Source of the DNA: Elusimicrobiota bacterium
Lineage (GTDB): Bacteria; Elusimicrobiota; Elusimicrobia; UBA1565; UBA9628
Assembly: GCA_016218575.1 (NCBI GenBank)
Contig: JACRDN010000017.1
Span: 62,001-126,000 of the forward strand
Length of the DNA stretch: 64,000 bases
Direction: 5' to 3'
The notes beneath the pieces were generated by a model. It saw only the letters and a program-made list of their open reading frames with translations, had not been told where the DNA came from and ran no database searches. The translations under genes were made by a program, and so were the position numbers. This document shows positions 1 through 64,000 of the stretch, one piece after another. How positions within the stretch are numbered: position 1 is the stretch's first letter; every line of letters begins with the position of its first letter.

Positions 1-38
1 TAACCCTTCAATCGCGCTATTCTCCAGGATGGCGTTTC

Positions 39-875
39 TCATATTCTTGCGTCCTCCGCTCCGAGCAGTTTCCTCTCCTGGCTCCGGTGAAGGCCGGCCA
101 GGGCGCGGGTGGTAAGGCCGGGCATGAGCCTCATGAGGCCCGCCAAGACCCGCCCGTGGCGGGTGATGACGGCCTCTTCCTTGCCCTTCCTGAGGGCGTC
201 CAGGATCTCCGCCACCGCGACCTTGGTCTTGACCCTCAAGAACTGCGTTTCGGGAAACTTGAGGCCCTTGTCCACTCGCGCGCCCAAGACCGCGTTCTTG
301 CGCACGTCGCTGACCACCATGCCCGGGGAAATCAAGGCCACGCGCACGCCGCAGGGGCGCAGCTCTTCCCTCAAGGATTGGGCCAGGCCGCGCAGGGAGA
401 ACTTGCTCATGGAATAGGCGCTAAGTCCCGGCCTTCCGATGTAGCCTCCCACGCTCCCGATGATGGCGAGCTGCCCGCGGCTTTTCTTGAGCGCGTCGAG
501 GCTGGCGTAGATCGTCCTCAGCACGCCGAAGACGTTGGTGTCGAATTGCCTGCGGAAATCCTCCAGGTCGCATTCCTCTAACTTCCCGTACACCCCGAAG
601 CCCGCGTTGGCCACGACGGTGTCTATCCTCCCGAAAAGCTTTAGGCCCTGGGCGACGCAGGCCTCGAGCTCCTCCCGGCGCGTCACGTCGCAACGCGCGA
701 CCTCGCAGCGGCTAGGGCCGACGGAGTTTATCTCGGACTTGAGCTCCTCGAGGGCCTTGAGGTTTCGCGCTCCCAATAGGAGGAGGGCGCCCTGGCGGGA
801 GAGCTGGAGCGCCATCTCCCTGCCGATTCCCGAGGAAGCTCCCGTGATGAAGAAGACCTTGCCGCGGAAGGCCAT
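39..875 (-). CDS. SDR-family NAD(P)-dependent oxidoreductase
   Basis: This is a 278-residue classical short-chain dehydrogenase/reductase. The N-terminal Rossmann fold has the TGASSGIG cofactor loop (about residues 11-18), an NAG motif near residue 90, and the catalytic set Ser141, Tyr154 and Lys158 (YSMSK). It probably oxidises or reduces a hydroxyl/keto substrate in the cytoplasm, but the substrate cannot be read from sequence. The length is a little over the 250 usual for the family, with a basic C-terminal tail. It reads leftward and stands alone; the next gene to the right is divergent, separated by about 220 bp containing GGCC-rich repeats. Confidence 0.93.
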   Translation of the reverse strand: MAFRGKVFFITGASSGIGREMALQLSRQGALLLLGARNLKALEELKSEINSVGPSRCEVARCDVTRREELEACVAQGLKLFGRIDTVVANAGFGVYGKLEECDLEDFRRQFDTNVFGVLRTIYASLDALKKSRGQLAIIGSVGGYIGRPGLSAYSMSKFSLRGLAQSLREELRPCGVRVALISPGMVVSDVRKNAVLGARVDKGLKFPETQFLRVKTKVAVAEILDALRKGKEEAVITRHGRVLAGLMRLMPGLTTRALAGLHRSQERKLLGAEDARI

Positions 876-1094
876 GTCAGATTGCCGTGAGAAGCATCTA
901 ATTTTCCTTAAACACCGCAGCCATTTTCCAAAAATCCACTCCGCCTGTTATGAGACTAAAGGCCTAACACACGATTGACAAAAGTCCTACATAAGCATGG
1001 GGCGCAGGTCCTAGGGCAACTGGGTTTAAAGATCCCCAGCTTCTAGGCCCTATGGCCCAGGGGATGGGGCGGGAGATTTTTATAGCATCGGAAG

Positions 1095-1841
1095 GTGCCT
1101 GAGGAACCTCCCAAGCCGCCTTACGACTTTCTAATTTCCCATCTCATGCTGATTTATTTAGTTGACGCCGAGAAATTGCAGGCCTGGGTCTCGCGCGTGT
1201 CCGGGAACAAGTATCGCGTGCTGCGCGTTCCTTTCTGGGGACGGGGATTGTTGGTCGTGTTCATCGCGCGCTATTTGGGGGGGTATTCGGTCGGGTCGCG
1301 GATGTCTTTGCCTCGATTCCAGGAAGCGGCCTACCTTCCGGTGGTTTTCCATCGGGCCCGTTGGGGCCTTCATTTCGCGGACATTCAAGTCAACCACGAA
1401 ATCCCCTTGCGGGCGTGGCATCGCTATTTTGGCTATCCCAAGGAGATCGCCGAGGTTTCCTACGGCGACGAAACGGCCCGGATCCGTGCCGAGATCAGCC
1501 GCGCGGGCGAGCCGCTTCTGAGCCTGGAGGCGCGCAAAAGCGATGGTTTCGGAGGCAGAATCGCGGCGATTCTCGTGGTTTCAATCTACCGGGCCCTGGA
1601 CCTGGGGCTAGGCCTTGGCCGCGCCTACTTTTTTAAGGAAGGGCGACTGCGCAGAGCTCCCTTGCGCGTGAGGCCCCGCTTGAGCCGGGTGTCCGGGGTG
1701 ACGATTGAATCCGCGGAGTTCTCCCTCCTGAGGCGATGGGGAATTCTTATCGGCAGCGATGCGCTAAGGCCCCTTGTGGCCGCGCATTCCTCCGAGTCCA
1801 AGATGAGCATTTTGCCGGCGGCCGACCTCGGCCCGTTCTAA
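1095..1841 (+). CDS. acetoacetate decarboxylase-like protein
   Basis: This 248-residue protein has no clear signal peptide. The central stretch with the GYPKEIAEV motif near residue 115 resembles the ADC (acetoacetate decarboxylase) fold, where a similar GYPKK sequence is typical, so an ADC-like fold is the best match. Decarboxylase activity itself is not shown. The start is a GTG with a weak GGAAG just upstream; an ATG at 1147 is an alternative. Its stop overlaps the next start (TAATG), so it is translationally coupled to the ABC transporter and is probably the first gene of a five-gene envelope operon. A TATAGC box lies 8 nt before the GTG. Confidence 0.7.
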   Translation: MPEEPPKPPYDFLISHLMLIYLVDAEKLQAWVSRVSGNKYRVLRVPFWGRGLLVVFIARYLGGYSVGSRMSLPRFQEAAYLPVVFHRARWGLHFADIQVNHEIPLRAWHRYFGYPKEIAEVSYGDETARIRAEISRAGEPLLSLEARKSDGFGGRIAAILVVSIYRALDLGLGLGRAYFFKEGRLRRAPLRVRPRLSRVSGVTIESAEFSLLRRWGILIGSDALRPLVAAHSSESKMSILPAADLGPF

Positions 1842-2506
1842 TGGCCGCCATTCTCGAGGATGTCTCAAAAACCTTCGCCCTGGGCGGCTCGTCCATCCGG
1901 GCTCTGAAAAAAATCAATCTAAAGGTCGAGAGAGGAGAATTCTTGGCCTTGGTGGGCCCCTCCGGGAGCGGAAAAACGACCTTGCTGAACATCCTGGGCT
2001 GCATCGAGCGGCCGAGCTCGGGCCGGGTGGTGATCAACGGGGCGGAGGCTACCGTCAGATCCTCGGATGAAATGGCCGAGCTGAGAGGCCGGCATCTCGG
2101 CTACGTTTTCCAGGCCTTCAACCTCCTGCCGGCCCTGAGTGCCGTGGAGAACGTGGAGTTCCCCTTGCGCCGCTTGCCGTTGAGCCTCCGCGAAAAGCGC
2201 TCGAAGGCTTTAACCGCCTTGAGGGAGGTTGGGCTTGAGGCCCTGGCCGCCCACAAGCCCTCCCAGATGAGCGGCGGGCAGCGCCAGAGGGTGGCGGTGG
2301 CCCGGGCCCTGGCGGCCGCCCCCGTCCTAGTGCTGGCCGACGAGCCCACGGCCAACCTGGATCAAGCAACCGGAATCGAGATCGTGGCCCTTATGAAGGG
2401 CATCAACCGGAGGTTGGGCACGACCTTCATTTTCTCGACTCACGATCCAAAGATCGTGGCACAGGCCGACAGGGTCGTCAAGCTCGCCGATGGGGAGATA
2501 TGGTAG
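1841..2506 (+). CDS. ABC transporter ATP-binding protein, LolD/MacB type
   Basis: This is a 221-residue ATPase. Walker A is GPSGSGKT (residues 39-46), followed by a Q-loop (YVFQAFNLL), the signature MSGGQRQRVAVARAL, Walker B VLVLADEPTANLD and an H-loop (FSTHD). The short single-domain form with this signature belongs to the LolD/MacB/FtsE group, which powers mechanotransmission rather than substrate passage through the membrane. The ATG overlaps the stop of the upstream gene, and its own stop overlaps the permease start at 2500. An in-frame upstream extension exists, but it lacks similarity and is not used. Confidence 0.95.
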   Translation: MAAILEDVSKTFALGGSSIRALKKINLKVERGEFLALVGPSGSGKTTLLNILGCIERPSSGRVVINGAEATVRSSDEMAELRGRHLGYVFQAFNLLPALSAVENVEFPLRRLPLSLREKRSKALTALREVGLEALAAHKPSQMSGGQRQRVAVARALAAAPVLVLADEPTANLDQATGIEIVALMKGINRRLGTTFIFSTHDPKIVAQADRVVKLADGEIW

Positions 2507-3723
2507 CGATGGATTGGGGGCTGGCCCTGAAAAACGTCCTTAGAAACCGGGCCCGGACCTCGGTGACGGTATGCGCCATCGCCGCCGGCTGCGCCTCCCT
2601 CATCGTGACCGCCGGCTTTATCCGCGGCGCCATCCAAGAGCTCCAGGAAAGTTATATCCGGGCTTTCCTGGGGCATATTCAGGTGTACGCCGAGGGTTTC
2701 TCGGAGAAGGGCTCCATCGATCCATTCTCCTACATGATCCCGGACCCGGAAGGCGTGGGCAAGCGGATATCGGGCTTGCCGGGCGTGCTCCAGGTCGCTC
2801 CGCGGCTCGAGTTTTTCGGACTGCTGAGCGTGGCCGAGACCAGCATGCCCTGCTTGGCTCAGGGAGTCGATCCTCGCAAGGAGATCAGCCCGTTGTTGAA
2901 AGTCATCAAAGGCCGAGACCTGGCGGGCTCCGAAGGCTACGAGGCGATCATCGGGGAAGGGCTGGCCAAGGCGCTGCACGCCAAGGAGGGCGATTCGCTG
3001 GCTTTGCTCGCCAACACCCCCGGCGGGGGGCTTAACGGCTTGGATTTGAAAGTGGTTGGAGTTTTTCGAAGCGGGACCAAGGCCTACGATGATAGGGCTC
3101 TGCGCATTCCCATTAGGACAGCCCAAGGGCTCCTGCGCAGTGAGGGGATCCAGAGGTTCACGGTTTTCCTGCAAGACACAGGCCAAGCCCCCGCCGCCGT
3201 CGTCCGGCTGCGGCAGGCGCTGTCCGGCGACGGTTTGGAGGTCAAGGCCTGGTATGAGCTTGACGACGCGGACTTCGTGGGCAAACTCGTGAATTTTTAC
3301 GACAGGCTGTTCCTGGTCCTTAAAATTATCATCATGGTCGTGGTGATCTTGAGCGTCTTCAACACGATGAACATGGCGGCTTTGGAGCGGATCGGCGAGG
3401 TCGGAACCATCATGGCGTTGGGGATGAAGACCAAGGAGGTGTTGCTTCTCTTCATCGCGGAGGGGCTTATCTTGGGGCTTTTGGGATCCGCGGTTGGATT
3501 GGGCCTGGGCTACGGGCTGGCGCGCTTGCTTTCACAGGTCGGGGTGCCCATGGGGGTGCCCCCGTCCATGACGGTGGAATGGATCGCCCGCTTTCCGGTG
3601 GTTCCAAGGGCGTTCGCCTTCGCCTTTGTCCAGGCCATGAGCACCTGCCTCGTTTCCTCTGTGTACCCGGCCTGGAAATCTTCGCGATTGGAAATCGCGG
3701 AGGCTTTGAGGCACAATGTTTAG
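2500..3723 (+). CDS. ABC transporter permease, FtsX/LolE family
   Basis: This 407-residue protein has one N-terminal membrane segment (about residues 20-42), a periplasmic domain of some 220 residues, and three C-terminal membrane segments (about 270-300, 315-345 and 370-395). That is the MacB/LolC/LolE layout with an FtsX domain at the C-terminus (ERIGEVGTIMALG region). It should pair with the ATPase just upstream to extract or push a substrate from the outer leaflet of the inner membrane. An alternative ATG lies 9 nt downstream of the chosen start. The 3' end overlaps the LolA-like gene by 8 nt. Confidence 0.93.
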   Translation: MVAMDWGLALKNVLRNRARTSVTVCAIAAGCASLIVTAGFIRGAIQELQESYIRAFLGHIQVYAEGFSEKGSIDPFSYMIPDPEGVGKRISGLPGVLQVAPRLEFFGLLSVAETSMPCLAQGVDPRKEISPLLKVIKGRDLAGSEGYEAIIGEGLAKALHAKEGDSLALLANTPGGGLNGLDLKVVGVFRSGTKAYDDRALRIPIRTAQGLLRSEGIQRFTVFLQDTGQAPAAVVRLRQALSGDGLEVKAWYELDDADFVGKLVNFYDRLFLVLKIIIMVVVILSVFNTMNMAALERIGEVGTIMALGMKTKEVLLLFIAEGLILGLLGSAVGLGLGYGLARLLSQVGVPMGVPPSMTVEWIARFPVVPRAFAFAFVQAMSTCLVSSVYPAWKSSRLEIAEALRHNV

Positions 3724-4444
3724 AGCGTGGCTGGTCCTTGCCGCGGGATTCGCTCTGGCCAGCCCATCTCGGGGGGCGGGGCCGACTCCCGCGGAGATCG
3801 TGGCCAGGGCCGACGAGGTCCGCAACCCGCAGATTGACTACACCGGGATCGTGGACGTCGTGAGCGTCAAGCCGGACAAGAGCCGGCGGACGGCTCGGTA
3901 CGAGGTCATGGTCAAAGGGCGCGAGCGGGCGGTGGTCAGGACCCTTGAGCCAGCCAACGAGAGGGGCGGCGCGTTTCTCCAGGCCTACAGGGAGGTCTGG
4001 TCTTTCCTTCCAAGCCTTTCCCAGCCAGTCAGGCTGTCTTTGCAGCAGAGGCTGATTGGGGACGTGGCCAACGGGGATTTGACCCGGGCCAATTTCTCGG
4101 GGGACTATGAGGCCAAGCTATTGCGCCAGGAGGGCAAGCGCTATGTCCTTGAACTGTCGGCAAAGAACGACGCCGTGACCTACGCCAAGGTGGTCTACTG
4201 GGTCGGCCGGAAGGATTTCCATCCCGCGAAAGCCGAGTTTTACGCGAGCTCCGGCCGGCTGCTTAAGATCTGCTCCTACGAGCGGTATGCCCCGTTGGCC
4301 GGACGATTGAGGCCCTCGAGGCTGGTCATGAGGGACGCTGTGGTCAAGGGGCAGAGGTCCATCGTGGACTACGTGGAGATGGATCCGGCGGATTTGCCGG
4401 AGAAGTATTTCACGAAGTCTTACCTCAAGAAGCTGAAATATTGA
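3716..4444 (+). CDS. outer membrane lipoprotein-sorting protein (LolA-like)
   Basis: This 242-residue protein has a signal peptide (about residues 1-20, cleaved after SRGA). The mature part matches the LolA-like outer-membrane lipoprotein-sorting family: an early DYTGIVDVVS strand, VRTLEPANERGGAFL, and a late segment with YVEMDPADLPEKYFT. Family members are periplasmic half-barrels that carry lipids or lipoproteins. Sitting between an FtsX-type permease and a beta-barrel, it is the likely shuttle of a trans-envelope route. It overlaps the permease stop by 8 nt and nearly touches the barrel gene. Confidence 0.88.
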   Translation: MFRAWLVLAAGFALASPSRGAGPTPAEIVARADEVRNPQIDYTGIVDVVSVKPDKSRRTARYEVMVKGRERAVVRTLEPANERGGAFLQAYREVWSFLPSLSQPVRLSLQQRLIGDVANGDLTRANFSGDYEAKLLRQEGKRYVLELSAKNDAVTYAKVVYWVGRKDFHPAKAEFYASSGRLLKICSYERYAPLAGRLRPSRLVMRDAVVKGQRSIVDYVEMDPADLPEKYFTKSYLKKLKY

Positions 4445-4455
4445 AAGCCCACACG

Positions 4456-5868
4456 ATGCTCCCCTTGCGGCGGGCTGCCGCGCTCGCGGCCTTGCTTATA
4501 TGGACGGGTTCTCTGGGCCTTGCCTGGGCTCGGCCGCGCAAAAGTTCTGGGCCGGGACGGAAGGCCCGCGCCGCGGCGGTCCGCCGCAAGAAAGCTTCCC
4601 ACCCCCGTCCGCCTCTCCAGCCCAGGGCCGCGCCGCGGCTGGCCACGCGCTGGTCGCGGCAATGGCTGCGCCTCGGCGGATATGTCAAGAACAAGACGGC
4701 TTATCGGGTCGCCCGGCCTCGGGATTGGAGCCAAAGCCAGAATCTTCTTTATCTGGCGGTATCGGGGGATCTGGCCAAGAGCTTTTCCTATAAGGCCAGC
4801 CTCAAGGCCTTTTACGATTCAGTTTACGATTGGAGAGGCCCTTACGCGCGGGATGTTCGCCGCGATCTGCGCCTGGAGGGAGGGCTTTGGGAGGGCTATC
4901 TGGACTTTTCTGAGGGGAACTGGGATGCCCGGATCGGCAAGCAGCAGATCGTGTGGGGAGAGACCGTGGGAATTTTCGCGGCCGATGTGGTCAACGCCAG
5001 GGACATGAGGGAGTTCCTTCTCCAAGACTTCGGGCTTATACGCGTGCCGCAGTGGGCTGTCCAGGGGGAGGCCTCCAAGGGCGCCACGCACTTGGAATGG
5101 GTATGGATTCCCATCCTCGCATTCAACCATTTCCCGCCCCAGGGGGCGGAATTCGCTCCCGTGCTTCCCTCGGTCCAAGGCAGGCCGATCGAGCTTGCCG
5201 CCGAGCAAAAGCCCAAGGACGGATTTAAGAACAGCGAAATAGGGGGTCGCCTGTCCGTTTTGGCCGAGGGGTGGGATTTGAGTTTGTTCCAACTCTATGC
5301 CTGGGATAAGTCTTTGGTCCTCTCCCGGGAGGGAGCTCCCTCCCCGCTTGTCGCCATCCCCCTCCATCACCGCCTCCCCTTGACGGGGGCGACTTTTTCC
5401 AAGGAGAGGGGCGGTGTCGTCTACAGGGGAGAGGCCGTGTATTACCACGGCAAATACTTTTCGGCGCTGGACCCTTCGGTGGCCTCCGGCTTGGTGCGCC
5501 GGGACGCTCTTGAAGCCGTCTTAGGGGGAAACGCCTCCCCCTGGCAGGCCTTCGACGTCAACTTGCAGGTCCTCCACAGGAAGGTCTTCAACTACGGGCC
5601 GGCGTTGTTCCATGAGGAGCCCGCGCGTTTCGGGGCTTCCCTCTGGCTGAAAACGGGGCTTTTCGACGACAGCCTGGAGCCGGAACTCCTATTCGTCTCC
5701 AACCTCAAGCGCAAGGACATGATGCTGAGGCCTAAGCTCCATTACTCTTGGGGAGGGCATTGGCGCGCGACTTTAGGGATGGACGTTTTCGAGGGCTCCC
5801 GGACCGAGCCCCTCGGGCAATTCGATTCCAAAGATCGGATTTACGCCGAGCTCAAGTACTCTTTCTAG
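4456..5868 (+). CDS. outer membrane beta-barrel protein (DUF1302-like)
   Basis: This is a roughly 470-residue exported protein. A signal peptide (LAALLIWTGSLGLAWA) is followed by a basic Arg/Lys/Pro-rich spacer and then alternating beta-strand sequence, ending in the outer-membrane signature YAELKYSF with a terminal Phe. The region KQQIVWGETVGIFAADVVNARD resembles DUF1302-type barrels, often found beside LolA-like carriers and lipid exporters. I chose the ATG at 4456; an upstream TTG at 4441 overlapping the previous stop is possible. It should be the outer-membrane end of the transport system encoded by this operon. Its last 17 nt overlap the convergent kinase gene. Confidence 0.85.
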   Translation: MLPLRRAAALAALLIWTGSLGLAWARPRKSSGPGRKARAAAVRRKKASHPRPPLQPRAAPRLATRWSRQWLRLGGYVKNKTAYRVARPRDWSQSQNLLYLAVSGDLAKSFSYKASLKAFYDSVYDWRGPYARDVRRDLRLEGGLWEGYLDFSEGNWDARIGKQQIVWGETVGIFAADVVNARDMREFLLQDFGLIRVPQWAVQGEASKGATHLEWVWIPILAFNHFPPQGAEFAPVLPSVQGRPIELAAEQKPKDGFKNSEIGGRLSVLAEGWDLSLFQLYAWDKSLVLSREGAPSPLVAIPLHHRLPLTGATFSKERGGVVYRGEAVYYHGKYFSALDPSVASGLVRRDALEAVLGGNASPWQAFDVNLQVLHRKVFNYGPALFHEEPARFGASLWLKTGLFDDSLEPELLFVSNLKRKDMMLRPKLHYSWGGHWRATLGMDVFEGSRTEPLGQFDSKDRIYAELKYSF

Positions 5869-7948
5869 CCTTCCTAGCGGCCGCCTTGACCCGGCTGCCT
5901 GCGGCTATGCGGCGGGTCATCACCCCGAGCTCAACGTCCTCGGCCACGTCCATTCCCATGAATTGCGCGGCGAAGCTGGCCTTGCGCCCGCGCCCGCCCA
6001 GCTCCTTGATCGTGGCCTGGGCCCTGCGGATCTCGGAGCGGAACATGCGGACACCCCTATGGAACAGGTAGGCCACGCTGGGAATGTCGAGCACCCCCAT
6101 CCCCACGGCCAGGGCGTCCTCCATGCGCTCGTCGAAGCTGCTTTTTCTATTTGACTTCATCTTTTGGGCCATGGCGCGCACGAGCGGCTCTTTAACCTTA
6201 TCCGGGAGCGGCCCTTCATCCTGCAGGAGGGCCAGCGCCTCTACCGCCGCGCCGGCGTTGCTCGTCTTGAGGGCGAGCAGAAAATCGAAGAAGCCGTCCT
6301 GCTGGGCCGGGGTGAGCTGGCCGAAGCTTCCGAAGTCCATCAAGGTGAGCTTTCCGGAGGGGAGGTCGAACTGATCGTTGCCCCCGTGGGGATCTCCGTG
6401 CATTTTACCGTCCCCGACCAAGGCCCGATCGAACCAAACCCGGTACTGCTCGATGAGAAGGCCGAGGGCCTTTTCCCAGTCCTCGATGTTTTTACTTGCG
6501 AAGCGGCTGAGGGGAGTTCCCTCGATCCATACGGTGGCCAGGACTTTCTCGGACACGCCTTGCTTGGGGAAGCTCTCCGGCAGGCGCACCGCGTCGAGGC
6601 CCTTCTCCGGAAGGATATAGCCCGGGGCGTATTCCATGATGCCTCGGGCCTCGGCCACGAAGCTCAACTGGGCCGTGAAGGTCCTCTCGAGCATTCTGAT
6701 CGAGGCTCTTCCGAAATCATTGGACATAGAGTCGTAGAGTATCCGTATCTCCTCCTCCAGGGCCTCCTCGATCCCGGGCCTCAGGAACTTGACGGCGAGC
6801 GAGACCTCCTCGCCGGTGCCCGGGTCCTTGTAAACGGCCTTATGAACCACCCCGAGAGTGGCCGAGGCCACTGGCTCGGGGCTCATCCACTTGAAAAGCT
6901 CCTCGATGCCCCGGCCGAAAGCCTCCCGCGTCATCCGGTCCCTTTCCTCAAAGGCGATGGGCCCGCCCAGGTTGTCTTGGGTCTCGGCCAAGCCCTCCCG
7001 TATGGAGCGGGACCTGACCTCCTTGGAAAGAAGCTGCATGAGCTTTTGAACGGCCGGGCCGGAGTTCTTGACGATGCAGAATAGGGCGCGCTCGTCGGTC
7101 GTCCCGTTGGGAAGCTGAACGTACGGCCCCAATATCCTCAGCCGGTAACCCAGTGGGATCCCGGCGTACATGTTCGCGATGGTCTGCTTGGAGAGCTTCC
7201 CGACCTCGCTGTCGCTGTAGCCGATGCCGGGAGTCGAAAGGAGCCGCATGGGCGCGGTCTCGGCGAAATTCACTGTCATGAAAAGTTCTTGCAGGCGCTT
7301 TACCGCGGCCCGGGCGGCGGCTTCGGACTTCCCCGCGCCGCGAAGTTGGTCTGAGAGGCGCTTCAGGACAGCCGACGGGGCTTCGCCGGGGGAGAGAAGT
7401 GCCAGCACCTCGGAGAGTCTAGAGCCCGAGAGCGAGGCCGCGACCGCGTCCTCGTTTTCGAGCGCCCGCGAGGCGGCGACCAGATCCTGATCTTGATGGA
7501 GCCTCGCGACCGCCGAATGACTCTCTTCGAGGGATTGGGCTCCGGCCACATTGACCCAGGCCGAGAATAATTCTTGGAGGCGCGGCAAAGAGGTCTGCCC
7601 GCCGGTCTCGAGAGAGATGCTGGGGGTCTTCCGGATCTCGCCTTGGTCGAATACAAGCGACTGCCTTTGCGCGTCCATATTGGAGAAGGCCGTATGGGCG
7701 AGGACGCTCGCAAAGCCGTAGAGCCGTTTCCCGGCCTGGGGTGGGGCCTTTTTCATGACCGCAAAGCGGGCCGCCAAGGCGGCGTGCGGGGTTAGGGCCG
7801 GCGCAAAGGCCGCAAGTTCCGCCGCCTCGCCCGAGGCGAGGGAAATCCCTATGAGCCGAGGTTCGGACGCGGCCTTGAAAGTAGCGCTCCAGGCCGGTGA
7901 GGGAAGGGATGACAAGGCGCAGGAAAGCATGGCGGCGAGCTGTTTCAT
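5852..7948 (-). CDS. ABC1/UbiB-family kinase-like protein with signal peptide
   Basis: This is a 698-residue protein. The C-terminal half carries ABC1/UbiB features: a KLMQ version of the KxGQ motif (about 302-305) in the context GPAVQKLMQLLS, an Ala/Ser-rich loop PVASATLG (about 359-366), the lysine of LAVKFLRPG (about 387), HGDPHGGN (517-524) and a DFG (538-540). Characterised members act on lipid or quinone pathways at membranes. The first 21 residues form a signal-like segment (LAAMLSCALSSLPSPAWSA), and about 270 residues of unassigned helical sequence follow. The ATG at 7948 has GGAG 9 nt upstream; an in-frame ATG at 7963 lacks one. No second membrane segment is evident, so the side of the membrane is uncertain. 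Confidence 0.82.
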   Translation of the reverse strand: MKQLAAMLSCALSSLPSPAWSATFKAASEPRLIGISLASGEAAELAAFAPALTPHAALAARFAVMKKAPPQAGKRLYGFASVLAHTAFSNMDAQRQSLVFDQGEIRKTPSISLETGGQTSLPRLQELFSAWVNVAGAQSLEESHSAVARLHQDQDLVAASRALENEDAVAASLSGSRLSEVLALLSPGEAPSAVLKRLSDQLRGAGKSEAAARAAVKRLQELFMTVNFAETAPMRLLSTPGIGYSDSEVGKLSKQTIANMYAGIPLGYRLRILGPYVQLPNGTTDERALFCIVKNSGPAVQKLMQLLSKEVRSRSIREGLAETQDNLGGPIAFEERDRMTREAFGRGIEELFKWMSPEPVASATLGVVHKAVYKDPGTGEEVSLAVKFLRPGIEEALEEEIRILYDSMSNDFGRASIRMLERTFTAQLSFVAEARGIMEYAPGYILPEKGLDAVRLPESFPKQGVSEKVLATVWIEGTPLSRFASKNIEDWEKALGLLIEQYRVWFDRALVGDGKMHGDPHGGNDQFDLPSGKLTLMDFGSFGQLTPAQQDGFFDFLLALKTSNAGAAVEALALLQDEGPLPDKVKEPLVRAMAQKMKSNRKSSFDERMEDALAVGMGVLDIPSVAYLFHRGVRMFRSEIRRAQATIKELGGRGRKASFAAQFMGMDVAEDVELGVMTRRIAAGSRVKAAARKARKST

Positions 7949-8069
7949 TTTGGATGGCTCCATTGATGACGCAGGGGAAATTGTCCCAAAAAAGAGCCGT
8001 TCGGCGATGGGACTTTCGGCCCAGATCGAAGACGGCAGGTGTCCTAGATTATTTTAGGACCTCCCGAAT

Positions 8070-10133
8070 TTATTCAAGGGGGGATATAACCGCCTCTGAC
8101 TCGCCGCGCAGGGGCCAGTAGGGATTTCTTAGGCTGGAGTAGACTGCGGTCAGGTCGTCTCGCAGCTCCTTTATCAGGAGTGCGTGATGATAGATCAATA
8201 TTGTTTCGAGTGCTTGTCGAATTTGATCCACTTCCTCAAGCAGACTGAAGGCGCCCATAAGGTAGAGGTCTCTTATGTGCCAGCCTAAGGCGTTGAGCCT
8301 TAGCGCATCCTTCATAACGTCCCTAAATGAAGGTGAGTGAATGTTTAACAACGTCAATATGGGAGAGGGGGAGATGGTCGCGGGAATTTTTAAACGATGA
8401 GGCCCAGGCGTCGATTCCCGTAAAGTCCGCCTCAACCGAACCATAGTCTCGGTGGTCGAATCTGTTTCAGAGAGAAGCCCGTTGGAATCCAGCTTGTCCA
8501 GCAGGGCCAGGAGCAAAATCTCCAAGGGCTCCTCCAGCCCTTGGGGCTGGCGATCCAGCGCGAAGTAAAGGCCTCCGGGATTGTCTTTTCGCAGGCGCTC
8601 CAAGGCCCGGCTGCTTTCCTCGGCCATGGTCCGCGGGCCTTTTTGTCGCGCGAGGATCAAGGATTTCTCATACAAGGACAGAAGGCTGTTCAGGCTGAGC
8701 AGATAGACATCGCGGATACGGCAGAGGTCTAAATATTGCGGATGAAGTTTCCCGGTCATGTCGGCAATTATCCCAAGCCCTTTCTTGTATAAGTCTATGG
8801 CTTGCGCCAATTTGCAGGCGGCGGCGGCCAGGGCGTTCCAGGAGCCTTCGTGGAAATCCGCGAGTCCTTCCGCCGAGAGGCGGGTGGCCTCTCGGAGCGA
8901 CGAGATGGGACTTTTGGCATAACGGTTCTCTCCAATGATGGTATAGATGAACACGTCACCGGAGACCGGAGCTGCTTTATCGCTCAGCGCCGGCTGCCGC
9001 AAGGCTTCCAGGACCGACCGCTCCGAAGCTTCCATTCCTGTCCGTTTCAAGGCCAAACCCAGCAATTTCCGCATGTCGGCGTCGATTTCCTGTCCCGGAT
9101 GGAGTTTCCCAATAGCGTCGAGAATCTTCAGCTCATCGGCAATGATGGTTGACGGCTGTCTGGGAGCCGGGGGGACGCCCAAGAAATCCTCGAGCATTTC
9201 CAGGGCTTCCGGAACATGAAACTCGATTTTGCGCACGACTGGCAGGAGTTGGGCGCGAAATTTGCTGTCCTCAAGGGCTTCGGGCTTGATTCCCTCGGGG
9301 CCGTATTGGACGTTTTTAATCCTATCAAGCAGATGGTTCTCTCCATTTTGAACAAGTATTTCCCTAAGAAGCTCCAGCAGAGCCACTTGAGTGAAGAGTT
9401 GTGTTTCCTTGGCCCAATTGTTGAAATTGGGATCCTGGTTCGTTTGACCCCATGTGTGCAGAAATATCCAGCCCTTATGTAATAAGACCGCGGCTTGCGC
9501 GCGATTCTCCATAGACGGCTTTTCATTGAGGAGCGCAAGGGCTTTCCATAGCGCCGCCTCGTACTCTCTAAGGGGACGCCAGCCCTGCTCCTCTCGCAGT
9601 CGCGGCAAGCTTATATAGAGGAGCTTGCGATCCTCGCTTAGGCGAACCAAGCCGTTTTGCTTGACTAACTCGTCAAAGGTCGCCTCGACCATCTTTGTCT
9701 CTACATTTAAGTTTTGAGCGATTTGTTCGACAATTCCTCCAGTTATAATTTGCCCGGGCCTGAGCAGAGACTGGGCTTCCATGGCTCTAAGTTCGGCCAG
9801 AACTAGTTTAGATGGAGGTAGACTCGGCTTCGGCATTAGTACCGGATTTTCCAACCTTGGCTCCTTGGTTAGTTCTACGGCCCCGCCGGAGTCTTGGGGC
9901 GCTAGGATGTCGAAAAAGCGATCCAGGTCAATCTTGTTCACGACCGGGTTCTGCGCCGGTAGCCTCAAGGAGAGGCGCGTGGTCGGCAGAAGAGTCGGCA
10001 GGTGGACGAGGCTCAGAGCGACAGGCAAGGGATGCAGGACGGCCGCTTTCCTCGGCTCCGCATGGACTGGAGTCATCCATGCGCTTGGAATGACCGATAG
10101 GGCAGTCGCGGCGCCGAGCATCCTATTGTTCAC
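8070..10133 (-). CDS. hypothetical exported protein, possible winged-helix-like repeats
   Basis: I do not recognise this 687-residue protein. It begins with a short signal-like segment (AATALSVIPSAWMTPVHA), then a Pro-rich spacer, then mostly helical sequence. Residues about 110-170 (RPGQIITGGIVEQIAQNLNV followed by a short basic hairpin) look like a winged helix. A partly similar stretch beginning ADELKILDAIGKLHPGQEI may be a diverged second copy. Base composition is visibly lower in GC than in the neighbours, and a transposase remnant lies just upstream, so recent transfer is plausible. The GTG start sits 6 nt after a perfect TATAAT, suggesting a leaderless message; an ATG at 10121 is an alternative. 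Confidence 0.6.
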   Translation of the reverse strand: MNNRMLGAATALSVIPSAWMTPVHAEPRKAAVLHPLPVALSLVHLPTLLPTTRLSLRLPAQNPVVNKIDLDRFFDILAPQDSGGAVELTKEPRLENPVLMPKPSLPPSKLVLAELRAMEAQSLLRPGQIITGGIVEQIAQNLNVETKMVEATFDELVKQNGLVRLSEDRKLLYISLPRLREEQGWRPLREYEAALWKALALLNEKPSMENRAQAAVLLHKGWIFLHTWGQTNQDPNFNNWAKETQLFTQVALLELLREILVQNGENHLLDRIKNVQYGPEGIKPEALEDSKFRAQLLPVVRKIEFHVPEALEMLEDFLGVPPAPRQPSTIIADELKILDAIGKLHPGQEIDADMRKLLGLALKRTGMEASERSVLEALRQPALSDKAAPVSGDVFIYTIIGENRYAKSPISSLREATRLSAEGLADFHEGSWNALAAAACKLAQAIDLYKKGLGIIADMTGKLHPQYLDLCRIRDVYLLSLNSLLSLYEKSLILARQKGPRTMAEESSRALERLRKDNPGGLYFALDRQPQGLEEPLEILLLALLDKLDSNGLLSETDSTTETMVRLRRTLRESTPGPHRLKIPATISPSPILTLLNIHSPSFRDVMKDALRLNALGWHIRDLYLMGAFSLLEEVDQIRQALETILIYHHALLIKELRDDLTAVYSSLRNPYWPLRGESEAVISPLE

Positions 10134-10139
10134 TTCATC

Positions 10140-10145
10140 ATTATA
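10140..10145 (-). promoter_or_regulatory. -10 box (TATAAT) for the 8070-10133 gene
   Basis: A perfect TATAAT reads leftward and ends 6 nt before the GTG at 10133. There is no Shine-Dalgarno between them, so transcription would start at or next to the start codon. No convincing -35 hexamer is seen. Confidence 0.5.
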
Positions 10146-10221
10146 ATCTTGAACGAGGCGGGAATATTGGGCCCATCAGCCCCCAAGGATTAGGACCAGG
10201 GCCTAGGCAAAATGGAGGCTT

Positions 10222-10380
10222 ATGAACAAGAAGGGGAATCCGCAGCAGGATGCCGCAGTGTTTGTGAAGGGCGTTAAGCGCCAGGCGCGTAAGAAGTTCG
10301 CGGCCGAGGAGAAGATACGCGTCATACTGGAAGGCATGAAGCGCGGCATCTTGGTGTCCGAGCTGTGCCGTCGTGAAGGA
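10222..10380 (+). pseudogene. transposase OrfA remnant (IS3-like)
   Basis: The first 53 codons from the ATG at 10222 read like the N-terminal helix-turn-helix of IS3-family OrfA proteins: KKFAAEEKIRVILEGMKRG followed by SELCRREG. The similarity stops there. The same frame then runs into unrelated sequence before ending at 10539 inside the convergent glycosyltransferase gene. The rest of OrfA, all of OrfB and the terminal inverted repeats are missing. It is a decayed piece of an insertion sequence next to a lower-GC gene. Confidence 0.7.
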
Positions 10381-10484
10381 AACCCGGCGGGGGACAACCC
10401 GTGGGAGGCCCCTTCGCCTCCGCCCCACGGGAATTTCCCGGCGGCGCCGGTGGTTCGCGACGGGTCCCTACGAGTTCGGGGCTT

Positions 10485-11189
10485 TCAGCGAAGGAACCGG
10501 CACTTGAAGATGGCCCACAACACGGGCAGGGCGTGGTAGGGCCGGATCTTTTTTCCTTCCTCGTAAGTCCGGCCGTGGTAGGAGATGGGCACCTCGTAGA
10601 AAGCATTCCCTGCCTTCATGAGACGAGCCAGGATCTCGGCCTGCTGGTCGAAGCCCGTGCAGCGCAGGTCCTCCGGCCGGATCAGCTCCCGGCGGTACAT
10701 CAAATAGCAGGTGTATATGTCGGTGAAGGTCTTGTTGAAGAGGAGATTGAAGCATAGCGTGATCAAGTGGTTGCCGAGCCTGTTCCAGAAATAGTGGATG
10801 CGCAGGTAGCGCGGCGCGATGATCCGGCTGCCCAGCACCAGATCGGCCTTGAATTTCCTGACGGGCCGGATGAGGTTGGCGTACTCCGCGGGATCGTATT
10901 CCAGATCGGCGTCCTGGAACAGGACGTACTCTCCCGTGGCATGAGAAAGCCCCGCCTTGAGCGCGGCTCCCTTGCCGCCGTTCTGGGGCAGGCACACGAG
11001 CTTGTCGTAGAGGGTGGGCCGGGAGCGCAGCCTATCCAAAGTCTTGTCCTTGGAGCCGTCGTCCACCACGATGACCTCGAACTCGACTCCCGCAATGGCC
11101 TGGGCCCGCACCTGCTCTAGAACCTCCAGGATGGAAGACTCCTCGTTGTAGGCGGGAATCAAGATGGAGACCTTGAGGGAGGAACCCAT
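10485..11189 (-). CDS. family 2 glycosyltransferase (dolichyl-phosphate mannosyltransferase-like)
   Basis: This is a 234-residue GT-A glycosyltransferase without membrane segments. The N-terminus reads SILIPAYNEE, then VIVVDDGSKDKT, GGKGAALKAGL and FQDADLEYDP, the nucleotide-sugar and metal-binding motifs of the DPM1/GT2 group. It would move a sugar from a nucleotide donor to a polyprenyl phosphate or lipid acceptor on the cytoplasmic face. The C-terminus includes the QQAEILARLMKAG and SYHGRTYEEGKKI region typical of these enzymes. It stands alone, divergent from the Lon gene; the intergenic region carries a 40-bp palindrome. Confidence 0.92.
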   Translation of the reverse strand: MGSSLKVSILIPAYNEESSILEVLEQVRAQAIAGVEFEVIVVDDGSKDKTLDRLRSRPTLYDKLVCLPQNGGKGAALKAGLSHATGEYVLFQDADLEYDPAEYANLIRPVRKFKADLVLGSRIIAPRYLRIHYFWNRLGNHLITLCFNLLFNKTFTDIYTCYLMYRRELIRPEDLRCTGFDQQAEILARLMKAGNAFYEVPISYHGRTYEEGKKIRPYHALPVLWAIFKCRFLR

Positions 11190-11227
11190 GCCTATTCCTG
11201 GGAAGGCGCCACGGGCTGAGTATAACA

Positions 11228-11267
11228 GTTATCCACAAAAACTTCCCGGGAAGTTTTTGTGGATAAC
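11228..11267. repeat. 40-bp perfect palindrome with two DnaA-box-like ends
   Basis: The arms 11228-11247 and 11248-11267 are exact reverse complements with no loop. Each arm begins GTTATCCACA, so the consensus DnaA box TTATCCACA lies at both ends in inverted orientation. It sits between two divergent genes, so it is not a terminator for either. Related palindromes occur at 52785-52821 and 60792-60840. Confidence 0.9.
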
Positions 11268-11273
11268 CCCGGC

Positions 11274-11293
11274 CCTGGGCCTTTGGGCCCAGG
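11274..11293. repeat. GGCC hairpin next to the palindrome
   Basis: CCTGGGCC, a four-base loop TTTG, and GGCCCAGG form a perfect 8-bp stem 7 bp after the palindrome. A similar GGCC stem with a TTTC loop accompanies the palindrome at 60.8 kb. From here to 11396 the sequence holds more GGCC-rich words (CTAGGCCATAAAGCC) and the presumed promoter of the Lon gene. Confidence 0.75.
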
Positions 11294-11384
11294 CCATGCC
11301 CATCCGAAGTCCTATTTATTTTCCTAGGCCATAAAGCCCCCATTCCGGGACCTTATGGCTCATGAAGGCCGGAGCCTTTGTCTT

Positions 11385-11390
11385 TATACT
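11385..11390 (+). promoter_or_regulatory. -10 box (TATACT) for the Lon gene
   Basis: TATACT ends 6 nt before the ATG at 11397, the same distance as at the divergent-side gene starting at 10133. No Shine-Dalgarno is visible, which supports a leaderless transcript and favours the ATG at 11397 over the one at 11355. Confidence 0.45.
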
Positions 11391-11396
11391 GTAGTC

Positions 11397-14300
11397 ATGC
11401 TGTCACAGGAGAGAAATTCGCCCAAATCTCTCGCCTTCGTCTTGTCCCTTGCCGTGGCCGTTTCCGGGCTTCCCGCCCCCGCTTTGGCCGAGGCCGTCAA
11501 GACCTCGTTGGCCGAGATGCCGCCGGCAAGGCCCGTGGAAATGGCTTCTCCCGCTAGAGATGTGGCCCGCCGTCTTCCGGTTTTGTCTAGATTTTTGGCG
11601 CCGGCGGCGCTTCCGCGGGCGGCCGCGAGTCCTGACGCTTCAAGGCAAGCGTCGGGTCCCATGGCGCGCGTCAAACAGGCTCTGGCCGCTCCTAGCGCTT
11701 TCTTTGATCGCGTTTCCAAGCGCGCGGCAGCGCCCGCGGTGGCGGCGGCGACTCCCCCCGCGGGCGCGGTTGCGTCCCTGACGGCTTCCGCCGGCTCCCG
11801 CCGCGCGAGTTCGTGGGCCCGGCGCGCGGCGCTGACCGCGGGTCTGACCATGGCGCCCGCCTCCGCGTGGGCCGCGGGCGCGGGCGCCCAGGCCTCTGCG
11901 CCGGGAGACTGGCTGGCCCCGATTTTCATGACCGTGGCGGCCCTCGGCGCCGCCGCCGCGGTGATTTCCCAACATCCGCGGGTCCAGTCTTGGCTGAGAA
12001 AGCGCGGTGGGAAGAAATCCGCCGCGTCCGAGAGTGCGCCCATGGCGGCGAAGTCGTCCGCCCCGGCCCGGCCGAAAATAGAGAATTTTGAGCCGCCGAG
12101 GGTTGACGCATTATCCACGGATGAGGAGCCGGTGCTCCCCATCATCAAATTGAAGGACCCTCTTTTCTTGGAAGAAACCAGGGAGCTTACGGAAAACGCC
12201 GAGCTTGATGCGCCGGCCTTGCGCCGGCTCAAAATGGGAGACTTTTTGATCGTGGCGGCCGACTATCCGGGCGAGCTCGGTTCGGGCGCGACGATGAACG
12301 AGCCATCTGTTTTCGGCGTCTTGGCTCGCGTCGTGGGTGTGCGCGGTCCTGAGTCCGGCGACGGGCCTTTGACCGTGGTGGTTCAGGGCGGTGAAAGGAT
12401 CCTGGCACACTCCGCCCAACGGGGCGACCAGGGAGGCCTCGAGGCCTTTTTTCAGCCCCTGCCCCAGCGTGGCGCGGACGCAGTCAGCGAGGTCGAGGAT
12501 TTATTGGGCGCGATTCGCAGCCAGGTCCTTGACCTGATGAAGGCCGATCCTGGATTCGACCCCAAGAAAGATCTTTGGATATTGCTGAAGGATAGCAATG
12601 CCGAAGAAAGCGTGGCGGCGCTGGCACAGCATCTGCGGCCCTTTGTCGGCCGCGACCTCGTGGGCGGATCAAACGTGCCGGGAACCGAAATATCATGGCG
12701 GCGCACTCTTTTTCAGAGTAGTTCCATCAAAGAGCAGTTGGAAATGATCCTGAATGTCATTACGCAGAAGTTGGCCCGGGCCCGCGTGGCGGCAAACGTC
12801 GCCAAAAGGCGGGAGTGGAACGAGCGTCGCGATGAACTGCAGCGCCAAATCGAGCTCCTGCGCGGGGAGTTGGGCAAGGACGGCCCCTCCGAGGCCGAGC
12901 AACTGCTCGCCGACATCAAGGCGGCCGGTCTCCCCGCCGATGCTAGGCGCCTTGCGGAGTACCACTGGGCTATCGTGCGCCGGGCGCTGGAGTCCGGCTA
13001 TTACTCCGAGACCGCGCGCTCCTCCAGCGATTTTCTGCGGGTTTTGTTGAGCTTGCCGTGGCATGAGACGGCGAAGGGGGATTCGAGCCTCCAACGCGCT
13101 CGGGAAATCTTGGACAAAAGCCACTGGGGCTTGGCCAAGGTCAAGCGGTTCATCTTCGGCGTGGTGGCTCAGTTCCTGCGCACGGATTTCCTCCAGGGCG
13201 GGAAGGTTCTGGCCCTGGCCGGGCCGCCCGGGACCGGGAAGACGACTTTTGTCCGCGCCATCGCTGAGGCTTTGGACCGGCCCTATCAATTCATCTCCCT
13301 CGCCGTCTTGGGGCATCTGGGCAAGTCCGATTTGGGAGGGGCAGAAGCCGTATGGGTGGGTTCCAAGATGGGCAAGATCATGGAGGCCGTGCGCCGTTCC
13401 GGGGTGAACAATCCGGTGATTCACCTGGACGAGATAGACAGCGCCCCGCCCGAGGTCTGGGCCTTCCTATTGAACCTGCTCGATCCGGAGCAGAACCATC
13501 AATTCGTGGACTCCTATCTGGGCACTCCCTTCGACCTATCCCGGGTGACCTTCATCGTCACGGCCAACGATCCCTCGCGTCTGCCCGCCGCCCTGCGCGA
13601 CCGCTTGAAGATTGTCCGCCTGGGCGCTTACTCTGATCGGGAAAAACTGCAAATCGCCTTTTACAGCGTCATTCCCAAGGCCTTGGCCGCCGTGGGGCTG
13701 TCGCCTGAGCAGGTGGGATTTTCCGAGGGAGCCGTTCTGGAGATCATCAGGAATTACACCTTCGAGGCGGGCGTGCGCCAGTTGAGCCGGCTTCTCGAGG
13801 ATATTCTGCGCGAGGTCGGCCTGCGCATGGATTTGGGGGAAGCGCCCCCTCCGGGGGAAATTCCCGCGGAGGACGTCGCTTCTTTCCCGGGACTCCTGAA
13901 GAAATCGCGCGAGCTGGCCTCCAACGGCGTGGGCTTGGCCACCGGGTTGGCGGTGTATGGCGGCACGGGTGTTGGGACCGTCTTCAACGTGAAGGTCACC
14001 TTGCTCGAGCGCGGGCCTAAAGATCCGGGATTTTTATCGCGCGACGAGATGGGCCAACTGTCCCGGAGCTCGGTGCAGAACGCCTACACGTACTTGAGGA
14101 CGTATGCCGCGACCCTGGGAGTGGACCCCCGGATATTCAAGGAGAAGGTGTTCGACGTGACCGACATCCCGTCACGCCACACCGACGGCCCCTCGGCCGG
14201 AATGGCCACGCTCATGGCCATGGTGAGCGCTGCCACCGGCAGGCCGGTGCGCCGGGGCGTGGCCATCACGGGAGAATTGGGCATGGACGGCAGCTACCTC

Positions 14301-14561
14301 ATGATCGGGGGAATCCGGGAGAAGGCCCTGGCCGCCCAGCGCGCTGGGATGACGATATTGATCCATCCCGAAGGGAATCGCTTGGAAGCGCGGGAGGAGA
14401 TTCCCGAGGATGTTCGGGAGGGCATGCATATAGTCTCCTTGGAGAAGCTTGGCGACGTGATGGAGATCGCCCTGGAGCCCCTTCCCGCCCCGGGTGCCGC
14501 ACCCAAGGTCCGCGGGGCCTTGATCCCGCGCCGGGTGCCGATGCTGCCCTTGGACGGCTAA
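11397..14561 (+). CDS. lon: membrane-anchored Lon-type AAA+ protease
   Basis: This 1054-residue protein is about 270 residues longer than E. coli Lon, all of it at the N-terminus. The order is: a hydrophobic signal/anchor segment (about 11-30); an Ala/Pro-rich spacer; a second hydrophobic segment (about 172-191, WLAPIFMTVAALGAAAAVI); a basic stretch; a Lon N-domain (about 247-430); a coiled linker; AAA+ with Walker A GPPGTGKTT (609-617); and the protease domain with Ser933 in DGPSAGM and Lys976 in IREKA. The Ser-Lys spacing of 43 equals that of E. coli Lon (679/722). Two membrane passes would leave the ATPase in the cytoplasm. An ATG at 11355 is an alternative start. The 3' end overlaps the convergent coiled-coil gene by 4 nt. 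Confidence 0.93.
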   Translation: MLSQERNSPKSLAFVLSLAVAVSGLPAPALAEAVKTSLAEMPPARPVEMASPARDVARRLPVLSRFLAPAALPRAAASPDASRQASGPMARVKQALAAPSAFFDRVSKRAAAPAVAAATPPAGAVASLTASAGSRRASSWARRAALTAGLTMAPASAWAAGAGAQASAPGDWLAPIFMTVAALGAAAAVISQHPRVQSWLRKRGGKKSAASESAPMAAKSSAPARPKIENFEPPRVDALSTDEEPVLPIIKLKDPLFLEETRELTENAELDAPALRRLKMGDFLIVAADYPGELGSGATMNEPSVFGVLARVVGVRGPESGDGPLTVVVQGGERILAHSAQRGDQGGLEAFFQPLPQRGADAVSEVEDLLGAIRSQVLDLMKADPGFDPKKDLWILLKDSNAEESVAALAQHLRPFVGRDLVGGSNVPGTEISWRRTLFQSSSIKEQLEMILNVITQKLARARVAANVAKRREWNERRDELQRQIELLRGELGKDGPSEAEQLLADIKAAGLPADARRLAEYHWAIVRRALESGYYSETARSSSDFLRVLLSLPWHETAKGDSSLQRAREILDKSHWGLAKVKRFIFGVVAQFLRTDFLQGGKVLALAGPPGTGKTTFVRAIAEALDRPYQFISLAVLGHLGKSDLGGAEAVWVGSKMGKIMEAVRRSGVNNPVIHLDEIDSAPPEVWAFLLNLLDPEQNHQFVDSYLGTPFDLSRVTFIVTANDPSRLPAALRDRLKIVRLGAYSDREKLQIAFYSVIPKALAAVGLSPEQVGFSEGAVLEIIRNYTFEAGVRQLSRLLEDILREVGLRMDLGEAPPPGEIPAEDVASFPGLLKKSRELASNGVGLATGLAVYGGTGVGTVFNVKVTLLERGPKDPGFLSRDEMGQLSRSSVQNAYTYLRTYAATLGVDPRIFKEKVFDVTDIPSRHTDGPSAGMATLMAMVSAATGRPVRRGVAITGELGMDGSYLMIGGIREKALAAQRAGMTILIHPEGNRLEAREEIPEDVREGMHIVSLEKLGDVMEIALEPLPAPGAAPKVRGALIPRRVPMLPLDG

Positions 14562-17080
14562 TCCAGGCTCTTGGGCTGGTCGGGGTTGCGCCCACGCCGG
14601 TCCAGCTCGCGGAGCTTGTTCTCGTACTCCTTCTGTAGGGCCACTCGCTCCTCGGCCAGGCGCTTGAATTTCTCCTCGTATTGGGAGGCGTAGTCCTTCT
14701 TGGAGAGGTTCAATTCGTTGCGGAGATCCCGCTCGAGCTTCTGGAAGCGCTGGGCCAGTTCCTCCTCCTTCTGCGTCAGCCACGTGCTGGCCCTGCCGCG
14801 CTCGGCTTCGAGTTGGGAGAATTTCTCCCGGTAGAGCTTTTCCAAGTCCTTGGCGCGCTTCTCGAATTGCGCGCGCAGGGAGTCGCGCTCGCCCGCGATG
14901 GAGGCCTGGAGCTCCCGGTTCTTCTGGTCGAACTCCGCCTCGAGCCTTTCCTTTCGCTCGTCCATCTGGCGGCGCAGGGAGTTGAGCTCCCGCTCCAAGA
15001 GCTCGGATTTCCGGGCGTTCCAGGAGTTTTCCTTGGCCAGCCACTCGTCGGCGAGCTTCTTCTCCAGCTCCAAGTGCTTGAGCTCCAAGGACTGCTCTCG
15101 CTCCCGGCAGGCCCCGTCGAGCTCGCTTCGGGCCTTGAAGATCTGCTCGTCGTAGGCCAGGATGAGGTTCCTTTCCTTCTGCATCAGGGCGGCCTCGGCG
15201 TCCTTCTGTCTGGCGCGCATCGAGTCCTCGAGCAATTTCTCGCGGGCCTGGAAGCCGAGCTCTAGCTCCCTGCGCTTGGTTTGCAGGCCGGCCTCCTTGC
15301 CTTGCTCCCATTCGAGCCTTTCCTTGTCAAGGAGGGCTCTCTGGGAGGCCAGCCACTGCGCCTGGCGCTGGCTCAAGGCTTCCTGAAGCTCAGCTTCCTT
15401 CTTGATCCAGGCCTCCTGGAACTTGCTCTCGAAGGAGGCCAACTCTCCCATCCTCTGGTCCACGGCCTTCTTGAATTCAAGCTCGCTTTGGCGGCGGGCG
15501 GTTTCGAGCCCCTCTTGGCGTTTGCGCCAATCCTCCTCGAGCTCGCGGCACCTCTGCTGCCAAGCCTCCTCCAGGCGCCGGCGCTCGGACTCAAGCCAAG
15601 CCTCCTGTCGTCTCGAGATTTCCCGCTCCCTTTCGGAGGTTTGCCGGGCCAGATCCGACTGGTCGCGTGTGAATTTCTCCTGAAGCGATGCTTCCAAGGT
15701 CTGGGCCCGTGCGTAAAGAGCCTCTTTCTCGCGCGAGAGAGCCTCCTCCTGCTCCCGGCGGAATTGCGCCTCATCGCGCGCGAGATCCTCCTTGAGTTGG
15801 GCCTCACGGGAAAAATATTCGGCGCGCAGGTTCTTCTCCCTATCGAGGAACGCGGACTCAAGCCGAGTCTCCATCTCTAGAAAATGGGCCTGGGTCGCGG
15901 CTCTTTCCTCGCCGGCCGCGGCCCGCGCAGCGGCTGTTTCCGCGGAAAGCCGCTTTTCCCACTCCTCCTGCCTTTGGTGTTCCTCGGCGCGGGCTCGTTC
16001 CTGGATCTTCTGATTTTCCTCGGCCCATTTGCGGTCGTAGTGGGCTTGGCGGGCTGCGGATTCCTGGAGGCTTTGCTGGGCCAGCTCCTGGCGCAGGGCC
16101 TGGGCGCGCTCCTCGGAGCCCCGGATCCATTGGGCCTGCTCCGCGGCAATTTGGCCGCGCAGCTGGGCCTCCCTCCGGGCCGAGTTTTGGGAGAGCTCCT
16201 CTTGTTGACGGGCGTACAGGGCCTGGAGGGATTTCCTCTCGTGCTCTAGATCTTGAAAGACCTTCACGCGTACGGCCTTGAGTCCCTGCTCGTGGCTCTG
16301 CGCGAGCTGCGCCTCTCTTTCCGCCCATTTTTTTGAAAATTCCTCCTCGAGGCTTCTCCGCTTGGCCTCGAGTCCGGCGCGGGCCGCCTCTCGCTCGCCT
16401 TCCAGCTCCTTGAGCGCCTGCTCCCGAACCTCTTCCTGACGGGCTTCCCATTGCCGCGCTTCGTAGCGCCGGTGAAGCTCGGCCTCCCTGGACTTTATGA
16501 GATCCGCGAGCTTCTGCTCGCTGACCGCAAGCTCCTCCTCGCGGCGCCTCAAGGCCTGGGCCTGTATCTCAAGCCTGGCCTGGAGCGATTCCTGGCTTTC
16601 CTCGAAAATCCTTTCCTGCTGTTTGAGGGCGCTCTGTAGTTCCTGCTCGCCTTGGACCCGGGCGGCCTTTCCCGCCTCCAGGATTTCTCGGCGAAGCGCC
16701 CCCATTTCGCTCTCTTTTTCCAGGAGCTTCCTTTGGTAGGCCTCTACCTCGAGCTCGAGCTGGCGCCGCTGTTCCTTGATGAGGAAGTCCTCTTTCTCCA
16801 AGAGTTCCCGGGTCAACTCCTGGCGCAGGCGCTCCTCCATGTCCTGGTGGTCTTGGACGGAATCCTCCCAGGTTTGAATCGTCTTCTTCCAGCGCTTGAG
16901 GGTGTCTTCCTTCTGCGCGAGCTCCCCGGAGAGGGCTTGGATTTGCCTTTGGCCCTCCGCCTTATCCTTCTTGAGGGCGGCGGTTTCCTCGGCGATTTTG
17001 TGTAGGCGCTCCAACGCCCAGCGCAGGGCCAGCCGGGCCGTTTCTAAATCATTGACCGCCGAGGCGTCCGAAAATTCCAT
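14558..17080 (-). CDS. long coiled-coil protein
   Basis: This is an 840-residue protein made almost entirely of Glu, Arg, Lys, Gln, Leu and Ala in heptad-like order, with no signal peptide, no membrane segment and no globular domain visible. Proline is essentially absent until the last dozen residues. Such proteins act as cytoplasmic scaffolds, filaments or spacers (crescentin-like or SMC-arm-like), but there is no ATPase head here, so a structural role is the more likely inference. It converges on Lon with a 4-nt overlap. The short upstream region holds TTGGTGTCA (17118-17126), a half-site of the palindrome at 23.76 kb. Confidence 0.8.
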   Translation of the reverse strand: MEFSDASAVNDLETARLALRWALERLHKIAEETAALKKDKAEGQRQIQALSGELAQKEDTLKRWKKTIQTWEDSVQDHQDMEERLRQELTRELLEKEDFLIKEQRRQLELEVEAYQRKLLEKESEMGALRREILEAGKAARVQGEQELQSALKQQERIFEESQESLQARLEIQAQALRRREEELAVSEQKLADLIKSREAELHRRYEARQWEARQEEVREQALKELEGEREAARAGLEAKRRSLEEEFSKKWAEREAQLAQSHEQGLKAVRVKVFQDLEHERKSLQALYARQQEELSQNSARREAQLRGQIAAEQAQWIRGSEERAQALRQELAQQSLQESAARQAHYDRKWAEENQKIQERARAEEHQRQEEWEKRLSAETAAARAAAGEERAATQAHFLEMETRLESAFLDREKNLRAEYFSREAQLKEDLARDEAQFRREQEEALSREKEALYARAQTLEASLQEKFTRDQSDLARQTSEREREISRRQEAWLESERRRLEEAWQQRCRELEEDWRKRQEGLETARRQSELEFKKAVDQRMGELASFESKFQEAWIKKEAELQEALSQRQAQWLASQRALLDKERLEWEQGKEAGLQTKRRELELGFQAREKLLEDSMRARQKDAEAALMQKERNLILAYDEQIFKARSELDGACREREQSLELKHLELEKKLADEWLAKENSWNARKSELLERELNSLRRQMDERKERLEAEFDQKNRELQASIAGERDSLRAQFEKRAKDLEKLYREKFSQLEAERGRASTWLTQKEEELAQRFQKLERDLRNELNLSKKDYASQYEEKFKRLAEERVALQKEYENKLRELDRRGRNPDQPKSLD

Positions 17081-17132
17081 GTAACAGCTAACGATTTTAT
17101 AAGGAAGATGTTACGTTTTGGTGTCAGATGTT

Positions 17133-17924
17133 TTAAGGGACGCGGGAGGGCTTGAGCTGGAAAAGGGGGCGGATGTAGCCGTAGTAGAGCTTCCCGCTCA
17201 GGACGTAGATGGAGTAGGAGACGAAGTAGGCCCCGAGGACGTCCACGCTGTAATGGTTGTGGGAGAGGAGGACGCAGACTCCCATGGCGATCGAGCCGAG
17301 GAGGAGGACGCCCTTGAGGATCGGGGTCTCGAAGAAGAGGAAGAACAGAAAGGGAATCGAGGTGTGGCCAGAGAAGACGAACTCGTTCTGAAAGGTCCAG
17401 GTCCCCATGAGGTGGGAGAAAAGGTAGTCCCTCTGGCCCATGTCCATCATGCCGGAGGGGGGGCCGATAGGGGAGAGGAAAATGAATAGGCTGCGCACGG
17501 TGATGAAGACGCTCAGAAGAAACAGCAGGAACGGCATTCGTCGGGGATAGTACGCGATCGCCGCCCCGCCGGCGAAAATGTGCAGGCCGAGCCAGCCCCA
17601 GGAGAGCATGGGGAGCACGTTGAGCACGGGCAGGTGCTGCAGGAGCCAATCCGAGCCGCTGGGAAGGTGCCGGTGGTCGGCGGCCCAGCCGAGTTGGGTG
17701 TAGAGGCAGTAGGACAGGACGAACAGGGCGAGGACCCCCGAAAGGGCGACGACCCACCATTTATAGTGGACCCCGTGCCACTCATCGCGTATCTCCGCCA
17801 GCTCCTCCTGGGTTTCATGGAGGAGCTTGAGGCGAAGATCCTTGAGCTCCTCGGCGGACTGCAGGAATCTCTGCTCGAGGATGCGTATCTTCTCTTCCAG
17901 GGCTTGCGGCTCGGGAGCGGACAT
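17133..17924 (-). CDS. PAP2-related membrane protein (PAP2_C / sphingomyelin-synthase-like)
   Basis: This 263-residue protein begins with a coiled-coil segment (about 1-45) and continues with about six membrane helices. The motifs SGHTS and HNHYSVDVLGAYF match the C2 and C3 motifs of the PAP2_C group, which transfers or hydrolyses phospholipid head groups at the membrane surface using two histidines and an aspartate. The start at 17924 gives MSAPEPQALEEK; a longer in-frame extension reaches 18260 but overlaps the neighbouring gene and has no protein-like character. The exact reaction is unknown. Confidence 0.82.
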   Translation of the reverse strand: MSAPEPQALEEKIRILEQRFLQSAEELKDLRLKLLHETQEELAEIRDEWHGVHYKWWVVALSGVLALFVLSYCLYTQLGWAADHRHLPSGSDWLLQHLPVLNVLPMLSWGWLGLHIFAGGAAIAYYPRRMPFLLFLLSVFITVRSLFIFLSPIGPPSGMMDMGQRDYLFSHLMGTWTFQNEFVFSGHTSIPFLFFLFFETPILKGVLLLGSIAMGVCVLLSHNHYSVDVLGAYFVSYSIYVLSGKLYYGYIRPLFQLKPSRVP

Positions 17925-17941
17925 AAAACTCGAATAATGAC

Positions 17942-17959
17942 GCGGCGCCCCGCGGGGCG
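17942..17959. repeat. GC-rich inverted repeat
   Basis: GGCGCCCCGCGGGGCGCC is its own reverse complement and lies between two leftward genes. There is no T-tract on the leftward strand, so it is at best a weak terminator or processing hairpin. Confidence 0.5.
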
Positions 17960-17974
17960 CCGCGCTGCTGCGGC

Positions 17975-18841
17975 TTAATTTCCTCGCGCGTCGAGCACGG
18001 CTTCCAGCCGAATAACGGCGGGAGGAATCGTCATGAAGAGGCGTTTCTTGCTTCCTGTCAGGCGCATCGGGCCTTGGGATGCGATCGTGACCGTCCAACC
18101 GTCGAAGCGAACGCCGACGGAGGCCAGGTCCCGTTTGATTTTGGATTCTATATGGGCCATGACGTCGATCTGCTCTTGCCGACGCGCCTTGTCCAGGGCC
18201 TTTTGGCCGGCCTCGGTCAGCTCGATGACGACGGTCTTTCCGGCTTGATACTCTTTCCACGAGCCTTGCTTGAAGACGGCTTCCGCTTCGTAATTCACGC
18301 TCCAGTCGAAATTGAAGCCCTCATAATAAAGCTTCGTGCGTTGGTTGACTCGAACCATGAGCCCGCCGCCGGTGTTGCGCAGCGAGAGCCATGAATAGCC
18401 CTCCAACGCGCCGTCTCCCGGGTAGTTCACGCTATGGACGTGGTTGTGGCGGGCGTTTATGGGCAGGCCGACCACATGCATGTCAACATCGACCGAAGCG
18501 TCCGACGACTTCTGATGGTAGGCGTTGGGCATGGAACCGGTCTCAGCGGCGTCGAATCGCGCTTTGACTTCTCCGTACGTCTGCGTTTGAATCCATTGGT
18601 ATTGGCCGACGGCGGCCACGGAGAGGCCCTGACCGTCCACCAGCGACGACGCGCTCAGAAGCGCGCCCGGCATCCTTAACGGCGCGGGCTTGCCGGCGGC
18701 CGAGGATTGGGGAGCGAACGTCAGCGGCGAGCTGGATATCAGCTGGCGCATTGCCGAGAGATCCGTTTGGGAGGCGCGAGCGTTCGGTTTGGAGGCTCCG
18801 GCGGCGATGCAGACTAGAAACATGAGCGTTCTTGAGCGCAT
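17975..18841 (-). CDS. hypothetical secreted protein
   Basis: This 288-residue protein is of unknown function. The chosen ATG at 18841 has a good AGGAG about 6 nt upstream and starts a signal peptide (RSRTLMFLVCIAAGASKPNARA). The mature part has mixed alpha/beta character, a His-rich stretch (MHVVGLPINARHNHVHSVNY) and a Lys/Glu-rich helix near residue 215. No domain is recognised. It may share a transcript with the PAP2-related gene about 50 nt downstream. A GC-rich inverted sequence (GGCGCCCCGCGGGGCGCC, 17942-17959) between them could act as a terminator or spacer. Confidence 0.7.
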   Translation of the reverse strand: MRSRTLMFLVCIAAGASKPNARASQTDLSAMRQLISSSPLTFAPQSSAAGKPAPLRMPGALLSASSLVDGQGLSVAAVGQYQWIQTQTYGEVKARFDAAETGSMPNAYHQKSSDASVDVDMHVVGLPINARHNHVHSVNYPGDGALEGYSWLSLRNTGGGLMVRVNQRTKLYYEGFNFDWSVNYEAEAVFKQGSWKEYQAGKTVVIELTEAGQKALDKARRQEQIDVMAHIESKIKRDLASVGVRFDGWTVTIASQGPMRLTGSKKRLFMTIPPAVIRLEAVLDARGN

Positions 18842-18937
18842 ATATATCTCCTGGGCGAGGCAATTTCGAGCGTATCCTACCATAAATGGAACGGCGCGAG
18901 TCACGTGAAAGCGGCCCGCGCCTGTCGCGGGGATTGA

Positions 18938-20752
18938 CTACTCGAGCTCGAGCCTGGCCGAAAGGTTCACGGCTCCACCCGGGTCGGCCACCGTCAAATC
19001 CGAGCCGCGGCAAGCCAAGCGCGCCCCCTTGGAAAGAGAGACGCAGGACTTGATCCGCGACCCGAGCTCGAAGGAGAGCCCAGCCTCGGGGCGAGCAAGC
19101 CCAAGGTGGAAGGTCCACTTTCCGGCGCTCCCGCCGCGCTCGAGCCAGAAGCGCGAGCCCCGGCGCAGGGAGTCGTAGCGCCAAGCCTCGGCGAGGCTCT
19201 CGGGCTTGAGAGAGGCGGTAGCCTTGTCGAGGACCTCTCGCAAAAGGCCAGCGTCGGCTCGGCTGTGGCGCGGCGTCAGGCTCCAGACCGCGGCGCCTTC
19301 GTTGGCCGCGATCTTGCGGAAAATCGCGAGGACGCGCTGGGAAGTCCCGCCCTCCGCGGCCACGGGCCATTCCGTGATCCCGCTTTCGCGCGCCATGCCG
19401 CGGCGCTTCATCAGTCTAAACGGGAAGTGAGTCAGGCAATCGGCGGACGAGAAGCTGGAGTCGTAGCGGTAGCCGGCGCGCTTGAGCGCCAGGTCCAAAA
19501 GGCTCGGGTAGGGCCCTTGCGGGCCTCGGAAGCCCGTCACCGAGGCCGCCCCAGCCGCATGCCCCAGCAAGGACTTGCTGACCATAAGTTCTCCTAGAAG
19601 CGAAGCGCCCCAGCTGCGGCCCCGACTGTCCGTTTCCGGGGCGTAGGCGTTCATCGTTTCGTCTCCCGAGCCCATGGGAAGCCCCTCGAAGTCGGGGCTG
19701 GCCGAGACGCCGGAGCTGGCCAGCTCGTGGCCCGCGCTCCGCAGGCGCCGCAAAGCGCCCAACAGCCGTGAATCGAAGGGAAGGCCCGAGGCGCTGCTCG
19801 CGTATTGGGTCCGGACGAAAAACGTGGCGCGCGCGCCCCTGGCCTTTTCCACGGCCGCGACGGCCTCGGCGGCCTCGAGAGACGCGCCTTCACCCAGGTT
19901 ATGGGTGAGCAGGAGCCAGCCGGAATAAGGGGCCGGCGCGGGCCGGGCCCTGATCCAAGAGGGGGTGTAGCGCTCGTACCAGGCCCGGAGGATAAGAGCC
20001 CAGACGTCCGCCGCGGGCTCGAAGCCTCCGCGGCCCTGGTGGGCCTCGAAATGCCTGCGGATCTGGGGCCTCACCACCAGGTCGCGCAGGTCCGCTCCCA
20101 AAGTGTAGACCGCGCCGGCGCCGATGTCGCGGCGGAGCATCGCGGTTTCCCCGGTGTCGGGAAAGACGGCCAGCACCTTGGTTTTTCCCTGTGGCAGGAG
20201 CCCGACCGTCCAAATCCCCTCGCGAGTTCCCGGGGCAGCCAGGGGGATTTCTCTTTCCTCCGGCTCGTCAAGGTAGACGAATCCCGGATCCTCCTTGACG
20301 AGGAAGGCCATCCGGCGCCGCGTTCGCTTGGGCGAAAGCGCCTTCAGCCCGGTCAGTTCCGGCCAAGGATGCTCGAGCGGAGTCTGGAGAATCAAAATGC
20401 CTCCCCTGGAGGCGAACTCCTTGAGGCGGACCTGGTCCGCTTCCTCTAGGCGGACGGGTCGGTCATTGCCAGGAACGAAGACGAGGCGGTGGCGCAGAGC
20501 CGTCTTCAGGTCGCGGGTTACCGTGAAGGGTACGCCCACGCTCTCGAGGCTCCGCTTGACCGGCAGGGCCTGCTGGGTGGAATTGAGGAGAAGGATGGCG
20601 ACTTGCTGGGGCATGAGGTCGGGGAAAAGAGCCTCCAACTCAGCGTTGGGAGAGCCCAACTCCGGGTCGGAGGGGGGGGTCTTGAGCCGCCGCCGGAGCG
20701 TGACGGCGACGAGCAGCAGGAAGAGGACGGCGAAGAACCGCCGCGGTTTCAT
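18938..20752 (-). CDS. membrane-anchored polysaccharide deacetylase-like protein, degenerate active site
   Basis: This 604-residue protein has an N-terminal anchor (FFAVLFLLLVAVTL, about 5-20). A Rossmann-like region (about 35-250) resembles the glutamine-amidotransferase-like domains found in envelope proteins. A NodB-like deacetylase domain (about 270-520) follows. Of the NodB motifs, FRGPQGPY (motif 3) and GHE (start of motif 2) are recognisable. Motif 1 reads LLTHNLGEG instead of TFDDGP, and the second histidine of HxxxH is missing, so metal binding and catalysis look lost. It lies 55 nt downstream of a processive glycosyltransferase and is probably part of the same polysaccharide operon. 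The start at 20752 gives a proper anchor; an upstream ATG at 20779 only adds an Ala-rich leader. Confidence 0.75.
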   Translation of the reverse strand: MKPRRFFAVLFLLLVAVTLRRRLKTPPSDPELGSPNAELEALFPDLMPQQVAILLLNSTQQALPVKRSLESVGVPFTVTRDLKTALRHRLVFVPGNDRPVRLEEADQVRLKEFASRGGILILQTPLEHPWPELTGLKALSPKRTRRRMAFLVKEDPGFVYLDEPEEREIPLAAPGTREGIWTVGLLPQGKTKVLAVFPDTGETAMLRRDIGAGAVYTLGADLRDLVVRPQIRRHFEAHQGRGGFEPAADVWALILRAWYERYTPSWIRARPAPAPYSGWLLLTHNLGEGASLEAAEAVAAVEKARGARATFFVRTQYASSASGLPFDSRLLGALRRLRSAGHELASSGVSASPDFEGLPMGSGDETMNAYAPETDSRGRSWGASLLGELMVSKSLLGHAAGAASVTGFRGPQGPYPSLLDLALKRAGYRYDSSFSSADCLTHFPFRLMKRRGMARESGITEWPVAAEGGTSQRVLAIFRKIAANEGAAVWSLTPRHSRADAGLLREVLDKATASLKPESLAEAWRYDSLRRGSRFWLERGGSAGKWTFHLGLARPEAGLSFELGSRIKSCVSLSKGARLACRGSDLTVADPGGAVNLSARLELE

Positions 20753-20807
20753 GCGCGCGGCCGCGGAGGCGGCCCGCACAGAAGCTCCTCGGGAAGTATG
20801 TTGAGCT

Positions 20808-22250
20808 TCATGTATGCGCCTCCTTTCGCTGGGAGCGCTTGATGAAGAAGCCCTGCCTCTCCATTCGGCCCCACCCCCCGGCGCCCCTCAAGTGGTCCGC
20901 CATCCCCCACATGCGCAGCAATGAGGTGAATTGTCTGTATCCCAGGTTTTCAAAAAGCGCGAAGAAGGCCAAAAGGGTCCATTGGGAGGTCTTGGGGTAG
21001 CGGCGGGGCGTCATTTCTCCGAGGAGGAGTCCGGTGAGCGAGAGGGTCGTGCCGCACAGGAAGGTGGCGGCCAGGAAGGCGAGCATGAAATCGGTCTGGA
21101 TCGAGCCCGTGAGCCACCGGGCCAGGATCAGGGGGTAGCCCAGACATTCCAAGATCAGGCCCCAGCCCTCAAAGAGGTAGAGAAACGGGTAGGCGAAAAG
21201 GCCGACCGCTCCATAGCGTGGGTTGAAGAACATCTGGCCGTTCTTTCCCAGCACCTCGAGCAGGCCTTTCTGCCAACGCCGCCTCTGCCTTGCCAGGACA
21301 CTCATGGAGGTAGGCACCTCGGTCCAGCACACGGGATCCGGGATGAAGCGAATCTGGTAGTTGGAATCCCCGGTTCGGCGCATGTGGGCGTGCAGTTGGG
21401 TAACCAGGTCCATGTCCTCGCCCACCGTGTCCCTGCGATAGCCCCCGATGGCCATCACGAGGTCCTTCTCGAATACGCCGAAGGCTCCGGAGATGATCAT
21501 CAAGGCGTTGAAGCGCGAAAAGCCCGTGCGGCCGCAGAGGAAGGCCCGGAAGTACTCGATGACCTGGAAAATGACCAATATGTTCTGGCTGAGGGATATC
21601 TCGGCGATGCGGCCTTTTTCGATGCGGCAGCCGTTGGCCACCCGCACGATCCCGCCCACGGCGATCACGCGCTTGGGGGACTCGAGTATCGGCTGCACAA
21701 CCCGCTGCAGGGCGTCGGGTTCCATGATCACGTCGGCATCAATGGAGCAAAAATAAGGATTGCGGGCAAATCCCAGCCCCACGTTCAATGCGTCGGCCTT
21801 CCCGCCGTTTTCCTTGTCCACCACGAGCAGTTGGTGGTGGCGTCGGCTCTTGTAGACGCCGCGAATGGGCTTGGTCGCAAGCCCTCCGGCGGGCTTATCC
21901 TGACACGGCTCGAGCTGGAAGGTATTCTCCAGTACCGAGAGAGTGTTGTCGTTCGAGCCGTCGTTGACCACGATGACCTCGTAGCGCATGTAGTCCAGGT
22001 GGAGCAGGTTATTAACGGTGATCGCGATGTCCACCTCCTCGTTGTGAGCGGGGACGACGATGGAGATCGGGGGTGTGAGAGGACTGCGGCTCAACTCCTC
22101 GTAATTGCTGTAAAGGGTGCGCAGGAGGTGCGCGTAGACGTCTCGGAAGGCGACCAAGGAGAGGAAAATGTAAACGCCGTTGAGGAAAAGGAAATAGTAG
22201 ACGATGCAGATTTCGAGCCAATGGACGAAGTCGGAGAATATTTCCGCCAT
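20808..22250 (-). CDS. processive family 2 glycosyltransferase (PgaC/chitin-synthase-like)
   Basis: This is a 480-residue inner-membrane enzyme. An N-terminal helix (about 12-35) is followed by the GT-A domain with VNDGSNDNT, IDADVIMEP, a GEDMDL acid cluster and the QRRRWQKG product-binding motif, and then three or four C-terminal helices. This D,D,D,QxxRW layout marks processive beta-glycan synthases such as PgaC, HasA and cellulose synthase. The polymer is not identifiable. Its start overlaps the stop of the HEAT-repeat gene (TGATG), so they are translated together; two response regulators precede them. Confidence 0.93.
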   Translation of the reverse strand: MAEIFSDFVHWLEICIVYYFLFLNGVYIFLSLVAFRDVYAHLLRTLYSNYEELSRSPLTPPISIVVPAHNEEVDIAITVNNLLHLDYMRYEVIVVNDGSNDNTLSVLENTFQLEPCQDKPAGGLATKPIRGVYKSRRHHQLLVVDKENGGKADALNVGLGFARNPYFCSIDADVIMEPDALQRVVQPILESPKRVIAVGGIVRVANGCRIEKGRIAEISLSQNILVIFQVIEYFRAFLCGRTGFSRFNALMIISGAFGVFEKDLVMAIGGYRRDTVGEDMDLVTQLHAHMRRTGDSNYQIRFIPDPVCWTEVPTSMSVLARQRRRWQKGLLEVLGKNGQMFFNPRYGAVGLFAYPFLYLFEGWGLILECLGYPLILARWLTGSIQTDFMLAFLAATFLCGTTLSLTGLLLGEMTPRRYPKTSQWTLLAFFALFENLGYRQFTSLLRMWGMADHLRGAGGWGRMERQGFFIKRSQRKEAHT

Positions 22251-23002
22251 CAGAGTTTTTCCAGGTCGGCCGCCAGCTCCTTTAGGAAATCCTGCATCAC
22301 CCGCGGAGGGAAGGCCTCGGGGTGGCGGCCGATGAGGTCCGTGATTTTCCTGCGCCCGGGCGGACCGAACTCGAGCATGAGCGAGGCCAGCCGCACCATC
22401 ATGGCCGGGGAGAGTTGGTCCGAGATCCTTATGAAGTAGGGGAGCACCGCGGGATCCCCTATCGAGGCCAGCGCCCGCAGCGCGACCAGTTTCATGTCCA
22501 AGGGCTCGTTCTCTAAAATGTCGAGAATTCCGACGATGGCCTGGCTTGAGCGCATGAGTCCCAGCGCGTTCATGGCCCGCCCCCGGTGGAACCGGCTTCG
22601 TGAGCGCAGGGCCTTTAGGTTTCTTTCCATCAGTCGGAGCTCGAAGGTCGCCTCACGCAGCAGATGAAAGGGAGGCCCGAGCAGATGGCGCATCGCATCC
22701 AGGACAACCTCCTGGACTATCTCCGCTTCGCCCCAGCGCTTGGGGCGAAGGGCCAGGACGATCTCGGCAAGGGGGGCCTCCAGAACTGCCATTTCAACTC
22801 CCGGCCTATAGAGAGTTTTACGTCCCTCTCTGTATTTTTCGCGCAGGCGGTGATAGGTTCTAAGAAGGAGGAGGGTGGCGGACAGCAGCGCCGCCAGCCA
22901 AAACAAGGTTACGCTCGTCATCACCACGAACTGCAGGCTGACATGTCCTTGAAGGGCGGCGGTGATTTTGTGGAAAGTCCTTTCCGACCAAAGAGAGGAC
23001 AT
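22250..23002 (-). CDS. HEAT-repeat membrane protein
   Basis: This 250-residue protein has one N-terminal membrane helix (VVMTSVTLFWLAALLSATLLLL, about 25-48). A cytoplasmic region ends in HEAT-like repeats (ALGLMRSSQAIVGILDIL, ALRALASIGDPAVLPYFI). Such repeats usually hold partners. Its ATG overlaps the stop of the upstream response regulator, and its stop overlaps the glycosyltransferase start, so a regulatory or docking role for that enzyme is likely. A longer in-frame extension to 23089 lies wholly within the upstream gene and is rejected. Confidence 0.82.
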   Translation of the reverse strand: MSSLWSERTFHKITAALQGHVSLQFVVMTSVTLFWLAALLSATLLLLRTYHRLREKYREGRKTLYRPGVEMAVLEAPLAEIVLALRPKRWGEAEIVQEVVLDAMRHLLGPPFHLLREATFELRLMERNLKALRSRSRFHRGRAMNALGLMRSSQAIVGILDILENEPLDMKLVALRALASIGDPAVLPYFIRISDQLSPAMMVRLASLMLEFGPPGRRKITDLIGRHPEAFPPRVMQDFLKELAADLEKL

Positions 23003-23370
23003 TACGATAGGAAGGTTTTGATGGTTTGTTCCAATTCCTTGGGATTGAATGGCTTGATGAGGTATGCGTTGGCCCCGGCGGCCAGGCATCTCTTCTTGTC
23101 TTCGCCGGAATCCTTGGAGCTCAGAATGACGACTGGAATCGCGACGCCGCCCTCCCTCAGCTCCTTGAGGGCCTCGAGACCATCCACTCCGGGCATGATG
23201 ATGTCCATGAGCACGAGAGAAGGCTTGAGGTCTTGAACCAGGGCCAGCGCGTCGGAGCCGTCGTCCGAGAAGAACACCTCATAGCCGCGCTTCTGGAAGA
23301 AAATCCTCAGTAGCGCCTGGATGTTTGGGTTGTCCTCGAAGATCAGTATCTTCTTTGGACTTTGCGTCAT
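23002..23370 (-). CDS. CheY-like single-domain response regulator
   Basis: This is a 122-residue receiver domain without an output domain. It has the acidic pair in FEDN (residues 11-14), the phosphoacceptor Asp56 in VLMDIIMPG, a Ser-containing switch (LSSKD) and Lys106 in LIKPF. It overlaps its upstream receiver neighbour by 4 nt and the HEAT-repeat gene by 1 nt. With no output domain it must act by protein contact, plausibly on the glycosyltransferase complex encoded downstream. Confidence 0.93.
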   Translation of the reverse strand: MTQSPKKILIFEDNPNIQALLRIFFQKRGYEVFFSDDGSDALALVQDLKPSLVLMDIIMPGVDGLEALKELREGGVAIPVVILSSKDSGEDKKRCLAAGANAYLIKPFNPKELEQTIKTFLS

Positions 23371-23753
23371 TTGCGGGTTAGGGCCGAGGCGACGCAGTCG
23401 CGCAGGTGCTTGGGCTCGAAGGGCTTTTGGAAGAAGCCGGCCACCGAGGGAATGGCCTCGAAGAGATGTCGGGTGTCGCCCTTGGCCGTCAGGACCAGCA
23501 GCGGCAGGCGCCCGGTCCGCTCATGGTTCTTGACGGTGATGGCCACCGTGTAGCCGTCCACCACCGGCATCATCACGTCCAGGATCATCAAGTCGGGAAG
23601 GGCAGCCCCAGGGGAGTCGGGGGTGATGCCCAGCTTGCGCAAGGCCTCGGCCCCGTTGTAAGCCGAGTCCACATCGTGCCCCGCCTTCTCAAGGATGAAC
23701 TTCACCAGCGTCACGATCGCTTCCTCGTCGTCAACTACCAGTATTTTCGCCAT
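23367..23753 (-). CDS. CheY-like single-domain response regulator
   Basis: This is a 128-residue receiver domain: acidic pair in VVDDEE, phosphoacceptor Asp59 in MILDVMMP, switch Thr in VLTAKGD, and Lys110 in FFQKPF. It is the first gene of a coupled operon (receiver, receiver, HEAT-repeat, glycosyltransferase, deacetylase-like). No kinase is encoded next to it, so the phosphodonor must lie elsewhere. A 20-bp palindrome (23760-23779) sits 6 nt before its start codon and could control this operon. Confidence 0.93.
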   Translation of the reverse strand: MAKILVVDDEEAIVTLVKFILEKAGHDVDSAYNGAEALRKLGITPDSPGAALPDLMILDVMMPVVDGYTVAITVKNHERTGRLPLLVLTAKGDTRHLFEAIPSVAGFFQKPFEPKHLRDCVASALTRK

Positions 23754-23759
23754 TTGAAT

Positions 23760-23779
23760 TTGGTGTCAGTTGACACCAA
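23760..23779. promoter_or_regulatory. palindromic operator-like site upstream of the response-regulator operon
   Basis: TTGGTGTCA and TGACACCAA form a perfect 9-bp inverted repeat with a 2-bp centre, 6 nt from the ATG at 23753. A single half-site TTGGTGTCA recurs at 17118-17126 before the coiled-coil gene. No T-tract follows, so an operator is likelier than a terminator. Confidence 0.5.
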
Positions 23780-23791
23780 GTTCGCACCAGT

Positions 23792-24079
23792 TTATAGCAT
23801 TTCCTTTAAAAGTTCGGGGATGTCCTCTATGGAGGCAGAGCAGCGCCACTCTCCAGAGGGATAGATGAAGAGGTTGGGTCCGCGCTCGCAAAGGTCGAGG
23901 CAGCCGGAGCGCACGACCCGAACCTGTCCCTTGAGGCCGGCTTTCTTGACTTCCCGCTTGAGGGCTTCGTAGATTTCATCCCCCCCTCTTCCCGGGTTGG
24001 CGCAGGCCGAGCGCCCATCATCTCGCTTGTTGGTGCAGACGAATATGGTCTTTCGGTAGGGGATGATTTTTTTTTCCAT
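23792..24079 (-). CDS. (2Fe-2S) ferredoxin domain protein, thioredoxin-like fold
   Basis: This is a 95-residue protein with Cys15, Cys26, Cys60 and Cys64 in the FVCTNKRDD...SAC...SGCLDLCERGPN arrangement of thioredoxin-fold 2Fe-2S ferredoxins, related to NuoE-like and Shethna-type proteins. It would carry single electrons in the cytoplasm. The partner is unknown; the DMT transporter gene just upstream does not suggest one. A TACAAT box ends 9 nt before its ATG, inside the 3' end of the upstream gene, so it may have its own short-leader promoter. Confidence 0.88.
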   Translation of the reverse strand: MEKKIIPYRKTIFVCTNKRDDGRSACANPGRGGDEIYEALKREVKKAGLKGQVRVVRSGCLDLCERGPNLFIYPSGEWRCSASIEDIPELLKEML

Positions 24080-24086
24080 ACCCTCG

Positions 24087-24965
24087 TTATTGTACCAATT
24101 GTTTTTCGCGGGTCAGCCAGGAAATCCAATAGGCTCCGCCCAAAGTGAGCCCCAGCCCCAGGAGCTGGACGATCCCCAGGCTGTCGCGCCCAAGGAGCCA
24201 GGAGAAAATCACGGTCAGGGCCGGGTAGGAGAGGATGATGGCCGTGGCCTTGGCCAGTTCCAGGCGCCGGATGGCGCCGTACCAGAAGAGATGGTTGAGG
24301 CAGTTTTGCCCCAGGGCCTGGGCCGCGAGGATTCCCAGGGCCGCGGGTTCCCAGCTCCACCGCGGGCCGCGGGACAGGGCCCATAGGGAAAGGGGGACCA
24401 AGGTCAAGACGCCGTAAAACAGGCGCCCCGCGGTGATCGTCACGGCATCTATGTCGGCCGGCAGGCGCTTGGCGTAGATGTGGGAGACCTGGAACATCCA
24501 AGGGCTGAGGAGAATCATCAAATCCCCTTTCCAGCGCAGGCTGGTCAGGTCTTGGACCATGATGCACCCCGTGCCGAGAAGGACCATGAGGCTGGCCAGG
24601 CCCTGCGCGGGCGTGATCCTTTCCTTGAGAAGCCACGCGCAGAGCAAGGCCGAGTAGAGAACCTCCACTTGAGCCATGATGGCCGCGTTGGAGGGCGAGG
24701 TGTAGCGCAAAGCCGTGATGAAGATGAACGAGGACATGCCCGTCGCGAAGAAGCCCATCATGAAGAAGGAGAACCTAAGCTCCCTGGAGAGGATCATTTC
24801 CCAGCGCCGGCGGCCCAGCCAGGGCGCCAGGGCTAAGAGCCCCAGCGCGGTGCCCGCCTGTATGAAGAGGATTGGGTCGAAGCGCTCGGTCCCAGCCTTG
24901 CCGATGATGGGCCAAAGGGAGGTCAGGACCCAGGCCAGGAGGAGCGAAGGAAGCGGCCTTATCAA
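24087..24965 (-). CDS. EamA/DMT-superfamily transporter
   Basis: This 292-residue inner-membrane protein has about ten hydrophobic helices in two repeated halves, the EamA duplication. The motif YTSPSNAAIMAQVEVLYSAL in the first half and the loop PALTVIFSWLLGRDSLGIVQ in the second are typical of DMT exporters of amino acids or metabolites. The substrate is not predictable. The start overlaps the stop of the DUF885 gene by 4 nt, so the two are co-translated. Confidence 0.9.
   Translation of the reverse strand: MIRPLPSLLLAWVLTSLWPIIGKAGTERFDPILFIQAGTALGLLALAPWLGRRRWEMILSRELRFSFFMMGFFATGMSSFIFITALRYTSPSNAAIMAQVEVLYSALLCAWLLKERITPAQGLASLMVLLGTGCIMVQDLTSLRWKGDLMILLSPWMFQVSHIYAKRLPADIDAVTITAGRLFYGVLTLVPLSLWALSRGPRWSWEPAALGILAAQALGQNCLNHLFWYGAIRRLELAKATAIILSYPALTVIFSWLLGRDSLGIVQLLGLGLTLGGAYWISWLTREKQLVQ
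24089..24094 (-). promoter_or_regulatory. -10 box (TACAAT) for the ferredoxin gene
   Basis: TACAAT on the leftward strand ends 9 nt before the ATG at 24079, within the last codons of the DMT transporter gene. GAGGG lies too close to the ATG (2 nt) to be a normal ribosome-binding site. Confidence 0.35.
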
Positions 24966-26746
24966 AGAGCGTTTCCGAGAACGGTTCGGCGAAGGATCGA
25001 GAGGGGCACAGCACCGTTCTTGAGCACGGCGTCATGGAAGGCCTTGATGTCGAAACTGGGCCCCAGCCGGGCTTCGGACTCATGCCTCAGGGCCAGAATC
25101 TCCCGCTGGCCCACCTTGTAGGCCAGGGCCTGGCCCGGCCAGATGATGTAGCGGTCCACCTCGGCCGTGATCTCGGCCTCGGACATGGGTGTATTCTCCT
25201 TCATGAAGTCTATGGCTTGGCGGCGGCTCCAATTCATTGAGTGGATGCCGGTGTCCACGACCAGGCGGCAGGCGCGCAAGGCCTGGTCCGAGAGCATGCC
25301 CACCCTGGAGAGATCGTCCGGGTAGAGCCCCATCTCCTCGACGAGACGCTCGCTGTAAAGGGCCCAGCCCTCCACGAAGGCCGTGAAGTCCGCCTGGCGC
25401 CGGAAGGTCGGAAGGCTTCTCTGCTCCTGGGCCAAAGTCAGCTGAAGGTGGTGCCCGGGCACGCCTTCGTGGGCGGCCAGGCTGATCATGCTGAAGCGAG
25501 GCCGAGTCTCGGGCTCGTAAGTGTTGATGTAATAGATTCCCGGGCGAGAGAGGTCATCCGGAGGCTGGAAATAGCGCGCGGCGACGTCGTTTTTCTCCTT
25601 GTAATCCTCGATCGGCTTGACCACGAGGGGAGTGCGCGGCAGGAGCCCGAAATATTGGGGGAGCCTCGCCGTGGCGCTCGAAACCAAGGTCTTGGCCGTC
25701 TCTAGGATTTCCTCCCGGGTCTTGAAGAAGTTGCGCGGATCGCGGCGCACCGCCTCCAGGAAGGATGCCAGGCCCCCGTCATGGCCCATGCGGGTCGCGA
25801 TGGCCTCCATCTCCGCCCGGATGGACTTGAGCTCGGCCCGGCCCGTCTCATGAAGCTCCTCCGGGGTTTTGGCGAGAGTGGTATGGTAAAGTATTTTGAA
25901 GCGATAGGCCGCCTCTCCTCCCGGCAGGCTGGAGAGGCCGATACCCTCGGTCCGAGCCCTGGAGCGGTATTCGTTCTTGAGGAAGTCCAGGTATTCCGCG
26001 TAGGCGGGATAGACCTTCTCCCTTACCGCCGCCGCGATCTTGGCCAAGTACTTGCCCTTGAGGACCAAGGGGAGCCTGCGCCCGGCCGCGGCGTAGGGGC
26101 TCTGGTCGGCCGGGGTCTTCAGGATGGATTCCAACTGGGCGACGGTCTTGTCCACCGGAACCCGGGCCGCGACGCGCCCTTCCCGCAGGCCTTCCCTCAG
26201 ATTCTCGATATGCCTGGAGAAGTAAAGGGGAATCTCGGCCATGCGGGAGAGCATGGCCTCGGCGTCGGAGGAGGTTCTCATGGGCTGGGCCACCTCCACC
26301 ACGGTCGCGATCCAGGTCTGCGGGCCGTCCATGTGGTCCACGTCCCACTGATAGAACTTGTGGCGGGCCTCCTGGAGGCGGCGCTCGATCTCGAGCTTCA
26401 AGATGTCCCAGCTGAGTTTCTCGCTTTCCGAGAGCCGCTCGCGGTCTATGTCTTTGAGGCGTTCCAGGATATCCTGGAACGCCTGGCGCTTGGCTTTCCG
26501 CCCCTCCGGGCCGATGTCCTCGAGCTTGTCATGGTAGCGCGGGTGGCTGACGAAAGTCGCCAGCAGGGGATCGAGGCGCATCCTCGTTTCCCAGTAGTCG
26601 GCGGCGAGCTGTTCGAAGTCATGGGAGCGTTCGGTGAAAATTTGTTTGGAAGTCGCTTCTTGCGCCGGGGCCGTAGGCCCCGTTGCTTGTGCCCAGGCAG
26701 TGGAACCCAGGCGTAAGATCAGCAATACCCATAACAATAGGTTCAT
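24962..26746 (-). CDS. DUF885-family secreted protein (putative metallopeptidase)
   Basis: This 594-residue protein has a signal peptide (LLLWVLLILRLGSTAWA) and full-length DUF885 sequence. The key motif AAHEGVPGHHLQL is at residues 424-436, with His426, Glu427 and His432/433 as presumed zinc ligands, and the GWALYSERL motif follows. DUF885 proteins are predicted periplasmic or lipoprotein zinc peptidases related to M3-like gluzincins. A GAGG lies 9 nt before the ATG. It sits 4 nt after the phospholipase-D gene and 4 nt into the transporter gene. Confidence 0.92.
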   Translation of the reverse strand: MNLLLWVLLILRLGSTAWAQATGPTAPAQEATSKQIFTERSHDFEQLAADYWETRMRLDPLLATFVSHPRYHDKLEDIGPEGRKAKRQAFQDILERLKDIDRERLSESEKLSWDILKLEIERRLQEARHKFYQWDVDHMDGPQTWIATVVEVAQPMRTSSDAEAMLSRMAEIPLYFSRHIENLREGLREGRVAARVPVDKTVAQLESILKTPADQSPYAAAGRRLPLVLKGKYLAKIAAAVREKVYPAYAEYLDFLKNEYRSRARTEGIGLSSLPGGEAAYRFKILYHTTLAKTPEELHETGRAELKSIRAEMEAIATRMGHDGGLASFLEAVRRDPRNFFKTREEILETAKTLVSSATARLPQYFGLLPRTPLVVKPIEDYKEKNDVAARYFQPPDDLSRPGIYYINTYEPETRPRFSMISLAAHEGVPGHHLQLTLAQEQRSLPTFRRQADFTAFVEGWALYSERLVEEMGLYPDDLSRVGMLSDQALRACRLVVDTGIHSMNWSRRQAIDFMKENTPMSEAEITAEVDRYIIWPGQALAYKVGQREILALRHESEARLGPSFDIKAFHDAVLKNGAVPLSILRRTVLGNAL

Positions 26747-26750
26747 GGGA

Positions 26751-29726
26751 TTAATTCCTCAGGGCCGCCAAAGCGCGCGCGGCCAGGTTTCGAGCGAGAT
26801 CGAGCCCGGCCGCCGCGAGCCCGGGGTCGGGGAAGGTGGTCCGGCCCAACGTGAAGAGCCGGTCGAGCATGTCGAGGTAGCCCGCCGCGTAGCCGCTTGG
26901 GTCGGCGGGATCGCTGGGAAGAAGCGCGATGACGTCGAAGTTGTGCAGGTCGGCCGGGACCGAGGCGTTGGCCGAGCCGGTGATGACCAAGGACTTGTCC
27001 GCGACCAGGATCTTGTTGTGCTGTTTTTGGAACATGGGGTCCCCGTTGGGATCGGGGCCGTTGATGAGGCGCACCTGGATATTGTTCTCCTTCATCCATT
27101 TAGCCACGGGCACGCCCTCGATCTTGGCGAGCTTGGCCTGGCCGGCGTCCAGAATAACCCGGACCACCACTCCGCGTTTTTGCGCCGCGGCCAATGCCTT
27201 GGCCAGGGGCTCCGAGTAATACGCGAACATCGCGACATCCAGGGATTCTTGGGCGAGCCGGGTGACGCTAAGAAGAGTCTTCTCAATCCCTCCCCGGGGA
27301 GAGACGTAAACCTGGCTGAAGCGCTCGCCCCGGAATTCGACGGGTTTAAGGTCGTCCTCGGGGAAGGGCGGTATTTTTGAGATTAGTCCTTCGCGCAAGT
27401 CGGGGCGGAGGGAATGGGGGAGTCTGTTGAGCATATCCCGGCCAAAAGACTGCAGTTTCTGCGCGAAGTGCTCCAAACCCGCCTTCAGAGCCCCGCGGTC
27501 CAGCACCTTTTGGAGCTTGTCCATGTCCACGGGCTTGGCCAGGCCCCGCATGTAGCGGAAATAGCCGGCCAGGCGCGCGGTCGAATGGGGCTGGGCCAAG
27601 AGCACGACGTTCTCGAAATGCTCATTCTCGCTCTGAGGAGTCAGATTGTAGGAGCCGAAGATGGCGAGGCCGTTGCTTCCCTCTTCCTCGGTCAGGCTCG
27701 ACTCCTCCGCGTCCACGAGGAGGATTTTGGTGTGCTGAATCCCGTTGTTCTCTCCCTTCAACACCAAGATGTCGAACTTTTCCTTGATCAAGGCCAGAAT
27801 CTCGGGGCTGGGCATGCGGGGCTTGCCCGTGTGGTCCATCCCCGAGGTATAGACGTGCGAGTAGTCCGCGACTATCTCGATCTTAATTCCTCGCTCGCGG
27901 GCCCGGCGCAGGGCCTCGAGTACACCGGGCTGGTTGAGCTCGTAGATGGAAACCCTCACGGATTTTTGGGCCGCGTCGATATGAGAGACGAAGAGCCTTT
28001 CCACCGGCTCGTCGGGGCGGTGGGAGTAGATCGGGCTTTCGACGCCGTTGAAGGCGAAGGTCCTGGCCTTGATCCCGTCCCGCGGCCTCGGGAAGGAGGG
28101 CCAAGGCCGCCAAGGCGAGGCTTCCTTCAGAGCCTCGCGCTCCAACTCCTCGTCGCTGGGAAGCAGCGGCTCCTCCCCCGGCCTGGGCACGTCCTGGGCC
28201 AACGGCGAGCCCCACATGTAGCGGAAAGCGAAAACGTAGCCTAGAACCGTTTTTTTCCTATTGATATAGTGGATATTCTCGAAGTTGGCCAAGGAGGCGT
28301 GGATGGTATGGTTTCCCGAGCCGGTCTCGACCACCAGCCCGTCCAGAATCATGAGCTTGTGGTGGTTTTTTTGGGCCAAGGGAAAATCGCTCATCGGGTT
28401 GGGGCCGGAAAGCGTTTTTATGGGGATGCCGTGGTAGGCCAGCCATTGCACGAAGGGCGCGAACGCGGCTTCCTGGGCTTGCCTCTCGTCAACGACAACC
28501 TCCACCTCCACTCCCCGTTCTACATGGGCCTGGCGCAGGGCCTCCACGATCCGCCGCGAGCGCAGGGCGAAGGCCGATATTTTGATGCTCTTGCGGGCGG
28601 CCAAGATGGCCTTGACCCGCCAATCCTCAAGGGTTTTGTCGGCCAGGCGGCTCGGGGAGAATACGATGGCCGGGAGCTTGAGGTCGTTGAGGGGCACGCT
28701 CGGGCGGAGCTTGATAGGGACCGAGGCCAGGCGCCTGGGCCATTTATAGTCGGTCGCCTTGGAGGCGAGGGCGACCTCCTGGCCGAGAGAGGAAAGCCAG
28801 TTCCAGTAGAGCATCAGGCCCTGGATCCTTTCCTGTTCAATGGTGAGGTTGAAGTTCTCCCGGTGGGAATCCTCGGCGGTTCTGCTGAAATTATAGGAGC
28901 CAAAAGAGGCTATGGATTGCGCGGGCCGGCCCTTGAGGCGGGAAACCAAGGATTGCAGCAAAGTCGGCGCGGGAGGGGGATCCACGAGCATGATCTTGTT
29001 GTGCATGATCCCGTACTCGCCCAAGCCGCGCAGGACCTGTATATGGATGCCGAGGCTCTGCTCCTCATTGGAGCGTAGGAGGCTCCATATCTCTTGGCTG
29101 CGCTTGAGATTGTAGTCGGATTCGGGGTCGTAGCTGGGGAAGACATTGGAGAAATCGAGCAGGATGTGGACCTCGACCCCGCGCTGGCGGGCCCGCAGGA
29201 GAGCGTCCAGGATGTCGCGGTCCTTGAGCTCGTAAAGGGCCAAATAGAGCGAGCTCTCGGCCGAATCTATTAGGGAAATGACGTCCGGCTTGATCGGGAC
29301 ATTGGGCCGCAGGTACAGGGACCGGTATTCCCTGCCGTGGAACGTCAGCTTCTCGTAGGAGTAGCCGTCGCCGCCTCCGTCGTCGGGCGCGAGAGTCCTG
29401 GGCGGCTCCGCAGCGGCATGAGGCTCGGGAGGCGCGGCGTCGAAAACTTGGGCGAAGGGCGCGATTTGAGTCTCAAATGGGGCGTCTTCTAGCTGGGGCA
29501 AGACCAGCGCGCGCCCGGCCGAAACGGCGTAGGCACGGCTCGGCCATGCGGTTTTGAGCGACAGGCGCAGGAACTCCGCACGCGTCAGCTCCGGCGCCGG
29601 CATGGGGGCGCTCAAGCGCGTTTCATATTTGGCCGAGGGGAGCGGCCTGGGGGCGTCCAATCCCCCGGCCCGGCCCTGCGAGGCGAGGCAAACCCACAAG
29701 CCGAAGAAAAGAAACCATGCCGGCAT
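26751..29726 (-). CDS. secreted phospholipase D-like protein with four HKD motifs
   Basis: This 991-residue protein has a signal peptide (PAWFLFFGLWVCLASQGRA) and four PLD-type modules. The HxK(x4)D motifs lie at His242/Lys244/Asp249, His455/Lys457/Asp462, His665/Lys667/Asp672 and His903/Lys905/Asp910. Each is followed by the FGSYNFS-like or TGSAN-like strand typical of the superfamily. A working PLD site needs two HKD motifs, so this looks like two enzymes in one chain. Substrates could be phospholipids or nucleic acids outside the cytoplasm. The ATG at 29726 is preceded by TAGACT at 7 nt and no Shine-Dalgarno; the frame is open to 29777, but that extension lacks a signal peptide. Confidence 0.92.
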   Translation of the reverse strand: MPAWFLFFGLWVCLASQGRAGGLDAPRPLPSAKYETRLSAPMPAPELTRAEFLRLSLKTAWPSRAYAVSAGRALVLPQLEDAPFETQIAPFAQVFDAAPPEPHAAAEPPRTLAPDDGGGDGYSYEKLTFHGREYRSLYLRPNVPIKPDVISLIDSAESSLYLALYELKDRDILDALLRARQRGVEVHILLDFSNVFPSYDPESDYNLKRSQEIWSLLRSNEEQSLGIHIQVLRGLGEYGIMHNKIMLVDPPPAPTLLQSLVSRLKGRPAQSIASFGSYNFSRTAEDSHRENFNLTIEQERIQGLMLYWNWLSSLGQEVALASKATDYKWPRRLASVPIKLRPSVPLNDLKLPAIVFSPSRLADKTLEDWRVKAILAARKSIKISAFALRSRRIVEALRQAHVERGVEVEVVVDERQAQEAAFAPFVQWLAYHGIPIKTLSGPNPMSDFPLAQKNHHKLMILDGLVVETGSGNHTIHASLANFENIHYINRKKTVLGYVFAFRYMWGSPLAQDVPRPGEEPLLPSDEELEREALKEASPWRPWPSFPRPRDGIKARTFAFNGVESPIYSHRPDEPVERLFVSHIDAAQKSVRVSIYELNQPGVLEALRRARERGIKIEIVADYSHVYTSGMDHTGKPRMPSPEILALIKEKFDILVLKGENNGIQHTKILLVDAEESSLTEEEGSNGLAIFGSYNLTPQSENEHFENVVLLAQPHSTARLAGYFRYMRGLAKPVDMDKLQKVLDRGALKAGLEHFAQKLQSFGRDMLNRLPHSLRPDLREGLISKIPPFPEDDLKPVEFRGERFSQVYVSPRGGIEKTLLSVTRLAQESLDVAMFAYYSEPLAKALAAAQKRGVVVRVILDAGQAKLAKIEGVPVAKWMKENNIQVRLINGPDPNGDPMFQKQHNKILVADKSLVITGSANASVPADLHNFDVIALLPSDPADPSGYAAGYLDMLDRLFTLGRTTFPDPGLAAAGLDLARNLAARALAALRN

Positions 29727-29733
29727 GGGGCAT

Positions 29734-29739
29734 AGTCTA
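29734..29739 (-). promoter_or_regulatory. -10-like box (TAGACT) for the PLD gene
   Basis: TAGACT reads leftward and ends 7 nt before the ATG at 29726, the same geometry as other possible leaderless starts in the window. The match to TATAAT is four of six. Confidence 0.3.
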
Positions 29740-29749
29740 ACAAAGCCGG

Positions 29750-29813
29750 CGGGGCCGCAGGCTGGCCTAAGGCCCATAAAGCCTGGGGCCAGGGGGCCTA
29801 TCCGAAATTAGGC
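29750..29813. repeat. GGCC-rich intergenic repeat
   Basis: The gap between the isomerase and PLD genes is filled with GGCC-centred inverted words: CTGGCC...GGCCAG, and GGCCTA...TAGGCC with an 8-bp loop. It shares GGCCCATAAAGCC with the Lon upstream region, which has GGCCATAAAGCC near 11328. It may form a terminator for the leftward isomerase gene, but no T-tract is seen. Confidence 0.45.
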
Positions 29814-29814
29814 C

Positions 29815-30672
29815 TTATGTTCCAGCAGCTTGGGGCTTGACCTCCGCCCTCTGGCGGAGGTCCTTGAGGTAGTCGGGCAGGGCCGCCTTGACCTTCTCCT
29901 GGAGGAGCATCTGGCGCAGGTCGTCCTTGACCTTGCCGTACTCGGCGGGCACGGCGGGTTTCTTGTCGAGGGCCTGCAGGAGGTGGAAGCCCTTGGCCGT
30001 GGGAAGGAGCTTGATCTCCTCTTTCTTCATGGCGAAGGCGATGGTCTCGATGTCTGGAGGGAGCATGCCGCGCGAGACGAAGCCATAGTCGCCGCCGGTG
30101 AGCTTTCCCGTGGGGGCTATGGATTTCTCCCGGGCCAAGGCCGCGAAATCGGCGCCTTTCTGGATTTTCGCCGCGAGCTCCCTGGCCTCGGCCTCGGACT
30201 TGACGAGCATGTGCCTCAGGTGCACGGCCTCGGGGGTTCCGAGCTCCTCTCGGCGGGCCTCGAAGGCCTTCTTGAGCTCGCCTTCATTGACGGAGAGCTT
30301 GCGCTCTTGGATCAGCAGCTTCTCCTGGGACAGCTGTTCGGAAACCTCGGCCTTGAATTTCTCCAGGGAGGAGCCGAATTGCTGGAGCTGGCTCTCGAAG
30401 ACCTTGGGGTCGGCGAAGGAGCCGCGGATGCGGGCGACTCTTTTCTCGACCTCCGCGGGAGAGACCTTGAGGTTCCGGCTTTGGAAGGCCTGGCGCAGGA
30501 GGAGCTCATCGATCATCTCCTCGAGGGTCTCCGGGCCGTAGCGCTTCCACAGGCGGTCCAGCACCTCGGACTGCCGGATCGGGGTTCCGTTGACCTTGAC
30601 GACCTCTCGGTCGGACTGGGCCGATGCGGACAGGGGCATAAAAGCGGCTAAGAACGCGATGAACGGTTTCAT
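29815..30672 (-). CDS. periplasmic peptidyl-prolyl cis-trans isomerase (SurA/PpiC type)
   Basis: This is a 285-residue protein with signal peptide (PFIAFLAAFMPLSASAQS). A SurA-like N-terminal helical region (about 25-145) is followed by a parvulin domain (about 150-245: VHLRHMLVKS, GGDYGFVSRGMLPPD, KGFHLLQALDK), the usual single-parvulin chaperone layout. It would assist folding of outer-membrane and secreted proteins. The ATG has GGAGG upstream. It is divergent from the DUF971 gene. Confidence 0.93.
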   Translation of the reverse strand: MKPFIAFLAAFMPLSASAQSDREVVKVNGTPIRQSEVLDRLWKRYGPETLEEMIDELLLRQAFQSRNLKVSPAEVEKRVARIRGSFADPKVFESQLQQFGSSLEKFKAEVSEQLSQEKLLIQERKLSVNEGELKKAFEARREELGTPEAVHLRHMLVKSEAEARELAAKIQKGADFAALAREKSIAPTGKLTGGDYGFVSRGMLPPDIETIAFAMKKEEIKLLPTAKGFHLLQALDKKPAVPAEYGKVKDDLRQMLLQEKVKAALPDYLKDLRQRAEVKPQAAGT

Positions 30673-30744
30673 GGAGGCCTCCTGGGCGTCTTGCGTAAGC
30701 TACGATGATATAATATCCTTCAAAAGGCTGCCAAGACCGGGGAT

Positions 30745-31080
30745 ATGATCAACTGCGACCCTAAAAGCATCGAGAAAATAGACGACGATTCCCTGCGCAT
30801 CACCTGGGAGGACGAGCACGTAAGCCTCTACACCTTCCGATACCTGCGCCAGAATTGCCCCTGCGCCGCGTGCCGCGACGAATGGTCCGGGGAGACGCTC
30901 CTGGATCCCGAGACCGTTCCCGCCGACACCAAGTCCTCCCGCGTCGAGACGGTGGGGCAGTACGCCCTTTCCTTCTCGTTTTCCGACGGGCACGGCACGG
31001 GGATATACTCCTTCGAGGTCTTGCGCAAGCTCTGCCGTTGTCCAGAGTGCTCCTACCACTCGGGCTCCGAGACCAATTGA
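30745..31080 (+). CDS. DUF971-domain protein
   Basis: This is a 111-residue protein with the DUF971 (gamma-butyrobetaine hydroxylase N-terminal-like) fold: ITWEDEH, FRYLRQNCPCAAC, and FSFSDGHGTGIYSFEVLRKL. Cys38, Cys40, Cys43 and a second set Cys97, Cys99, Cys102 could bind zinc or an iron-sulfur cluster; two full triads are more than many DUF971 proteins have. Family members are often linked to iron-sulfur protein assembly factors. TATAAT lies about 30 nt before the ATG. It is followed after 5 nt by tryptophanase. Confidence 0.88.
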   Translation: MINCDPKSIEKIDDDSLRITWEDEHVSLYTFRYLRQNCPCAACRDEWSGETLLDPETVPADTKSSRVETVGQYALSFSFSDGHGTGIYSFEVLRKLCRCPECSYHSGSETN

Positions 31081-31085
31081 GGTTC

Positions 31086-32471
31086 ATGGACGGGCATTGG
31101 AAGACCATCATCGAGCCCTTCCGAATCAAGTCCGTGGAGCCGCTGGGCCTGACCACCCGGGCCGAGCGAGAGGAGGCCCTGCGCCGGGCTTTCTATAATA
31201 TATTCGGCATTCCGGCCGACAAGGTGCTCATAGACCTCCTAACCGACTCCGGCACCTCGGCCATGTCCTCCGAGCAATGGGCCTGCCTCATGAGGGGGGA
31301 CGAGTCCTACGCCGGGGCGCGCAGCTTCTATCTCTTCGAGAAAGCGGTGCGGGAGCTCACCGGCTACAAGACGATCCTGCCCGTTCATCAGGGCCGTGCG
31401 GCCGAGCGCATCTTGATGAGCGTGGTGGCGGGTCCCGGAAAGACCGTCATTTCCAACTCCCATTTCGACACCACCCGGGCCAACGTGGAGGCCAGCGGCG
31501 CCTCGGCCCTGGATCTGCCCGTGCCCGAGGCCTGGGACTTCGACCGGCCCGGGCCTTTCAAGGGCGACATGGACTTGCGGGCCCTGGAGTCCAAGATCCG
31601 TGAGCTGGGCCCCGAGCGCATCCCGCTCATCATCATGACCGCGACCAACAACTCCCTGGGCGGCCAGCCCGTGTCCATGCGCAACCTGCGGGAAGTCTCC
31701 GGGATCGCGCGCCATTACGGGATCCCGGTGTTCCTGGACGCGGCCCGCTTCGCGGAAAACGCATTCTTCATCAAGAAGAGGGAACCCGGCTACGCGACCC
31801 GCCCGGCCCGTGAAATCGCGCGCGAGATGTTCTCCCACGCCTCGGGCTGCCTCATGAGCGCCAAGAAGGACGCCTTGGTCAATATCGGGGGGTTCCTGGC
31901 CTTGAACGACCCGACCTGGGTGCGCAAGGCCAGGGAGCTCCTGATCTTGGGCGAGGGCTTTCCCACCTACGGAGGCCTGGCCGGCCGGGATCTCGAGGCC
32001 ATGGCTCGCGGCCTCGAGGAGATTCTCGATGAGGAATACCTCGCCTACCGTCTGCGCTCCGTGGAATACCTGGGAGACGGCCTGCGCCGGGCCGGGGTGC
32101 CCATCGTCGAGCCTCCCGGGGGACACGCGGTCTACGTCAACGCCAAGAAATTCCTGCCGCATATCCCGTGCTCCGGCTATCCGGGCCAAGTCTTGGCCTG
32201 CGAGCTGTACTTGACGGCCGGGATACGGGCCGTGGAGATCGGCTCCTTGATGTTCGGCAAGGGGAGCGGCGCGGCCTTCGTGCCCGCGCCCATGGAACTC
32301 CTGCGCTTGGCGCTTCCCCGCCGGGTCTACACCCAAAGCCACATCGATTTCGTGATCGAGGTCTTTGCCGACATCGCGCGCCGCGCGCGCTCCCTTCGGC
32401 CCCTGCGCCTTCTCGAAGGTCCTTGCGCGCTCGCCCATTTCACAGCCAAGCTCATGCCGGAGCCCGCGTAG
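31086..32471 (+). CDS. tnaA: tryptophanase (PLP beta-eliminating lyase)
   Basis: This is a 461-residue fold-type I PLP enzyme. It would split tryptophan to indole, pyruvate and ammonia. The PLP lysine lies in MSAKKDALVNIGG (residues 257-269). The C-terminal part reads YPGQVLACELYLTAGIRAVEIGS, close to E. coli TnaA (ALACELYKVAGIRAVEIGS) and unlike tyrosine phenol-lyase there. The end HFTAKLM also matches. Some positions (DALVNIGG) resemble tyrosine phenol-lyase, so that activity is the alternative. The ATG at 31086 gives the normal length; upstream in-frame codons overlap the DUF971 gene. No TnaC-like leader peptide is visible. It is followed 6 nt later by a histidine kinase. Confidence 0.9.
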   Translation: MDGHWKTIIEPFRIKSVEPLGLTTRAEREEALRRAFYNIFGIPADKVLIDLLTDSGTSAMSSEQWACLMRGDESYAGARSFYLFEKAVRELTGYKTILPVHQGRAAERILMSVVAGPGKTVISNSHFDTTRANVEASGASALDLPVPEAWDFDRPGPFKGDMDLRALESKIRELGPERIPLIIMTATNNSLGGQPVSMRNLREVSGIARHYGIPVFLDAARFAENAFFIKKREPGYATRPAREIAREMFSHASGCLMSAKKDALVNIGGFLALNDPTWVRKARELLILGEGFPTYGGLAGRDLEAMARGLEEILDEEYLAYRLRSVEYLGDGLRRAGVPIVEPPGGHAVYVNAKKFLPHIPCSGYPGQVLACELYLTAGIRAVEIGSLMFGKGSGAAFVPAPMELLRLALPRRVYTQSHIDFVIEVFADIARRARSLRPLRLLEGPCALAHFTAKLMPEPA

Positions 32472-32477
32472 ACCGCC

Positions 32478-34427
32478 ATGGACAAGACGGGCAAGATTCT
32501 TCTCATCACCACCGATAATGCCTTGGCCCAGGCTTTGGTTCCCGCCTTTTCCGGCAGGGGGTTGGAGCTCGTGGTTTCTCCCACCCCGCGCCACGCCGCG
32601 ATACAGCTCGGCTTGGCCTCCTTCGCAGCGATCGTGGCCGATTATTCCCGCATACCCGCTGAGGACCGGCAGGGCCTGCGGCGCCTGCGCCAGCAAAGCG
32701 GAGCCGCGCTTTTCACTCTCGACACCTTGGCCACGATTTCTCCATCGGAGAGCCTGCCTTTAAGAAGGGTCCCCTACCCTTTCCCCGCCGGGTTCGCCGA
32801 CCAGATACGCGCCGCGGAAAATCCCGTCGTGTTCCTGGTGGACCAAAGCCTCTTCGCCAGCCGCGCGGTGCAGAGCGGCCTCCAGATGGCCGGGGTGCCG
32901 TCGCTGGGCCTGGAAAGCGCCGAGGGCCTGGTGGAGGCATTGATGAGGCAGCCCCCGCCCACCAACCCCTCTCGCCCCCGCTCCAAGAGTTTTTGGGAAA
33001 TGCTCGGCAGCTCGCGGCCGGAGGCCTCGGAGGAGGCGCCCCGCCAGGGCCACGTGGCGGTGCTGCAGTTTCCGGCAGACCTGGCCCAAGCCGAGGCTTT
33101 CGACGCGAGCCTGCGCGAGGCCCTTCCCGGAACCGTCTGCTATCAAGTATCCAGCCTCGATCCCGTGCGGGCCGCGTCCAAGGCCGTGAGCGAGGGGGCC
33201 CCGGCTTGCCTCATGCGAGAGCAGGCTGGGCGCATCGCCGGCATTCTTTGCGAGGATTCCCGACCTCAGTCCCGTCCCAAGGAGACGGAGCGCATCCTGC
33301 TCCTCGACAACTACAAGCCGACCTTGGAAAGCCTGACCCAGACCTTGACCGCGGCCGGCTACCAGGTGACGGCCGCCATGGATGGAGAGCTGGCCTTGAA
33401 GTTGGCACGGGGCCGGGACTCCTTCCACCTGGCCGTCATCGGCACGGCCTTGGCCTACGCCCAGCAGACCGGAGCGGAGCTGGCCCAGAAGCTGCGCGAA
33501 TTGGACCCAGATCTTCGCATCATCTTCATGGTGGACCGCTACCCGGTCAAGGAGGCCCTGCAGGGGGTGAGCCAGGTGGTGGAACTGGGCCTGGACGACG
33601 CTCTGCTCAAGCCGGTGGAGGCCTCCCGGCTCCTGTTCTCGGTGCAGAGGGCCTTGGAGCGGCGCTTCCTCATCCTCGAGAATGCCCGGCTTTTCAAGGA
33701 GGTCCAGGAGTCCAACCGCAAGCTCGCCCAGATCAACGGCTTCCAGACTAAATTTTTCGCCATGGTGGCCCATGACGTGAAGAACCCGTTGGCCGCCATT
33801 ATCGGCTATTCCGAGCTTTTGGGCATGAGGCTCAAGAATCTCCCCAACGAGCTCAAATGCGCCTCCCACATCCACTCGGCGGCTCAGACCTTGACTCATC
33901 TGATCTCGGATTTGGTGGACCTGGCCGCCATTGAGTCCGGCAAGCTCCGCGTCACCTTGGAGCCCTTGGATCTGGCGGCGGTGATCCAGGAGGTGCGCTC
34001 GCGCGTGGAGGTTCCCGCGGCCCAGCGGCGCATTCGCCTCTCGGTCGAGATGCCGCCGACTTTGCCCGCCCTGTCGGGCGATCCCGCGCGTCTCGGCCAA
34101 GTCGTGCAGAATCTCTGCACCAACGCCATCCAGTACACCCCCGAGGGAGGACTCGTCACGGTGAGAGTGGACGCCGACGCATCCTTGGTCCGGGTCGGGG
34201 TGCGCGACACCGGAATCGGGATATCCAAGGAAGACCTGCCCCGCGTCTTCGAGCGCTTTTTCCAAACCCAGGAAGCCCAGAAAATGCGCAAGGCCGGGTT
34301 CGGCCTGGGGCTCAAGATCGCCCGCGAGATCATACAGATGCACGGCGGCGACATGGGGGTCGAATCCGAGCTCGGCAAGGGCTCTTTCTTCTACTTCACC
34401 CTCCCGGTTCAGAAGGCCAAATCCTGA
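32478..34427 (+). CDS. hybrid sensor histidine kinase with receiver domain
   Basis: This is a 649-residue cytoplasmic-looking protein. The N-terminal ~110 residues form a degenerate receiver-like fold (ILLITTDNALAQAL). After a linker comes a second receiver-like domain (about 275-395, ILLLDNYKPTLESL). The kinase core follows: H-box VAHDVKNPLAAIIGYSELL (His near 432), N-box NLCTNAIQYTPEGG, G1 VRDTGIGISKED and G2 FGLGLKIAREII. No membrane segments are seen. The second receiver lacks the usual acidic pair and may not be phosphorylated. It lies in a tight cluster between tryptophanase and a glycolate-oxidase-like gene, 2 nt from the latter. Confidence 0.9.
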   Translation: MDKTGKILLITTDNALAQALVPAFSGRGLELVVSPTPRHAAIQLGLASFAAIVADYSRIPAEDRQGLRRLRQQSGAALFTLDTLATISPSESLPLRRVPYPFPAGFADQIRAAENPVVFLVDQSLFASRAVQSGLQMAGVPSLGLESAEGLVEALMRQPPPTNPSRPRSKSFWEMLGSSRPEASEEAPRQGHVAVLQFPADLAQAEAFDASLREALPGTVCYQVSSLDPVRAASKAVSEGAPACLMREQAGRIAGILCEDSRPQSRPKETERILLLDNYKPTLESLTQTLTAAGYQVTAAMDGELALKLARGRDSFHLAVIGTALAYAQQTGAELAQKLRELDPDLRIIFMVDRYPVKEALQGVSQVVELGLDDALLKPVEASRLLFSVQRALERRFLILENARLFKEVQESNRKLAQINGFQTKFFAMVAHDVKNPLAAIIGYSELLGMRLKNLPNELKCASHIHSAAQTLTHLISDLVDLAAIESGKLRVTLEPLDLAAVIQEVRSRVEVPAAQRRIRLSVEMPPTLPALSGDPARLGQVVQNLCTNAIQYTPEGGLVTVRVDADASLVRVGVRDTGIGISKEDLPRVFERFFQTQEAQKMRKAGFGLGLKIAREIIQMHGGDMGVESELGKGSFFYFTLPVQKAKS

Positions 34428-34429
34428 AC

Positions 34430-36436
34430 ATGCTGGCGGCCCCGGATATGGAGGAGCTGAGCAGTATCTTGGAGCCGGGCTCGCTTCTAACTTCGGAGGC
34501 CGACATCGCCGCCTACTCCTACGATGCGGCCCTGGATCGCGGGCGGCCAGAGGCCGTGGTCCTGGCGGCCACGGGCCGCGACGTTCAAGGGGCGGTGGCC
34601 TTCTGCGCGCGGCGCAAGACCCCCTTCACGGCCCGGGGGGCCGGAACCAACCTTTCCGGGGGGTGCATTCCCCTGCGGGGAGGGCTCATACTGGCCCTCT
34701 CGCGCTTGAACAAGATTCTCGAGATCGACACGGCCAGGGGCATGGCCGTGGTCGAGCCGGGAGTCGTCAACTTGAACCTCCAGAAGGAGCTTGAGAAAAT
34801 CGGCCATTTCTACGCCCCGGACCCGGCGAGCTTCAAGGTGTCCACCTTGGGCGGCAATATCGCGGAGAACGCCGGAGGGCCGCGCTGCCTCAAGTACGGG
34901 GTCACCACCAACCATGTCCTGGCTCTCGAGGTCGTCATGCCCGACGGCTCTCTGGAGAAATTTTCCCTGGAGGACCGCGGGCCCGAGATGCTGAGCCTCC
35001 TGGTGGGAGCGGAGGGAACGTTGGGCGTGGTGACCAAGGCCTGGGTCAAGATCCTTCCCCTTCCGCAGACCATCCGCACCTTCCTGGCGGGCTTCGGCTC
35101 CCTTGGAGCCAGCGTGGAGTGCGTTTCGGCCATCATCGCGGCGGGCGTGGTTCCCCGAGTTCTCGAGGCCATGGACAAGACCACGGTTGATTCCGTGGAG
35201 GCCTACGCCCACGCGGGTTACCCCAAGGCGGAGGCCGTCCTGCTCATCGAGCTGGACGGCCGGGTCGAGGATTTGCGCGGCGACGCCGAGCTTGTGGAAA
35301 GGCTCTGCCGGTCCCATGGGGCCTCGGATTTCAGGGCCGCCGAGGACCCCATCGAGCGCGAGAAGCTCTGGGAGGGCCGGCGCGGCGCCTATGCGGCCAT
35401 GGCTCGCCTGGCCCCCAATGTTCTGGTCGAGGACGGGGTCGTGCCGCGAGACCGCCTTCCCGAGATCGTGCGCCGCATCCAGGAGATCACCAGCCGCCGG
35501 GGACTGAGGGCCGGGCTTCTGTTCCATGCGGGGGACGGCAACATCCACCCCAACATCGCCTACGATGAGAGAAACGCGGAGGAGACCGCTCGGGTCAAGG
35601 AGGCGGGCCGCGAGATCCTCCAGGCCTGCGTCGAGCTCGGGGGCTCCCTTTCGGGAGAGCACGGCATCGGGATCGACAAGAGGGAGGCCATGGCCTGGCT
35701 GTTCAGCCCGGAAACCTTGGCCCTTTTCCGGCGCATCAAAAACGCATGGGATCCCGACAATCTGGCCAACCCCGACAAGCTCTTTCCCCTTTCCGGATCG
35801 GCGGCCATGCCGGGCTTCAAGCGCTCTTCGGCCAGGCCTTTGAGCCCCGGGGCGCGGGCCCTGAGCGATCGCGTGCGCGCTTGGTCGCGGGAGGGGCGCA
35901 AGATGGCGGTTTGCGGGAGCCTTTCCAAGATGAGCGCGCCGCCCGAAGGCCTTGAGCGCGCGAGCACCGCGGGCCTTGAGCGCGTGGAGATCGACTTGAA
36001 AAATTACGTGGCCGCGGCCGAGGCCGGGATTTCGCCGCGGGCCTTGCGTTCGGCGCTGGCCCAGAGAGGCGCCTACTGCCGCTTTCCCGCGGCCGAGGGA
36101 AGCTTGGGGGGCTTGCTCGCGGCCAGGCCATTTCCCGGGCTGCGCGACGATATATTGGGCATGCGCCTCCTCCTTTCCGATGGGAGCGTGGCGGAGCTGG
36201 GCGGCAAGGTGGTCAAGAACGTGGCCGGCTACGACGTTGCCCGCCTTCTCCTAGGTTCTTGCGGGACTTTGGGGATAATACTGGACGTAACCTTCAAGAT
36301 TTACTCGAGACATCAGGAAGTCCTGCCCATGGGGAAAATCGAGCTCTCCCCAATGCCCATCACTGCGCGATTTCTCGCCCTCAAAAAAGCCTTCGACCCC
36401 GCGGATCTCTGGGTGACTGCCAGTGACGTTGGGTGA
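34430..36436 (+). CDS. GlcD-GlcE fused FAD-linked oxidase
   Basis: This is a 668-residue fusion. Residues 1-470 are GlcD-like: FAD-binding PCMH domain with ARGAGTNLSGGCIPLRGG, STLGGNIAENAGGPRCLKYG, and a C-terminal domain with FHAGDGNIHPNI and SGEHGIGIDKR. Residues about 485-650 are a GlcE-like second FAD-binding region (FPAAEGSLGGLLAARPF, GGKVVKNVAGYDVARLLLGS). With GlcF, encoded 2 kb downstream, it should oxidise glycolate or D-lactate-type 2-hydroxy acids and pass electrons to quinone. GlcD and GlcE are usually separate genes. The start is 2 nt after the kinase stop. The C-terminus ends a little abruptly in an unusual TASDVG tail. Confidence 0.9.
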   Translation: MLAAPDMEELSSILEPGSLLTSEADIAAYSYDAALDRGRPEAVVLAATGRDVQGAVAFCARRKTPFTARGAGTNLSGGCIPLRGGLILALSRLNKILEIDTARGMAVVEPGVVNLNLQKELEKIGHFYAPDPASFKVSTLGGNIAENAGGPRCLKYGVTTNHVLALEVVMPDGSLEKFSLEDRGPEMLSLLVGAEGTLGVVTKAWVKILPLPQTIRTFLAGFGSLGASVECVSAIIAAGVVPRVLEAMDKTTVDSVEAYAHAGYPKAEAVLLIELDGRVEDLRGDAELVERLCRSHGASDFRAAEDPIEREKLWEGRRGAYAAMARLAPNVLVEDGVVPRDRLPEIVRRIQEITSRRGLRAGLLFHAGDGNIHPNIAYDERNAEETARVKEAGREILQACVELGGSLSGEHGIGIDKREAMAWLFSPETLALFRRIKNAWDPDNLANPDKLFPLSGSAAMPGFKRSSARPLSPGARALSDRVRAWSREGRKMAVCGSLSKMSAPPEGLERASTAGLERVEIDLKNYVAAAEAGISPRALRSALAQRGAYCRFPAAEGSLGGLLAARPFPGLRDDILGMRLLLSDGSVAELGGKVVKNVAGYDVARLLLGSCGTLGIILDVTFKIYSRHQEVLPMGKIELSPMPITARFLALKKAFDPADLWVTASDVG

Positions 36437-36497
36437 CTTGATTCGCGCGTAGTCCCAGCCTATCCTTAACGTAGGTTCGTCGGACAGGGAAAAGTCC

Positions 36498-38480
36498 GTG
36501 GTAAAGACCATTCAAGTCCTTCTGATCGAAGACAACCCCTCGGACGCGGAGTTGATTCGGCGCCACCTGTCCAAGGAAAGTTCGGCGCTCTTCCAATTGA
36601 CCACGGTCGAGCGGCTGTCCGAGGCCTTGGGTATTTTGGCCGAGCGCGGCTTCGACGCGGCCCTGCTGGACCTGCAGCTGCCCGACGCCAAGGGAGAGGA
36701 GATTTACGCCCAGGTCCGCGCCAAGGCCCCCGACCTTCCCATCATCATCTGCACCGGCACCTTCCTTGAAGAGCAATTGGCTCTAGATGCCTTGAAGCGC
36801 GGGGCGCAGGACTATCTCAGCAAGGATCAACTGAGCGGGTTCGTGCTCTCCAAGGCCATCCGCTATTCAATCGAGAGAAAATCCGTGGAAAAGGAGCTGG
36901 CCCGAGCCCGGGACATGGCCCTCGAGCTGGCCCGTCTCAAATCCCAATTCCTGGCGAACATGAGCCATGAGATTCGAACGCCCTTGACCGCCATCGTGGG
37001 CATGGCCGACTTCCTGGCCGAGGCGGAGCTGGCGCGCGACTACCGAGAACACCTGGACATACTGCGCCGGGCCGCGGACGCGCTTATGCGCACCATCAAC
37101 GACATCCTCGACTTCTCCAAGATCGAGGCCGGGATGATGAAGCTGGAAAGGGTTCCCTTTGATTTGAGAAAGCTCATCGAGGACGCCTGCGAGATGCTGG
37201 CCCCCGCCGCCCAGGCCAAGGGCGTGGAAATGATATTTTTCATGTCTCCCGAGACCCCTGCTTTACTTGTCGGCGATCCCCTGCGCCTGCGCCAAGTCCT
37301 GGTCAACCTGCTCAGCAACGCCGTGAAGTTCACGCACGTCGGGGAAATCGTCCTCGAGGTGTTTCCGCGGCGCGGAATTCCGGGGAACGGCCGCGCGCGG
37401 CTGCGCTTCGAGGTGCGCGACACCGGAATAGGCGTGCCCGCGCAGGCCGAGGCCCATCTTTTCGAGGCCTTCATCCAGGCGCAGGACTCGACCTCTCGCT
37501 ATTACGGGGGCACGGGCCTGGGCCTGGCGATCTGCAAGAAACTCGTCGAGCTCATGGGCGGTGAAATCGGCTACGAGAGGCGCCCCGGGAAGGGAGCCCT
37601 GTTCTGGTTTTGCATGAACCTCGAGAAGCAGTCGGCGGGAGCCGACGCTCAGGCGCCGGAGGGAGACTTCGCCGCGCTCCGGGCGCTCGTTATCGACGAC
37701 AACCATACCAACCGCCGCATTCTCAAGGAGCAGCTCATGTCCTGGACTTTCCGGCCGAGCGAGGCGGCGGGCCCGGCAGAGGCCCTGGAGATTTTGCGGG
37801 CCGGGGCCGGGCGAGATCCTTTCGGGGTGATCCTCCTCGACTTCCAAATGCCTCAGATGGACGGCTTGGCTTTGGCCCGGGAGATTCGGAAGCTGCCGGG
37901 TCTGGAGCGGGACCCTCCCATCATCCTCATGACCTCGGGGGCGAGTTCCCCGAGCGCGCCAGAGACCCTTAGAAACTTGGGGATCGCGGCTTTCCTCACC
38001 AAGCCCGTCAAGAAGTCCACGCTGTACGACTGCCTGATCCATGTTCTCACCAGGCTTGCCGAACCGGCTCCTCGAAAGCCCCGACGCGCCAAGGGGCCGG
38101 CCAAGCCGTGGAAGCTGCTCTTGGTCGAGGACAACCCGGTCAACCAGAGAGTGGCCCTGCTCCAACTCGAGAAGCTGGGCTACGAGAACATCAAGATCGC
38201 CCATAACGGCCGAGAGGCCGTGGAATTGATCTTGGGGCAGTCCTTCGACATCGTCCTCATGGACTGCCAGCTCCCCGATATGGACGGCTATAAGACCGCC
38301 GCCGAGATCCGCAAGCTCGAGGGAAAATCCCACCACATCCCCATCGTGGCCCTGACGGCCCATGCCCTGGAAGGCGACAGAGAGAAGTGCCTGGCCGCGG
38401 GCATGGACGATTACCTGTCCAAGCCGGTGGTGATGGAAACCCTGGCCCAGGTCTTGTCCCGCTGGGAACCCCCCGTTTAA
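36498..38480 (+). CDS. hybrid histidine kinase (REC-HisKA-HATPase-REC-REC)
   Basis: This is a 660-residue multi-domain kinase without membrane segments. An N-terminal receiver (LLIEDNPSDAELI; Asp in ALLDLQLPD) is followed by HisKA with NMSHEIRTPLTAIVG. The HATPase has NLLSNAVKFTHVG, VRDTGIGVP and GTGLGLAICKKL. Two C-terminal receivers follow (ALVIDDNHTNRR with VILLDFQMPQMDG, and LLVEDNPVNQRV with IVLMDCQLPDMDG). It should run an internal phosphorelay. The GTG start has no strong Shine-Dalgarno. It splits the GlcDE fusion from GlcF, which suggests a regulatory link to that pathway. Confidence 0.92.
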   Translation: MVKTIQVLLIEDNPSDAELIRRHLSKESSALFQLTTVERLSEALGILAERGFDAALLDLQLPDAKGEEIYAQVRAKAPDLPIIICTGTFLEEQLALDALKRGAQDYLSKDQLSGFVLSKAIRYSIERKSVEKELARARDMALELARLKSQFLANMSHEIRTPLTAIVGMADFLAEAELARDYREHLDILRRAADALMRTINDILDFSKIEAGMMKLERVPFDLRKLIEDACEMLAPAAQAKGVEMIFFMSPETPALLVGDPLRLRQVLVNLLSNAVKFTHVGEIVLEVFPRRGIPGNGRARLRFEVRDTGIGVPAQAEAHLFEAFIQAQDSTSRYYGGTGLGLAICKKLVELMGGEIGYERRPGKGALFWFCMNLEKQSAGADAQAPEGDFAALRALVIDDNHTNRRILKEQLMSWTFRPSEAAGPAEALEILRAGAGRDPFGVILLDFQMPQMDGLALAREIRKLPGLERDPPIILMTSGASSPSAPETLRNLGIAAFLTKPVKKSTLYDCLIHVLTRLAEPAPRKPRRAKGPAKPWKLLLVEDNPVNQRVALLQLEKLGYENIKIAHNGREAVELILGQSFDIVLMDCQLPDMDGYKTAAEIRKLEGKSHHIPIVALTAHALEGDREKCLAAGMDDYLSKPVVMETLAQVLSRWEPPV

Positions 38481-38482
38481 GT

Positions 38483-38488
38483 TACAAT
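38483..38488 (+). promoter_or_regulatory. -10 box (TACAAT) before the GlcF gene
   Basis: TACAAT ends 9 nt before the ATG at 38498, just after the kinase stop codon. There is no Shine-Dalgarno between them. GlcF may thus have its own leaderless promoter apart from read-through. Confidence 0.4.
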
Positions 38489-38497
38489 AAAATCCTC

Positions 38498-39796
38498 ATG
38501 GGTCGAACCTTGGGCCGTCTCCTCACCGATCTGGGGGAGCGATCCTCCTATGATGCGGCCAGCCAATGCAGCCGCTGCGGGTACTGCGAGCAGGCCTGCC
38601 CGACTTACGTGGCCACGGGGCGTGAATCGCGATCGGCGCGGGGCAGGAATCAGTTGGTGCGACTGATCATCGAGGGCAAGCTTTCCGATCCCCAGACCGC
38701 CCGGGAGGCGCTTGCCACCTGCCTTCTCTGCGGCGCCTGCAGCACGGCCTGCTACGCCCATGTGCCTACCGCGGATTTGGTGCTGGAGGGGAGGCGGCTC
38801 CTTCAAGAAAAGCCCTCCCGGTTGGCACGCTGGATCGGCAGCCTTCTACTGGACGAGCCGCGACTTCTGGAGAAGGGGCTCAAGGCCGCGTATTTCTTGA
38901 AGCGCCTCGGCGCAGCGCGGCTGGCGCGGCCTTTCCTGAGGGCCCTGGGCTTTCCCGGCGTGGCCGAGGCCGATGCGCACGTTGAGCAGGCGCCGCGGGA
39001 ATTTCTCCACGAGCGGCTCTCGAAGCTTCCGGTCCCAGCCGCGCCTTCCTGGATTTACTTCGCCCCTTGCGGGCCCAATTATCTCTACCCCGAAGTGGGG
39101 CTTGCCACCGTCTCGGTCCTGGGTGCCGCGCGCGGGCCCGGAAGATTTTTCGGCAACGATTGCTGCGGCCTCCTCTGCTACAACTATGGGGGCCTGGACC
39201 AGGCCCGAGCCTTGGCCCGGAAAAACATGGAGAAGGCCGAGGTCGTGGACGGGCAAGCCCCGATCGTGGCGGACTGCTCCTCCTGCGCCGCGTTCTTGAA
39301 AACTTATCCCCAGCTCTTTCTAGGTGAGCCGGAGCTTCGCCGGAAGGCCGAGCGCTTCGTCGGCCGCGTTCAGGACGCGGTAGAGGCTTTCGGCTCCGAC
39401 CAGGCGATCGAGGCGTGGGGAGGGCCGACGGCGGGTGGGAAAGTCGTCTACCACAACTCCTGCCGGGCCTGCCACGGCCAGGGCTTGGCCGTTCCCAGGC
39501 GGCTCCTGCGCGGCCTTTGCGGCGGTTCCTACGCGGAGCTTCCCGAGTCGGACGTTTGCTGCGGGGGGGCCGGCGCGTTTTCGTTCACCCAGCCCGAGCT
39601 TTCCGACGAGGTCCTCAAGCGCAAGATCGGCTGCGTCGCCTCCGTTCAGGCCGAACTCGTTCTCGCGAGTTCCACCTCCTGCCTGATCCAGCTTGCCCGC
39701 GGGTTGAAGAAATACTATCCTGAAGGCAAGGTCATGCATCTAAGCGAGTTCCTCGCTCAAAGAATACCCCGAGATGGGACGACGACAGGAGCTTGA
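38498..39796 (+). CDS. GlcF-like iron-sulfur (Fe-S)-binding oxidoreductase subunit
   Basis: This is a 432-residue protein. Two 4Fe-4S motifs lie at the N-terminus (CSRCGYCEQACP and CLLCGACSTACY), and two CCG-type domains at the C-terminus (FAPCGPN...NDCCGLLCY and YHNSCRACHGQG...DVCCGGAGAF). This is the GlcF/LutA/HdrB-like layout that couples 2-hydroxy-acid oxidation to the respiratory chain. It should be the partner of the GlcD-GlcE fusion, despite the kinase gene between them. The ATG at 38498 is used; an in-frame upstream extension lies inside the kinase gene. Its 3' end overlaps the GAF/HD-GYP gene by 23 nt. Confidence 0.92.
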   Translation: MGRTLGRLLTDLGERSSYDAASQCSRCGYCEQACPTYVATGRESRSARGRNQLVRLIIEGKLSDPQTAREALATCLLCGACSTACYAHVPTADLVLEGRRLLQEKPSRLARWIGSLLLDEPRLLEKGLKAAYFLKRLGAARLARPFLRALGFPGVAEADAHVEQAPREFLHERLSKLPVPAAPSWIYFAPCGPNYLYPEVGLATVSVLGAARGPGRFFGNDCCGLLCYNYGGLDQARALARKNMEKAEVVDGQAPIVADCSSCAAFLKTYPQLFLGEPELRRKAERFVGRVQDAVEAFGSDQAIEAWGGPTAGGKVVYHNSCRACHGQGLAVPRRLLRGLCGGSYAELPESDVCCGGAGAFSFTQPELSDEVLKRKIGCVASVQAELVLASSTSCLIQLARGLKKYYPEGKVMHLSEFLAQRIPRDGTTTGA

Positions 39797-40949
39797 GAAG
39801 CGCCAGACGCTGCTCGCCCGGTTCGGCCGTCTGATCGCGGCGGAAAGAAGGCTCGGGGCTCTTCTCACCATCATCGCCGAGGAAGTGCGCCATATCTTGG
39901 CCGCCAATCGCTGCTCGGTTTTCCTGGTCGACGGCTACAAAGGCGAGCTCTGGACCAAGGTCTCGGTCGGCATGGAGGAGAAGATCCTGCGCATTCCCAT
40001 GGGCCAGGGGATCGCGGGCTTTGTGGCCAAGACCGGGAGTGCCGTCAACATCCGCGACGCCTACCGCGACACGCGCTTCACGCAGGACTTGGACCGCATC
40101 ACCGGCTACCAGACGCGCAGCGTGCTGGCCGTGCCCTTGAAGGGCCGCGACGGCAAGGCCCTGGGGGTATTCGAGGTTCTCAATAAGAATAAGGGCGCCT
40201 TCAACGACGAGGACGAGGGGCTCCTGAGAATACTGGCCACGATGGCGGCTTCCTTCATCGAGAACGCCTCGCTTTACGAGGACCTGCGCAAGTCCCACCT
40301 GGAGACGATTTACCGCATGGCCTTGGTCGCGGAGTTTCGCGACCAGCAGGACACCGGCAAGCACCTGCGCCGCATGAGCCGCTTCTCGGGGATACTGGCC
40401 TCCGCCATCGGAATGAGCTATCAGGAGTCCGAGGACATCCGCTACGCCTCTCCCCTCCACGACATCGGCAAGGTCGCCATCCCCGACTCCATCCTGCGCA
40501 AGCCAGGCAAGCTCAGCGACCAGGAATACGACGAGATGAAGAAGCACACGATTTACGGCGGCCAGATGCTCACCAACGCCGAGAGCCGCCTCCTGCGCCT
40601 GGCCGCGCGCATCGCCATCGCCCACCACGAGCATTTCGACGGCTCCGGCTACCCTTACGGCTTGAAAGGGGCCGAGATTCCCATCGAGGCGCGCATCGTC
40701 TCGGTCGCCGACGTGTTCGACGCTTTGGTCTCCAAAAGGGTTTACAAGGGCGCCTGGACCGTGGAAGAGGCACGGTCCTACATCAAGAACCAGGAAGGCA
40801 AGCTCTTCGATCCGGACGTGATCGCGGCTCTTTTCAAGACCTGGGACGAGATATTGACCGCCATGGACGAGGAGAACCGGCGCATTCTCGAGGACGAGAC
40901 GCTCAAGGCCTCCTTCGTCGAGCCCGCCAATAAAGGCCCTCTCCTTTAG
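39774..40949 (+). CDS. GAF and HD-GYP domain protein (putative cyclic-di-GMP phosphodiesterase)
   Basis: This is a 391-residue cytoplasmic protein. A GAF domain (about 25-165: RCSVFLVDG, MGQGIAGFVAKTG, VLAVPLKGRDG) precedes an HD-GYP domain (about 175-365) with His229-Asp230 and the full signature HHEHFDGSGYP at 284-294. HD-GYP enzymes hydrolyse cyclic-di-GMP; the GAF domain would sense a small ligand. It follows the histidine-kinase cluster and overlaps the GlcF gene. A good intrinsic terminator begins within its last codons. Confidence 0.93.
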   Translation: MGRRQELEKRQTLLARFGRLIAAERRLGALLTIIAEEVRHILAANRCSVFLVDGYKGELWTKVSVGMEEKILRIPMGQGIAGFVAKTGSAVNIRDAYRDTRFTQDLDRITGYQTRSVLAVPLKGRDGKALGVFEVLNKNKGAFNDEDEGLLRILATMAASFIENASLYEDLRKSHLETIYRMALVAEFRDQQDTGKHLRRMSRFSGILASAIGMSYQESEDIRYASPLHDIGKVAIPDSILRKPGKLSDQEYDEMKKHTIYGGQMLTNAESRLLRLAARIAIAHHEHFDGSGYPYGLKGAEIPIEARIVSVADVFDALVSKRVYKGAWTVEEARSYIKNQEGKLFDPDVIAALFKTWDEILTAMDEENRRILEDETLKASFVEPANKGPLL

Positions 40950-40981
40950 CTGGAAGCGAGGGCCTGCCTTTATTATTTTTG
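40929..40981 (+). terminator. intrinsic terminator after the HD-GYP gene
   Basis: AGGCCCTC (40934-40941) pairs with GAGGGCCT (40958-40965). Flanking AATAAAG/CTTTATT can extend the stem with a small bulge, and the T-rich run TTATTATTTTT follows. The stem starts inside the stop region of the HD-GYP gene. It closes the tryptophanase-to-HD-GYP gene cluster. Confidence 0.8.
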
Positions 40982-41025
40982 TATAATAAAAACCGCAAAC
41001 GCGGCGGCCTCCTTTGCGGCTGCGC

Positions 41026-41044
41026 GCCTCCCCGCGGGGGAGGC
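41026..41044. repeat. GC-rich hairpin before tRNA-Gly
   Basis: GCCTCCCC, a GCG loop and GGGGAGGC form a perfect 8-bp stem 9 bp before the tRNA. TATAAT at 40982-40987 upstream could be the tRNA promoter; the hairpin would then be in the 5' leader. Confidence 0.5.
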
Positions 41045-41053
41045 TTGCGACAC

Positions 41054-41127
41054 GCGGGCGTGGTTCAATGGTAGAACGGGTCCTTGCCAAGGATCAGACG
41101 AGGGTTCGATTCCCTTCGCCCGCTCCA
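41054..41127 (+). tRNA. tRNA-Gly (anticodon GCC)
   Basis: A complete cloverleaf can be drawn. The acceptor GCGGGCG pairs with CGCCCGC. The D-arm contains GGTTCAATGGTAGAAC, the anticodon loop TTGCCAA carries GCC, and the T-loop is GGTTCGATTCC. The 3' CCA is encoded (TCCA at 41124-41127). The last part of this gene is repeated at 45492-45506, suggesting use as an integration site. Confidence 0.95.
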
Positions 41128-41130
41128 GTT
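41116..41130 (+). repeat. 15-bp direct repeat, left copy (tRNA-Gly 3' end; candidate att site)
   Basis: TCGCCCGCTCCAGTT spans the tRNA 3' acceptor, CCA and 3 bp beyond. The identical 15-mer occurs at 45492-45506. The 4.36 kb between them carries a complete ECF sigma regulon but no recognisable integrase. Confidence 0.55.
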
Positions 41131-41150
41131 TCCCGCGTATTGGGCATGGC

Positions 41151-41552
41151 ATGAGATTTCCGCGAGCCCGATTCCAAAGTCTGGCAGAGAAGGCCCTTGG
41201 CGAGCTTCCCAGGCGTCTGCGCGCGCTCTTGTACAACGTCGGCATCGACATCAAGGAGAAGCCCGGGGCCGAGGCCGGGAAATGGAAGGGTTCTAGCACT
41301 TTGCTCGGCCTCTACTCGGGCCTTAAGCGCAGCGAGATGGCCAGCCCCGTTTCCGGGACCTATCTGCCCGCGCGCATCGTCCTCTACAAGAAGAACATCG
41401 AGGACCGTTGCGCCAGCGAAAAAGAGCTGGCGCGCATGATCCGCCACACCCTCTTTCATGAGATCGGCCACCACCTAGGCTTTGGCGAGGATGAGATACG
41501 CAAGAAGTGGCCCGATCAGTCGAACCGGCAGTCGAGCCCGGCCGATGCGTAG
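41151..41552 (+). CDS. zincin-like metallopeptidase family protein
   Basis: This is a 133-residue protein of the minimal zincin family (PF06262-type). The motif FHEIGHHLGF has zinc ligands His103 and His107 with catalytic Glu104 and an extra His108. A preceding beta-strand (ARIVLYKKNIEDRC) is typical. It has no signal peptide, so it acts in the cytoplasm; a substrate is not known for the family. It begins 24 nt after the tRNA-Gly gene. Its 3' end overlaps the convergent beta-barrel gene by 37 nt, so its tail (SNRQSSPADA) may be variable. Confidence 0.85.
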   Translation: MRFPRARFQSLAEKALGELPRRLRALLYNVGIDIKEKPGAEAGKWKGSSTLLGLYSGLKRSEMASPVSGTYLPARIVLYKKNIEDRCASEKELARMIRHTLFHEIGHHLGFGEDEIRKKWPDQSNRQSSPADA

Positions 41553-42283
41553 ACAGCCGCGCGCGCGCCCTGCTCCCAGGAAAAAGCGAAGCGTGCCGCC
41601 AGAGGCCCGTTGAGGGGGACGGTCCAACTGACCGTTTCGCTGACGATAGCCGCGGCATACGACGCAAGCCCCACTGTCGCCCGCAGGCCCACCGTCGTAG
41701 CCCCGGCCGGCAGGCGCGCGTAGCCCGAGAATTCATTATAAGTAAAGCGGTCTGAAGTCGCGGCGATTCCGGACTGGACCTTGCCGCGGATGCGGCCGCG
41801 CACGATCTTCTGGTCGCCGCGGATCACGGTCGAACCCCCGATCGAGCCCGTGGTGTAGCGATATTCGGTTCCGAGCGTGGGCCAGTTGAAGTCGCGCTCG
41901 ACTCCCGTCTCAAGCGTGATCGAGCTTGAGCTGTCATCGGAATCCCGGAAGCTCCCGACGGAGAAACCCAAGCCGCCTTTGACGCGCAGATCTTCGCGCA
42001 AGTCTTTCCAGGCCCCGCCGCCCAGGGAAAAACGTCGCGAGTCGATGTCGGCGCCGTATTCGCTCCAGAGGTACGGGGAAAGCTTCGGGCCACGCCACAG
42101 CGCGTCGCCGTAGACGCCGAAGCGGCGGTAGCCTCCGGAACCGGCCGACAGCACGGCTCCGCCCCCGCCCATCGCCCCGGGTTTTTTCGGCGCACGCTGC
42201 GACTCGGGCAGGACCTCGGCCATGGCCGCCGGCGCGGCCAAACTTAGGCCCAATACGGCCGCTATGATCCATTGCTTGTCCAT
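41516..42283 (-). CDS. outer membrane beta-barrel protein of the ECF operon
   Basis: This is a 255-residue exported protein with signal peptide (QWIIAAVLGLSLAAPAAMA). A Gly-rich linker is followed by ten or so amphipathic strands (FGVYGDALWRG, LGFSVGSF, TEYRYTTGSIGG, YASAGLDCRF) near the C-terminus, a small outer-membrane barrel. The family is not recognised. The ATG is preceded by GGGGAG. It is the fourth gene of the leftward operon that begins with the ECF sigma factor, 14 nt after the DUF3106-like gene, so it should be induced with them. Confidence 0.78.
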   Translation of the reverse strand: MDKQWIIAAVLGLSLAAPAAMAEVLPESQRAPKKPGAMGGGGAVLSAGSGGYRRFGVYGDALWRGPKLSPYLWSEYGADIDSRRFSLGGGAWKDLREDLRVKGGLGFSVGSFRDSDDSSSSITLETGVERDFNWPTLGTEYRYTTGSIGGSTVIRGDQKIVRGRIRGKVQSGIAATSDRFTYNEFSGYARLPAGATTVGLRATVGLASYAAAIVSETVSWTVPLNGPLAARFAFSWEQGARAAVYASAGLDCRFD

Positions 42284-42297
42284 ATATCTCCCCTACG

Positions 42298-42681
42298 CTA
42301 ACGGCGGGGACCGTGATCGTGGCGCGGACGGTCTTCTCGCGTGGAGCGCGGACTGCGGTCAAGCCGCTGGCCTGTCTCGCGTCGCCGTTGGCTGATATCG
42401 CGCGCGTTCCGGTGCTCCGGCCGGGCCGGGCGAGGCAGGCGCGCGTTTGGCGCGCGTTTCAGGAGCTCGGCGCGGCGGGATTGCGGCAGACTCCGGTAAA
42501 GGACGAAGCGCTCGCGCAGCAGCCGGCGCTTCTCCGGGGTCATGGTCTGGTAGCGCTCGTAGTTCCTAAGAATCTTCTCACGGCGCGCCTGAGGCAGGGC
42601 CTGCCAGCGGGACTCCGGGGAATCGGCGGCTTGGACCGATCCGAGCAAGGCGAAGAAGAGCAACGCTGCGCGCAGGGTCAT
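42298..42681 (-). CDS. DUF3106-like exported protein
   Basis: This is a 127-residue protein with a signal peptide (LRAALLFFALLGSVQA). A short repeat-like region is WQALPQARREKILRNYERYQ then MTPEKRRLLRERFVLYRSLP, matching DUF3106 (Trp/Pro/Arg spaced helices). The C-terminal third is very rich in Arg, His and Pro. DUF3106 genes commonly lie beside ECF sigma/anti-sigma pairs, and the protein is thought to act in the periplasm, possibly as a sensor like CpxP or RsrA partners (inference). The start overlaps the anti-sigma stop by 4 nt. Confidence 0.8.
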   Translation of the reverse strand: MTLRAALLFFALLGSVQAADSPESRWQALPQARREKILRNYERYQTMTPEKRRLLRERFVLYRSLPQSRRAELLKRAPNARLPRPARPEHRNARDISQRRRETGQRLDRSPRSTREDRPRHDHGPRR

Positions 42682-43088
42682 GGCTTGGGCGCCTCCCAGT
42701 TCTCCAGCACATCCAGGCACTCGAAAAACTCGGGGTTCTCCAGTACCTCTGCGGGCGGCAGGTTGGCGCGGGTCTTGACCGAGGAAAGGCTCCAGAAGAA
42801 GAAAGCAGCGGCGGCCAGGGCCAAAGCGGGGGCCCAGCGCGGGGCCTTCGCCCGCCCTCCTCTTGCGGCGGCCCGCGTCCTGGCGGCCAGACGGGCGAAA
42901 CGGTTCTCGGGCAGCAGGCCGTCAAGGCTGGGCGCGCCGGCGGCGCAAAAGGCCTTGAATTTATCGAGCTCGCCGCGGCAGGAAGGGCAGGCCTGCGCAT
43001 GCCTCAAGAAAGATTCGGCGACGGCCCCGGCTTGCGGCCAGCAGGACCAGAGGTCCTCGCGCCATGCCCTGCAGTCTCGGGCGTTCAT
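42678..43088 (-). CDS. membrane-bound anti-sigma factor with zinc-finger motif
   Basis: This is a 136-residue protein. Residues His30, Cys34 and Cys37 (HAQACPSC) form the Hx3CxxC zinc-binding motif of ZAS anti-sigma factors. One membrane helix follows at about 84-103 (WAPALALAAAAFFFWS), with a short periplasmic tail (about 104-136). It should hold the ECF sigma factor at the membrane until an envelope signal releases it. It overlaps the sigma gene by 4 nt and the DUF3106-like gene by 4 nt. Confidence 0.9.
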   Translation of the reverse strand: MNARDCRAWREDLWSCWPQAGAVAESFLRHAQACPSCRGELDKFKAFCAAGAPSLDGLLPENRFARLAARTRAAARGGRAKAPRWAPALALAAAAFFFWSLSSVKTRANLPPAEVLENPEFFECLDVLENWEAPKP

Positions 43089-43630
43089 GAGAGCTTCTCC
43101 TTCATTTTATGGACGGCTGTAAACAAAGTGGACTTGATCGTCCCCTCGCTGACGCCCAAAACGGCTCCGATCTCGCCGAGGGCGTAGCCCTCGAGCCGCA
43201 AAGCGGCGATCTCGCGTTCGCGCGGGGAAAGGTCGGACATGGCGCGCTCCAACTCCAAGCGGCGCTCGACATGCTCTCTCTCGACCTCGCCATCGCCCAG
43301 GCAGTGGGTCCAGCTTTCCCCGTGATCCCCGCGCGCGGCGTCGAGAGGCAGCCATTTCCTGAAGCTCATCCAGCGCTGCCGGGAGCGGGCGTCGTTGATG
43401 GCGATGCGGGACACCCAGGTGCGGAAGCTGGAACGGCCCTGGAACGACTCGATGCTTTGAAACGCTTTCACGAAGGCCTCCTGCGCGGCCTCCTCGGCCA
43501 GATCGAGGTTGCCCAATAAGCTGAGTAAAAATCCCGCCACCGGCTTTTGATGCCGATCGACCAGCGTCCCGAAGGCCTCGGCGTCGCCGGCGCGGGCCTT
43601 GAAGACGAGTTGCTCGTCCGTCTCTTCCAC
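43085..43630 (-). CDS. ECF-family RNA polymerase sigma factor
   Basis: This is a 181-residue sigma-70-type factor. Region 2 (DAEAFGTLVDRHQKPV through DLAEEAAQEAFVKAF and FRTWVSRIAINDARSRQR) and region 4 (LSPREREIAALRLEGYALGE, VSEGTIKSTLFTAVHKMKE) are complete. I chose the GTG at 43630 because AGGAG lies 8 nt upstream and the sequence then begins EETDEQLVFKA, as in other ECF factors. An ATG at 43711 is possible but would absorb the promoter-like site. It heads an operon with its anti-sigma factor, a DUF3106-like protein and a barrel. Confidence 0.94.
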   Translation of the reverse strand: MEETDEQLVFKARAGDAEAFGTLVDRHQKPVAGFLLSLLGNLDLAEEAAQEAFVKAFQSIESFQGRSSFRTWVSRIAINDARSRQRWMSFRKWLPLDAARGDHGESWTHCLGDGEVEREHVERRLELERAMSDLSPREREIAALRLEGYALGEIGAVLGVSEGTIKSTLFTAVHKMKEKLS

Positions 43631-43633
43631 TTT

Positions 43634-43664
43634 ATAGACTCCTGAAACGACCAAAAAGTTGGGG
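43634..43664 (-). promoter_or_regulatory. ECF-type promoter of the sigma-factor operon
   Basis: Read leftward, CCCCAAC (43658-43664) is followed after 18 bp by GTCTATA. The CAAC -35 and GTC-type -10 are usual for ECF factors. The -10 ends only a few bases before the GTG, so the transcript from it would have almost no leader and would lack the AGGAG; a promoter further upstream may also exist. The same motif faces right at 43716-43746. Confidence 0.55.
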
Positions 43665-43715
43665 CATGGGAGTTCAATTCTACCCAATTCTTGCCTAAAT
43701 TTGAGCGTCATGCGG

Positions 43716-43746
43716 CCCCAACCTTTCTCCCGGTCGTGGCGTCTAA
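43716..43746 (+). promoter_or_regulatory. ECF-type promoter of the divergent envelope operon
   Basis: CCCCAAC (43716-43722), 18 bp, then GTCTAAA (43741-43747) repeats the motif found in front of the sigma operon. It lies 33 nt before the ATG at 43780, leaving room for the GGGAGG ribosome-binding site. It is the strongest evidence that the divergent operon is a target of this sigma factor. Confidence 0.65.
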
Positions 43747-43779
43747 ATCCCAAGAGTGGATTCCAACTGGGAGGTGCCT

Positions 43780-44274
43780 ATGAACAGGAAATGGATTATG
43801 GCGGCCATGTTGAGTCTGGGATTGACCGCGCCGGCCGGCGCCGAGGAGGCGGCCAAGACCGAGCCGCCCAAGGACGAGGCGGTCAAAACAGTGGAGCCCA
43901 AGGAGGACGCGGACCGCAAGGCCGGCGAGCTGGCCGCTCGCTACAATGTCTCCAAGGAGGACGTCAAACAGCTCCGCGACAAGGGGTTGGGTTGGGGGGA
44001 GATCAGGCACGCGCTGGGCATAGCGCAGGAAGCCGGCGTGCCGCTGGCCGACGTCATGAAGCTGCGCGACTCCGGCATGGGCTGGGGCAAGATCGCGCAG
44101 AACTACGGCTTCAAGCTCGGCGAGATTACCGGCAGAAATCCGGAGATGGGGGCTCGTGAGATCAGGGAGGAGGGGCGCCAACAGAGGCGCGAGCTGCGCG
44201 AGCAAATGCGCCAGCGGCGCCATGAAGGCGGCGGCCCCAATGGCCCCCGCGGCCGCGGCGGAGCGAAGGGCTAA
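43780..44274 (+). CDS. hypothetical exported protein with LRDxGxGWGxI repeats
   Basis: This is a 164-residue protein with a signal peptide (KWIMAAMLSLGLTAPAGA) and a Lys/Glu/Pro-rich linker. Two tandem helix-turn units follow: VKQLRDKGLGWGEIRHALG and VMKLRDSGMGWGKIAQNYG, then a Gln/Arg/Glu helix and a Gly/Arg/Pro tail. I do not recognise the family. The repeats may bind a peptide or wall component (inference). GGGAGG precedes the ATG; a further in-frame ATG at 43756 is not used. It is the first gene of the rightward ECF-target operon. Confidence 0.72.
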   Translation: MNRKWIMAAMLSLGLTAPAGAEEAAKTEPPKDEAVKTVEPKEDADRKAGELAARYNVSKEDVKQLRDKGLGWGEIRHALGIAQEAGVPLADVMKLRDSGMGWGKIAQNYGFKLGEITGRNPEMGAREIREEGRQQRRELREQMRQRRHEGGGPNGPRGRGGAKG

Positions 44275-44283
44275 GGAGGGATT

Positions 44284-44748
44284 ATGAAACTGATGAGGCC
44301 GGTCGTGACGGCGGTCTTGGCGTTGGCGCTGACGGGCCCGGCTTGCGCCCAGCACCATGGGAGCTTCGGGGCCGGCGTCATCCTAGGCGACCCCACGGGT
44401 CTGACGCTCAAGACCTGGGTTGATGATAGGCAGGCCTTCGACGTCGGGGTGGGCTTCAGCGGAGATGCGGCCTTTTACGCCGACTATCTGCTGCACGCCT
44501 GGGACGTATTGCCTCAACCGAGCCAGGGGCGGCTGGGCGCCTATTTGGGCCTGGGTCCCCGCGTCGAGACGCAGCGCGACGCGACGTTCGGCATCCGCAC
44601 GCTGGGCGGCGTGGACTATTGGATCGCCAACCGTCCCATCGAGCTGTTTCTTGAGGCCGGGCCTGTCTTTCGCCTGGCTCCGGAGCGGCAGGTCGACGTC
44701 GATGCCGGTTTGGGCGTGAGGCTATACTTCGGTGGCTCTAAATCATAG
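44284..44748 (+). CDS. small outer membrane beta-barrel protein
   Basis: This is a 154-residue protein with signal peptide (RPVVTAVLALALTGPACA). It continues FGAGVILGDPTGLTLKTWVDD and AFDVGVGFSGDAAFYADYLLH, and ends with VDVDAGLGVRLYFGG. The alternating strands and GEPTG-like start resemble eight-stranded small outer-membrane barrels of the BAPKO_0422/OmpX-like kind. The stop is followed by GGAGG for the next gene. It lies 9 nt after the repeat-protein gene and is presumably co-induced by the ECF factor. Confidence 0.78.
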   Translation: MKLMRPVVTAVLALALTGPACAQHHGSFGAGVILGDPTGLTLKTWVDDRQAFDVGVGFSGDAAFYADYLLHAWDVLPQPSQGRLGAYLGLGPRVETQRDATFGIRTLGGVDYWIANRPIELFLEAGPVFRLAPERQVDVDAGLGVRLYFGGSKS

Positions 44749-44763
44749 AGCCAGGAGGAACGC

Positions 44764-45348
44764 ATGCGCAAGCACGTGGGGAAGTATCCAGTAAACAGCT
44801 GGCTGAAAGACAGGTTGATCGCCGCCGTCCAGGGCGCTGGAGGTGTGGCCGAGGCCTGCGTGTCGGCCGTCGCGGAAGTGATGTCCTCTGCCGTGAAGGG
44901 TTCTGGCAAGGTAGGGGCTTCGCTGATGGGTGCCGTCTACGAGATCGCCCATACCGCGGTCTTCGGGGCCGGCGAGATCGGCTGCGAGCTAGGGCTCATG
45001 GCTAAGGCCTTCGTGCTCGGCGTGCTGCGCGGCAGCCGCCAAACGGGCGACGAGGCTCTGGCGACGATCGGCCACGCGGCGGAGTCCTTCCTCAGGCACG
45101 CTTCCGACGCCGGAGGAAACCTGGGAACGGCGGCGCTGGGGCTTGTCGAGGGGGCGATCCAGGCGGCCGGCGAACTGGGGGTTGATGTGAGTAGGGCGGG
45201 CTCGGCCGCGGCGCAGGGCGCGTTGGAAGCCGCCTACGACATCAGCGCCTCTGCCGGGGAGAAGGTCCGCAAGGCCTTGAGCGGGACGATCACTGGAGTC
45301 AAGATCGTGCTCAAGGAGCCGTTCAAAACGCATCCCGTAAAAAGATAG
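44764..45348 (+). CDS. Ala/Gly-rich repeat protein of the ECF operon
   Basis: This is a 194-residue protein with no signal peptide and no recognised domain. It is made of amphipathic Ala/Gly/Val/Glu-rich segments of roughly 30-33 residues, each with small residues at regular steps (VAEACVSAVAEVMSSAV, GAGEIGCELGLMAKAFVLG, AALGLVEGAIQAAGELG, AALEAAYDIS-like). It ends in a basic tail. It could form a membrane-surface amphipathic helix array, like stress proteins of the LEA or apolipoprotein kind (inference). The ATG follows AGGAGG by a few bases. It closes the rightward ECF-target operon. Confidence 0.65.
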   Translation: MRKHVGKYPVNSWLKDRLIAAVQGAGGVAEACVSAVAEVMSSAVKGSGKVGASLMGAVYEIAHTAVFGAGEIGCELGLMAKAFVLGVLRGSRQTGDEALATIGHAAESFLRHASDAGGNLGTAALGLVEGAIQAAGELGVDVSRAGSAAAQGALEAAYDISASAGEKVRKALSGTITGVKIVLKEPFKTHPVKR

Positions 45349-45364
45349 AAGCGGACTGGAGCAC

Positions 45365-45400
45365 CCTCCGCCCCCGCCCTTCCGTGGACGGGGGCGGAGG
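45365..45400. terminator. GC-rich hairpin at end of ECF-target operon
   Basis: CCTCCGCCCCCG and CGGGGGCGGAGG form a perfect 12-bp stem with a 12-nt loop, starting 17 nt after the operon stop codon. No T-tract follows, so it may act as a weak terminator or RNA stabiliser. Confidence 0.55.
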
Positions 45401-45491
45401 TCATGCCGGAGACGGGGTTTGGCGCGGACGGTTCTGTTGAGCGACCGATGTGTTATAATCTCTAACAGATCAGGCGAGAATGTGATTTCGA

Positions 45492-45506
45492 TCGCCCGCT
45501 CCAGTT
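45492..45506 (+). repeat. 15-bp direct repeat, right copy (candidate att site)
   Basis: TCGCCCGCTCCAGTT is identical to the tRNA-Gly 3' end at 41116-41130. The sequence just upstream (TTTCGAT) also resembles the tRNA T-arm with a 6-bp gap, but the rest of the tRNA is absent. This is what the distal end of an element integrated into tRNA-Gly would look like. Confidence 0.5.
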
Positions 45507-45511
45507 ATATA
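45506..45511 (+). promoter_or_regulatory. -10-like box (TATATA) for the SRPBCC gene
   Basis: TATATA ends 8 nt before the ATG at 45520 and there is no Shine-Dalgarno. A stronger TATAAT at 45454-45459 is a second candidate, placed on the other side of the repeat. Confidence 0.3.
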
Positions 45512-45519
45512 GCGAATTT

Positions 45520-45990
45520 ATGCTGAATTTGACCCGCGATGTCCTGATCAGCGCTTCCCGCGAAGCGGTGCAGCAGTATTTGCACGATCTGCGCAACATC
45601 GCGGAGTACGAGCGCAAGGTGGAGCTCGTCCAGGAAGTGAGCTATCCGGACTCCCAGAATGGGTTTGTGAGCGTCACCGGGCGCATCATGGGCTTGCCTT
45701 GGCGCGGCGCCTTCAAAATGGAGTTCACTCGGGATGGGGGCTACCGCACCGAGATGGTTCGCGGTCCCCTTTCAAGGCTGAGCGGGGGGTTCCACCTGAG
45801 GCCAGTGTCCGGCGGCACTATCGTCACCTACCAAGAGCAGGTCCAGCTCCCCTGGCTCCTGCGCCCCCTGGGATGCATCCTCAAGAGGTGGATCGGCCGC
45901 CACGTCGAGACGCGCTTGGACGCGGTCAAGGAAGGGGCTGAGCGCCTCAACCGCCGCCTCCAGCTCGAGAAGTTGGACGCCGAGCGCTAG
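45520..45990 (+). CDS. SRPBCC-family (polyketide cyclase / Bet v1-like) protein
   Basis: This is a 156-residue cytoplasmic protein with the START/Bet v1-like ligand-binding pattern. It begins with DVLISASREAVQQYLHDLRNIAEYERKV. Strands follow (GFVSVTGRIMGLPWRGAFKMEF, GGTIVTYQEQVQLP), and a long amphipathic C-terminal helix ends in RRLQLEKLDAER. Such proteins bind lipids or hydrophobic metabolites. It lies just outside the right copy of the tRNA-Gly repeat. Its stop codon (TAG at 45988) falls inside the 32-bp arm of the next inverted-repeat element. Confidence 0.82.
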   Translation: MLNLTRDVLISASREAVQQYLHDLRNIAEYERKVELVQEVSYPDSQNGFVSVTGRIMGLPWRGAFKMEFTRDGGYRTEMVRGPLSRLSGGFHLRPVSGGTIVTYQEQVQLPWLLRPLGCILKRWIGRHVETRLDAVKEGAERLNRRLQLEKLDAER

Positions 45991-46308
45991 TGCTCCGACC
46001 GAGCCATAATGCGCGTTTTGGCCGGCCGATTTTGGAGCGAGCCGAGGCGCGCGAGCCGAGCATGCCTGAAAGACCTGTAAGGCGAGCGCAACGAAGGCGC
46101 AGGCCAAAAGCGGCCGGCCGCTCTTCTTAAGAAAATCTCCGACATCTTAAGCGTAGACAGTTCCTCCATGGAGCGGGGGCCCGGCTTTGGCGGCCTGCGG
46201 CGTCGCTTGTCGATCACATAGCTACCGCTATGCTCCCTCCTCGCTCCTAGCATCCAGCTCAAATCCGGGCCCCCACAACGCGCATTATGGCTCGGTCGGA
46301 GCACTAGC
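45986..46308. mobile_element. 323-bp element bounded by 32-bp perfect inverted repeats (MITE-like)
   Basis: The arms 45986-46017 and 46277-46308 are exact reverse complements, beginning GCTAGTGCTCCGACC and ending GCGCGTT. Inside is non-coding sequence with further inverted parts, including TTTTGGCC...GGCCAAAA and two GCCGGCC-rich blocks. The arms overlap the stop codons of both flanking convergent genes. CTAG at the ends could be a duplicated palindromic target site. It encodes no transposase. This fills the gap between the SRPBCC and metallo-beta-lactamase genes; a structured RNA or two-way terminator is the alternative. Confidence 0.6.
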
Positions 46309-47118
46309 CTGTCTTGGCGAAATAACGGCCGTCCGCGTACCCGACCTTCGCGTGGCGGAGCCTCACGTCATGCTGGAATATGAGGGTCCAATCCTCCTCC
46401 AGGGCTTGGGCCAAGAGCGAGCGCTTGGCATCCAAGGTGTCCACCGGATATAGGTCGTAGCCCATGATGTAAGGAAGTGGGACATGGGAGCGGGTCGGGA
46501 TCAAGTCTCCCAGGAAGACGGCGGTCTCTGCTTCCGACTCGATCTTGACGCATTGGTGCCCGCGGGTGTGCCCACCCGAGCGGATGACCTTGAGGCCGGG
46601 CTCGATCATGTACTCGCCCTCGACCAAGTCCAGGACCTTGGCGTCCTGAAGGGGCGCGAAATTCTCCTCCAAGTAGCTCGCCCTGCTCCTTTCATGCGGT
46701 GAGTTCGCGTCCTCCCACTCCTCTTTTTGAACCAGATAGCGGGCCTTCTTGAAGGCCGGGACGGGGCGGCCGGCCTCGTCGTATTCGGTGTCGCCGCCCG
46801 CGTGGTCGAAGTGGAGGTGGGTGTTGACGACGAGCTGAATGTCCTCGGGCGAGAGCCCGAGGGCCTTTCCACTCGGTATATGTCGAGGAATTTATGGCTG
46901 CGGTCGTACTTCGAGGAGAGCCCCGCGTCCACCAAGACATGGCGCCCCCGGGGAGTCTTGATCAGAAGCGAACCCAGGCAAAGGGGGATTCTGTTGTTCT
47001 CGTCGGGGTGCTCGTGCCGGCTCCATAGGATCTTGGGAACCGTGCCGAACATGGCGCCCCCATCGAGCCGGAAGGTCCCGTCGCTCAGGGGGAATGCTTC
47101 AAAACGCCCAATCTTCAC
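46304..47118 (-). pseudogene. MBL-fold metallo-hydrolase, frameshifted
   Basis: The N-terminal 80 or so residues (MKIGRFEAFPLSDGTFRL, LVDAGLSSKYDRSH) are in one frame and end about 46868. The zinc motif THLHFDHAGGD and the rest of the beta-lactamase fold (SGGHTRGHQCVKI, FLGDLIPT, IFQHD) continue in the next frame to 46304. Adding one A to the run at 46866-46868 (GAAAGG to GAAAAGG on the coding strand) rejoins them into a normal protein of about 270 residues. It is therefore a pseudogene, a sequencing error, or, less likely, a frameshift-expressed gene. The family includes lactonase-like hydrolases. Confidence 0.82.
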
Positions 47119-47130
47119 GAGTGTGTCGTT

Positions 47131-47562
47131 CTACGGCGCCGCCGCTCCGTGGCATTTCTTGAATTTCTTGCCGGAGCCGCAGTGGCAGGGGTCATTGCGC
47201 CCGATGTCCGGGCCGGTCTTGACGTAGGTTTCTGGCTTGGCCCCGGCCGAGGGAGGTTCGTTGAACTTGCCCGCCTCGACCGCTTCCCGGTTCTTCTCGA
47301 GCCAGGCCTTGACCGCGCCCATGTCCTTTATGTTCACGCCGTCCTGGGCCATGTGCGCCGCCAAGGTCTTGAGCTGCTTGAGAAAGGCGGGGTCCTTCCA
47401 TTTGCGGTAGAAGAGGGCCATCATGCCCTTGGCCTCGGGGCTGTCGGCCAATTCCTTGGGCAGGGCCGGGATGGGGGATTGATCCTTGGCTTTCCGGGCG
47501 GAGGAAGATTCCGGCTCTTCCTTCTTCTTGAAGGGGCTTAAAATGGACTTGAACCATGACAT
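47131..47562 (-). CDS. SEC-C motif protein
   Basis: This is a 143-residue protein. The C-terminus ([19 protein letters not shown]) is the zinc-binding SEC-C motif found at the end of SecA and in many small proteins. The N-terminus is basic and charged ([16 protein letters not shown]), without a signal peptide. The middle part ([20 protein letters not shown]) is helical and not recognised. It would bind ribosomes or SecB-like chaperones as SecA tails do (inference). It stands alone, leftward. Confidence 0.88.
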
Positions 47563-47621
47563 AAGGTGATTTTACCATTACGGCAGAGCTAGGACAACAA
47601 GCGCAGGCGGCGGTGGCTCGG

Positions 47622-47708
47622 CGGAAGGGGGGGGATTCGAACCCCCGAGGGAGTTGCCCCCCTGGCAGTTTTCGAGACTGCTCGTTTCAACCGCTCACGC
47701 ACCCTTCC
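47622..47708 (-). tRNA. tRNA-Ser (anticodon CGA)
   Basis: On the leftward strand the acceptor GGAAGGG pairs with CCCTTCC. The anticodon stem GCAGT/ACTGC encloses the loop CTCGAAA with anticodon CGA. A long variable arm (GGGGGGCAACTCCC region) and the T-loop GGTTCGAATCC follow. The discriminator is G and CCA is not encoded, unlike the tRNA-Gly in this window. It decodes TCG. Confidence 0.93.
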
Positions 47709-47765
47709 AGAAGTCGGCCATTCATTATAGCGGATTGTGATAAAATCACGCCAGGCTCGCCCGCC

Positions 47766-49637
47766 ATGAAACCAGAAGCCGTCCTCCGGGAGCGCTGGGG
47801 TTACGACTGCTTCCGTCCCCTGCAAAGGCAGGCCATAGAGGCCGGCCTTTCGGGCCGCGACTGCCTGGTCGTGCTGCCGACCGGAGGGGGAAAGAGCCTC
47901 TGCTATCAATTGCCGGCCGCGATGGGCCGCGGCCTGGTTCTCGTCGTTTCCCCGCTCATCGCGCTGATGGACGACCAGGTGGCGGCGGCGCGCGAGGCGG
48001 GGCTCAACGCCGACGCCCTTCATTCCAACCTTGAGGCCGGGAGCCGCGGAGAGGCCCGCCGGCGCCTGGCCGAGGGCAAGACCGAGCTCCTGTACGCGAG
48101 CCCGGAGCGCCTGCTCGCGGGAGATCTCCTGGAGGGCATCGCTTCTCGGCTGATTCTCATCGCCGTAGACGAGGCCCACTGCGTCTCCCATTGGGGGCAT
48201 GAGTTTCGGCCCGAGTACCGCCGCTTGGGGGAGGTTTTGGCGGGATTTCCAAAGGCGGGGCGCATGGCCTTGACCGCCACGGCGACCCCGACGGTCCAAG
48301 AGGACATCTGCTCCCAGCTCGCCCTGCGTAAGCCCCTGCGCCTTATCGGGTATCCGGACCGCCCCAACCTCGTCTATCGGGCCTTCCCCCGCCGCGACCA
48401 GGGGGCGCAAGTCCTGGAGGTCGCCCGCCGCCACGCCGGCGAGGGCGGCATCGTCTATGCCCAAACGCGCAAGGACGTGGAGCGCCTGGCGGTGGGACTC
48501 GCGAGGGCCGGCGTGTCCTCTGCGCCCTATCACGCCGGCCTGCCGGCCGAGGAGAGGCGCAGGGCCCAGGAGGACTTCGTCAACGAGCGCGTGGACGTGG
48601 TCGCGGCCACCATCGCCTTCGGCATGGGCATAGACCGCTCCAACGTGCGCTACGTGGTTCACGCCAACACGCCCCGCTCGGTCGAGCATTACCAGCAGGA
48701 GTCGGGCCGAGCGGGCCGCGACGGCCTGCCGGCCGAGTGCGTGCTTCTCTTTTCGGCCTCGGATTTGGCCCTGCATCGCTGGCTCGCCCGAAAAGGCGGC
48801 GAACTCTCAGCCGAGCGCGAGCGGGCTCTTGAGCGCCAGCTCAAGGAGATCGGCCGCTACGCGGTGGCCCCGGTGTGCCGGCACGGGCTGTTGGCCGAGC
48901 ATTTCGGCTCGCCCTACCCGCCCGAGGGTATCGTTCGCGACGGGCCGGGCTGCGGGGCCTGCGACGTGTGCCTGGGCGAGACCCGGAGCCTTCCCGACCC
49001 GGAGGCCTTGCTCACCGCCAAGAAGGTCTTGAGCGCCGCTTGGCGCGCGCGGGGGCGCTTCGGCGCCGGCTACGTGGTCAACATCCTCTTGGGCCGGCTC
49101 GACGAGCGCATGAGCCGCAACGGCCATGACGGGCTCCAGGTCTTCGGCCTTCTCAAGGAGGCCGGGGAGGCGGCTGTTCGCTCCTGGGTGGACCAACTGA
49201 TCGTGCAGGGTTTCCTGGATGTGGTGGAATCCGGCGACTATCCGCTGCTTTGCATCACCGAGGCGGGAAAGGCTCTTTGCCGCGACGAGGGGTCGGTCAA
49301 GCTCGGCTTGCCGGTCGCCCCGCGCGCCAAGGCGCGCGGCAAGAAGCCGGGCGCGGCGGGCCAAGGCCTTCCCGGGGACCAAGAGCTTTTCGAGCGCCTG
49401 CGCCGCCTCAGAAGGTTGATGGCGGGAAAGCTGGGCCTGCCGCCCTATGTGGTTTTCCACGACAGCGCCTTGGCCGAGATGGCGTCGCTCAAGCCCCGCA
49501 CGCGCCAGGCCCTGGCCGGGGTCAAGGGCGTTGGGGAGCACAAGCTCGAGCGCTACGGCGGGGCGTTCTTGAAAGTGATTTCCGGAGAGGAGCCGGAGGC
49601 CGCGGTGGCGGAGGTCTCGGAGGGGAGTCAAGGCTAA
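47766..49637 (+). CDS. recQ: RecQ-family ATP-dependent DNA helicase
   Basis: This is a 623-residue SF2 helicase. It has motif I VLPTGGGKSL, motif II VDEAHCVSHWGHEFR, motif III ALTATATP, motif V VVAATIAFGMGIDRSNVR and motif VI QESGRAGRDG. A RecQ zinc region (CRHGLLAEHF then GPGCGACDVC), a winged helix and a C-terminal HRDC domain (about 535-605) follow. It unwinds DNA 3' to 5' during repair. The ATG at 47766 is used; the in-frame region before it overlaps the tRNA-Ser and is not coding. Its stop overlaps the next start. Confidence 0.95.
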   Translation: MKPEAVLRERWGYDCFRPLQRQAIEAGLSGRDCLVVLPTGGGKSLCYQLPAAMGRGLVLVVSPLIALMDDQVAAAREAGLNADALHSNLEAGSRGEARRRLAEGKTELLYASPERLLAGDLLEGIASRLILIAVDEAHCVSHWGHEFRPEYRRLGEVLAGFPKAGRMALTATATPTVQEDICSQLALRKPLRLIGYPDRPNLVYRAFPRRDQGAQVLEVARRHAGEGGIVYAQTRKDVERLAVGLARAGVSSAPYHAGLPAEERRRAQEDFVNERVDVVAATIAFGMGIDRSNVRYVVHANTPRSVEHYQQESGRAGRDGLPAECVLLFSASDLALHRWLARKGGELSAERERALERQLKEIGRYAVAPVCRHGLLAEHFGSPYPPEGIVRDGPGCGACDVCLGETRSLPDPEALLTAKKVLSAAWRARGRFGAGYVVNILLGRLDERMSRNGHDGLQVFGLLKEAGEAAVRSWVDQLIVQGFLDVVESGDYPLLCITEAGKALCRDEGSVKLGLPVAPRAKARGKKPGAAGQGLPGDQELFERLRRLRRLMAGKLGLPPYVVFHDSALAEMASLKPRTRQALAGVKGVGEHKLERYGGAFLKVISGEEPEAAVAEVSEGSQG

Positions 49638-49996
49638 TGGCTATTCGCCGAGACTGGTTCAAGCGCCAGGTTGAGATCCTGGCGCAAGCCCTGGGGAGCG
49701 CTCTAGGGCTCAAACAAAAGGGGGAAACCCAGGCTTCGATCGCCGCGCTCGAGGGGGCCCTGCAGTCGGCCTTTGGCGTCAGCGGCAAGCTGGCCCTCGG
49801 CCTTTCTCTCCAGGATTTCATCTCCTTGGCCTGCCGAGGCGAGGAGCCGTCGGCCGAGCTTCTTGCCGCCTTGTCTCGGCTTTTTAGCCAATGGGCCGCG
49901 CTTCTGGAGGCCCAAGGGCGATCCTCCGAGGCTTCGGCGGCCCGAAGCCGGGCTCAAGTCCTGCTTGAAATGGCTTCGCAAATGCGATTGGAGTGA
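49637..49996 (+). CDS. hypothetical helical protein downstream of RecQ
   Basis: This is a 119-residue protein predicted to be all helix (FKRQVEILAQALGSALGLKQ, ASIAALEGALQSAFGV, LLAALSRLFSQWAALLEAQG), resembling short TPR-like hairpins. It has no signal peptide or motif. Its ATG overlaps the recQ stop (TAATG), so it is co-translated with the helicase and may assist it. The family is not recognised. Confidence 0.7.
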   Translation: MAIRRDWFKRQVEILAQALGSALGLKQKGETQASIAALEGALQSAFGVSGKLALGLSLQDFISLACRGEEPSAELLAALSRLFSQWAALLEAQGRSSEASAARSRAQVLLEMASQMRLE

Positions 49997-50016
49997 ACAA
50001 TGAGGAGGGAGCGTTC

Positions 50017-50133
50017 ATGAAATGGCTGGGAAGATACGAAGATCACGCTTACGCCCTGCTGCGGATCGCGGCGGGATTCATGCTCATCGCCTGCCGCGGC
50101 GGGGGCAAGTGGTGCCTGGATCGGGCTGATTAG
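50017..50133 (+). pseudogene. truncated DoxX-family membrane protein
   Basis: This is a 38-codon reading frame from an ATG with GGAGGGAG upstream. WLGRYEDHAYALLRIAAGFML matches the N-terminal helix of DoxX proteins, where the next residues are usually HGAQKLF. Here the sequence breaks into CRGGGKWCLDRAD and stops. The remaining three helices are absent, so this is the remnant of a gene cut away to the right, close to the toxin-antitoxin pair. Confidence 0.6.
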
Positions 50134-50143
50134 CCCCCTGGCA

Positions 50144-50169
50144 AAAGTATACATTATAGTGTATACTTT
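50144..50169. promoter_or_regulatory. palindromic operator and promoter of the toxin-antitoxin operon
   Basis: AAAGTATACA and TGTATACTTT form a perfect 10-bp inverted repeat with a 6-bp centre (TTATAG), directly before the antitoxin start at 50174. The AT-rich core overlaps a -10-like TATAGT. Antitoxins of the Phd/YefM family bind such sites to repress their own operon. Confidence 0.75.
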
Positions 50170-50173
50170 AGTC

Positions 50174-50446
50174 ATGACCAGAACAATTACATTGAAGGCG
50201 CTTCGTCCAGGACTCCCCCATGTCGCCGACGCTGTCGAATCAAGGCTGGATCGCTACGTCGTGACAAGGCGGGGCCAGCCCGTGATGATGCTCATCAGTC
50301 CCGAGGATTATGAAGGGCTTTTGGAAACCATAGAAATACTTTCGGATAAGACCGCCGCGAAGAGAATCCGCAAGTCTTGGCGGGAGGCGCGCGGGGGCAA
50401 GACGGTTTCGCTGGAGTCCATGCGCCGCCGGTTGGAAAGTGTATAG
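50174..50446 (+). CDS. Phd/YefM-family antitoxin
   Basis: This is a 90-residue protein. The N-terminal part (ARPG-like start, VADAVESRLDRYVVTRRGQPVMMLISPEDYEGLLETIEIL) is the Phd/YefM DNA-binding fold. A Lys/Arg-rich C-terminal tail (KRIRKSWREARGGKTVS) would wrap the toxin. The ATG at 50174 is preferred over a GTG at 50159, which lies inside the operator. It is translated ahead of the RelE-type toxin gene with an 8-nt overlap. Confidence 0.9.
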   Translation: MTRTITLKALRPGLPHVADAVESRLDRYVVTRRGQPVMMLISPEDYEGLLETIEILSDKTAAKRIRKSWREARGGKTVSLESMRRRLESV

Positions 50447-50699
50447 GGTCGAGCTCAGCCGGCAGGCTGGGAAAGACCTGGGCAGGGTTTTTAGGGCGGA
50501 TCGAAAGTTGTATCAGCGTTTTCTGAGCGCTTTTGAAGACATCTCCCGCGATCCCGCTCAAGGCAAGCCCCTGCATGGCGAGTTGCGGGGTTTGATGTCC
50601 TATAGAATGGGGAACTACCGCATCCTCTATGAGGTCCATCGCGGCAGGCTGTTGGTGGTCGTCGTCGATCTAGGGCACCGCCGGGAAATTTACAAATGA
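50439..50699 (+). CDS. RelE/ParE-family toxin
   Basis: This is an 86-residue protein with the RelE/ParE fold: VELSRQAGKDLGRVFRADRKLYQRF, then KPLHGELRGLMSYRMGNYRILYEVHRGRLLVVVVDLGHRREIYK. The conserved YRMGNYRILYEV and GHRREIY features indicate a ribosome-dependent mRNA endonuclease of the RelE/YafQ group. It starts with GTG inside the antitoxin gene. Its 3' end overlaps the convergent heme-oxygenase-like gene by 10 nt. Confidence 0.93.
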   Translation: MYRVELSRQAGKDLGRVFRADRKLYQRFLSAFEDISRDPAQGKPLHGELRGLMSYRMGNYRILYEVHRGRLLVVVVDLGHRREIYK

Positions 50700-51376
50700 C
50701 GGAGGCCTTCGGTTGAGGCCGCCTTCTCGAAGAGCTGATCCATGGCGTCCAAGGTGGCGCGGGCGGCCAGACCAGAGCCCTGGAGCACGGCCTTAAGCGA
50801 GCCTCCTTCCTCGAGAATCCCCTCGGCGGCTTCCTTGAGCCAGGAGATGTGGTCCTCGTCGACCCTCAGGTGCACGTCCAGGTACTCTAGCTCGGCTCCC
50901 GGGGCCGACGAGAAGCATTCCCGGGCCAAGGCGAACAAGGGCAAGGTCAGCCTTTCCGCGGTCAAAAGCCAGCCGGCGATTTGAGCCTCGCTCAGGGTGC
51001 TGGAGATCCGGACGGTCCTGTCGAGGCTCGGCCCCTCCTCGAGGGAGGGTGCCACGCCGAGGCTTTCCAGGAAGCGCAGGCACAGCCCGACGTGGGAGTC
51101 TCCGCGCTCGCCTGCCTCGTCGCGGATGTTGTCCTCGACGGCGCGGCGGAGCTTGGGGTGGCGAGAGCGGTCGCGCATGGCGATGAGCATGGAGGGCCAC
51201 ATCCAACTGTCGGAGAATAGGTAAAGGGCGAAATCTTTCCGCACGGCGGGAGGAATCTTTCCGCTCTTGACGAGCCCGATCAAGGGATGGTCCTTGAGCT
51301 CGCTCTCAAAAAACGCGATGCGGCGCTCGAGCTCGGCCAGGCCTTGCGTGACGCTTATATGACTTTCTTGTATCAT
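50690..51376 (-). CDS. heme-oxygenase-like (iron-containing redox) protein
   Basis: This is a 228-residue all-helical protein of the heme-oxygenase-like di-iron superfamily. Conserved acidic/His positions appear in IRDEAGERGDSHVGLCLRFL and in EYLDVHLRVDEDHISWL; the E...DxxH pattern is used as metal ligands in HDO enzymes and CADD-like proteins. It has no membrane or signal segment. It may oxidise a small metabolite, for example in p-aminobenzoate or oxidative amino-acid chemistry (inference). It stands alone, leftward. Confidence 0.8.
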   Translation of the reverse strand: MIQESHISVTQGLAELERRIAFFESELKDHPLIGLVKSGKIPPAVRKDFALYLFSDSWMWPSMLIAMRDRSRHPKLRRAVEDNIRDEAGERGDSHVGLCLRFLESLGVAPSLEEGPSLDRTVRISSTLSEAQIAGWLLTAERLTLPLFALARECFSSAPGAELEYLDVHLRVDEDHISWLKEAAEGILEEGGSLKAVLQGSGLAARATLDAMDQLFEKAASTEGLRHL

Positions 51377-51476
51377 CGTTGTCTCCTATGAAATTATAGA
51401 ATAGCTGGGCTCGCGCGGGGATGGGTCCATGGACCCAGTGGAGATGTAGGACCCGAACTGCTAGGATATCGCGCAT

Positions 51477-52781
51477 ATGAGAGCTCGAACGATTCTATTC
51501 GCAGCGATTTTAGCGGCGCCCTCCTCCGGTTTGGGGCAGACCTTTCTTCCCGAGAGGCACTTCCAGGACGGCTGGTCGAAAGCTCCTATTGGAGGCGCCA
51601 TCCCCGCCCCGGAAGTCCGGCCGGCACCCGTCCTCGGCAGCGATGGCGGGCCGATCCATGACGAGCATGACATGATCGCCCACATGCACATGACCCTCAA
51701 GGCCTACGAGATGTACGCCTCCCAGTACGACGGCGGAGAGCTCGGCCGCTACATCGGCGGGATCAAGGACGGCAAGCCCTCGGACGTTGGACACGGCACC
51801 GTGGTGGCGGGGGCTTACGAGGAGGACGTGCCCTTTTTAAATCCCTTCGGCGAGCTGATACCGGTCCTGCGCCACTTCTGGGACTGCCGCAAGGGGCCTT
51901 ACGAGGGCATCGTGGGCAGCGACAGCTCGGTGGACCGGGCCCAGAAGTATTTCACCGGGGGCTACGGCCTGGATGGGGGTTATGATGAAAGCTGGAGCGA
52001 GAACCTGGGAGAGGATGAATTCAAGGGAGAGCGGGGCCTGGGGGCGGTCGCGCTCTACCGCAAAGGCGACAAGGCCAAGGCCTACTGGTACCTGGGCCAC
52101 GCGGCGCATCTCCTCGAGGATTTGACGGTTCCGGCGCATGCCCTTCTTTGGCCCCATGTCGTGCCGGGCATGGACTCCTACGAGTTTCACATAAAGACCC
52201 GCTACCCGCGCTGGGACAAGGTCCCGGCCGATCCCATCGAGGCCTTCGACAGCCTCTACGAGCTGTTCTACAAGACGGGCTTGGTCACGGTCGGCTTCGA
52301 CGCGGGATTCGCCGGGGGATTGACGAGCGGCATAGACGGGACGGCGGACAAGGGCCGGCGCCGCGCGGGAGGGTTCACCGAGAGCGAGCTCGACGAGGAG
52401 GGCGACATCCTGGTGCCCCTTCTCTACAAGCGCGTGGCGGCCCTGTTCCTCCGCTTCTACCGGGAGGTGGACAGGACGCCGCCTGTAGTGAGGCTGGCCG
52501 TCGGCATGGCGGCAAGCGGGACGGTCGAGCTCTCGACCGCCGCCGAGGACGAGGAGAGCGGTGTCAACAAGGCCGGCTATCGCTTCTTCTATTCCTGCGT
52601 CGAGGGAGGGTCCTGGTCCGCGTGGCGCGAGGTTCCGGGAGGCTCGACAGGGCCGCAGGCCCGTTTCAAGGCGCCGCACGGTGCCCTCTGTGCCGTCAAG
52701 GTCCAGGCCATGGACGCGGCCGGCAATAGCGGCGAGTCTTCCCCATCTTATTTGACGGGCTTGGGACGCTCCAGGCATTGA
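51477..52781 (+). CDS. secreted zinc-dependent phospholipase C / S1-P1-like protein
   Basis: This is a 434-residue protein with a signal peptide (RARTILFAAILAAPSSGLGQ). The core has a YLGHAAHLLEDLTVPAHALLWPH motif (about residues 203-226). Its H-x3-D histidine/aspartate pattern is used for zinc binding in zinc phospholipase C and S1/P1 nucleases. A C-terminal domain (about 330-425, RTPPVVRLAV...AMDAAGNSGESSPS) resembles a fibronectin- or Ig-like fold. It probably acts outside the cell on lipids or nucleic acids. TAGGAT lies 8 nt before the ATG, with no ribosome-binding site. Confidence 0.7.
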   Translation: MRARTILFAAILAAPSSGLGQTFLPERHFQDGWSKAPIGGAIPAPEVRPAPVLGSDGGPIHDEHDMIAHMHMTLKAYEMYASQYDGGELGRYIGGIKDGKPSDVGHGTVVAGAYEEDVPFLNPFGELIPVLRHFWDCRKGPYEGIVGSDSSVDRAQKYFTGGYGLDGGYDESWSENLGEDEFKGERGLGAVALYRKGDKAKAYWYLGHAAHLLEDLTVPAHALLWPHVVPGMDSYEFHIKTRYPRWDKVPADPIEAFDSLYELFYKTGLVTVGFDAGFAGGLTSGIDGTADKGRRRAGGFTESELDEEGDILVPLLYKRVAALFLRFYREVDRTPPVVRLAVGMAASGTVELSTAAEDEESGVNKAGYRFFYSCVEGGSWSAWREVPGGSTGPQARFKAPHGALCAVKVQAMDAAGNSGESSPSYLTGLGRSRH

Positions 52782-52784
52782 AAC

Positions 52785-52821
52785 TTATCCACAAAAATTC
52801 CCCGCGAAGTTTTGGGGACAA
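52785..52821. repeat. degenerate DnaA-box palindrome
   Basis: The left arm TTATCCACAAAAATTC and the right arm GAAGTTTTGGGGACAA pair with three mismatches around a CCCGC loop, 4 nt after the stop of the preceding gene. The left end is the same consensus DnaA 9-mer as in the 11.2 kb palindrome. No GGCC hairpin accompanies it. Confidence 0.7.
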
Positions 52822-52865
52822 CTGCGATGTTGAAACTGATCCTGGCTTTTTGTAGGATGCGAGCC

Positions 52866-53126
52866 ATGAGGCGCCTGATTCTTGGCCTGACGGCCGGCTG
52901 TTTCCTGTTCTTGGCCGCCGTGCAGTCTTGGCACTGGCACGGCGCCGTCGAGGCCCTTTCCTGCCATACCTGTCTCTTGAGCTCGCAAGCCGTCCGGCAT
53001 CTGCCGACCCCGGCGCCCAAAGTCGCCCCGGCGGCGTCCCGATCCGAGGCCTTCGGGATTTCCGCCGTCAAAGTCGCGCCCATCCGCGAAACCGAGACTT
53101 CCGCCCGCTCTCCTCCCTCGGCCTAA
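52866..53126 (+). CDS. small membrane-anchored His/Cys protein of metal cluster
   Basis: This is an 86-residue protein with a hydrophobic N-terminal segment (RLILGLTAGCFLFLAAVQ), then SWHWHG and CHTC, and a Pro/Ala-rich tail. It resembles DUF2946-type small proteins that occur with metal-uptake genes; the histidines and cysteines could bind zinc or copper. The start at 52866 begins exactly at the hydrophobic segment; in-frame ATGs at 52812 and 52827 overlap the palindrome. It is upstream of the porin and zinc transporter genes. Confidence 0.55.
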   Translation: MRRLILGLTAGCFLFLAAVQSWHWHGAVEALSCHTCLLSSQAVRHLPTPAPKVAPAASRSEAFGISAVKVAPIRETETSARSPPSA

Positions 53127-53145
53127 CTCCAGAATCGTTAAGCTC

Positions 53146-53160
53146 GCGAGCCAGGCTCGC
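53146..53160. promoter_or_regulatory. short inverted repeat before the porin gene
   Basis: GCGAGCC and GGCTCGC form a perfect 7-bp stem with one central base between the small His/Cys gene and the porin gene. It could be an operator or an attenuating hairpin; it does not resemble a known Zur box. Confidence 0.35.
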
Positions 53161-53189
53161 CTGATTATCCAGACAGGGAGGATTCCTTC

Positions 53190-54380
53190 ATGAAAACAGT
53201 TTTTCTCTTGGCGGCGCTGCTGCTGCCAGTCACCGCGCGGGCGCAGGACGCGGCACCCGTTCCTCAAAAGGCCGAGGACCGGCTCAAAACTTTGGAGGAG
53301 CGTGTGAGCCAACTGGAGGGGGCTCCGGCCAAGACTTCGCTTTCCGCCTTCAACCCCGCCATGGGGCTTGCCCTCGATGGGGCGATGGTGGACCGGGACG
53401 CTCGGGCGAGTTTCCTCTTGCGGACGGCCGAGCTTAACATCGAGTCTTCCATAGATCCCTTTCTCAAGGGGTGGACCATTATCAACGCAAGCAACTCAGG
53501 AGTGGATTTGGAGGAGGTGGCCCTGCAAACCACCGCTCTTCCTCATAATCTTCAGGTCACGGGGGGCCGCCTTTTCGCCTCCTTCGGCCGCTTGGGTCAT
53601 TTCCACGATCATGAGCTGCCGGTGATCGAGCGCCCGAATTCCTTGGACACGTTTATCGGAGGGGAAACCGAGGCCGACGGGGTCGAGCTGTCATTTCTCC
53701 TGCCGACGCGCTTTTACGCGAACGTCGTTTTGGGAGCGTATAATAAGCTGGGCGCCCAGAACGACCGCGCGGATAACGCGACGGGGCGCGGTCTCGACCG
53801 CTTTACCTACCTGGGGCGGGCGAGCGCTTACGCCGACCTGGGCGATGACCACAGCGTCGAGCTGGGCCTTCATTCGGCCTGGACCCCCAAGCGTAGCGTC
53901 GAGGAGGACGTGTCGGTCACGGGCTCGGGGGTCGCGGCCGTCACCACCGCCAACACCTGGCGGGCTCTCAGCGGGGCGGATCTGACCTACCGCTACCAGC
54001 CGGCCCAGGGCGGGCTTTATCGGGGGCTGGTTTGGGGCACCGAGGTCGTGATGAACAACGAGCGACGCTTTGACCCGAGCACGAGGCTGCCCACGGACCG
54101 CGTCCGTGCCTTCGGGGGTTTCTCGTATATTCAAGCCAAGATGGGCCGGCGTTGGCGCCCCGGCGTCATGCTGGACCTGGCCGAGAGCCTCGACAACGGC
54201 AAGGCCTTGACCAGAACCTTCACGGGATTCTTGACCTGGGACTTGACCGAATTCCAAAGGCTGAGGCTCTCCTATTCCCACGCCGCCAACAACATCCCCG
54301 GCCGCTCCTCGAACCACATCGTGGCCCTTCAGTGGACGGGGGTGCTGGGGCACCACGTGCACGGCTTTCGCGACCGCTAG
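53190..54380 (+). CDS. outer membrane porin of metal-uptake cluster
   Basis: This is a 396-residue exported protein with signal peptide (VFLLAALLLPVTARAQ). A short coiled-coil segment (EDRLKTLEERVSQLEGAP, about 27-45) as in trimeric porins is followed by amphipathic strands to the end. The strand FGRLGHFHDHELPVIERPN has several His residues that could bind metal. A preceding AGGGAGG ends 11 nt before the ATG. It is followed after 8 nt by a ZnuA-like protein, so it should form the outer-membrane entry for a metal ion. Confidence 0.82.
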   Translation: MKTVFLLAALLLPVTARAQDAAPVPQKAEDRLKTLEERVSQLEGAPAKTSLSAFNPAMGLALDGAMVDRDARASFLLRTAELNIESSIDPFLKGWTIINASNSGVDLEEVALQTTALPHNLQVTGGRLFASFGRLGHFHDHELPVIERPNSLDTFIGGETEADGVELSFLLPTRFYANVVLGAYNKLGAQNDRADNATGRGLDRFTYLGRASAYADLGDDHSVELGLHSAWTPKRSVEEDVSVTGSGVAAVTTANTWRALSGADLTYRYQPAQGGLYRGLVWGTEVVMNNERRFDPSTRLPTDRVRAFGGFSYIQAKMGRRWRPGVMLDLAESLDNGKALTRTFTGFLTWDLTEFQRLRLSYSHAANNIPGRSSNHIVALQWTGVLGHHVHGFRDR

Positions 54381-54388
54381 GAGACAAC

Positions 54389-55318
54389 ATGAAAACACTT
54401 GTTTTGGCCGTCGTTTTGCTGGCGTGCCCCGGGTTTCAGGCGCAGGCCCGGAAGATATTGGTGGTCGCCACCACGCCCGAGCTCGTGGACATGACGAAAA
54501 GTGTCGGGGGCGATTTGGTCGAGGTCTCGGGCATCGCCCGTGGCGCCGAGGACATCCATCAGGTAGTGATGCGCCCGAGCTTTGCGACCAAGCTCAACCG
54601 GGCCGACGCCGTGGTCTATATGGGTCTCACGATAGAGCATTCCTTCCTCCCCGGCCTGCTGGCCGTGGCCGCCAACCCGCGCATGGCCTCGGACTGGGTC
54701 AGGACCTGCGCCGGAGAGGGCTGCATTGACTGCTCGGAGGGCGTGAGCGTTCTCGAGAAGCCGCAGACCGTGAGCCGGGCCGAGGGAGAGATCCATCCCC
54801 AGGGAAATCCCCATTACAACCTCGAGCCGTCCCAAGGGCCCCGCATGGCCCGAGTCATCGCCAAGGGCTTGTCGCGCATCGCGCCGGAGCGCGCCGCGGA
54901 GTTCCAGAATAATCTAAAATCCTACCTGGCCGAGCTCGAGCCAAAGATCGAGGAATGGCGGCGGCGGGCAGCGCCCCTCAAGGGCCTCAAGGCCGTCTCC
55001 TACCATAAGGACACGGCCTACCTGGGCCGATTCACCGGCATTGACTTCGTGGACACCGTTGAGCTCAAGCCGGGAATAGCGCCCACGGGCCAGCACATCG
55101 AGGCCTTGGTCAAGCGCATGAAAGAGGAGGACATCAAGCTGATCGTGAGAGAACAGCAGTACGCCCCCAAAACCTGCGACCGCCTTGCGGAAATGACGGG
55201 AGCGCGAGTGGCCGTCATCGGCACTATGGCCAACGCCCTACCCGGCACGGAGACTTTCGCTAAATTCTCGGAGCATAACTTGAACGCCTTGCTCAAGGCG
55301 ACCGAGGGGCGGCCTTGA
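54389..55318 (+). CDS. metal ABC transporter substrate-binding protein (ZnuA/TroA-like)
   Basis: This is a 309-residue protein with signal peptide (LVLAVVLLACPGFQAQA). Likely metal ligands are His in EDIHQVVMRP (about 52), His in GNPHYNLEP (about 139), His in YHKDTAYLG (about 206) and an acidic residue near the C-terminus, the cluster A-I pattern. The long His-rich loop of ZnuA is missing, and IDCSEGVSV and RTCAGEGC add cysteines. Zinc or manganese is likely. It belongs to the porin-SBP-ATPase-permease operon, coupled by overlaps. Confidence 0.9.
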   Translation: MKTLVLAVVLLACPGFQAQARKILVVATTPELVDMTKSVGGDLVEVSGIARGAEDIHQVVMRPSFATKLNRADAVVYMGLTIEHSFLPGLLAVAANPRMASDWVRTCAGEGCIDCSEGVSVLEKPQTVSRAEGEIHPQGNPHYNLEPSQGPRMARVIAKGLSRIAPERAAEFQNNLKSYLAELEPKIEEWRRRAAPLKGLKAVSYHKDTAYLGRFTGIDFVDTVELKPGIAPTGQHIEALVKRMKEEDIKLIVREQQYAPKTCDRLAEMTGARVAVIGTMANALPGTETFAKFSEHNLNALLKATEGRP

Positions 55319-56019
55319 GGGGGGCTCTTTTTGGCCTCCAGCATGCTTGCTTGGGCTACGGCCAGCACCCGGTGCTCAAGGGCGTGGATTTCGCGGTGGA
55401 GTCTGGCTCGTTCGTGGGCGTGCTGGGCTACAACGGCTCCGGAAAGACCACCATGCTCAAAACCGTCCTGGGGCTTCTCCCGTGTCTCAAGGGCCGCGTC
55501 CTTCACCGCGGCCCGGCCCGCTTCGGCTACGTTCCCCAAAAGGAGAAGCTCGATCCCCTGTATCCATTGACCGCCTACGACGTGGCGGCCTTGGGAACGT
55601 GCCGGGGGCTCGAGCTTTTCTCGGGACTCAGGGCCGCGTCGCGCCGGCCCGCGGTCGAGACGTGTCTGGCGGAATGCGGGGCCTTGGAGTTCTCCGCTCG
55701 GCGCTACAGCGACCTTTCCGGCGGCCAAAGGCAGAGGGTGCTCATCGCCCGAGCCCTGGCCGCGGGGCCGGAGATATTGGCTTTGGACGAGCCCTTGTCC
55801 GGGATTGACATCTCCACCCAGGCGGCCCTCATAGCACTTCTCAAGGCTCTCAAGGAGAAGCGGGGGCTTACGGTCCTAATGGTGAGCCATCGCGTCCAGG
55901 CGGAGAAGGAACTGTTCACGCACATCGTATGGTGCGAGGACGGCAAAGCCGTCATGGGGCCGGCCCGAGAGATGCTTTCCGGAGGCAGGATCGGCCAGGT
56001 TTTCCAATCGGAATTATGA
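55315..56019 (+). CDS. metal ABC transporter ATP-binding protein (ZnuC-like)
   Basis: This is a 234-residue ATPase: Walker A GYNGSGKT (38-45), Q-loop YVPQKEKLDP, signature LSGGQRQRVLIARAL, Walker B ILALDEPLSGID, H-loop MVSHRV. The short size and the C-terminal end match ZnuC/MntA-type proteins. The TTG start overlaps the stop of the binding-protein gene (TTGA), and its stop overlaps the permease start (ATGA), a fully coupled operon. Confidence 0.94.
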   Translation: MRGALFGLQHACLGYGQHPVLKGVDFAVESGSFVGVLGYNGSGKTTMLKTVLGLLPCLKGRVLHRGPARFGYVPQKEKLDPLYPLTAYDVAALGTCRGLELFSGLRAASRRPAVETCLAECGALEFSARRYSDLSGGQRQRVLIARALAAGPEILALDEPLSGIDISTQAALIALLKALKEKRGLTVLMVSHRVQAEKELFTHIVWCEDGKAVMGPAREMLSGGRIGQVFQSEL

Positions 56020-56873
56020 TTGAGATATTGAAACCCGGCTTTCTCCTCCACCACGCGCTTTACGGCAGCCTGGTGATGGGTTTTGTCTGTCCTTTGGTGG
56101 GAGTTTACTTTCTTTTGCGCCGGCTGGTTTTTTGGGGCGTGGCCCTGCCCCAGGTCTCGGCCGCGGGCATTGCCTTTGCCTTCCTGCTTCAAGGCCTGGG
56201 CGTTCATTGGCTCGCCGGAGGCGAGGCCGACGAGCGGCATTTGGCCATCATCGCCTCCTTCGTTTTTACCGGAGCCGCGATCCTGATCTTGGCGGCGCTC
56301 GAGAGGCGCGGGCATGGAGTCTCGGAGGGGCATTTGGGCGCGTTGTACGCCTTGGCCGGAGCGAGCTCCGTTCTTTTCGTGGCCTGGAACGCGGCGGGAG
56401 AGACCGAGATCATGGGCCTTCTCAAGGGGGAAATCATTTCTCTTTCGGAGCGCGATTTTCATGCCATGCTCAACGCCTCGGCCGTCATCGCCGCCTGCTT
56501 ATTCCTTTTTCAAAAAGAGTTTCTTCTCGTTTCCTACGACAGGGACATGGCGGTCACCTTGGGGCGCCGCGTCGCGGCCTGGGAGAACCTCCTCTATCTG
56601 CTGGTGGGCCTCACCATTTCTTTGGGAGTCATGACCGTGGGGCCCCTGGTGGTCTTCGGCTTTTTAGCCGTCCCCCCCATGGCGGCCCTGCCCTGGGCCA
56701 GGGGCATGGGCTCCTTCTCGCTCCTGGCCTCTCTCTGCGGGGGGGCCAGCGCCTTCCTCGGCTTCTACCTGTCCTATGTTTATGATCTCCCTCTCGGTCC
56801 GGTGATCGTCTGCGCCGCTTGCGCCATGATGATATTGTCCAGGGGCTTGAGCGCTCTCGCGCGCAAGGCCTGA
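56016..56873 (+). CDS. metal ABC transporter permease (ZnuB-like)
   Basis: This 285-residue protein has about eight membrane helices and belongs to the ABC-3 permease family. Features are the N-terminal GSLVMGFVCPLVGVYFLLRRLVFWGVALPQVSAAG coupling region (written here as separate short motifs) and the ending PLGPVIVCAACAMMI. The start at 56016 overlaps the ATPase stop. Its own stop overlaps the start of the TPR membrane protein, which is unusual for a Znu operon. Confidence 0.92.
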   Translation: MIEILKPGFLLHHALYGSLVMGFVCPLVGVYFLLRRLVFWGVALPQVSAAGIAFAFLLQGLGVHWLAGGEADERHLAIIASFVFTGAAILILAALERRGHGVSEGHLGALYALAGASSVLFVAWNAAGETEIMGLLKGEIISLSERDFHAMLNASAVIAACLFLFQKEFLLVSYDRDMAVTLGRRVAAWENLLYLLVGLTISLGVMTVGPLVVFGFLAVPPMAALPWARGMGSFSLLASLCGGASAFLGFYLSYVYDLPLGPVIVCAACAMMILSRGLSALARKA

Positions 56874-58834
56874 TGCCGTCCAGGGAGAAGGGCATGTTCC
56901 AGGCGGGCATGGGGCTGTGGGCTATTCTCTTCCTTGGAGCGTATAGTCTTTCTTTCTGGATACCATTTCTCTACGACGATCAAGGCATCATGCTGAAGCA
57001 CCCTTTGATCATAGGCCCTTGGCCGGGAATCAATGCCATCCTCGCGACTCCCCTCACCAGAGGGGGGGAGTACGAGCCTTTGAACGTGCTTCTGCACTGG
57101 TTTTTGCGCCGTTTCGCAGGAGAGCATGTCTTTTTGTACCGCTTGAGCAGCCTGCTCCTTCACGGGGCCAACGCCTTCCTGCTGTATCGCCTCTCTCGGC
57201 GCCTTTTTGAGATTGCGGGAAGCCCCGCTCGGCAAGCTTTCTGGTCCGCCTGGGCCGTAGCGACCCTCTTCTCCCTTTTCCCGGCTCACGCGGAAATAAT
57301 GGCCGTCTCTTCCTTCAAGAAGCATTTGGCGGTGGGTTTTTTCGGGCTGGTCATGCTCAACGTCCAGGTGGAGGACGGCCTCTCCAACGCGGCGCGCTGC
57401 CTGATCGCGGGAGCGGCGCTTTCGGCGGCGCTTTTGTTTAAAGAAAGCGCCGCTGCTCTGCCATTTTTGGCGGGGCTGCTCAGCTCTCTCCATTTTTCGC
57501 GTAGAAAATTTTTAGAAGAATGCGCATTTCTTGCAGGACTTGTGATTATCAGCCTGGCCTATGCTTCAGCTCGGTTTCTTCTAGTGCCGAGGGTTCTAGC
57601 GCCCTTGACCCCGGGAGGGGCCCTGGCCCACGGGCTTACGAGCCTCAAGATAGGCCTCTGGTCCTTGGGACAGCTGTTCTGGCCTTCGAGCCTCTGCTTG
57701 GAGCACTCCCTGGCTGCGGTGCGCTCGCCTTTTTCATGGGAGGGATGGCTGCTCGCCGCGGCCACGGTCGGGCTGGCTTATGGAATCATTCGGCTCCGCC
57801 GCTTCGACCGCTTGGCCTGCTGCGGGGCCCTTTGGGCCTTGGCGGCGCTGACACCCTTTCTCAACCTGGTTCCGTTTCTCAACTACAGCCTGGTTGCCGA
57901 CCGCTATCTCTACCTCGCAAGCGCGGGTTTTCTTCTCATGACGGTGAGGCTTTTTCTCCTTTTCTCCCGAGCCGCCCGAAGCCTCGCGGCGCTCGGGTGG
58001 CTTCTTCTTGCGGGCCTTTACAGCGCTTTGAGCGCGGCGCATTTGAAGCGCTTCACCGATCCCTGGGACTTGTGGTCCCATGCCCTGGCTTGCGCCCCGG
58101 ACAATCCCCGTCCGCATGCCCAGATGGCGTATCTTTATCTCAAGCGCATGAGATACGCCGAGGCGGCCCGGGAGTTCGAGGCGGCTTTGCGCCTGGAGCC
58201 TTCGGCGCGGCCCTTGTTCTACCTGGATTTGGGTCTGGCCTACGCTGAGAGCGGCGAAGTGGCGGAGGCCATCGCCGTGACCCGGGCGGGGAACGCCCGC
58301 AAGCCCAATCCCGAGGCCTTGAACAATTTGGGGATATTCCACCAGCGTCAAGGGGATCTCCCCGAGGCCCTCCGGGCCTTGCGGGAAGCCGCGCGCCTCG
58401 ACTCTTTAAATCCCGGGATCCGCTTGAACCTTGGCGGCGTCCTCCTGGAGTCGGGGCTGTTCAAGGAGGCCGAGGAGAACCTGTATCTTGCCGCCCGGGA
58501 GGCCGCCCTCAAGCCCAAGGCCCTGGCGCTCTTGGGGGAGCTGGCCGTAAAAAAGGGTCAGCCCGAGCGGGCCATGGCCCTCTTCGAGGAGTCCTTGGGG
58601 CTCGAGTCCTCCTCCTGGCCTTCCACGGCGAGCCTGGCCAGGCTCTACATGAGGCGCCGGGGCTCGGATAAGGCCCGGGCCCTCATGGATGTCTTTATCT
58701 CCCGCCTGGGGGATGGATTGGCGGAGCTGCGTCTGAACGGCGATCCGAAGGACGGCCCGCAGGGACGGTACTTGGAGGAGCTCTACCGCAAGGCTCTCAA
58801 AGAGAGGCGGGAGATTTTACGCGGAAGGGGGTAG
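56873..58834 (+). CDS. polytopic membrane protein with C-terminal TPR repeats (TMTC-like)
   Basis: This is a 653-residue protein. The first about 400 residues contain ten or more membrane helices with the early acidic PFLYDDQGIM loop and LNVLLHW, as in PMT/TMTC-like glycosyltransferases. The last about 230 residues hold TPR repeats (PHAQMAYLYLKRMRYAEAAREF, LYFLDLGLAYAESGEVAEAI-like, LNNLGIFHQRQGDLPEALRA, LNLGGVLLESGLFKEAE). TMTC-type proteins transfer mannose to proteins. The start overlaps the zinc permease stop (TGATG), and the gene is probably co-transcribed with the metal operon. The link is unexplained. Confidence 0.85.
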   Translation: MPSREKGMFQAGMGLWAILFLGAYSLSFWIPFLYDDQGIMLKHPLIIGPWPGINAILATPLTRGGEYEPLNVLLHWFLRRFAGEHVFLYRLSSLLLHGANAFLLYRLSRRLFEIAGSPARQAFWSAWAVATLFSLFPAHAEIMAVSSFKKHLAVGFFGLVMLNVQVEDGLSNAARCLIAGAALSAALLFKESAAALPFLAGLLSSLHFSRRKFLEECAFLAGLVIISLAYASARFLLVPRVLAPLTPGGALAHGLTSLKIGLWSLGQLFWPSSLCLEHSLAAVRSPFSWEGWLLAAATVGLAYGIIRLRRFDRLACCGALWALAALTPFLNLVPFLNYSLVADRYLYLASAGFLLMTVRLFLLFSRAARSLAALGWLLLAGLYSALSAAHLKRFTDPWDLWSHALACAPDNPRPHAQMAYLYLKRMRYAEAAREFEAALRLEPSARPLFYLDLGLAYAESGEVAEAIAVTRAGNARKPNPEALNNLGIFHQRQGDLPEALRALREAARLDSLNPGIRLNLGGVLLESGLFKEAEENLYLAAREAALKPKALALLGELAVKKGQPERAMALFEESLGLESSSWPSTASLARLYMRRRGSDKARALMDVFISRLGDGLAELRLNGDPKDGPQGRYLEELYRKALKERREILRGRG

Positions 58835-59668
58835 GCCGGGGCGGCGTTTGTTGTGCCCTTCCTGATACCCCAGATCGCGCAGCAAGTCCTTGATCTTTTT
58901 CTCGTCGCCGCGCGTCCCCCATAGCCCATCCAAGGTCCCGGCGTAGCCTTTGCTGCGCGAGTTGAGCTCGCTCGGGTTCTCCTTGGAATCGATGGCGAGG
59001 CTCAAGTGCCTGGTTCCCAGGGACCGCCCGCCCGGATCGATGAAATTCAGCCAGAGGCACTGCGCCGAGAAGGCGAAGGCCTCATTGGCCATAGTATCCT
59101 TGGGGTCGAAAAGCCCCTCCATGTGGGCCAGGGCATGGGCCGCCTCATGAATGATGGTGGAGAAAACGTATTTGGGTTCGGCGCGGGCGGCGATGAACGG
59201 CAGAGCCCGGTTGAGAAGTATCCCGCCGAGAGCTCGGCGGGAAGGGTCGTACTTGTAGACGCCCATTTCCTCCCTTTCAAGCTCGTCGTCTTGGTCAATT
59301 CTGATGCGCCCTTGGGCGAACAGGGCCTCGGCGTAGGCCATCACGGCTTTGAGTTCGGCCGGCGCCGCGAAAGGGCCTTGGCTCAAGGCATTTCGGCCCG
59401 AGTCCATCAAATCCTTGACCGTGGCGGGTTTGCCGTGATAGGGGGAGAGGTCCCAGGGGTGGAGGCTTGCCTCCACCGCGATCCGCGCGCGGGGAATGTC
59501 CTCGTGCGAGAGCCCGAAGGCCTGCTCGGCGACCATGGAGTCGGAGACCAGCCTGTTCCCGGCCAGATCTCGGGTGCGCGCGATCTCGGCCACGAGAGCC
59601 TGCTCTTGCCCTAAGGCGGGGACGGCGAGAAGAAGGGCGGCCAGCGAATAGGGAGCCTTGATTCTCAC
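58817..59668 (-). CDS. secreted HExxH-type putative metallopeptidase
   Basis: This is a 283-residue protein with signal peptide (APYSLAALLLAVPALGQ). The zincin motif IIHEAAHALAH has His174, Glu175, His178 and a further His182. Glu196 in NEAFAF could be the third ligand, as in gluzincin-like enzymes. The rest of the sequence is not recognised. Its start overlaps the stop of the next gene by 4 nt, so the two HExxH proteins are made together. The 3' end overlaps the TPR-protein gene by 18 nt (convergent). Confidence 0.78.
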   Translation of the reverse strand: MRIKAPYSLAALLLAVPALGQEQALVAEIARTRDLAGNRLVSDSMVAEQAFGLSHEDIPRARIAVEASLHPWDLSPYHGKPATVKDLMDSGRNALSQGPFAAPAELKAVMAYAEALFAQGRIRIDQDDELEREEMGVYKYDPSRRALGGILLNRALPFIAARAEPKYVFSTIIHEAAHALAHMEGLFDPKDTMANEAFAFSAQCLWLNFIDPGGRSLGTRHLSLAIDSKENPSELNSRSKGYAGTLDGLWGTRGDEKKIKDLLRDLGYQEGHNKRRPGLPPSA

Positions 59669-60711
59669 GGTCCCGAGCCTCCGGCCGGGACGGCGAAACG
59701 CGCCGCGCAGCGGCGGACTTCTTCAAGATGGGCGAGCCTGAACTTCTCGGCCCGCTCGCGCCAAGTATTGGACACGACCAAGAGGCGGACAAGCGCGTCG
59801 TAGCGTTGTGAGAGCTCGTAATGGCGAAGGAAGTGGTCTTGGCCCAGGCTTGCCGCCGCTTGGCCGCGGATGGAAGCGGCTCCGGGGAGCTGGGCGGACT
59901 CGAGGTCCTGTATGTCTCGCCGCAGGTCCCGGATTTGCCCGCTCAACAGCTGGGGAGCGTCGGGCAGGCGCAGGATTTCGGCGAGCTCGGCCCTTTTGAT
60001 CGCGAGGGCCGCCCGCGACAGGGCGTCCGCGCGGTAGAGGTCGCGCTGGCGTGCCGAGACGGGAGGCACAGGATCCGCGTGCGAGCGCCGGTACTCGAGC
60101 GTCGCGGAATAAACGGCCTTGGCGTTTCCCGGGGAAGGAAGCGTGTAGGAAAGTTCGACGGCCTTGTCCAGCAGGTATTGGCCGGCGGACCACTGACTTG
60201 CCACCGTCGCGACGCTCTTGTTGCGGGTCGCGGGGCACCCCGCTTCGATCCAGAACATGGCCGAGCTCGCGAAGGCCTCCTCCTCGCTGTCGAGAGTGGC
60301 TGGAAGCCCCCGCTTAGCCTGCTCGATATGAGTCAGCTCATGGACCAGCATGGCGGCGATGTCCTCCGGGCTTGACTCTCTCATGAAATCAGGCTGGACG
60401 CTGATGTGCTGGCCCAATAGAGCCGCGGCCATGGCGCCGCCTCCGCTTTCATCGCCGGTGAACAGCGAGCCCCCGCGCTCCTGCAGGCGGGCCAGGACGG
60501 CGAGTTTTTCGCGTCCGATATCGGAACGGGAGAGGACTTCCTTGGCTTGGCTCATCTTGAGCCGCAAACTCGGGTCCTCAAGCAGCCGCAAAACCGAGTC
60601 GTAGCGCAGGACGGCGAAGCGCGGGTCGTCGGCAGGAATGTCGAGGCCTTTGGCCCGGAGGGCTGGAGAAAACGGAGCCAGAAGCGCGAAAATGAGCGCA
60701 AGAATCGCCAC
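59665..60711 (-). CDS. secreted HExxH-type putative metallopeptidase
   Basis: This is a 348-residue protein with an N-terminal signal segment (AILALIFALLAPFSPALRA). The zincin motif VHELTHIEQAKRG includes His124, Glu125 and His128; EEEAF at about 143-147 could supply the third zinc ligand. The C-terminal half is helical and charged (EILRLPDAPQLLSGQIRDLR). It is coupled to the downstream HExxH gene and shows the same overall plan, so the pair may be distant paralogues or partners. Confidence 0.78.
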   Translation of the reverse strand: MAILALIFALLAPFSPALRAKGLDIPADDPRFAVLRYDSVLRLLEDPSLRLKMSQAKEVLSRSDIGREKLAVLARLQERGGSLFTGDESGGGAMAAALLGQHISVQPDFMRESSPEDIAAMLVHELTHIEQAKRGLPATLDSEEEAFASSAMFWIEAGCPATRNKSVATVASQWSAGQYLLDKAVELSYTLPSPGNAKAVYSATLEYRRSHADPVPPVSARQRDLYRADALSRAALAIKRAELAEILRLPDAPQLLSGQIRDLRRDIQDLESAQLPGAASIRGQAAASLGQDHFLRHYELSQRYDALVRLLVVSNTWRERAEKFRLAHLEEVRRCAARFAVPAGGSGP

Positions 60712-60764
60712 GCCTCATTATGGGATTTCCGCAGGACCCCGGCGAGGGCCTTTGGGCCTAGAGA

Positions 60765-60786
60765 GGCTAGGCCTTTCGGCCTAGCC
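60765..60786. repeat. GGCC hairpin beside the 60.8 kb palindrome
   Basis: GGCTAGGCC, a TTTC loop and GGCCTAGCC form a perfect 9-bp stem. GGGCCTTTGGGCC just to the left (60747-60759) is identical to 11278-11290. It lies 5 bp from the neighbouring palindrome. Confidence 0.75.
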
Positions 60787-60791
60787 CGGAA

Positions 60792-60840
60792 GAGGAGTTA
60801 TTCACACAACTTCGCGGCGAAGTTGTGTGAATAACTCCTC
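60792..60840. repeat. 49-bp near-perfect palindrome with DnaA-box-like ends, encoding symporter C-terminus
   Basis: Arms of 24 bp (60792-60815 and 60817-60840) are exact reverse complements around one central base. Each contains TTATTCACA, a DnaA-box-like 9-mer. Read leftward the right arm and centre encode the last residues of the symporter (EELFTQLRREVV) and its stop codon, so the repeat has been taken into the coding region. Confidence 0.88.
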
Positions 60841-62352
60841 ACCGGGGCCTTTCTCCCTCATAAAATAAGCCCCGCAAGGGATGATGAGGGCACCCAGGAT
60901 CACGTAGAGCCTCCAATAGGTCTTGTGGAGGGCGATCCAGAAGGGGCCGCCCCCGTGAGAGCTCTGCCACCAGGCCGCCAGGGCCAAAACCAGGAAACAG
61001 GCCGTGGTCGAGAGCATCAAGGCGATGATTTTTCTGGATTCCACTTTCCAGTCCGTGAGGATGGCCAGGGAGAAAACCCCGAGAAGGGGGCCGTAGGTGA
61101 AGGAGACGATGCGAAAGGCCAGCCAAAGCAGGCTGTCCAGGCGGCGCAGGACCAAAGCGAATAGGATGAAGAGAAGCCCGAAGGCGAAGAAGGAGAGTTT
61201 CGAGGCCCTGACGGCCTCTTCCTCGGAGGCGTTCTCTCCCCAAAACGGCCTGTAAAAGTCCACGGTGAAGGCCGTGGCCAAAGAGGCCAAAGCCGAGTCC
61301 GAGGAGCCCATGGCCGCGGAGGCGACGGCGGCCAGAAGCAGGCCGCGCAGGCCATGGGGCATGGTGGTGAGGATAAAGCGCGGGAACACATGGTCGGTGT
61401 CGGTCATCCCCGCCGTGAACTCCGGATGGACTTTGGCGTAGGCGTAGAGCGCGACCCCGATGAAAAGGAAAAGCGATGCAATGGGGATGCCCACCAGGCC
61501 CGAGATCATCAGGCTCCAGCGCGCCTTGCGCGGGTCGTTGCAGGCCAGGAGCCTTTGGACCATGTCCTGGTCCGTGCCGTAGGCCGCGGCCGAGTTGAAG
61601 AATCCCCAGATGGAGATGAGAAAGAACAGGCTTAGGTTCTCTGGCTTTACGAGCTCGAGGAAATTGAACTTGTTGTAGACGCTCCCGTCGGGCCGGACCG
61701 CGTGTTTGCCCGCCTCGATGATGCCGAGCACGCCTCCGGGGACGTGGCCGGTGATGTAGACCAAGGCCGCGGCCGCCCCGGTGATGAGAAGGGTGAACTG
61801 GAGGAGATCGGTCCAGGCGATGGCCCTGCCGCCGCCCACCGTCGTGTAGGCGAGGATGGTGCCCACGGTGACGAGGACGCAGGCGGGATAGGAGAGCGCT
61901 CCCCCGCTTACGACTTCGAGCACCTTGGCGATGGCGACCACGCGCACGGTCGAGGCCAAGGTGCGGGAAAGCAGGAAGTAACCCGAGCATGCGGTTCGGG
62001 TGGAGGGTCCGAAGCGCTGGGCCACGGCCTCGTAGATGGAGGTGACCCGAAGCTTCTGATAGACGGGCAGGAAGACCCCGGCCACTAAAAAGGCCGCGGC
62101 GATGTCTCCCACGTTGCTGAAAAGGTAGCGGAAGTCCGCCGCGAAACCCTCGGCCGGGGTGCCCACGAAGGTGAGGGCCGAGATGGTGGTGGCCAGGAAG
62201 CTCGCGGTGGTGACGAGCCAGGGGATGGAGCGGCTGGCGAGGAAATAGTCCTCGGTCGTCTTCTTGCCGCGCCGGGCCGCCCACCAGCCGATCGACCCCA
62301 AGGCCAGGACGTAGGCCAGCAGGATGGACCCGTCAAGAAGGCCTAGGCTCAC
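60802..62352 (-). CDS. sodium:solute symporter (SSS family)
   Basis: This 516-residue inner-membrane protein has about 13 helices and an N-terminal sequence typical of SSS transporters: STALVAYVLALGSIGWWAA-like first helix, AARRGKKTTEDYFLASRSIPW, and GTPAEGFAADFRYLFSNVG. The GTDQDMVQRLLACNDPRKARWS signature is present. The substrate may be a sugar, amino acid or pantothenate-like compound. The C-terminal dozen residues come from the palindromic repeat. It starts 3 nt after the amino-acid permease stop, so they form one leftward operon. Confidence 0.93.
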   Translation of the reverse strand: MSLGLLDGSILLAYVLALGSIGWWAARRGKKTTEDYFLASRSIPWLVTTASFLATTISALTFVGTPAEGFAADFRYLFSNVGDIAAAFLVAGVFLPVYQKLRVTSIYEAVAQRFGPSTRTACSGYFLLSRTLASTVRVVAIAKVLEVVSGGALSYPACVLVTVGTILAYTTVGGGRAIAWTDLLQFTLLITGAAAALVYITGHVPGGVLGIIEAGKHAVRPDGSVYNKFNFLELVKPENLSLFFLISIWGFFNSAAAYGTDQDMVQRLLACNDPRKARWSLMISGLVGIPIASLFLFIGVALYAYAKVHPEFTAGMTDTDHVFPRFILTTMPHGLRGLLLAAVASAAMGSSDSALASLATAFTVDFYRPFWGENASEEEAVRASKLSFFAFGLLFILFALVLRRLDSLLWLAFRIVSFTYGPLLGVFSLAILTDWKVESRKIIALMLSTTACFLVLALAAWWQSSHGGGPFWIALHKTYWRLYVILGALIIPCGAYFMREKGPGEELFTQLRREVV

Positions 62353-62355
62353 TGG

Positions 62356-63897
62356 CTAGGCTTGGGTCTCGCACACGGGGGCTTGCCCCGTATTCTCCGA
62401 GGAGCCGCAGGAGCGCTCCTTGGCCAGCACGCTGTGGTGCCGGCCGTAGGCGAAGTATATCCCGAAGCCGAGCAGGAGCCAGACCACGAGGCGGATCCAG
62501 TTCTCCGCCGGCAAGGAGAACATGAGGAGAAGGCAAAGCAGTATCCCCATCACGGGCAGGAGGGGAACCATGGGGCAGCGGAAGGGCCGGGGGGCGTCTG
62601 GCTGGCTTTTGCGCATGATGAGCACGGCCGCGCAGACGATGACAAAAGCCAGCAAAGTCCCGATGTTGACCAGCTCCGCGAGTATTCTGAGCGGCACGAA
62701 GGCTCCCAGGAGGGCCACCACGATTCCCGTCAAGATGGTGGATTTCCAGGGGGTCTTGAAGCGCGGGTGCACGGCGCCGAAAATGCTCTCGGGCACGAGG
62801 CCATCCCGGGCCATGGCGAGGAAGACCCTAGGCTGGCTCAGCATCAGGACGAGAAGCACCGAGGTGATGCCCGCGATGGCCCCCAGGGAGATCAAGAACT
62901 GGGCCCAAGGCAGGCCGACCTGGCGGAAGGCGTCGGAGACCGGAGCGTCTATGTTGATCTTGTTGTAAGGCACCATGCCGGTCAGAACCGCGGCCACGGC
63001 GATGTAGAGCACGGTGCAGAGCACCAGGGAGACGATGATGCCGATGGGCACGTCTCTTTGGGGGTTCTTGGCCTCCTCGGCGTGGGTGGACACCGAGTCA
63101 AATCCGATGTAGGCGAAGAAAATCATGGCCGAGCCCGCGAGCATGCCCAGGGGCTCGCCTCCGGCCCCGGTCTGGCCCATGAGGGTTTTTCCGAACAAGC
63201 TCACCCCGGTGTAGCCGAAGGGGGCGAAGGGAAACCAATTCTTGGGATCCACGTAGAAGGCGCCGACCGCGATCACGAAGAAGACGATGATCACCTTGGT
63301 GATCACCATCGCGGTGTTGATGGTGGCGCTCTCCTGGATGCCGATGACGAGGATCGCGGTGATGATTCCCGCGATCACGATGGCGGGAAAGTCGAACCAA
63401 GTGCCCGTGGCCACCAAGTGCCCGCTCGCGGGATTGAAGTCGAAGGGGGCGTTGGCGAGAATGTGCGGGATCTTGAGGCCGAATATCCCAATGAAATCCT
63501 GGAAGTAATGAGACCAGCCGTGGGCCACGGTGGCCGAGGCCACGGTGTACTCGAGGACCAGGTCCCAGCCGATGATCCAGGCGAAAATCTCGCCCAAGGT
63601 CGCGTAGGCGTAGGTGTAGGCCGATCCCGCCACGGGGACCATGGAGGCGAACTCCGCGTAGCAGAGGGCCGCCAGCACGCAGGCCAGCCCCGCCACCATG
63701 AAGGAAAGAACCAAAGCGGGCCCGGCCTTGTCGTGGGCCGCCACCCCGGTCAAGACGAAAATGCCCGTGCCGATGATGCAGCCGACCCCCAAGCTCGTGA
63801 GCTGAACGGGACCCAGGACCCGGCGCAGGCGGTTGTCCTGCTTCATTTCCTCGTAAAGCATGGCGAGGGGCTTTCTCGCGAATAAATTCTTAAACAT
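62356..63897 (-). CDS. APC-superfamily amino acid permease (cationic amino acid type)
   Basis: This is a 513-residue protein with about 12-13 helices. The consensus LGVGCIIGTGIFVLTG of the first helix, the AGLACVLAALCYAEFASMVP and YTYAYATLGEIFAWIIGWDLVLEY regions, and FFAYIGFDSVSTHAEEAKNPQRD mark the CAT/YfnA-like group of cationic or branched amino acid transporters. The ATG has GGAGG upstream at 63902-63906. A TACAAT at 63927-63932 may be its -10 box. The next 100 bases to the window end show no gene. Confidence 0.94.
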   Translation of the reverse strand: MFKNLFARKPLAMLYEEMKQDNRLRRVLGPVQLTSLGVGCIIGTGIFVLTGVAAHDKAGPALVLSFMVAGLACVLAALCYAEFASMVPVAGSAYTYAYATLGEIFAWIIGWDLVLEYTVASATVAHGWSHYFQDFIGIFGLKIPHILANAPFDFNPASGHLVATGTWFDFPAIVIAGIITAILVIGIQESATINTAMVITKVIIVFFVIAVGAFYVDPKNWFPFAPFGYTGVSLFGKTLMGQTGAGGEPLGMLAGSAMIFFAYIGFDSVSTHAEEAKNPQRDVPIGIIVSLVLCTVLYIAVAAVLTGMVPYNKINIDAPVSDAFRQVGLPWAQFLISLGAIAGITSVLLVLMLSQPRVFLAMARDGLVPESIFGAVHPRFKTPWKSTILTGIVVALLGAFVPLRILAELVNIGTLLAFVIVCAAVLIMRKSQPDAPRPFRCPMVPLLPVMGILLCLLLMFSLPAENWIRLVVWLLLGFGIYFAYGRHHSVLAKERSCGSSENTGQAPVCETQA

Positions 63898-64000
63898 GAA
63901 TTCCTCCCGGATCGGTCACGCCTCGAATTGTAGCTCATTTTATACGTGTCAGAAACAACTTTTCGCTCCCGCAGGATCCGGATCAGCCATGGGCCTTACG

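Follow-up and report, generated by a model that had tools for sequence, protein, structure and literature searches.

Organization of the locus

The window is a stretch of 64,000 nt from the genome of an uncultured Elusimicrobiota bacterium (G000, assembly GCA_016218575.1, contig JACRDN010000017.1), a 2.82-Mb assembly that is 97% complete. Between positions 41054 and 45506 it harbors two divergent operons that are flanked by a tRNA-Gly gene and a partial copy of it. The leftward operon encodes an extracytoplasmic function (ECF) sigma factor, an anti-sigma factor, a DUF3106 protein, and an outer-membrane barrel termed barL. The rightward operon encodes a GWG-repeat protein, a second barrel termed barR, and an Ala/Gly-rich repeat protein. 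The seven genes, both copies of a promoter-like motif, the tRNA-Gly, and its remnant had all been listed in a preliminary description and were found in the sequence at their positions; the seven are real genes, because all of them have homologs in relatives. The list had overlooked a gene for a zincin-like metallopeptidase (41151..41552, plus strand; PF06262, Pfam E 6e-21), which starts 23 nt behind the tRNA-Gly inside the insert and is convergent with the leftward operon. The comparison set consisted of Elusimicrobiota metagenome-assembled genomes, with per-gene counts taken over 56-57 genomes and the widest sigma factor search covering 341 genomes.

The tRNA-Gly insertion site

The intact tRNA-Gly (GCC anticodon; 41054..41127, plus strand; ARAGORN and Rfam) is the insertion target and forms the upstream end of the island. 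The downstream end is a former tRNA-Gly 3′ half (45468..45506, plus strand) with 31/39 nt identity, which extends from the anticodon arm through the 3′ terminus and constitutes the best non-self match in the window (score 23 versus 15.5). The copy had been noticed before, at less than its length of 39 nt. Its CCA lies 16 nt before the ATG of an SRPBCC gene, matching the position of the tRNA end in empty sites. Relatives of the same family carry an HD-GAF gene, the tRNA-Gly, and the SRPBCC gene in this order. In seven of them (G011, G032, G014, G028, G030, G033, and G010) the SRPBCC gene starts approximately 10-20 nt behind the tRNA CCA, and the site is therefore empty in these genomes; in the window, 4.4 kb separates the tRNA-Gly from the SRPBCC gene. 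The target duplication and the empty sites in relatives together bear out the proposed insertion at the tRNA-Gly.

Other genomes carry different material at the same tRNA-Gly. G007 (L182:3885-6886) has an unrelated 2.9-kb insert with an ATPase-like gene and a well-preserved copy of the tRNA 3′ half, and 7.6 kb of other genes occupy the site in G006. In G002 (L179:4137-4195), the tRNA-Gly and a short copy of its 3′ end are separated by a 48-bp insert that contains a short hairpin and is possibly an excision scar. These differing inserts mark the tRNA-Gly, judged by sequence comparison, as a hotspot for insertions and identify the downstream copy as the end of the original tRNA. The arrangement resembles tRNA-targeted integrative elements in having an insert between a tRNA and a 3′-half copy and in the empty sites of relatives. 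It differs from them in its size of only about 4.4 kb and in that domain searches found no integrase among the open reading frames of the insert.

The sigma factor operon

The ECF sigma factor (43085..43630, minus strand; PF04542 and PF04545 in Pfam/NCBIfam searches) contains Sigma70_r2 at residues 64-125 and r4 at residues 171-219 of the open reading frame and no other domains. The linker of approximately 45 residues between both regions is within the ECF criterion (<50). The protein probably starts with the GTG at 43630, directly behind the −10 element, and the start position is equal in homologs. In the sigma factors of G000, G027, G055, and the f14 genomes, the start codon follows the GTC of the motif by 6-9 nt, so that their mRNAs would have little or no leader. 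Among the 341 genomes of the phylum, a close ortholog of the sigma factor was found in G027 alone (62% identity).

The stop codon of the sigma factor gene at 43085 overlaps the start of the anti-sigma factor gene at 43088, and the same gene order is found in G027, G055, and G178. The anti-sigma factor (42678..43088, minus strand) is of the class I type and appears membrane-anchored. It harbors the Hx3Cx2C motif, which it shares with the anti-sigma factor of G027 and which here reads HAQACPSC, and a hydrophobic stretch (WAPALALAAAAFFFWSL) that is predicted to form a transmembrane helix. The protein matches NCBIfam NF052375 weakly (19.6 bits, cut-off 100) and none of the Pfam anti-sigma zinc-finger models. 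The Hx3Cx2C motif is typical of class I anti-sigma factors (PMC7406223). A paralog of the pair lies beside a tRNA-Leu in the same genome (C13, L079:6091-7062); its single 323-aa open reading frame combines an ECF sigma factor, an Hx3Cx2C anti-sigma factor, and a hydrophobic segment, and may be a natural sigma/anti-sigma fusion.

The third gene encodes a helical, charged, and predicted exported protein (42298..42681, minus strand) that matches DUF3106 (PF11304) with 32.3 bits, over the gathering cut-off of 24.3. DUF3106 matches occur in 7 of 77 genomes, in six of which they lie beside a sigma factor of this clade. Among the named control genomes, E. coli alone gave a match, which was below the threshold. 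An operon of an ECF sigma factor, DUF3619, and DUF3106 exists in Betaproteobacteria; a literature search gave no paper on DUF3106.

The promoter motif and the sigma clade

Two copies of the motif lie between the sigma factor and repeat-protein genes and face apart. The predicted autoregulatory promoter of the sigma factor reads CCCCAAC-N18-GTCTATA (43633..43664, minus strand), and the predicted second promoter, ahead of the rightward operon, reads CCCCAAC-N18-GTCTAAA (43716..43747, plus strand). The −10 element of the former is AGTC and that of the latter CGTC, which is also found in most sigma promoters of relatives. With up to one mismatch, CCCAAC-N18-GTCTAA has four matches in the 2.82-Mb genome, two of which are these copies. 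A wider regulon was sought in the same genome with relaxed patterns, and these were no richer than a reversed-pattern control, which leaves the two local sites as the only conspicuous ones.

In a tree of 39 ECF proteins of the phylum, the sigma factor falls into a clade of 18 members with a support of 97/89. Of these 18, 16 carry the motif, generalized to CTAAACC or CCCAAC-N16-18-GTC, at the start of the sigma factor gene. The strict pattern (CTAAACC or CCCAAC, 16-18 nt, GTC, located at the sigma start) accounts for 15, and the sixteenth, G055, fits a looser pattern with CTAATC. The two members without a copy at their start are G041 and the fusion paralog. The strict motif is absent from the starts of all 21 other ECF sigma factors of the phylum. 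Given 16/18 against 0/21, the motif is very probably the promoter of the sigma factor's own gene.

Twelve clade members carry a second copy. Second copies are divergent in G000, G030, G228, G232, G178, G183, and G032 and lie just 3′ of the DUF3106 gene in G027, G055, and the five f14 genomes. No second copy was found close to the sigma factor in G009, G016, G034, and G024. The second copies mostly precede a gene for a predicted exported protein with charged repeats, such as QDKLQTQDQ in f14, RGERxER in G228, and RAERMKERAE in G032. In G055 the second copy is followed by genes for a coiled charged protein and an outer-membrane barrel, and in G000 and G027 by those for the GWG-repeat protein and barR. 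The divergent gene in G178 and G183 encodes a response regulator and no exported protein. At L285:6003 and L281:7325 in family f14, exported QDKLQTQDQ-repeat proteins are also encoded behind a further motif copy.

That the motif should be conserved in position had been proposed beforehand and holds in G027, where it precedes both the sigma factor and the repeat-protein gene. The proposal of shared control likewise gains from the comparison, as the motif cosegregates with the sigma clade and second copies, be they divergent or downstream, recur across it. The predicted co-regulation of both operons by the sigma factor is thus well supported by genome comparison. The two-promoter design appears to be a trait of the sigma clade, and the attached envelope genes appear interchangeable.

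Repeat protein, barrels, and Ala/Gly protein

The GWG-repeat protein (43780..44274, plus strand) is predicted to be exported and comprises two LRDxGxGWGxI units and a charged basic tail. Homologs occur in 19 of the 57 genomes of the set at about 29 loci, and the G000 copy matches no Pfam model. In a single-sequence structure model (pLDDT 73), the GWG units coincide with short helices, and the C terminus forms a long, charged helix. Designed alpha/alpha toroids were considered as relatives and rejected, with best fold matches at E 0.08 and Z ~7 only, and the PDB yielded no credible match to the sequences of the repeat family. GWG units are also present in proteins of Hydrogenophaga, Leeia, Pseudodesulfovibrio, Peptococcaceae, and Chloroflexi. 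In Leeia oryzae, two exported proteins with GWG units are encoded side by side (L253:5722-6835). Several Hydrogenophaga species carry a single GWG-unit gene, and the copy at L244 adjoins repeated "FSVDGIPVDA" proteins.

BarL (41516..42283, minus strand) is a predicted exported protein of 255 aa without a Pfam match and is encoded by the last gene of the sigma operon in G000. The preliminary description had called it a small barrel; it is indeed a predicted barrel, of 12 strands in the AlphaFold model (pLDDT 75, pTM 0.71). The nearest solved fold is KdgM, with Z 23.4 and 1.3 Å over 168 residues. The barL model shares the fold of the KdgM/NanC 12-stranded acidic-oligosaccharide porins, but the sequence identity is only 10%. 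BarR (44284..44748, plus strand) is a predicted small outer-membrane barrel of 154 aa, recognized by homologs and adjacency. Its homologs occur in 35 of 57 genomes, and it is a recurrent partner of the repeat protein. The Ala/Gly-rich repeat protein (44764..45348, plus strand) has no signal peptide and has homologs in just 2 of 56 relatives. Its gene adjoins barR in G011 as well, a genome without the sigma factor, and no motif was found ahead of the AlaG-barR operon there.

Gene partnerships across genomes

A same-strand barrel gene neighbors the repeat-protein gene at 13 of the 29 loci, with three kinds of barrel represented. These are barL (G005, G055, G043, and G001), barR (G000, G027, G042, G043, G037, and G001), and a PF13557-type barrel (G010, G033, G039, and G041). 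The pairing with a PF13557-type barrel is also found in the gammaproteobacterium Thiohalophilus. The PF13557/COG4313-type outer-membrane channels are thus neighbors of the repeat gene elsewhere, and neither barrel of the window belongs to them. A control of 337 genes, taken from loci that had been selected on other grounds than the repeat gene, contained no barrel homologs except the two of the window.

The seven genes had been read as one module, a view that was to fall if the rightward genes occurred in relatives without the sigma factor. Such occurrences were found: in most relatives, the repeat protein, the two barrels, and the Ala/Gly protein are encoded without this sigma factor, so that a fixed seven-gene module is not supported. 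The durable units appear to be the sigma factor, anti-sigma factor, and DUF3106 protein on the one hand and the repeat protein and barrel on the other. Both units are joined in 2 of the 341 genomes searched; in G027, the genes for the sigma factor, anti-sigma factor, and DUF3106 protein, the motif, the GWG-repeat protein gene, and barR follow one another on one strand. The preferred reading of the seven genes is that two older units, now located on a tRNA island, were joined in a lineage-specific manner.

Proposed mechanism and alternatives

The locus likely represents an autoregulated ECF sigma/anti-sigma pair with a DUF3106 partner that fires two like promoters and whose output genes are exchangeable, carried on a tRNA island; we hold this with good, though not full, confidence. 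Without a signal, the sigma factor would be kept at the membrane by the anti-sigma factor. It would be released by an envelope signal, for which the periplasmic DUF3106 protein is perhaps the sensor, and would then fire its own promoter and the second promoter of the same type. The second promoter would serve the production of a charged repeat protein for export; in G000 this would be the GWG-repeat protein, together with its outer-membrane barrel and the Ala/Gly protein. The output genes would be exchangeable cargo, and the two-promoter design would belong to the sigma clade. In G000, the whole set resides in a tRNA-Gly insertion that lost, or never had, an integrase. The predicted export and the barrels point to a role of the outputs at the envelope, possibly in its remodeling.

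ECF sigma factors are known for AAC/CGT promoter boxes, a co-transcribed anti-sigma factor, and autoregulation (PMC8103513). With the RpoE-RseA/SigW-RsiW type, the present system shares the restriction to sigma2 and sigma4, the AAC and CGT boxes, the adjacent anti-sigma factor, and the motif at its own gene. It differs from that type in the DUF3106 partner, the nearly leaderless sigma start, and the second promoter of the same type ahead of an exported repeat-protein gene.

The sigma factor might instead control its own operon only, with the rightward genes using an unrelated promoter and being divergent by chance of insertion. The sigma-free occurrence of repeat and barrel genes in most relatives would fit this explanation, but the full motif precedes the repeat gene in two different arrangements, divergent here and downstream in G027, and second copies recur across the clade, which makes it improbable. 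Still less credence is due to the interval as a mobile satellite that serves its own spread or defence and in which the sigma module is incidental. Such a satellite would fit the use of the hotspot by unlike inserts (G006 and G007) and the 48-bp insert in G002; against it, no integrase or replication gene was found in the insert, no relatives of the repeat protein were found in viral contigs or plasmids, and the 17 kb examined for the G027 copy contained no tRNA.

Another explanation takes the repeat protein and DUF3106 as parts of the sensing loop, that is, as feedback regulators of the anti-sigma factor rather than envelope effectors. It agrees with general ECF logic, with the location of the DUF3106 gene within the anti-sigma operon, and with the fact that the gene behind the second promoter usually encodes a charged repeat protein that is exported and has no enzyme domain. 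We nevertheless consider it rather unlikely, at roughly one chance in four, as pairs of a repeat protein and a barrel also occur far away from all sigma factors of this clade. These distant pairs suggest that the repeat protein acts jointly with the barrel.

A broader reading is put forward tentatively, at somewhat less than even chances. The sigma factor may represent an undescribed ECF lineage of Elusimicrobiota whose defining output, via a duplicated promoter of the lineage's own type, is an exported charged repeat protein. In addition, the exported GWG-repeat proteins may form a cross-phylum, two-gene envelope module with barrels, acting as periplasmic partners of several unrelated barrels, and this module would have been captured as the output of the sigma factor.

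Genetics is nearly absent in this phylum, for which the locus provides a defined pair of sigma factor and promoter and a regulon that can be tested. It also draws attention to an uncharacterized family of exported GWG-repeat proteins that pairs with three kinds of barrel from Elusimicrobiota to Thiohalophilus, and the recurrence of this pairing makes a partnership between periplasm and barrel directly testable.
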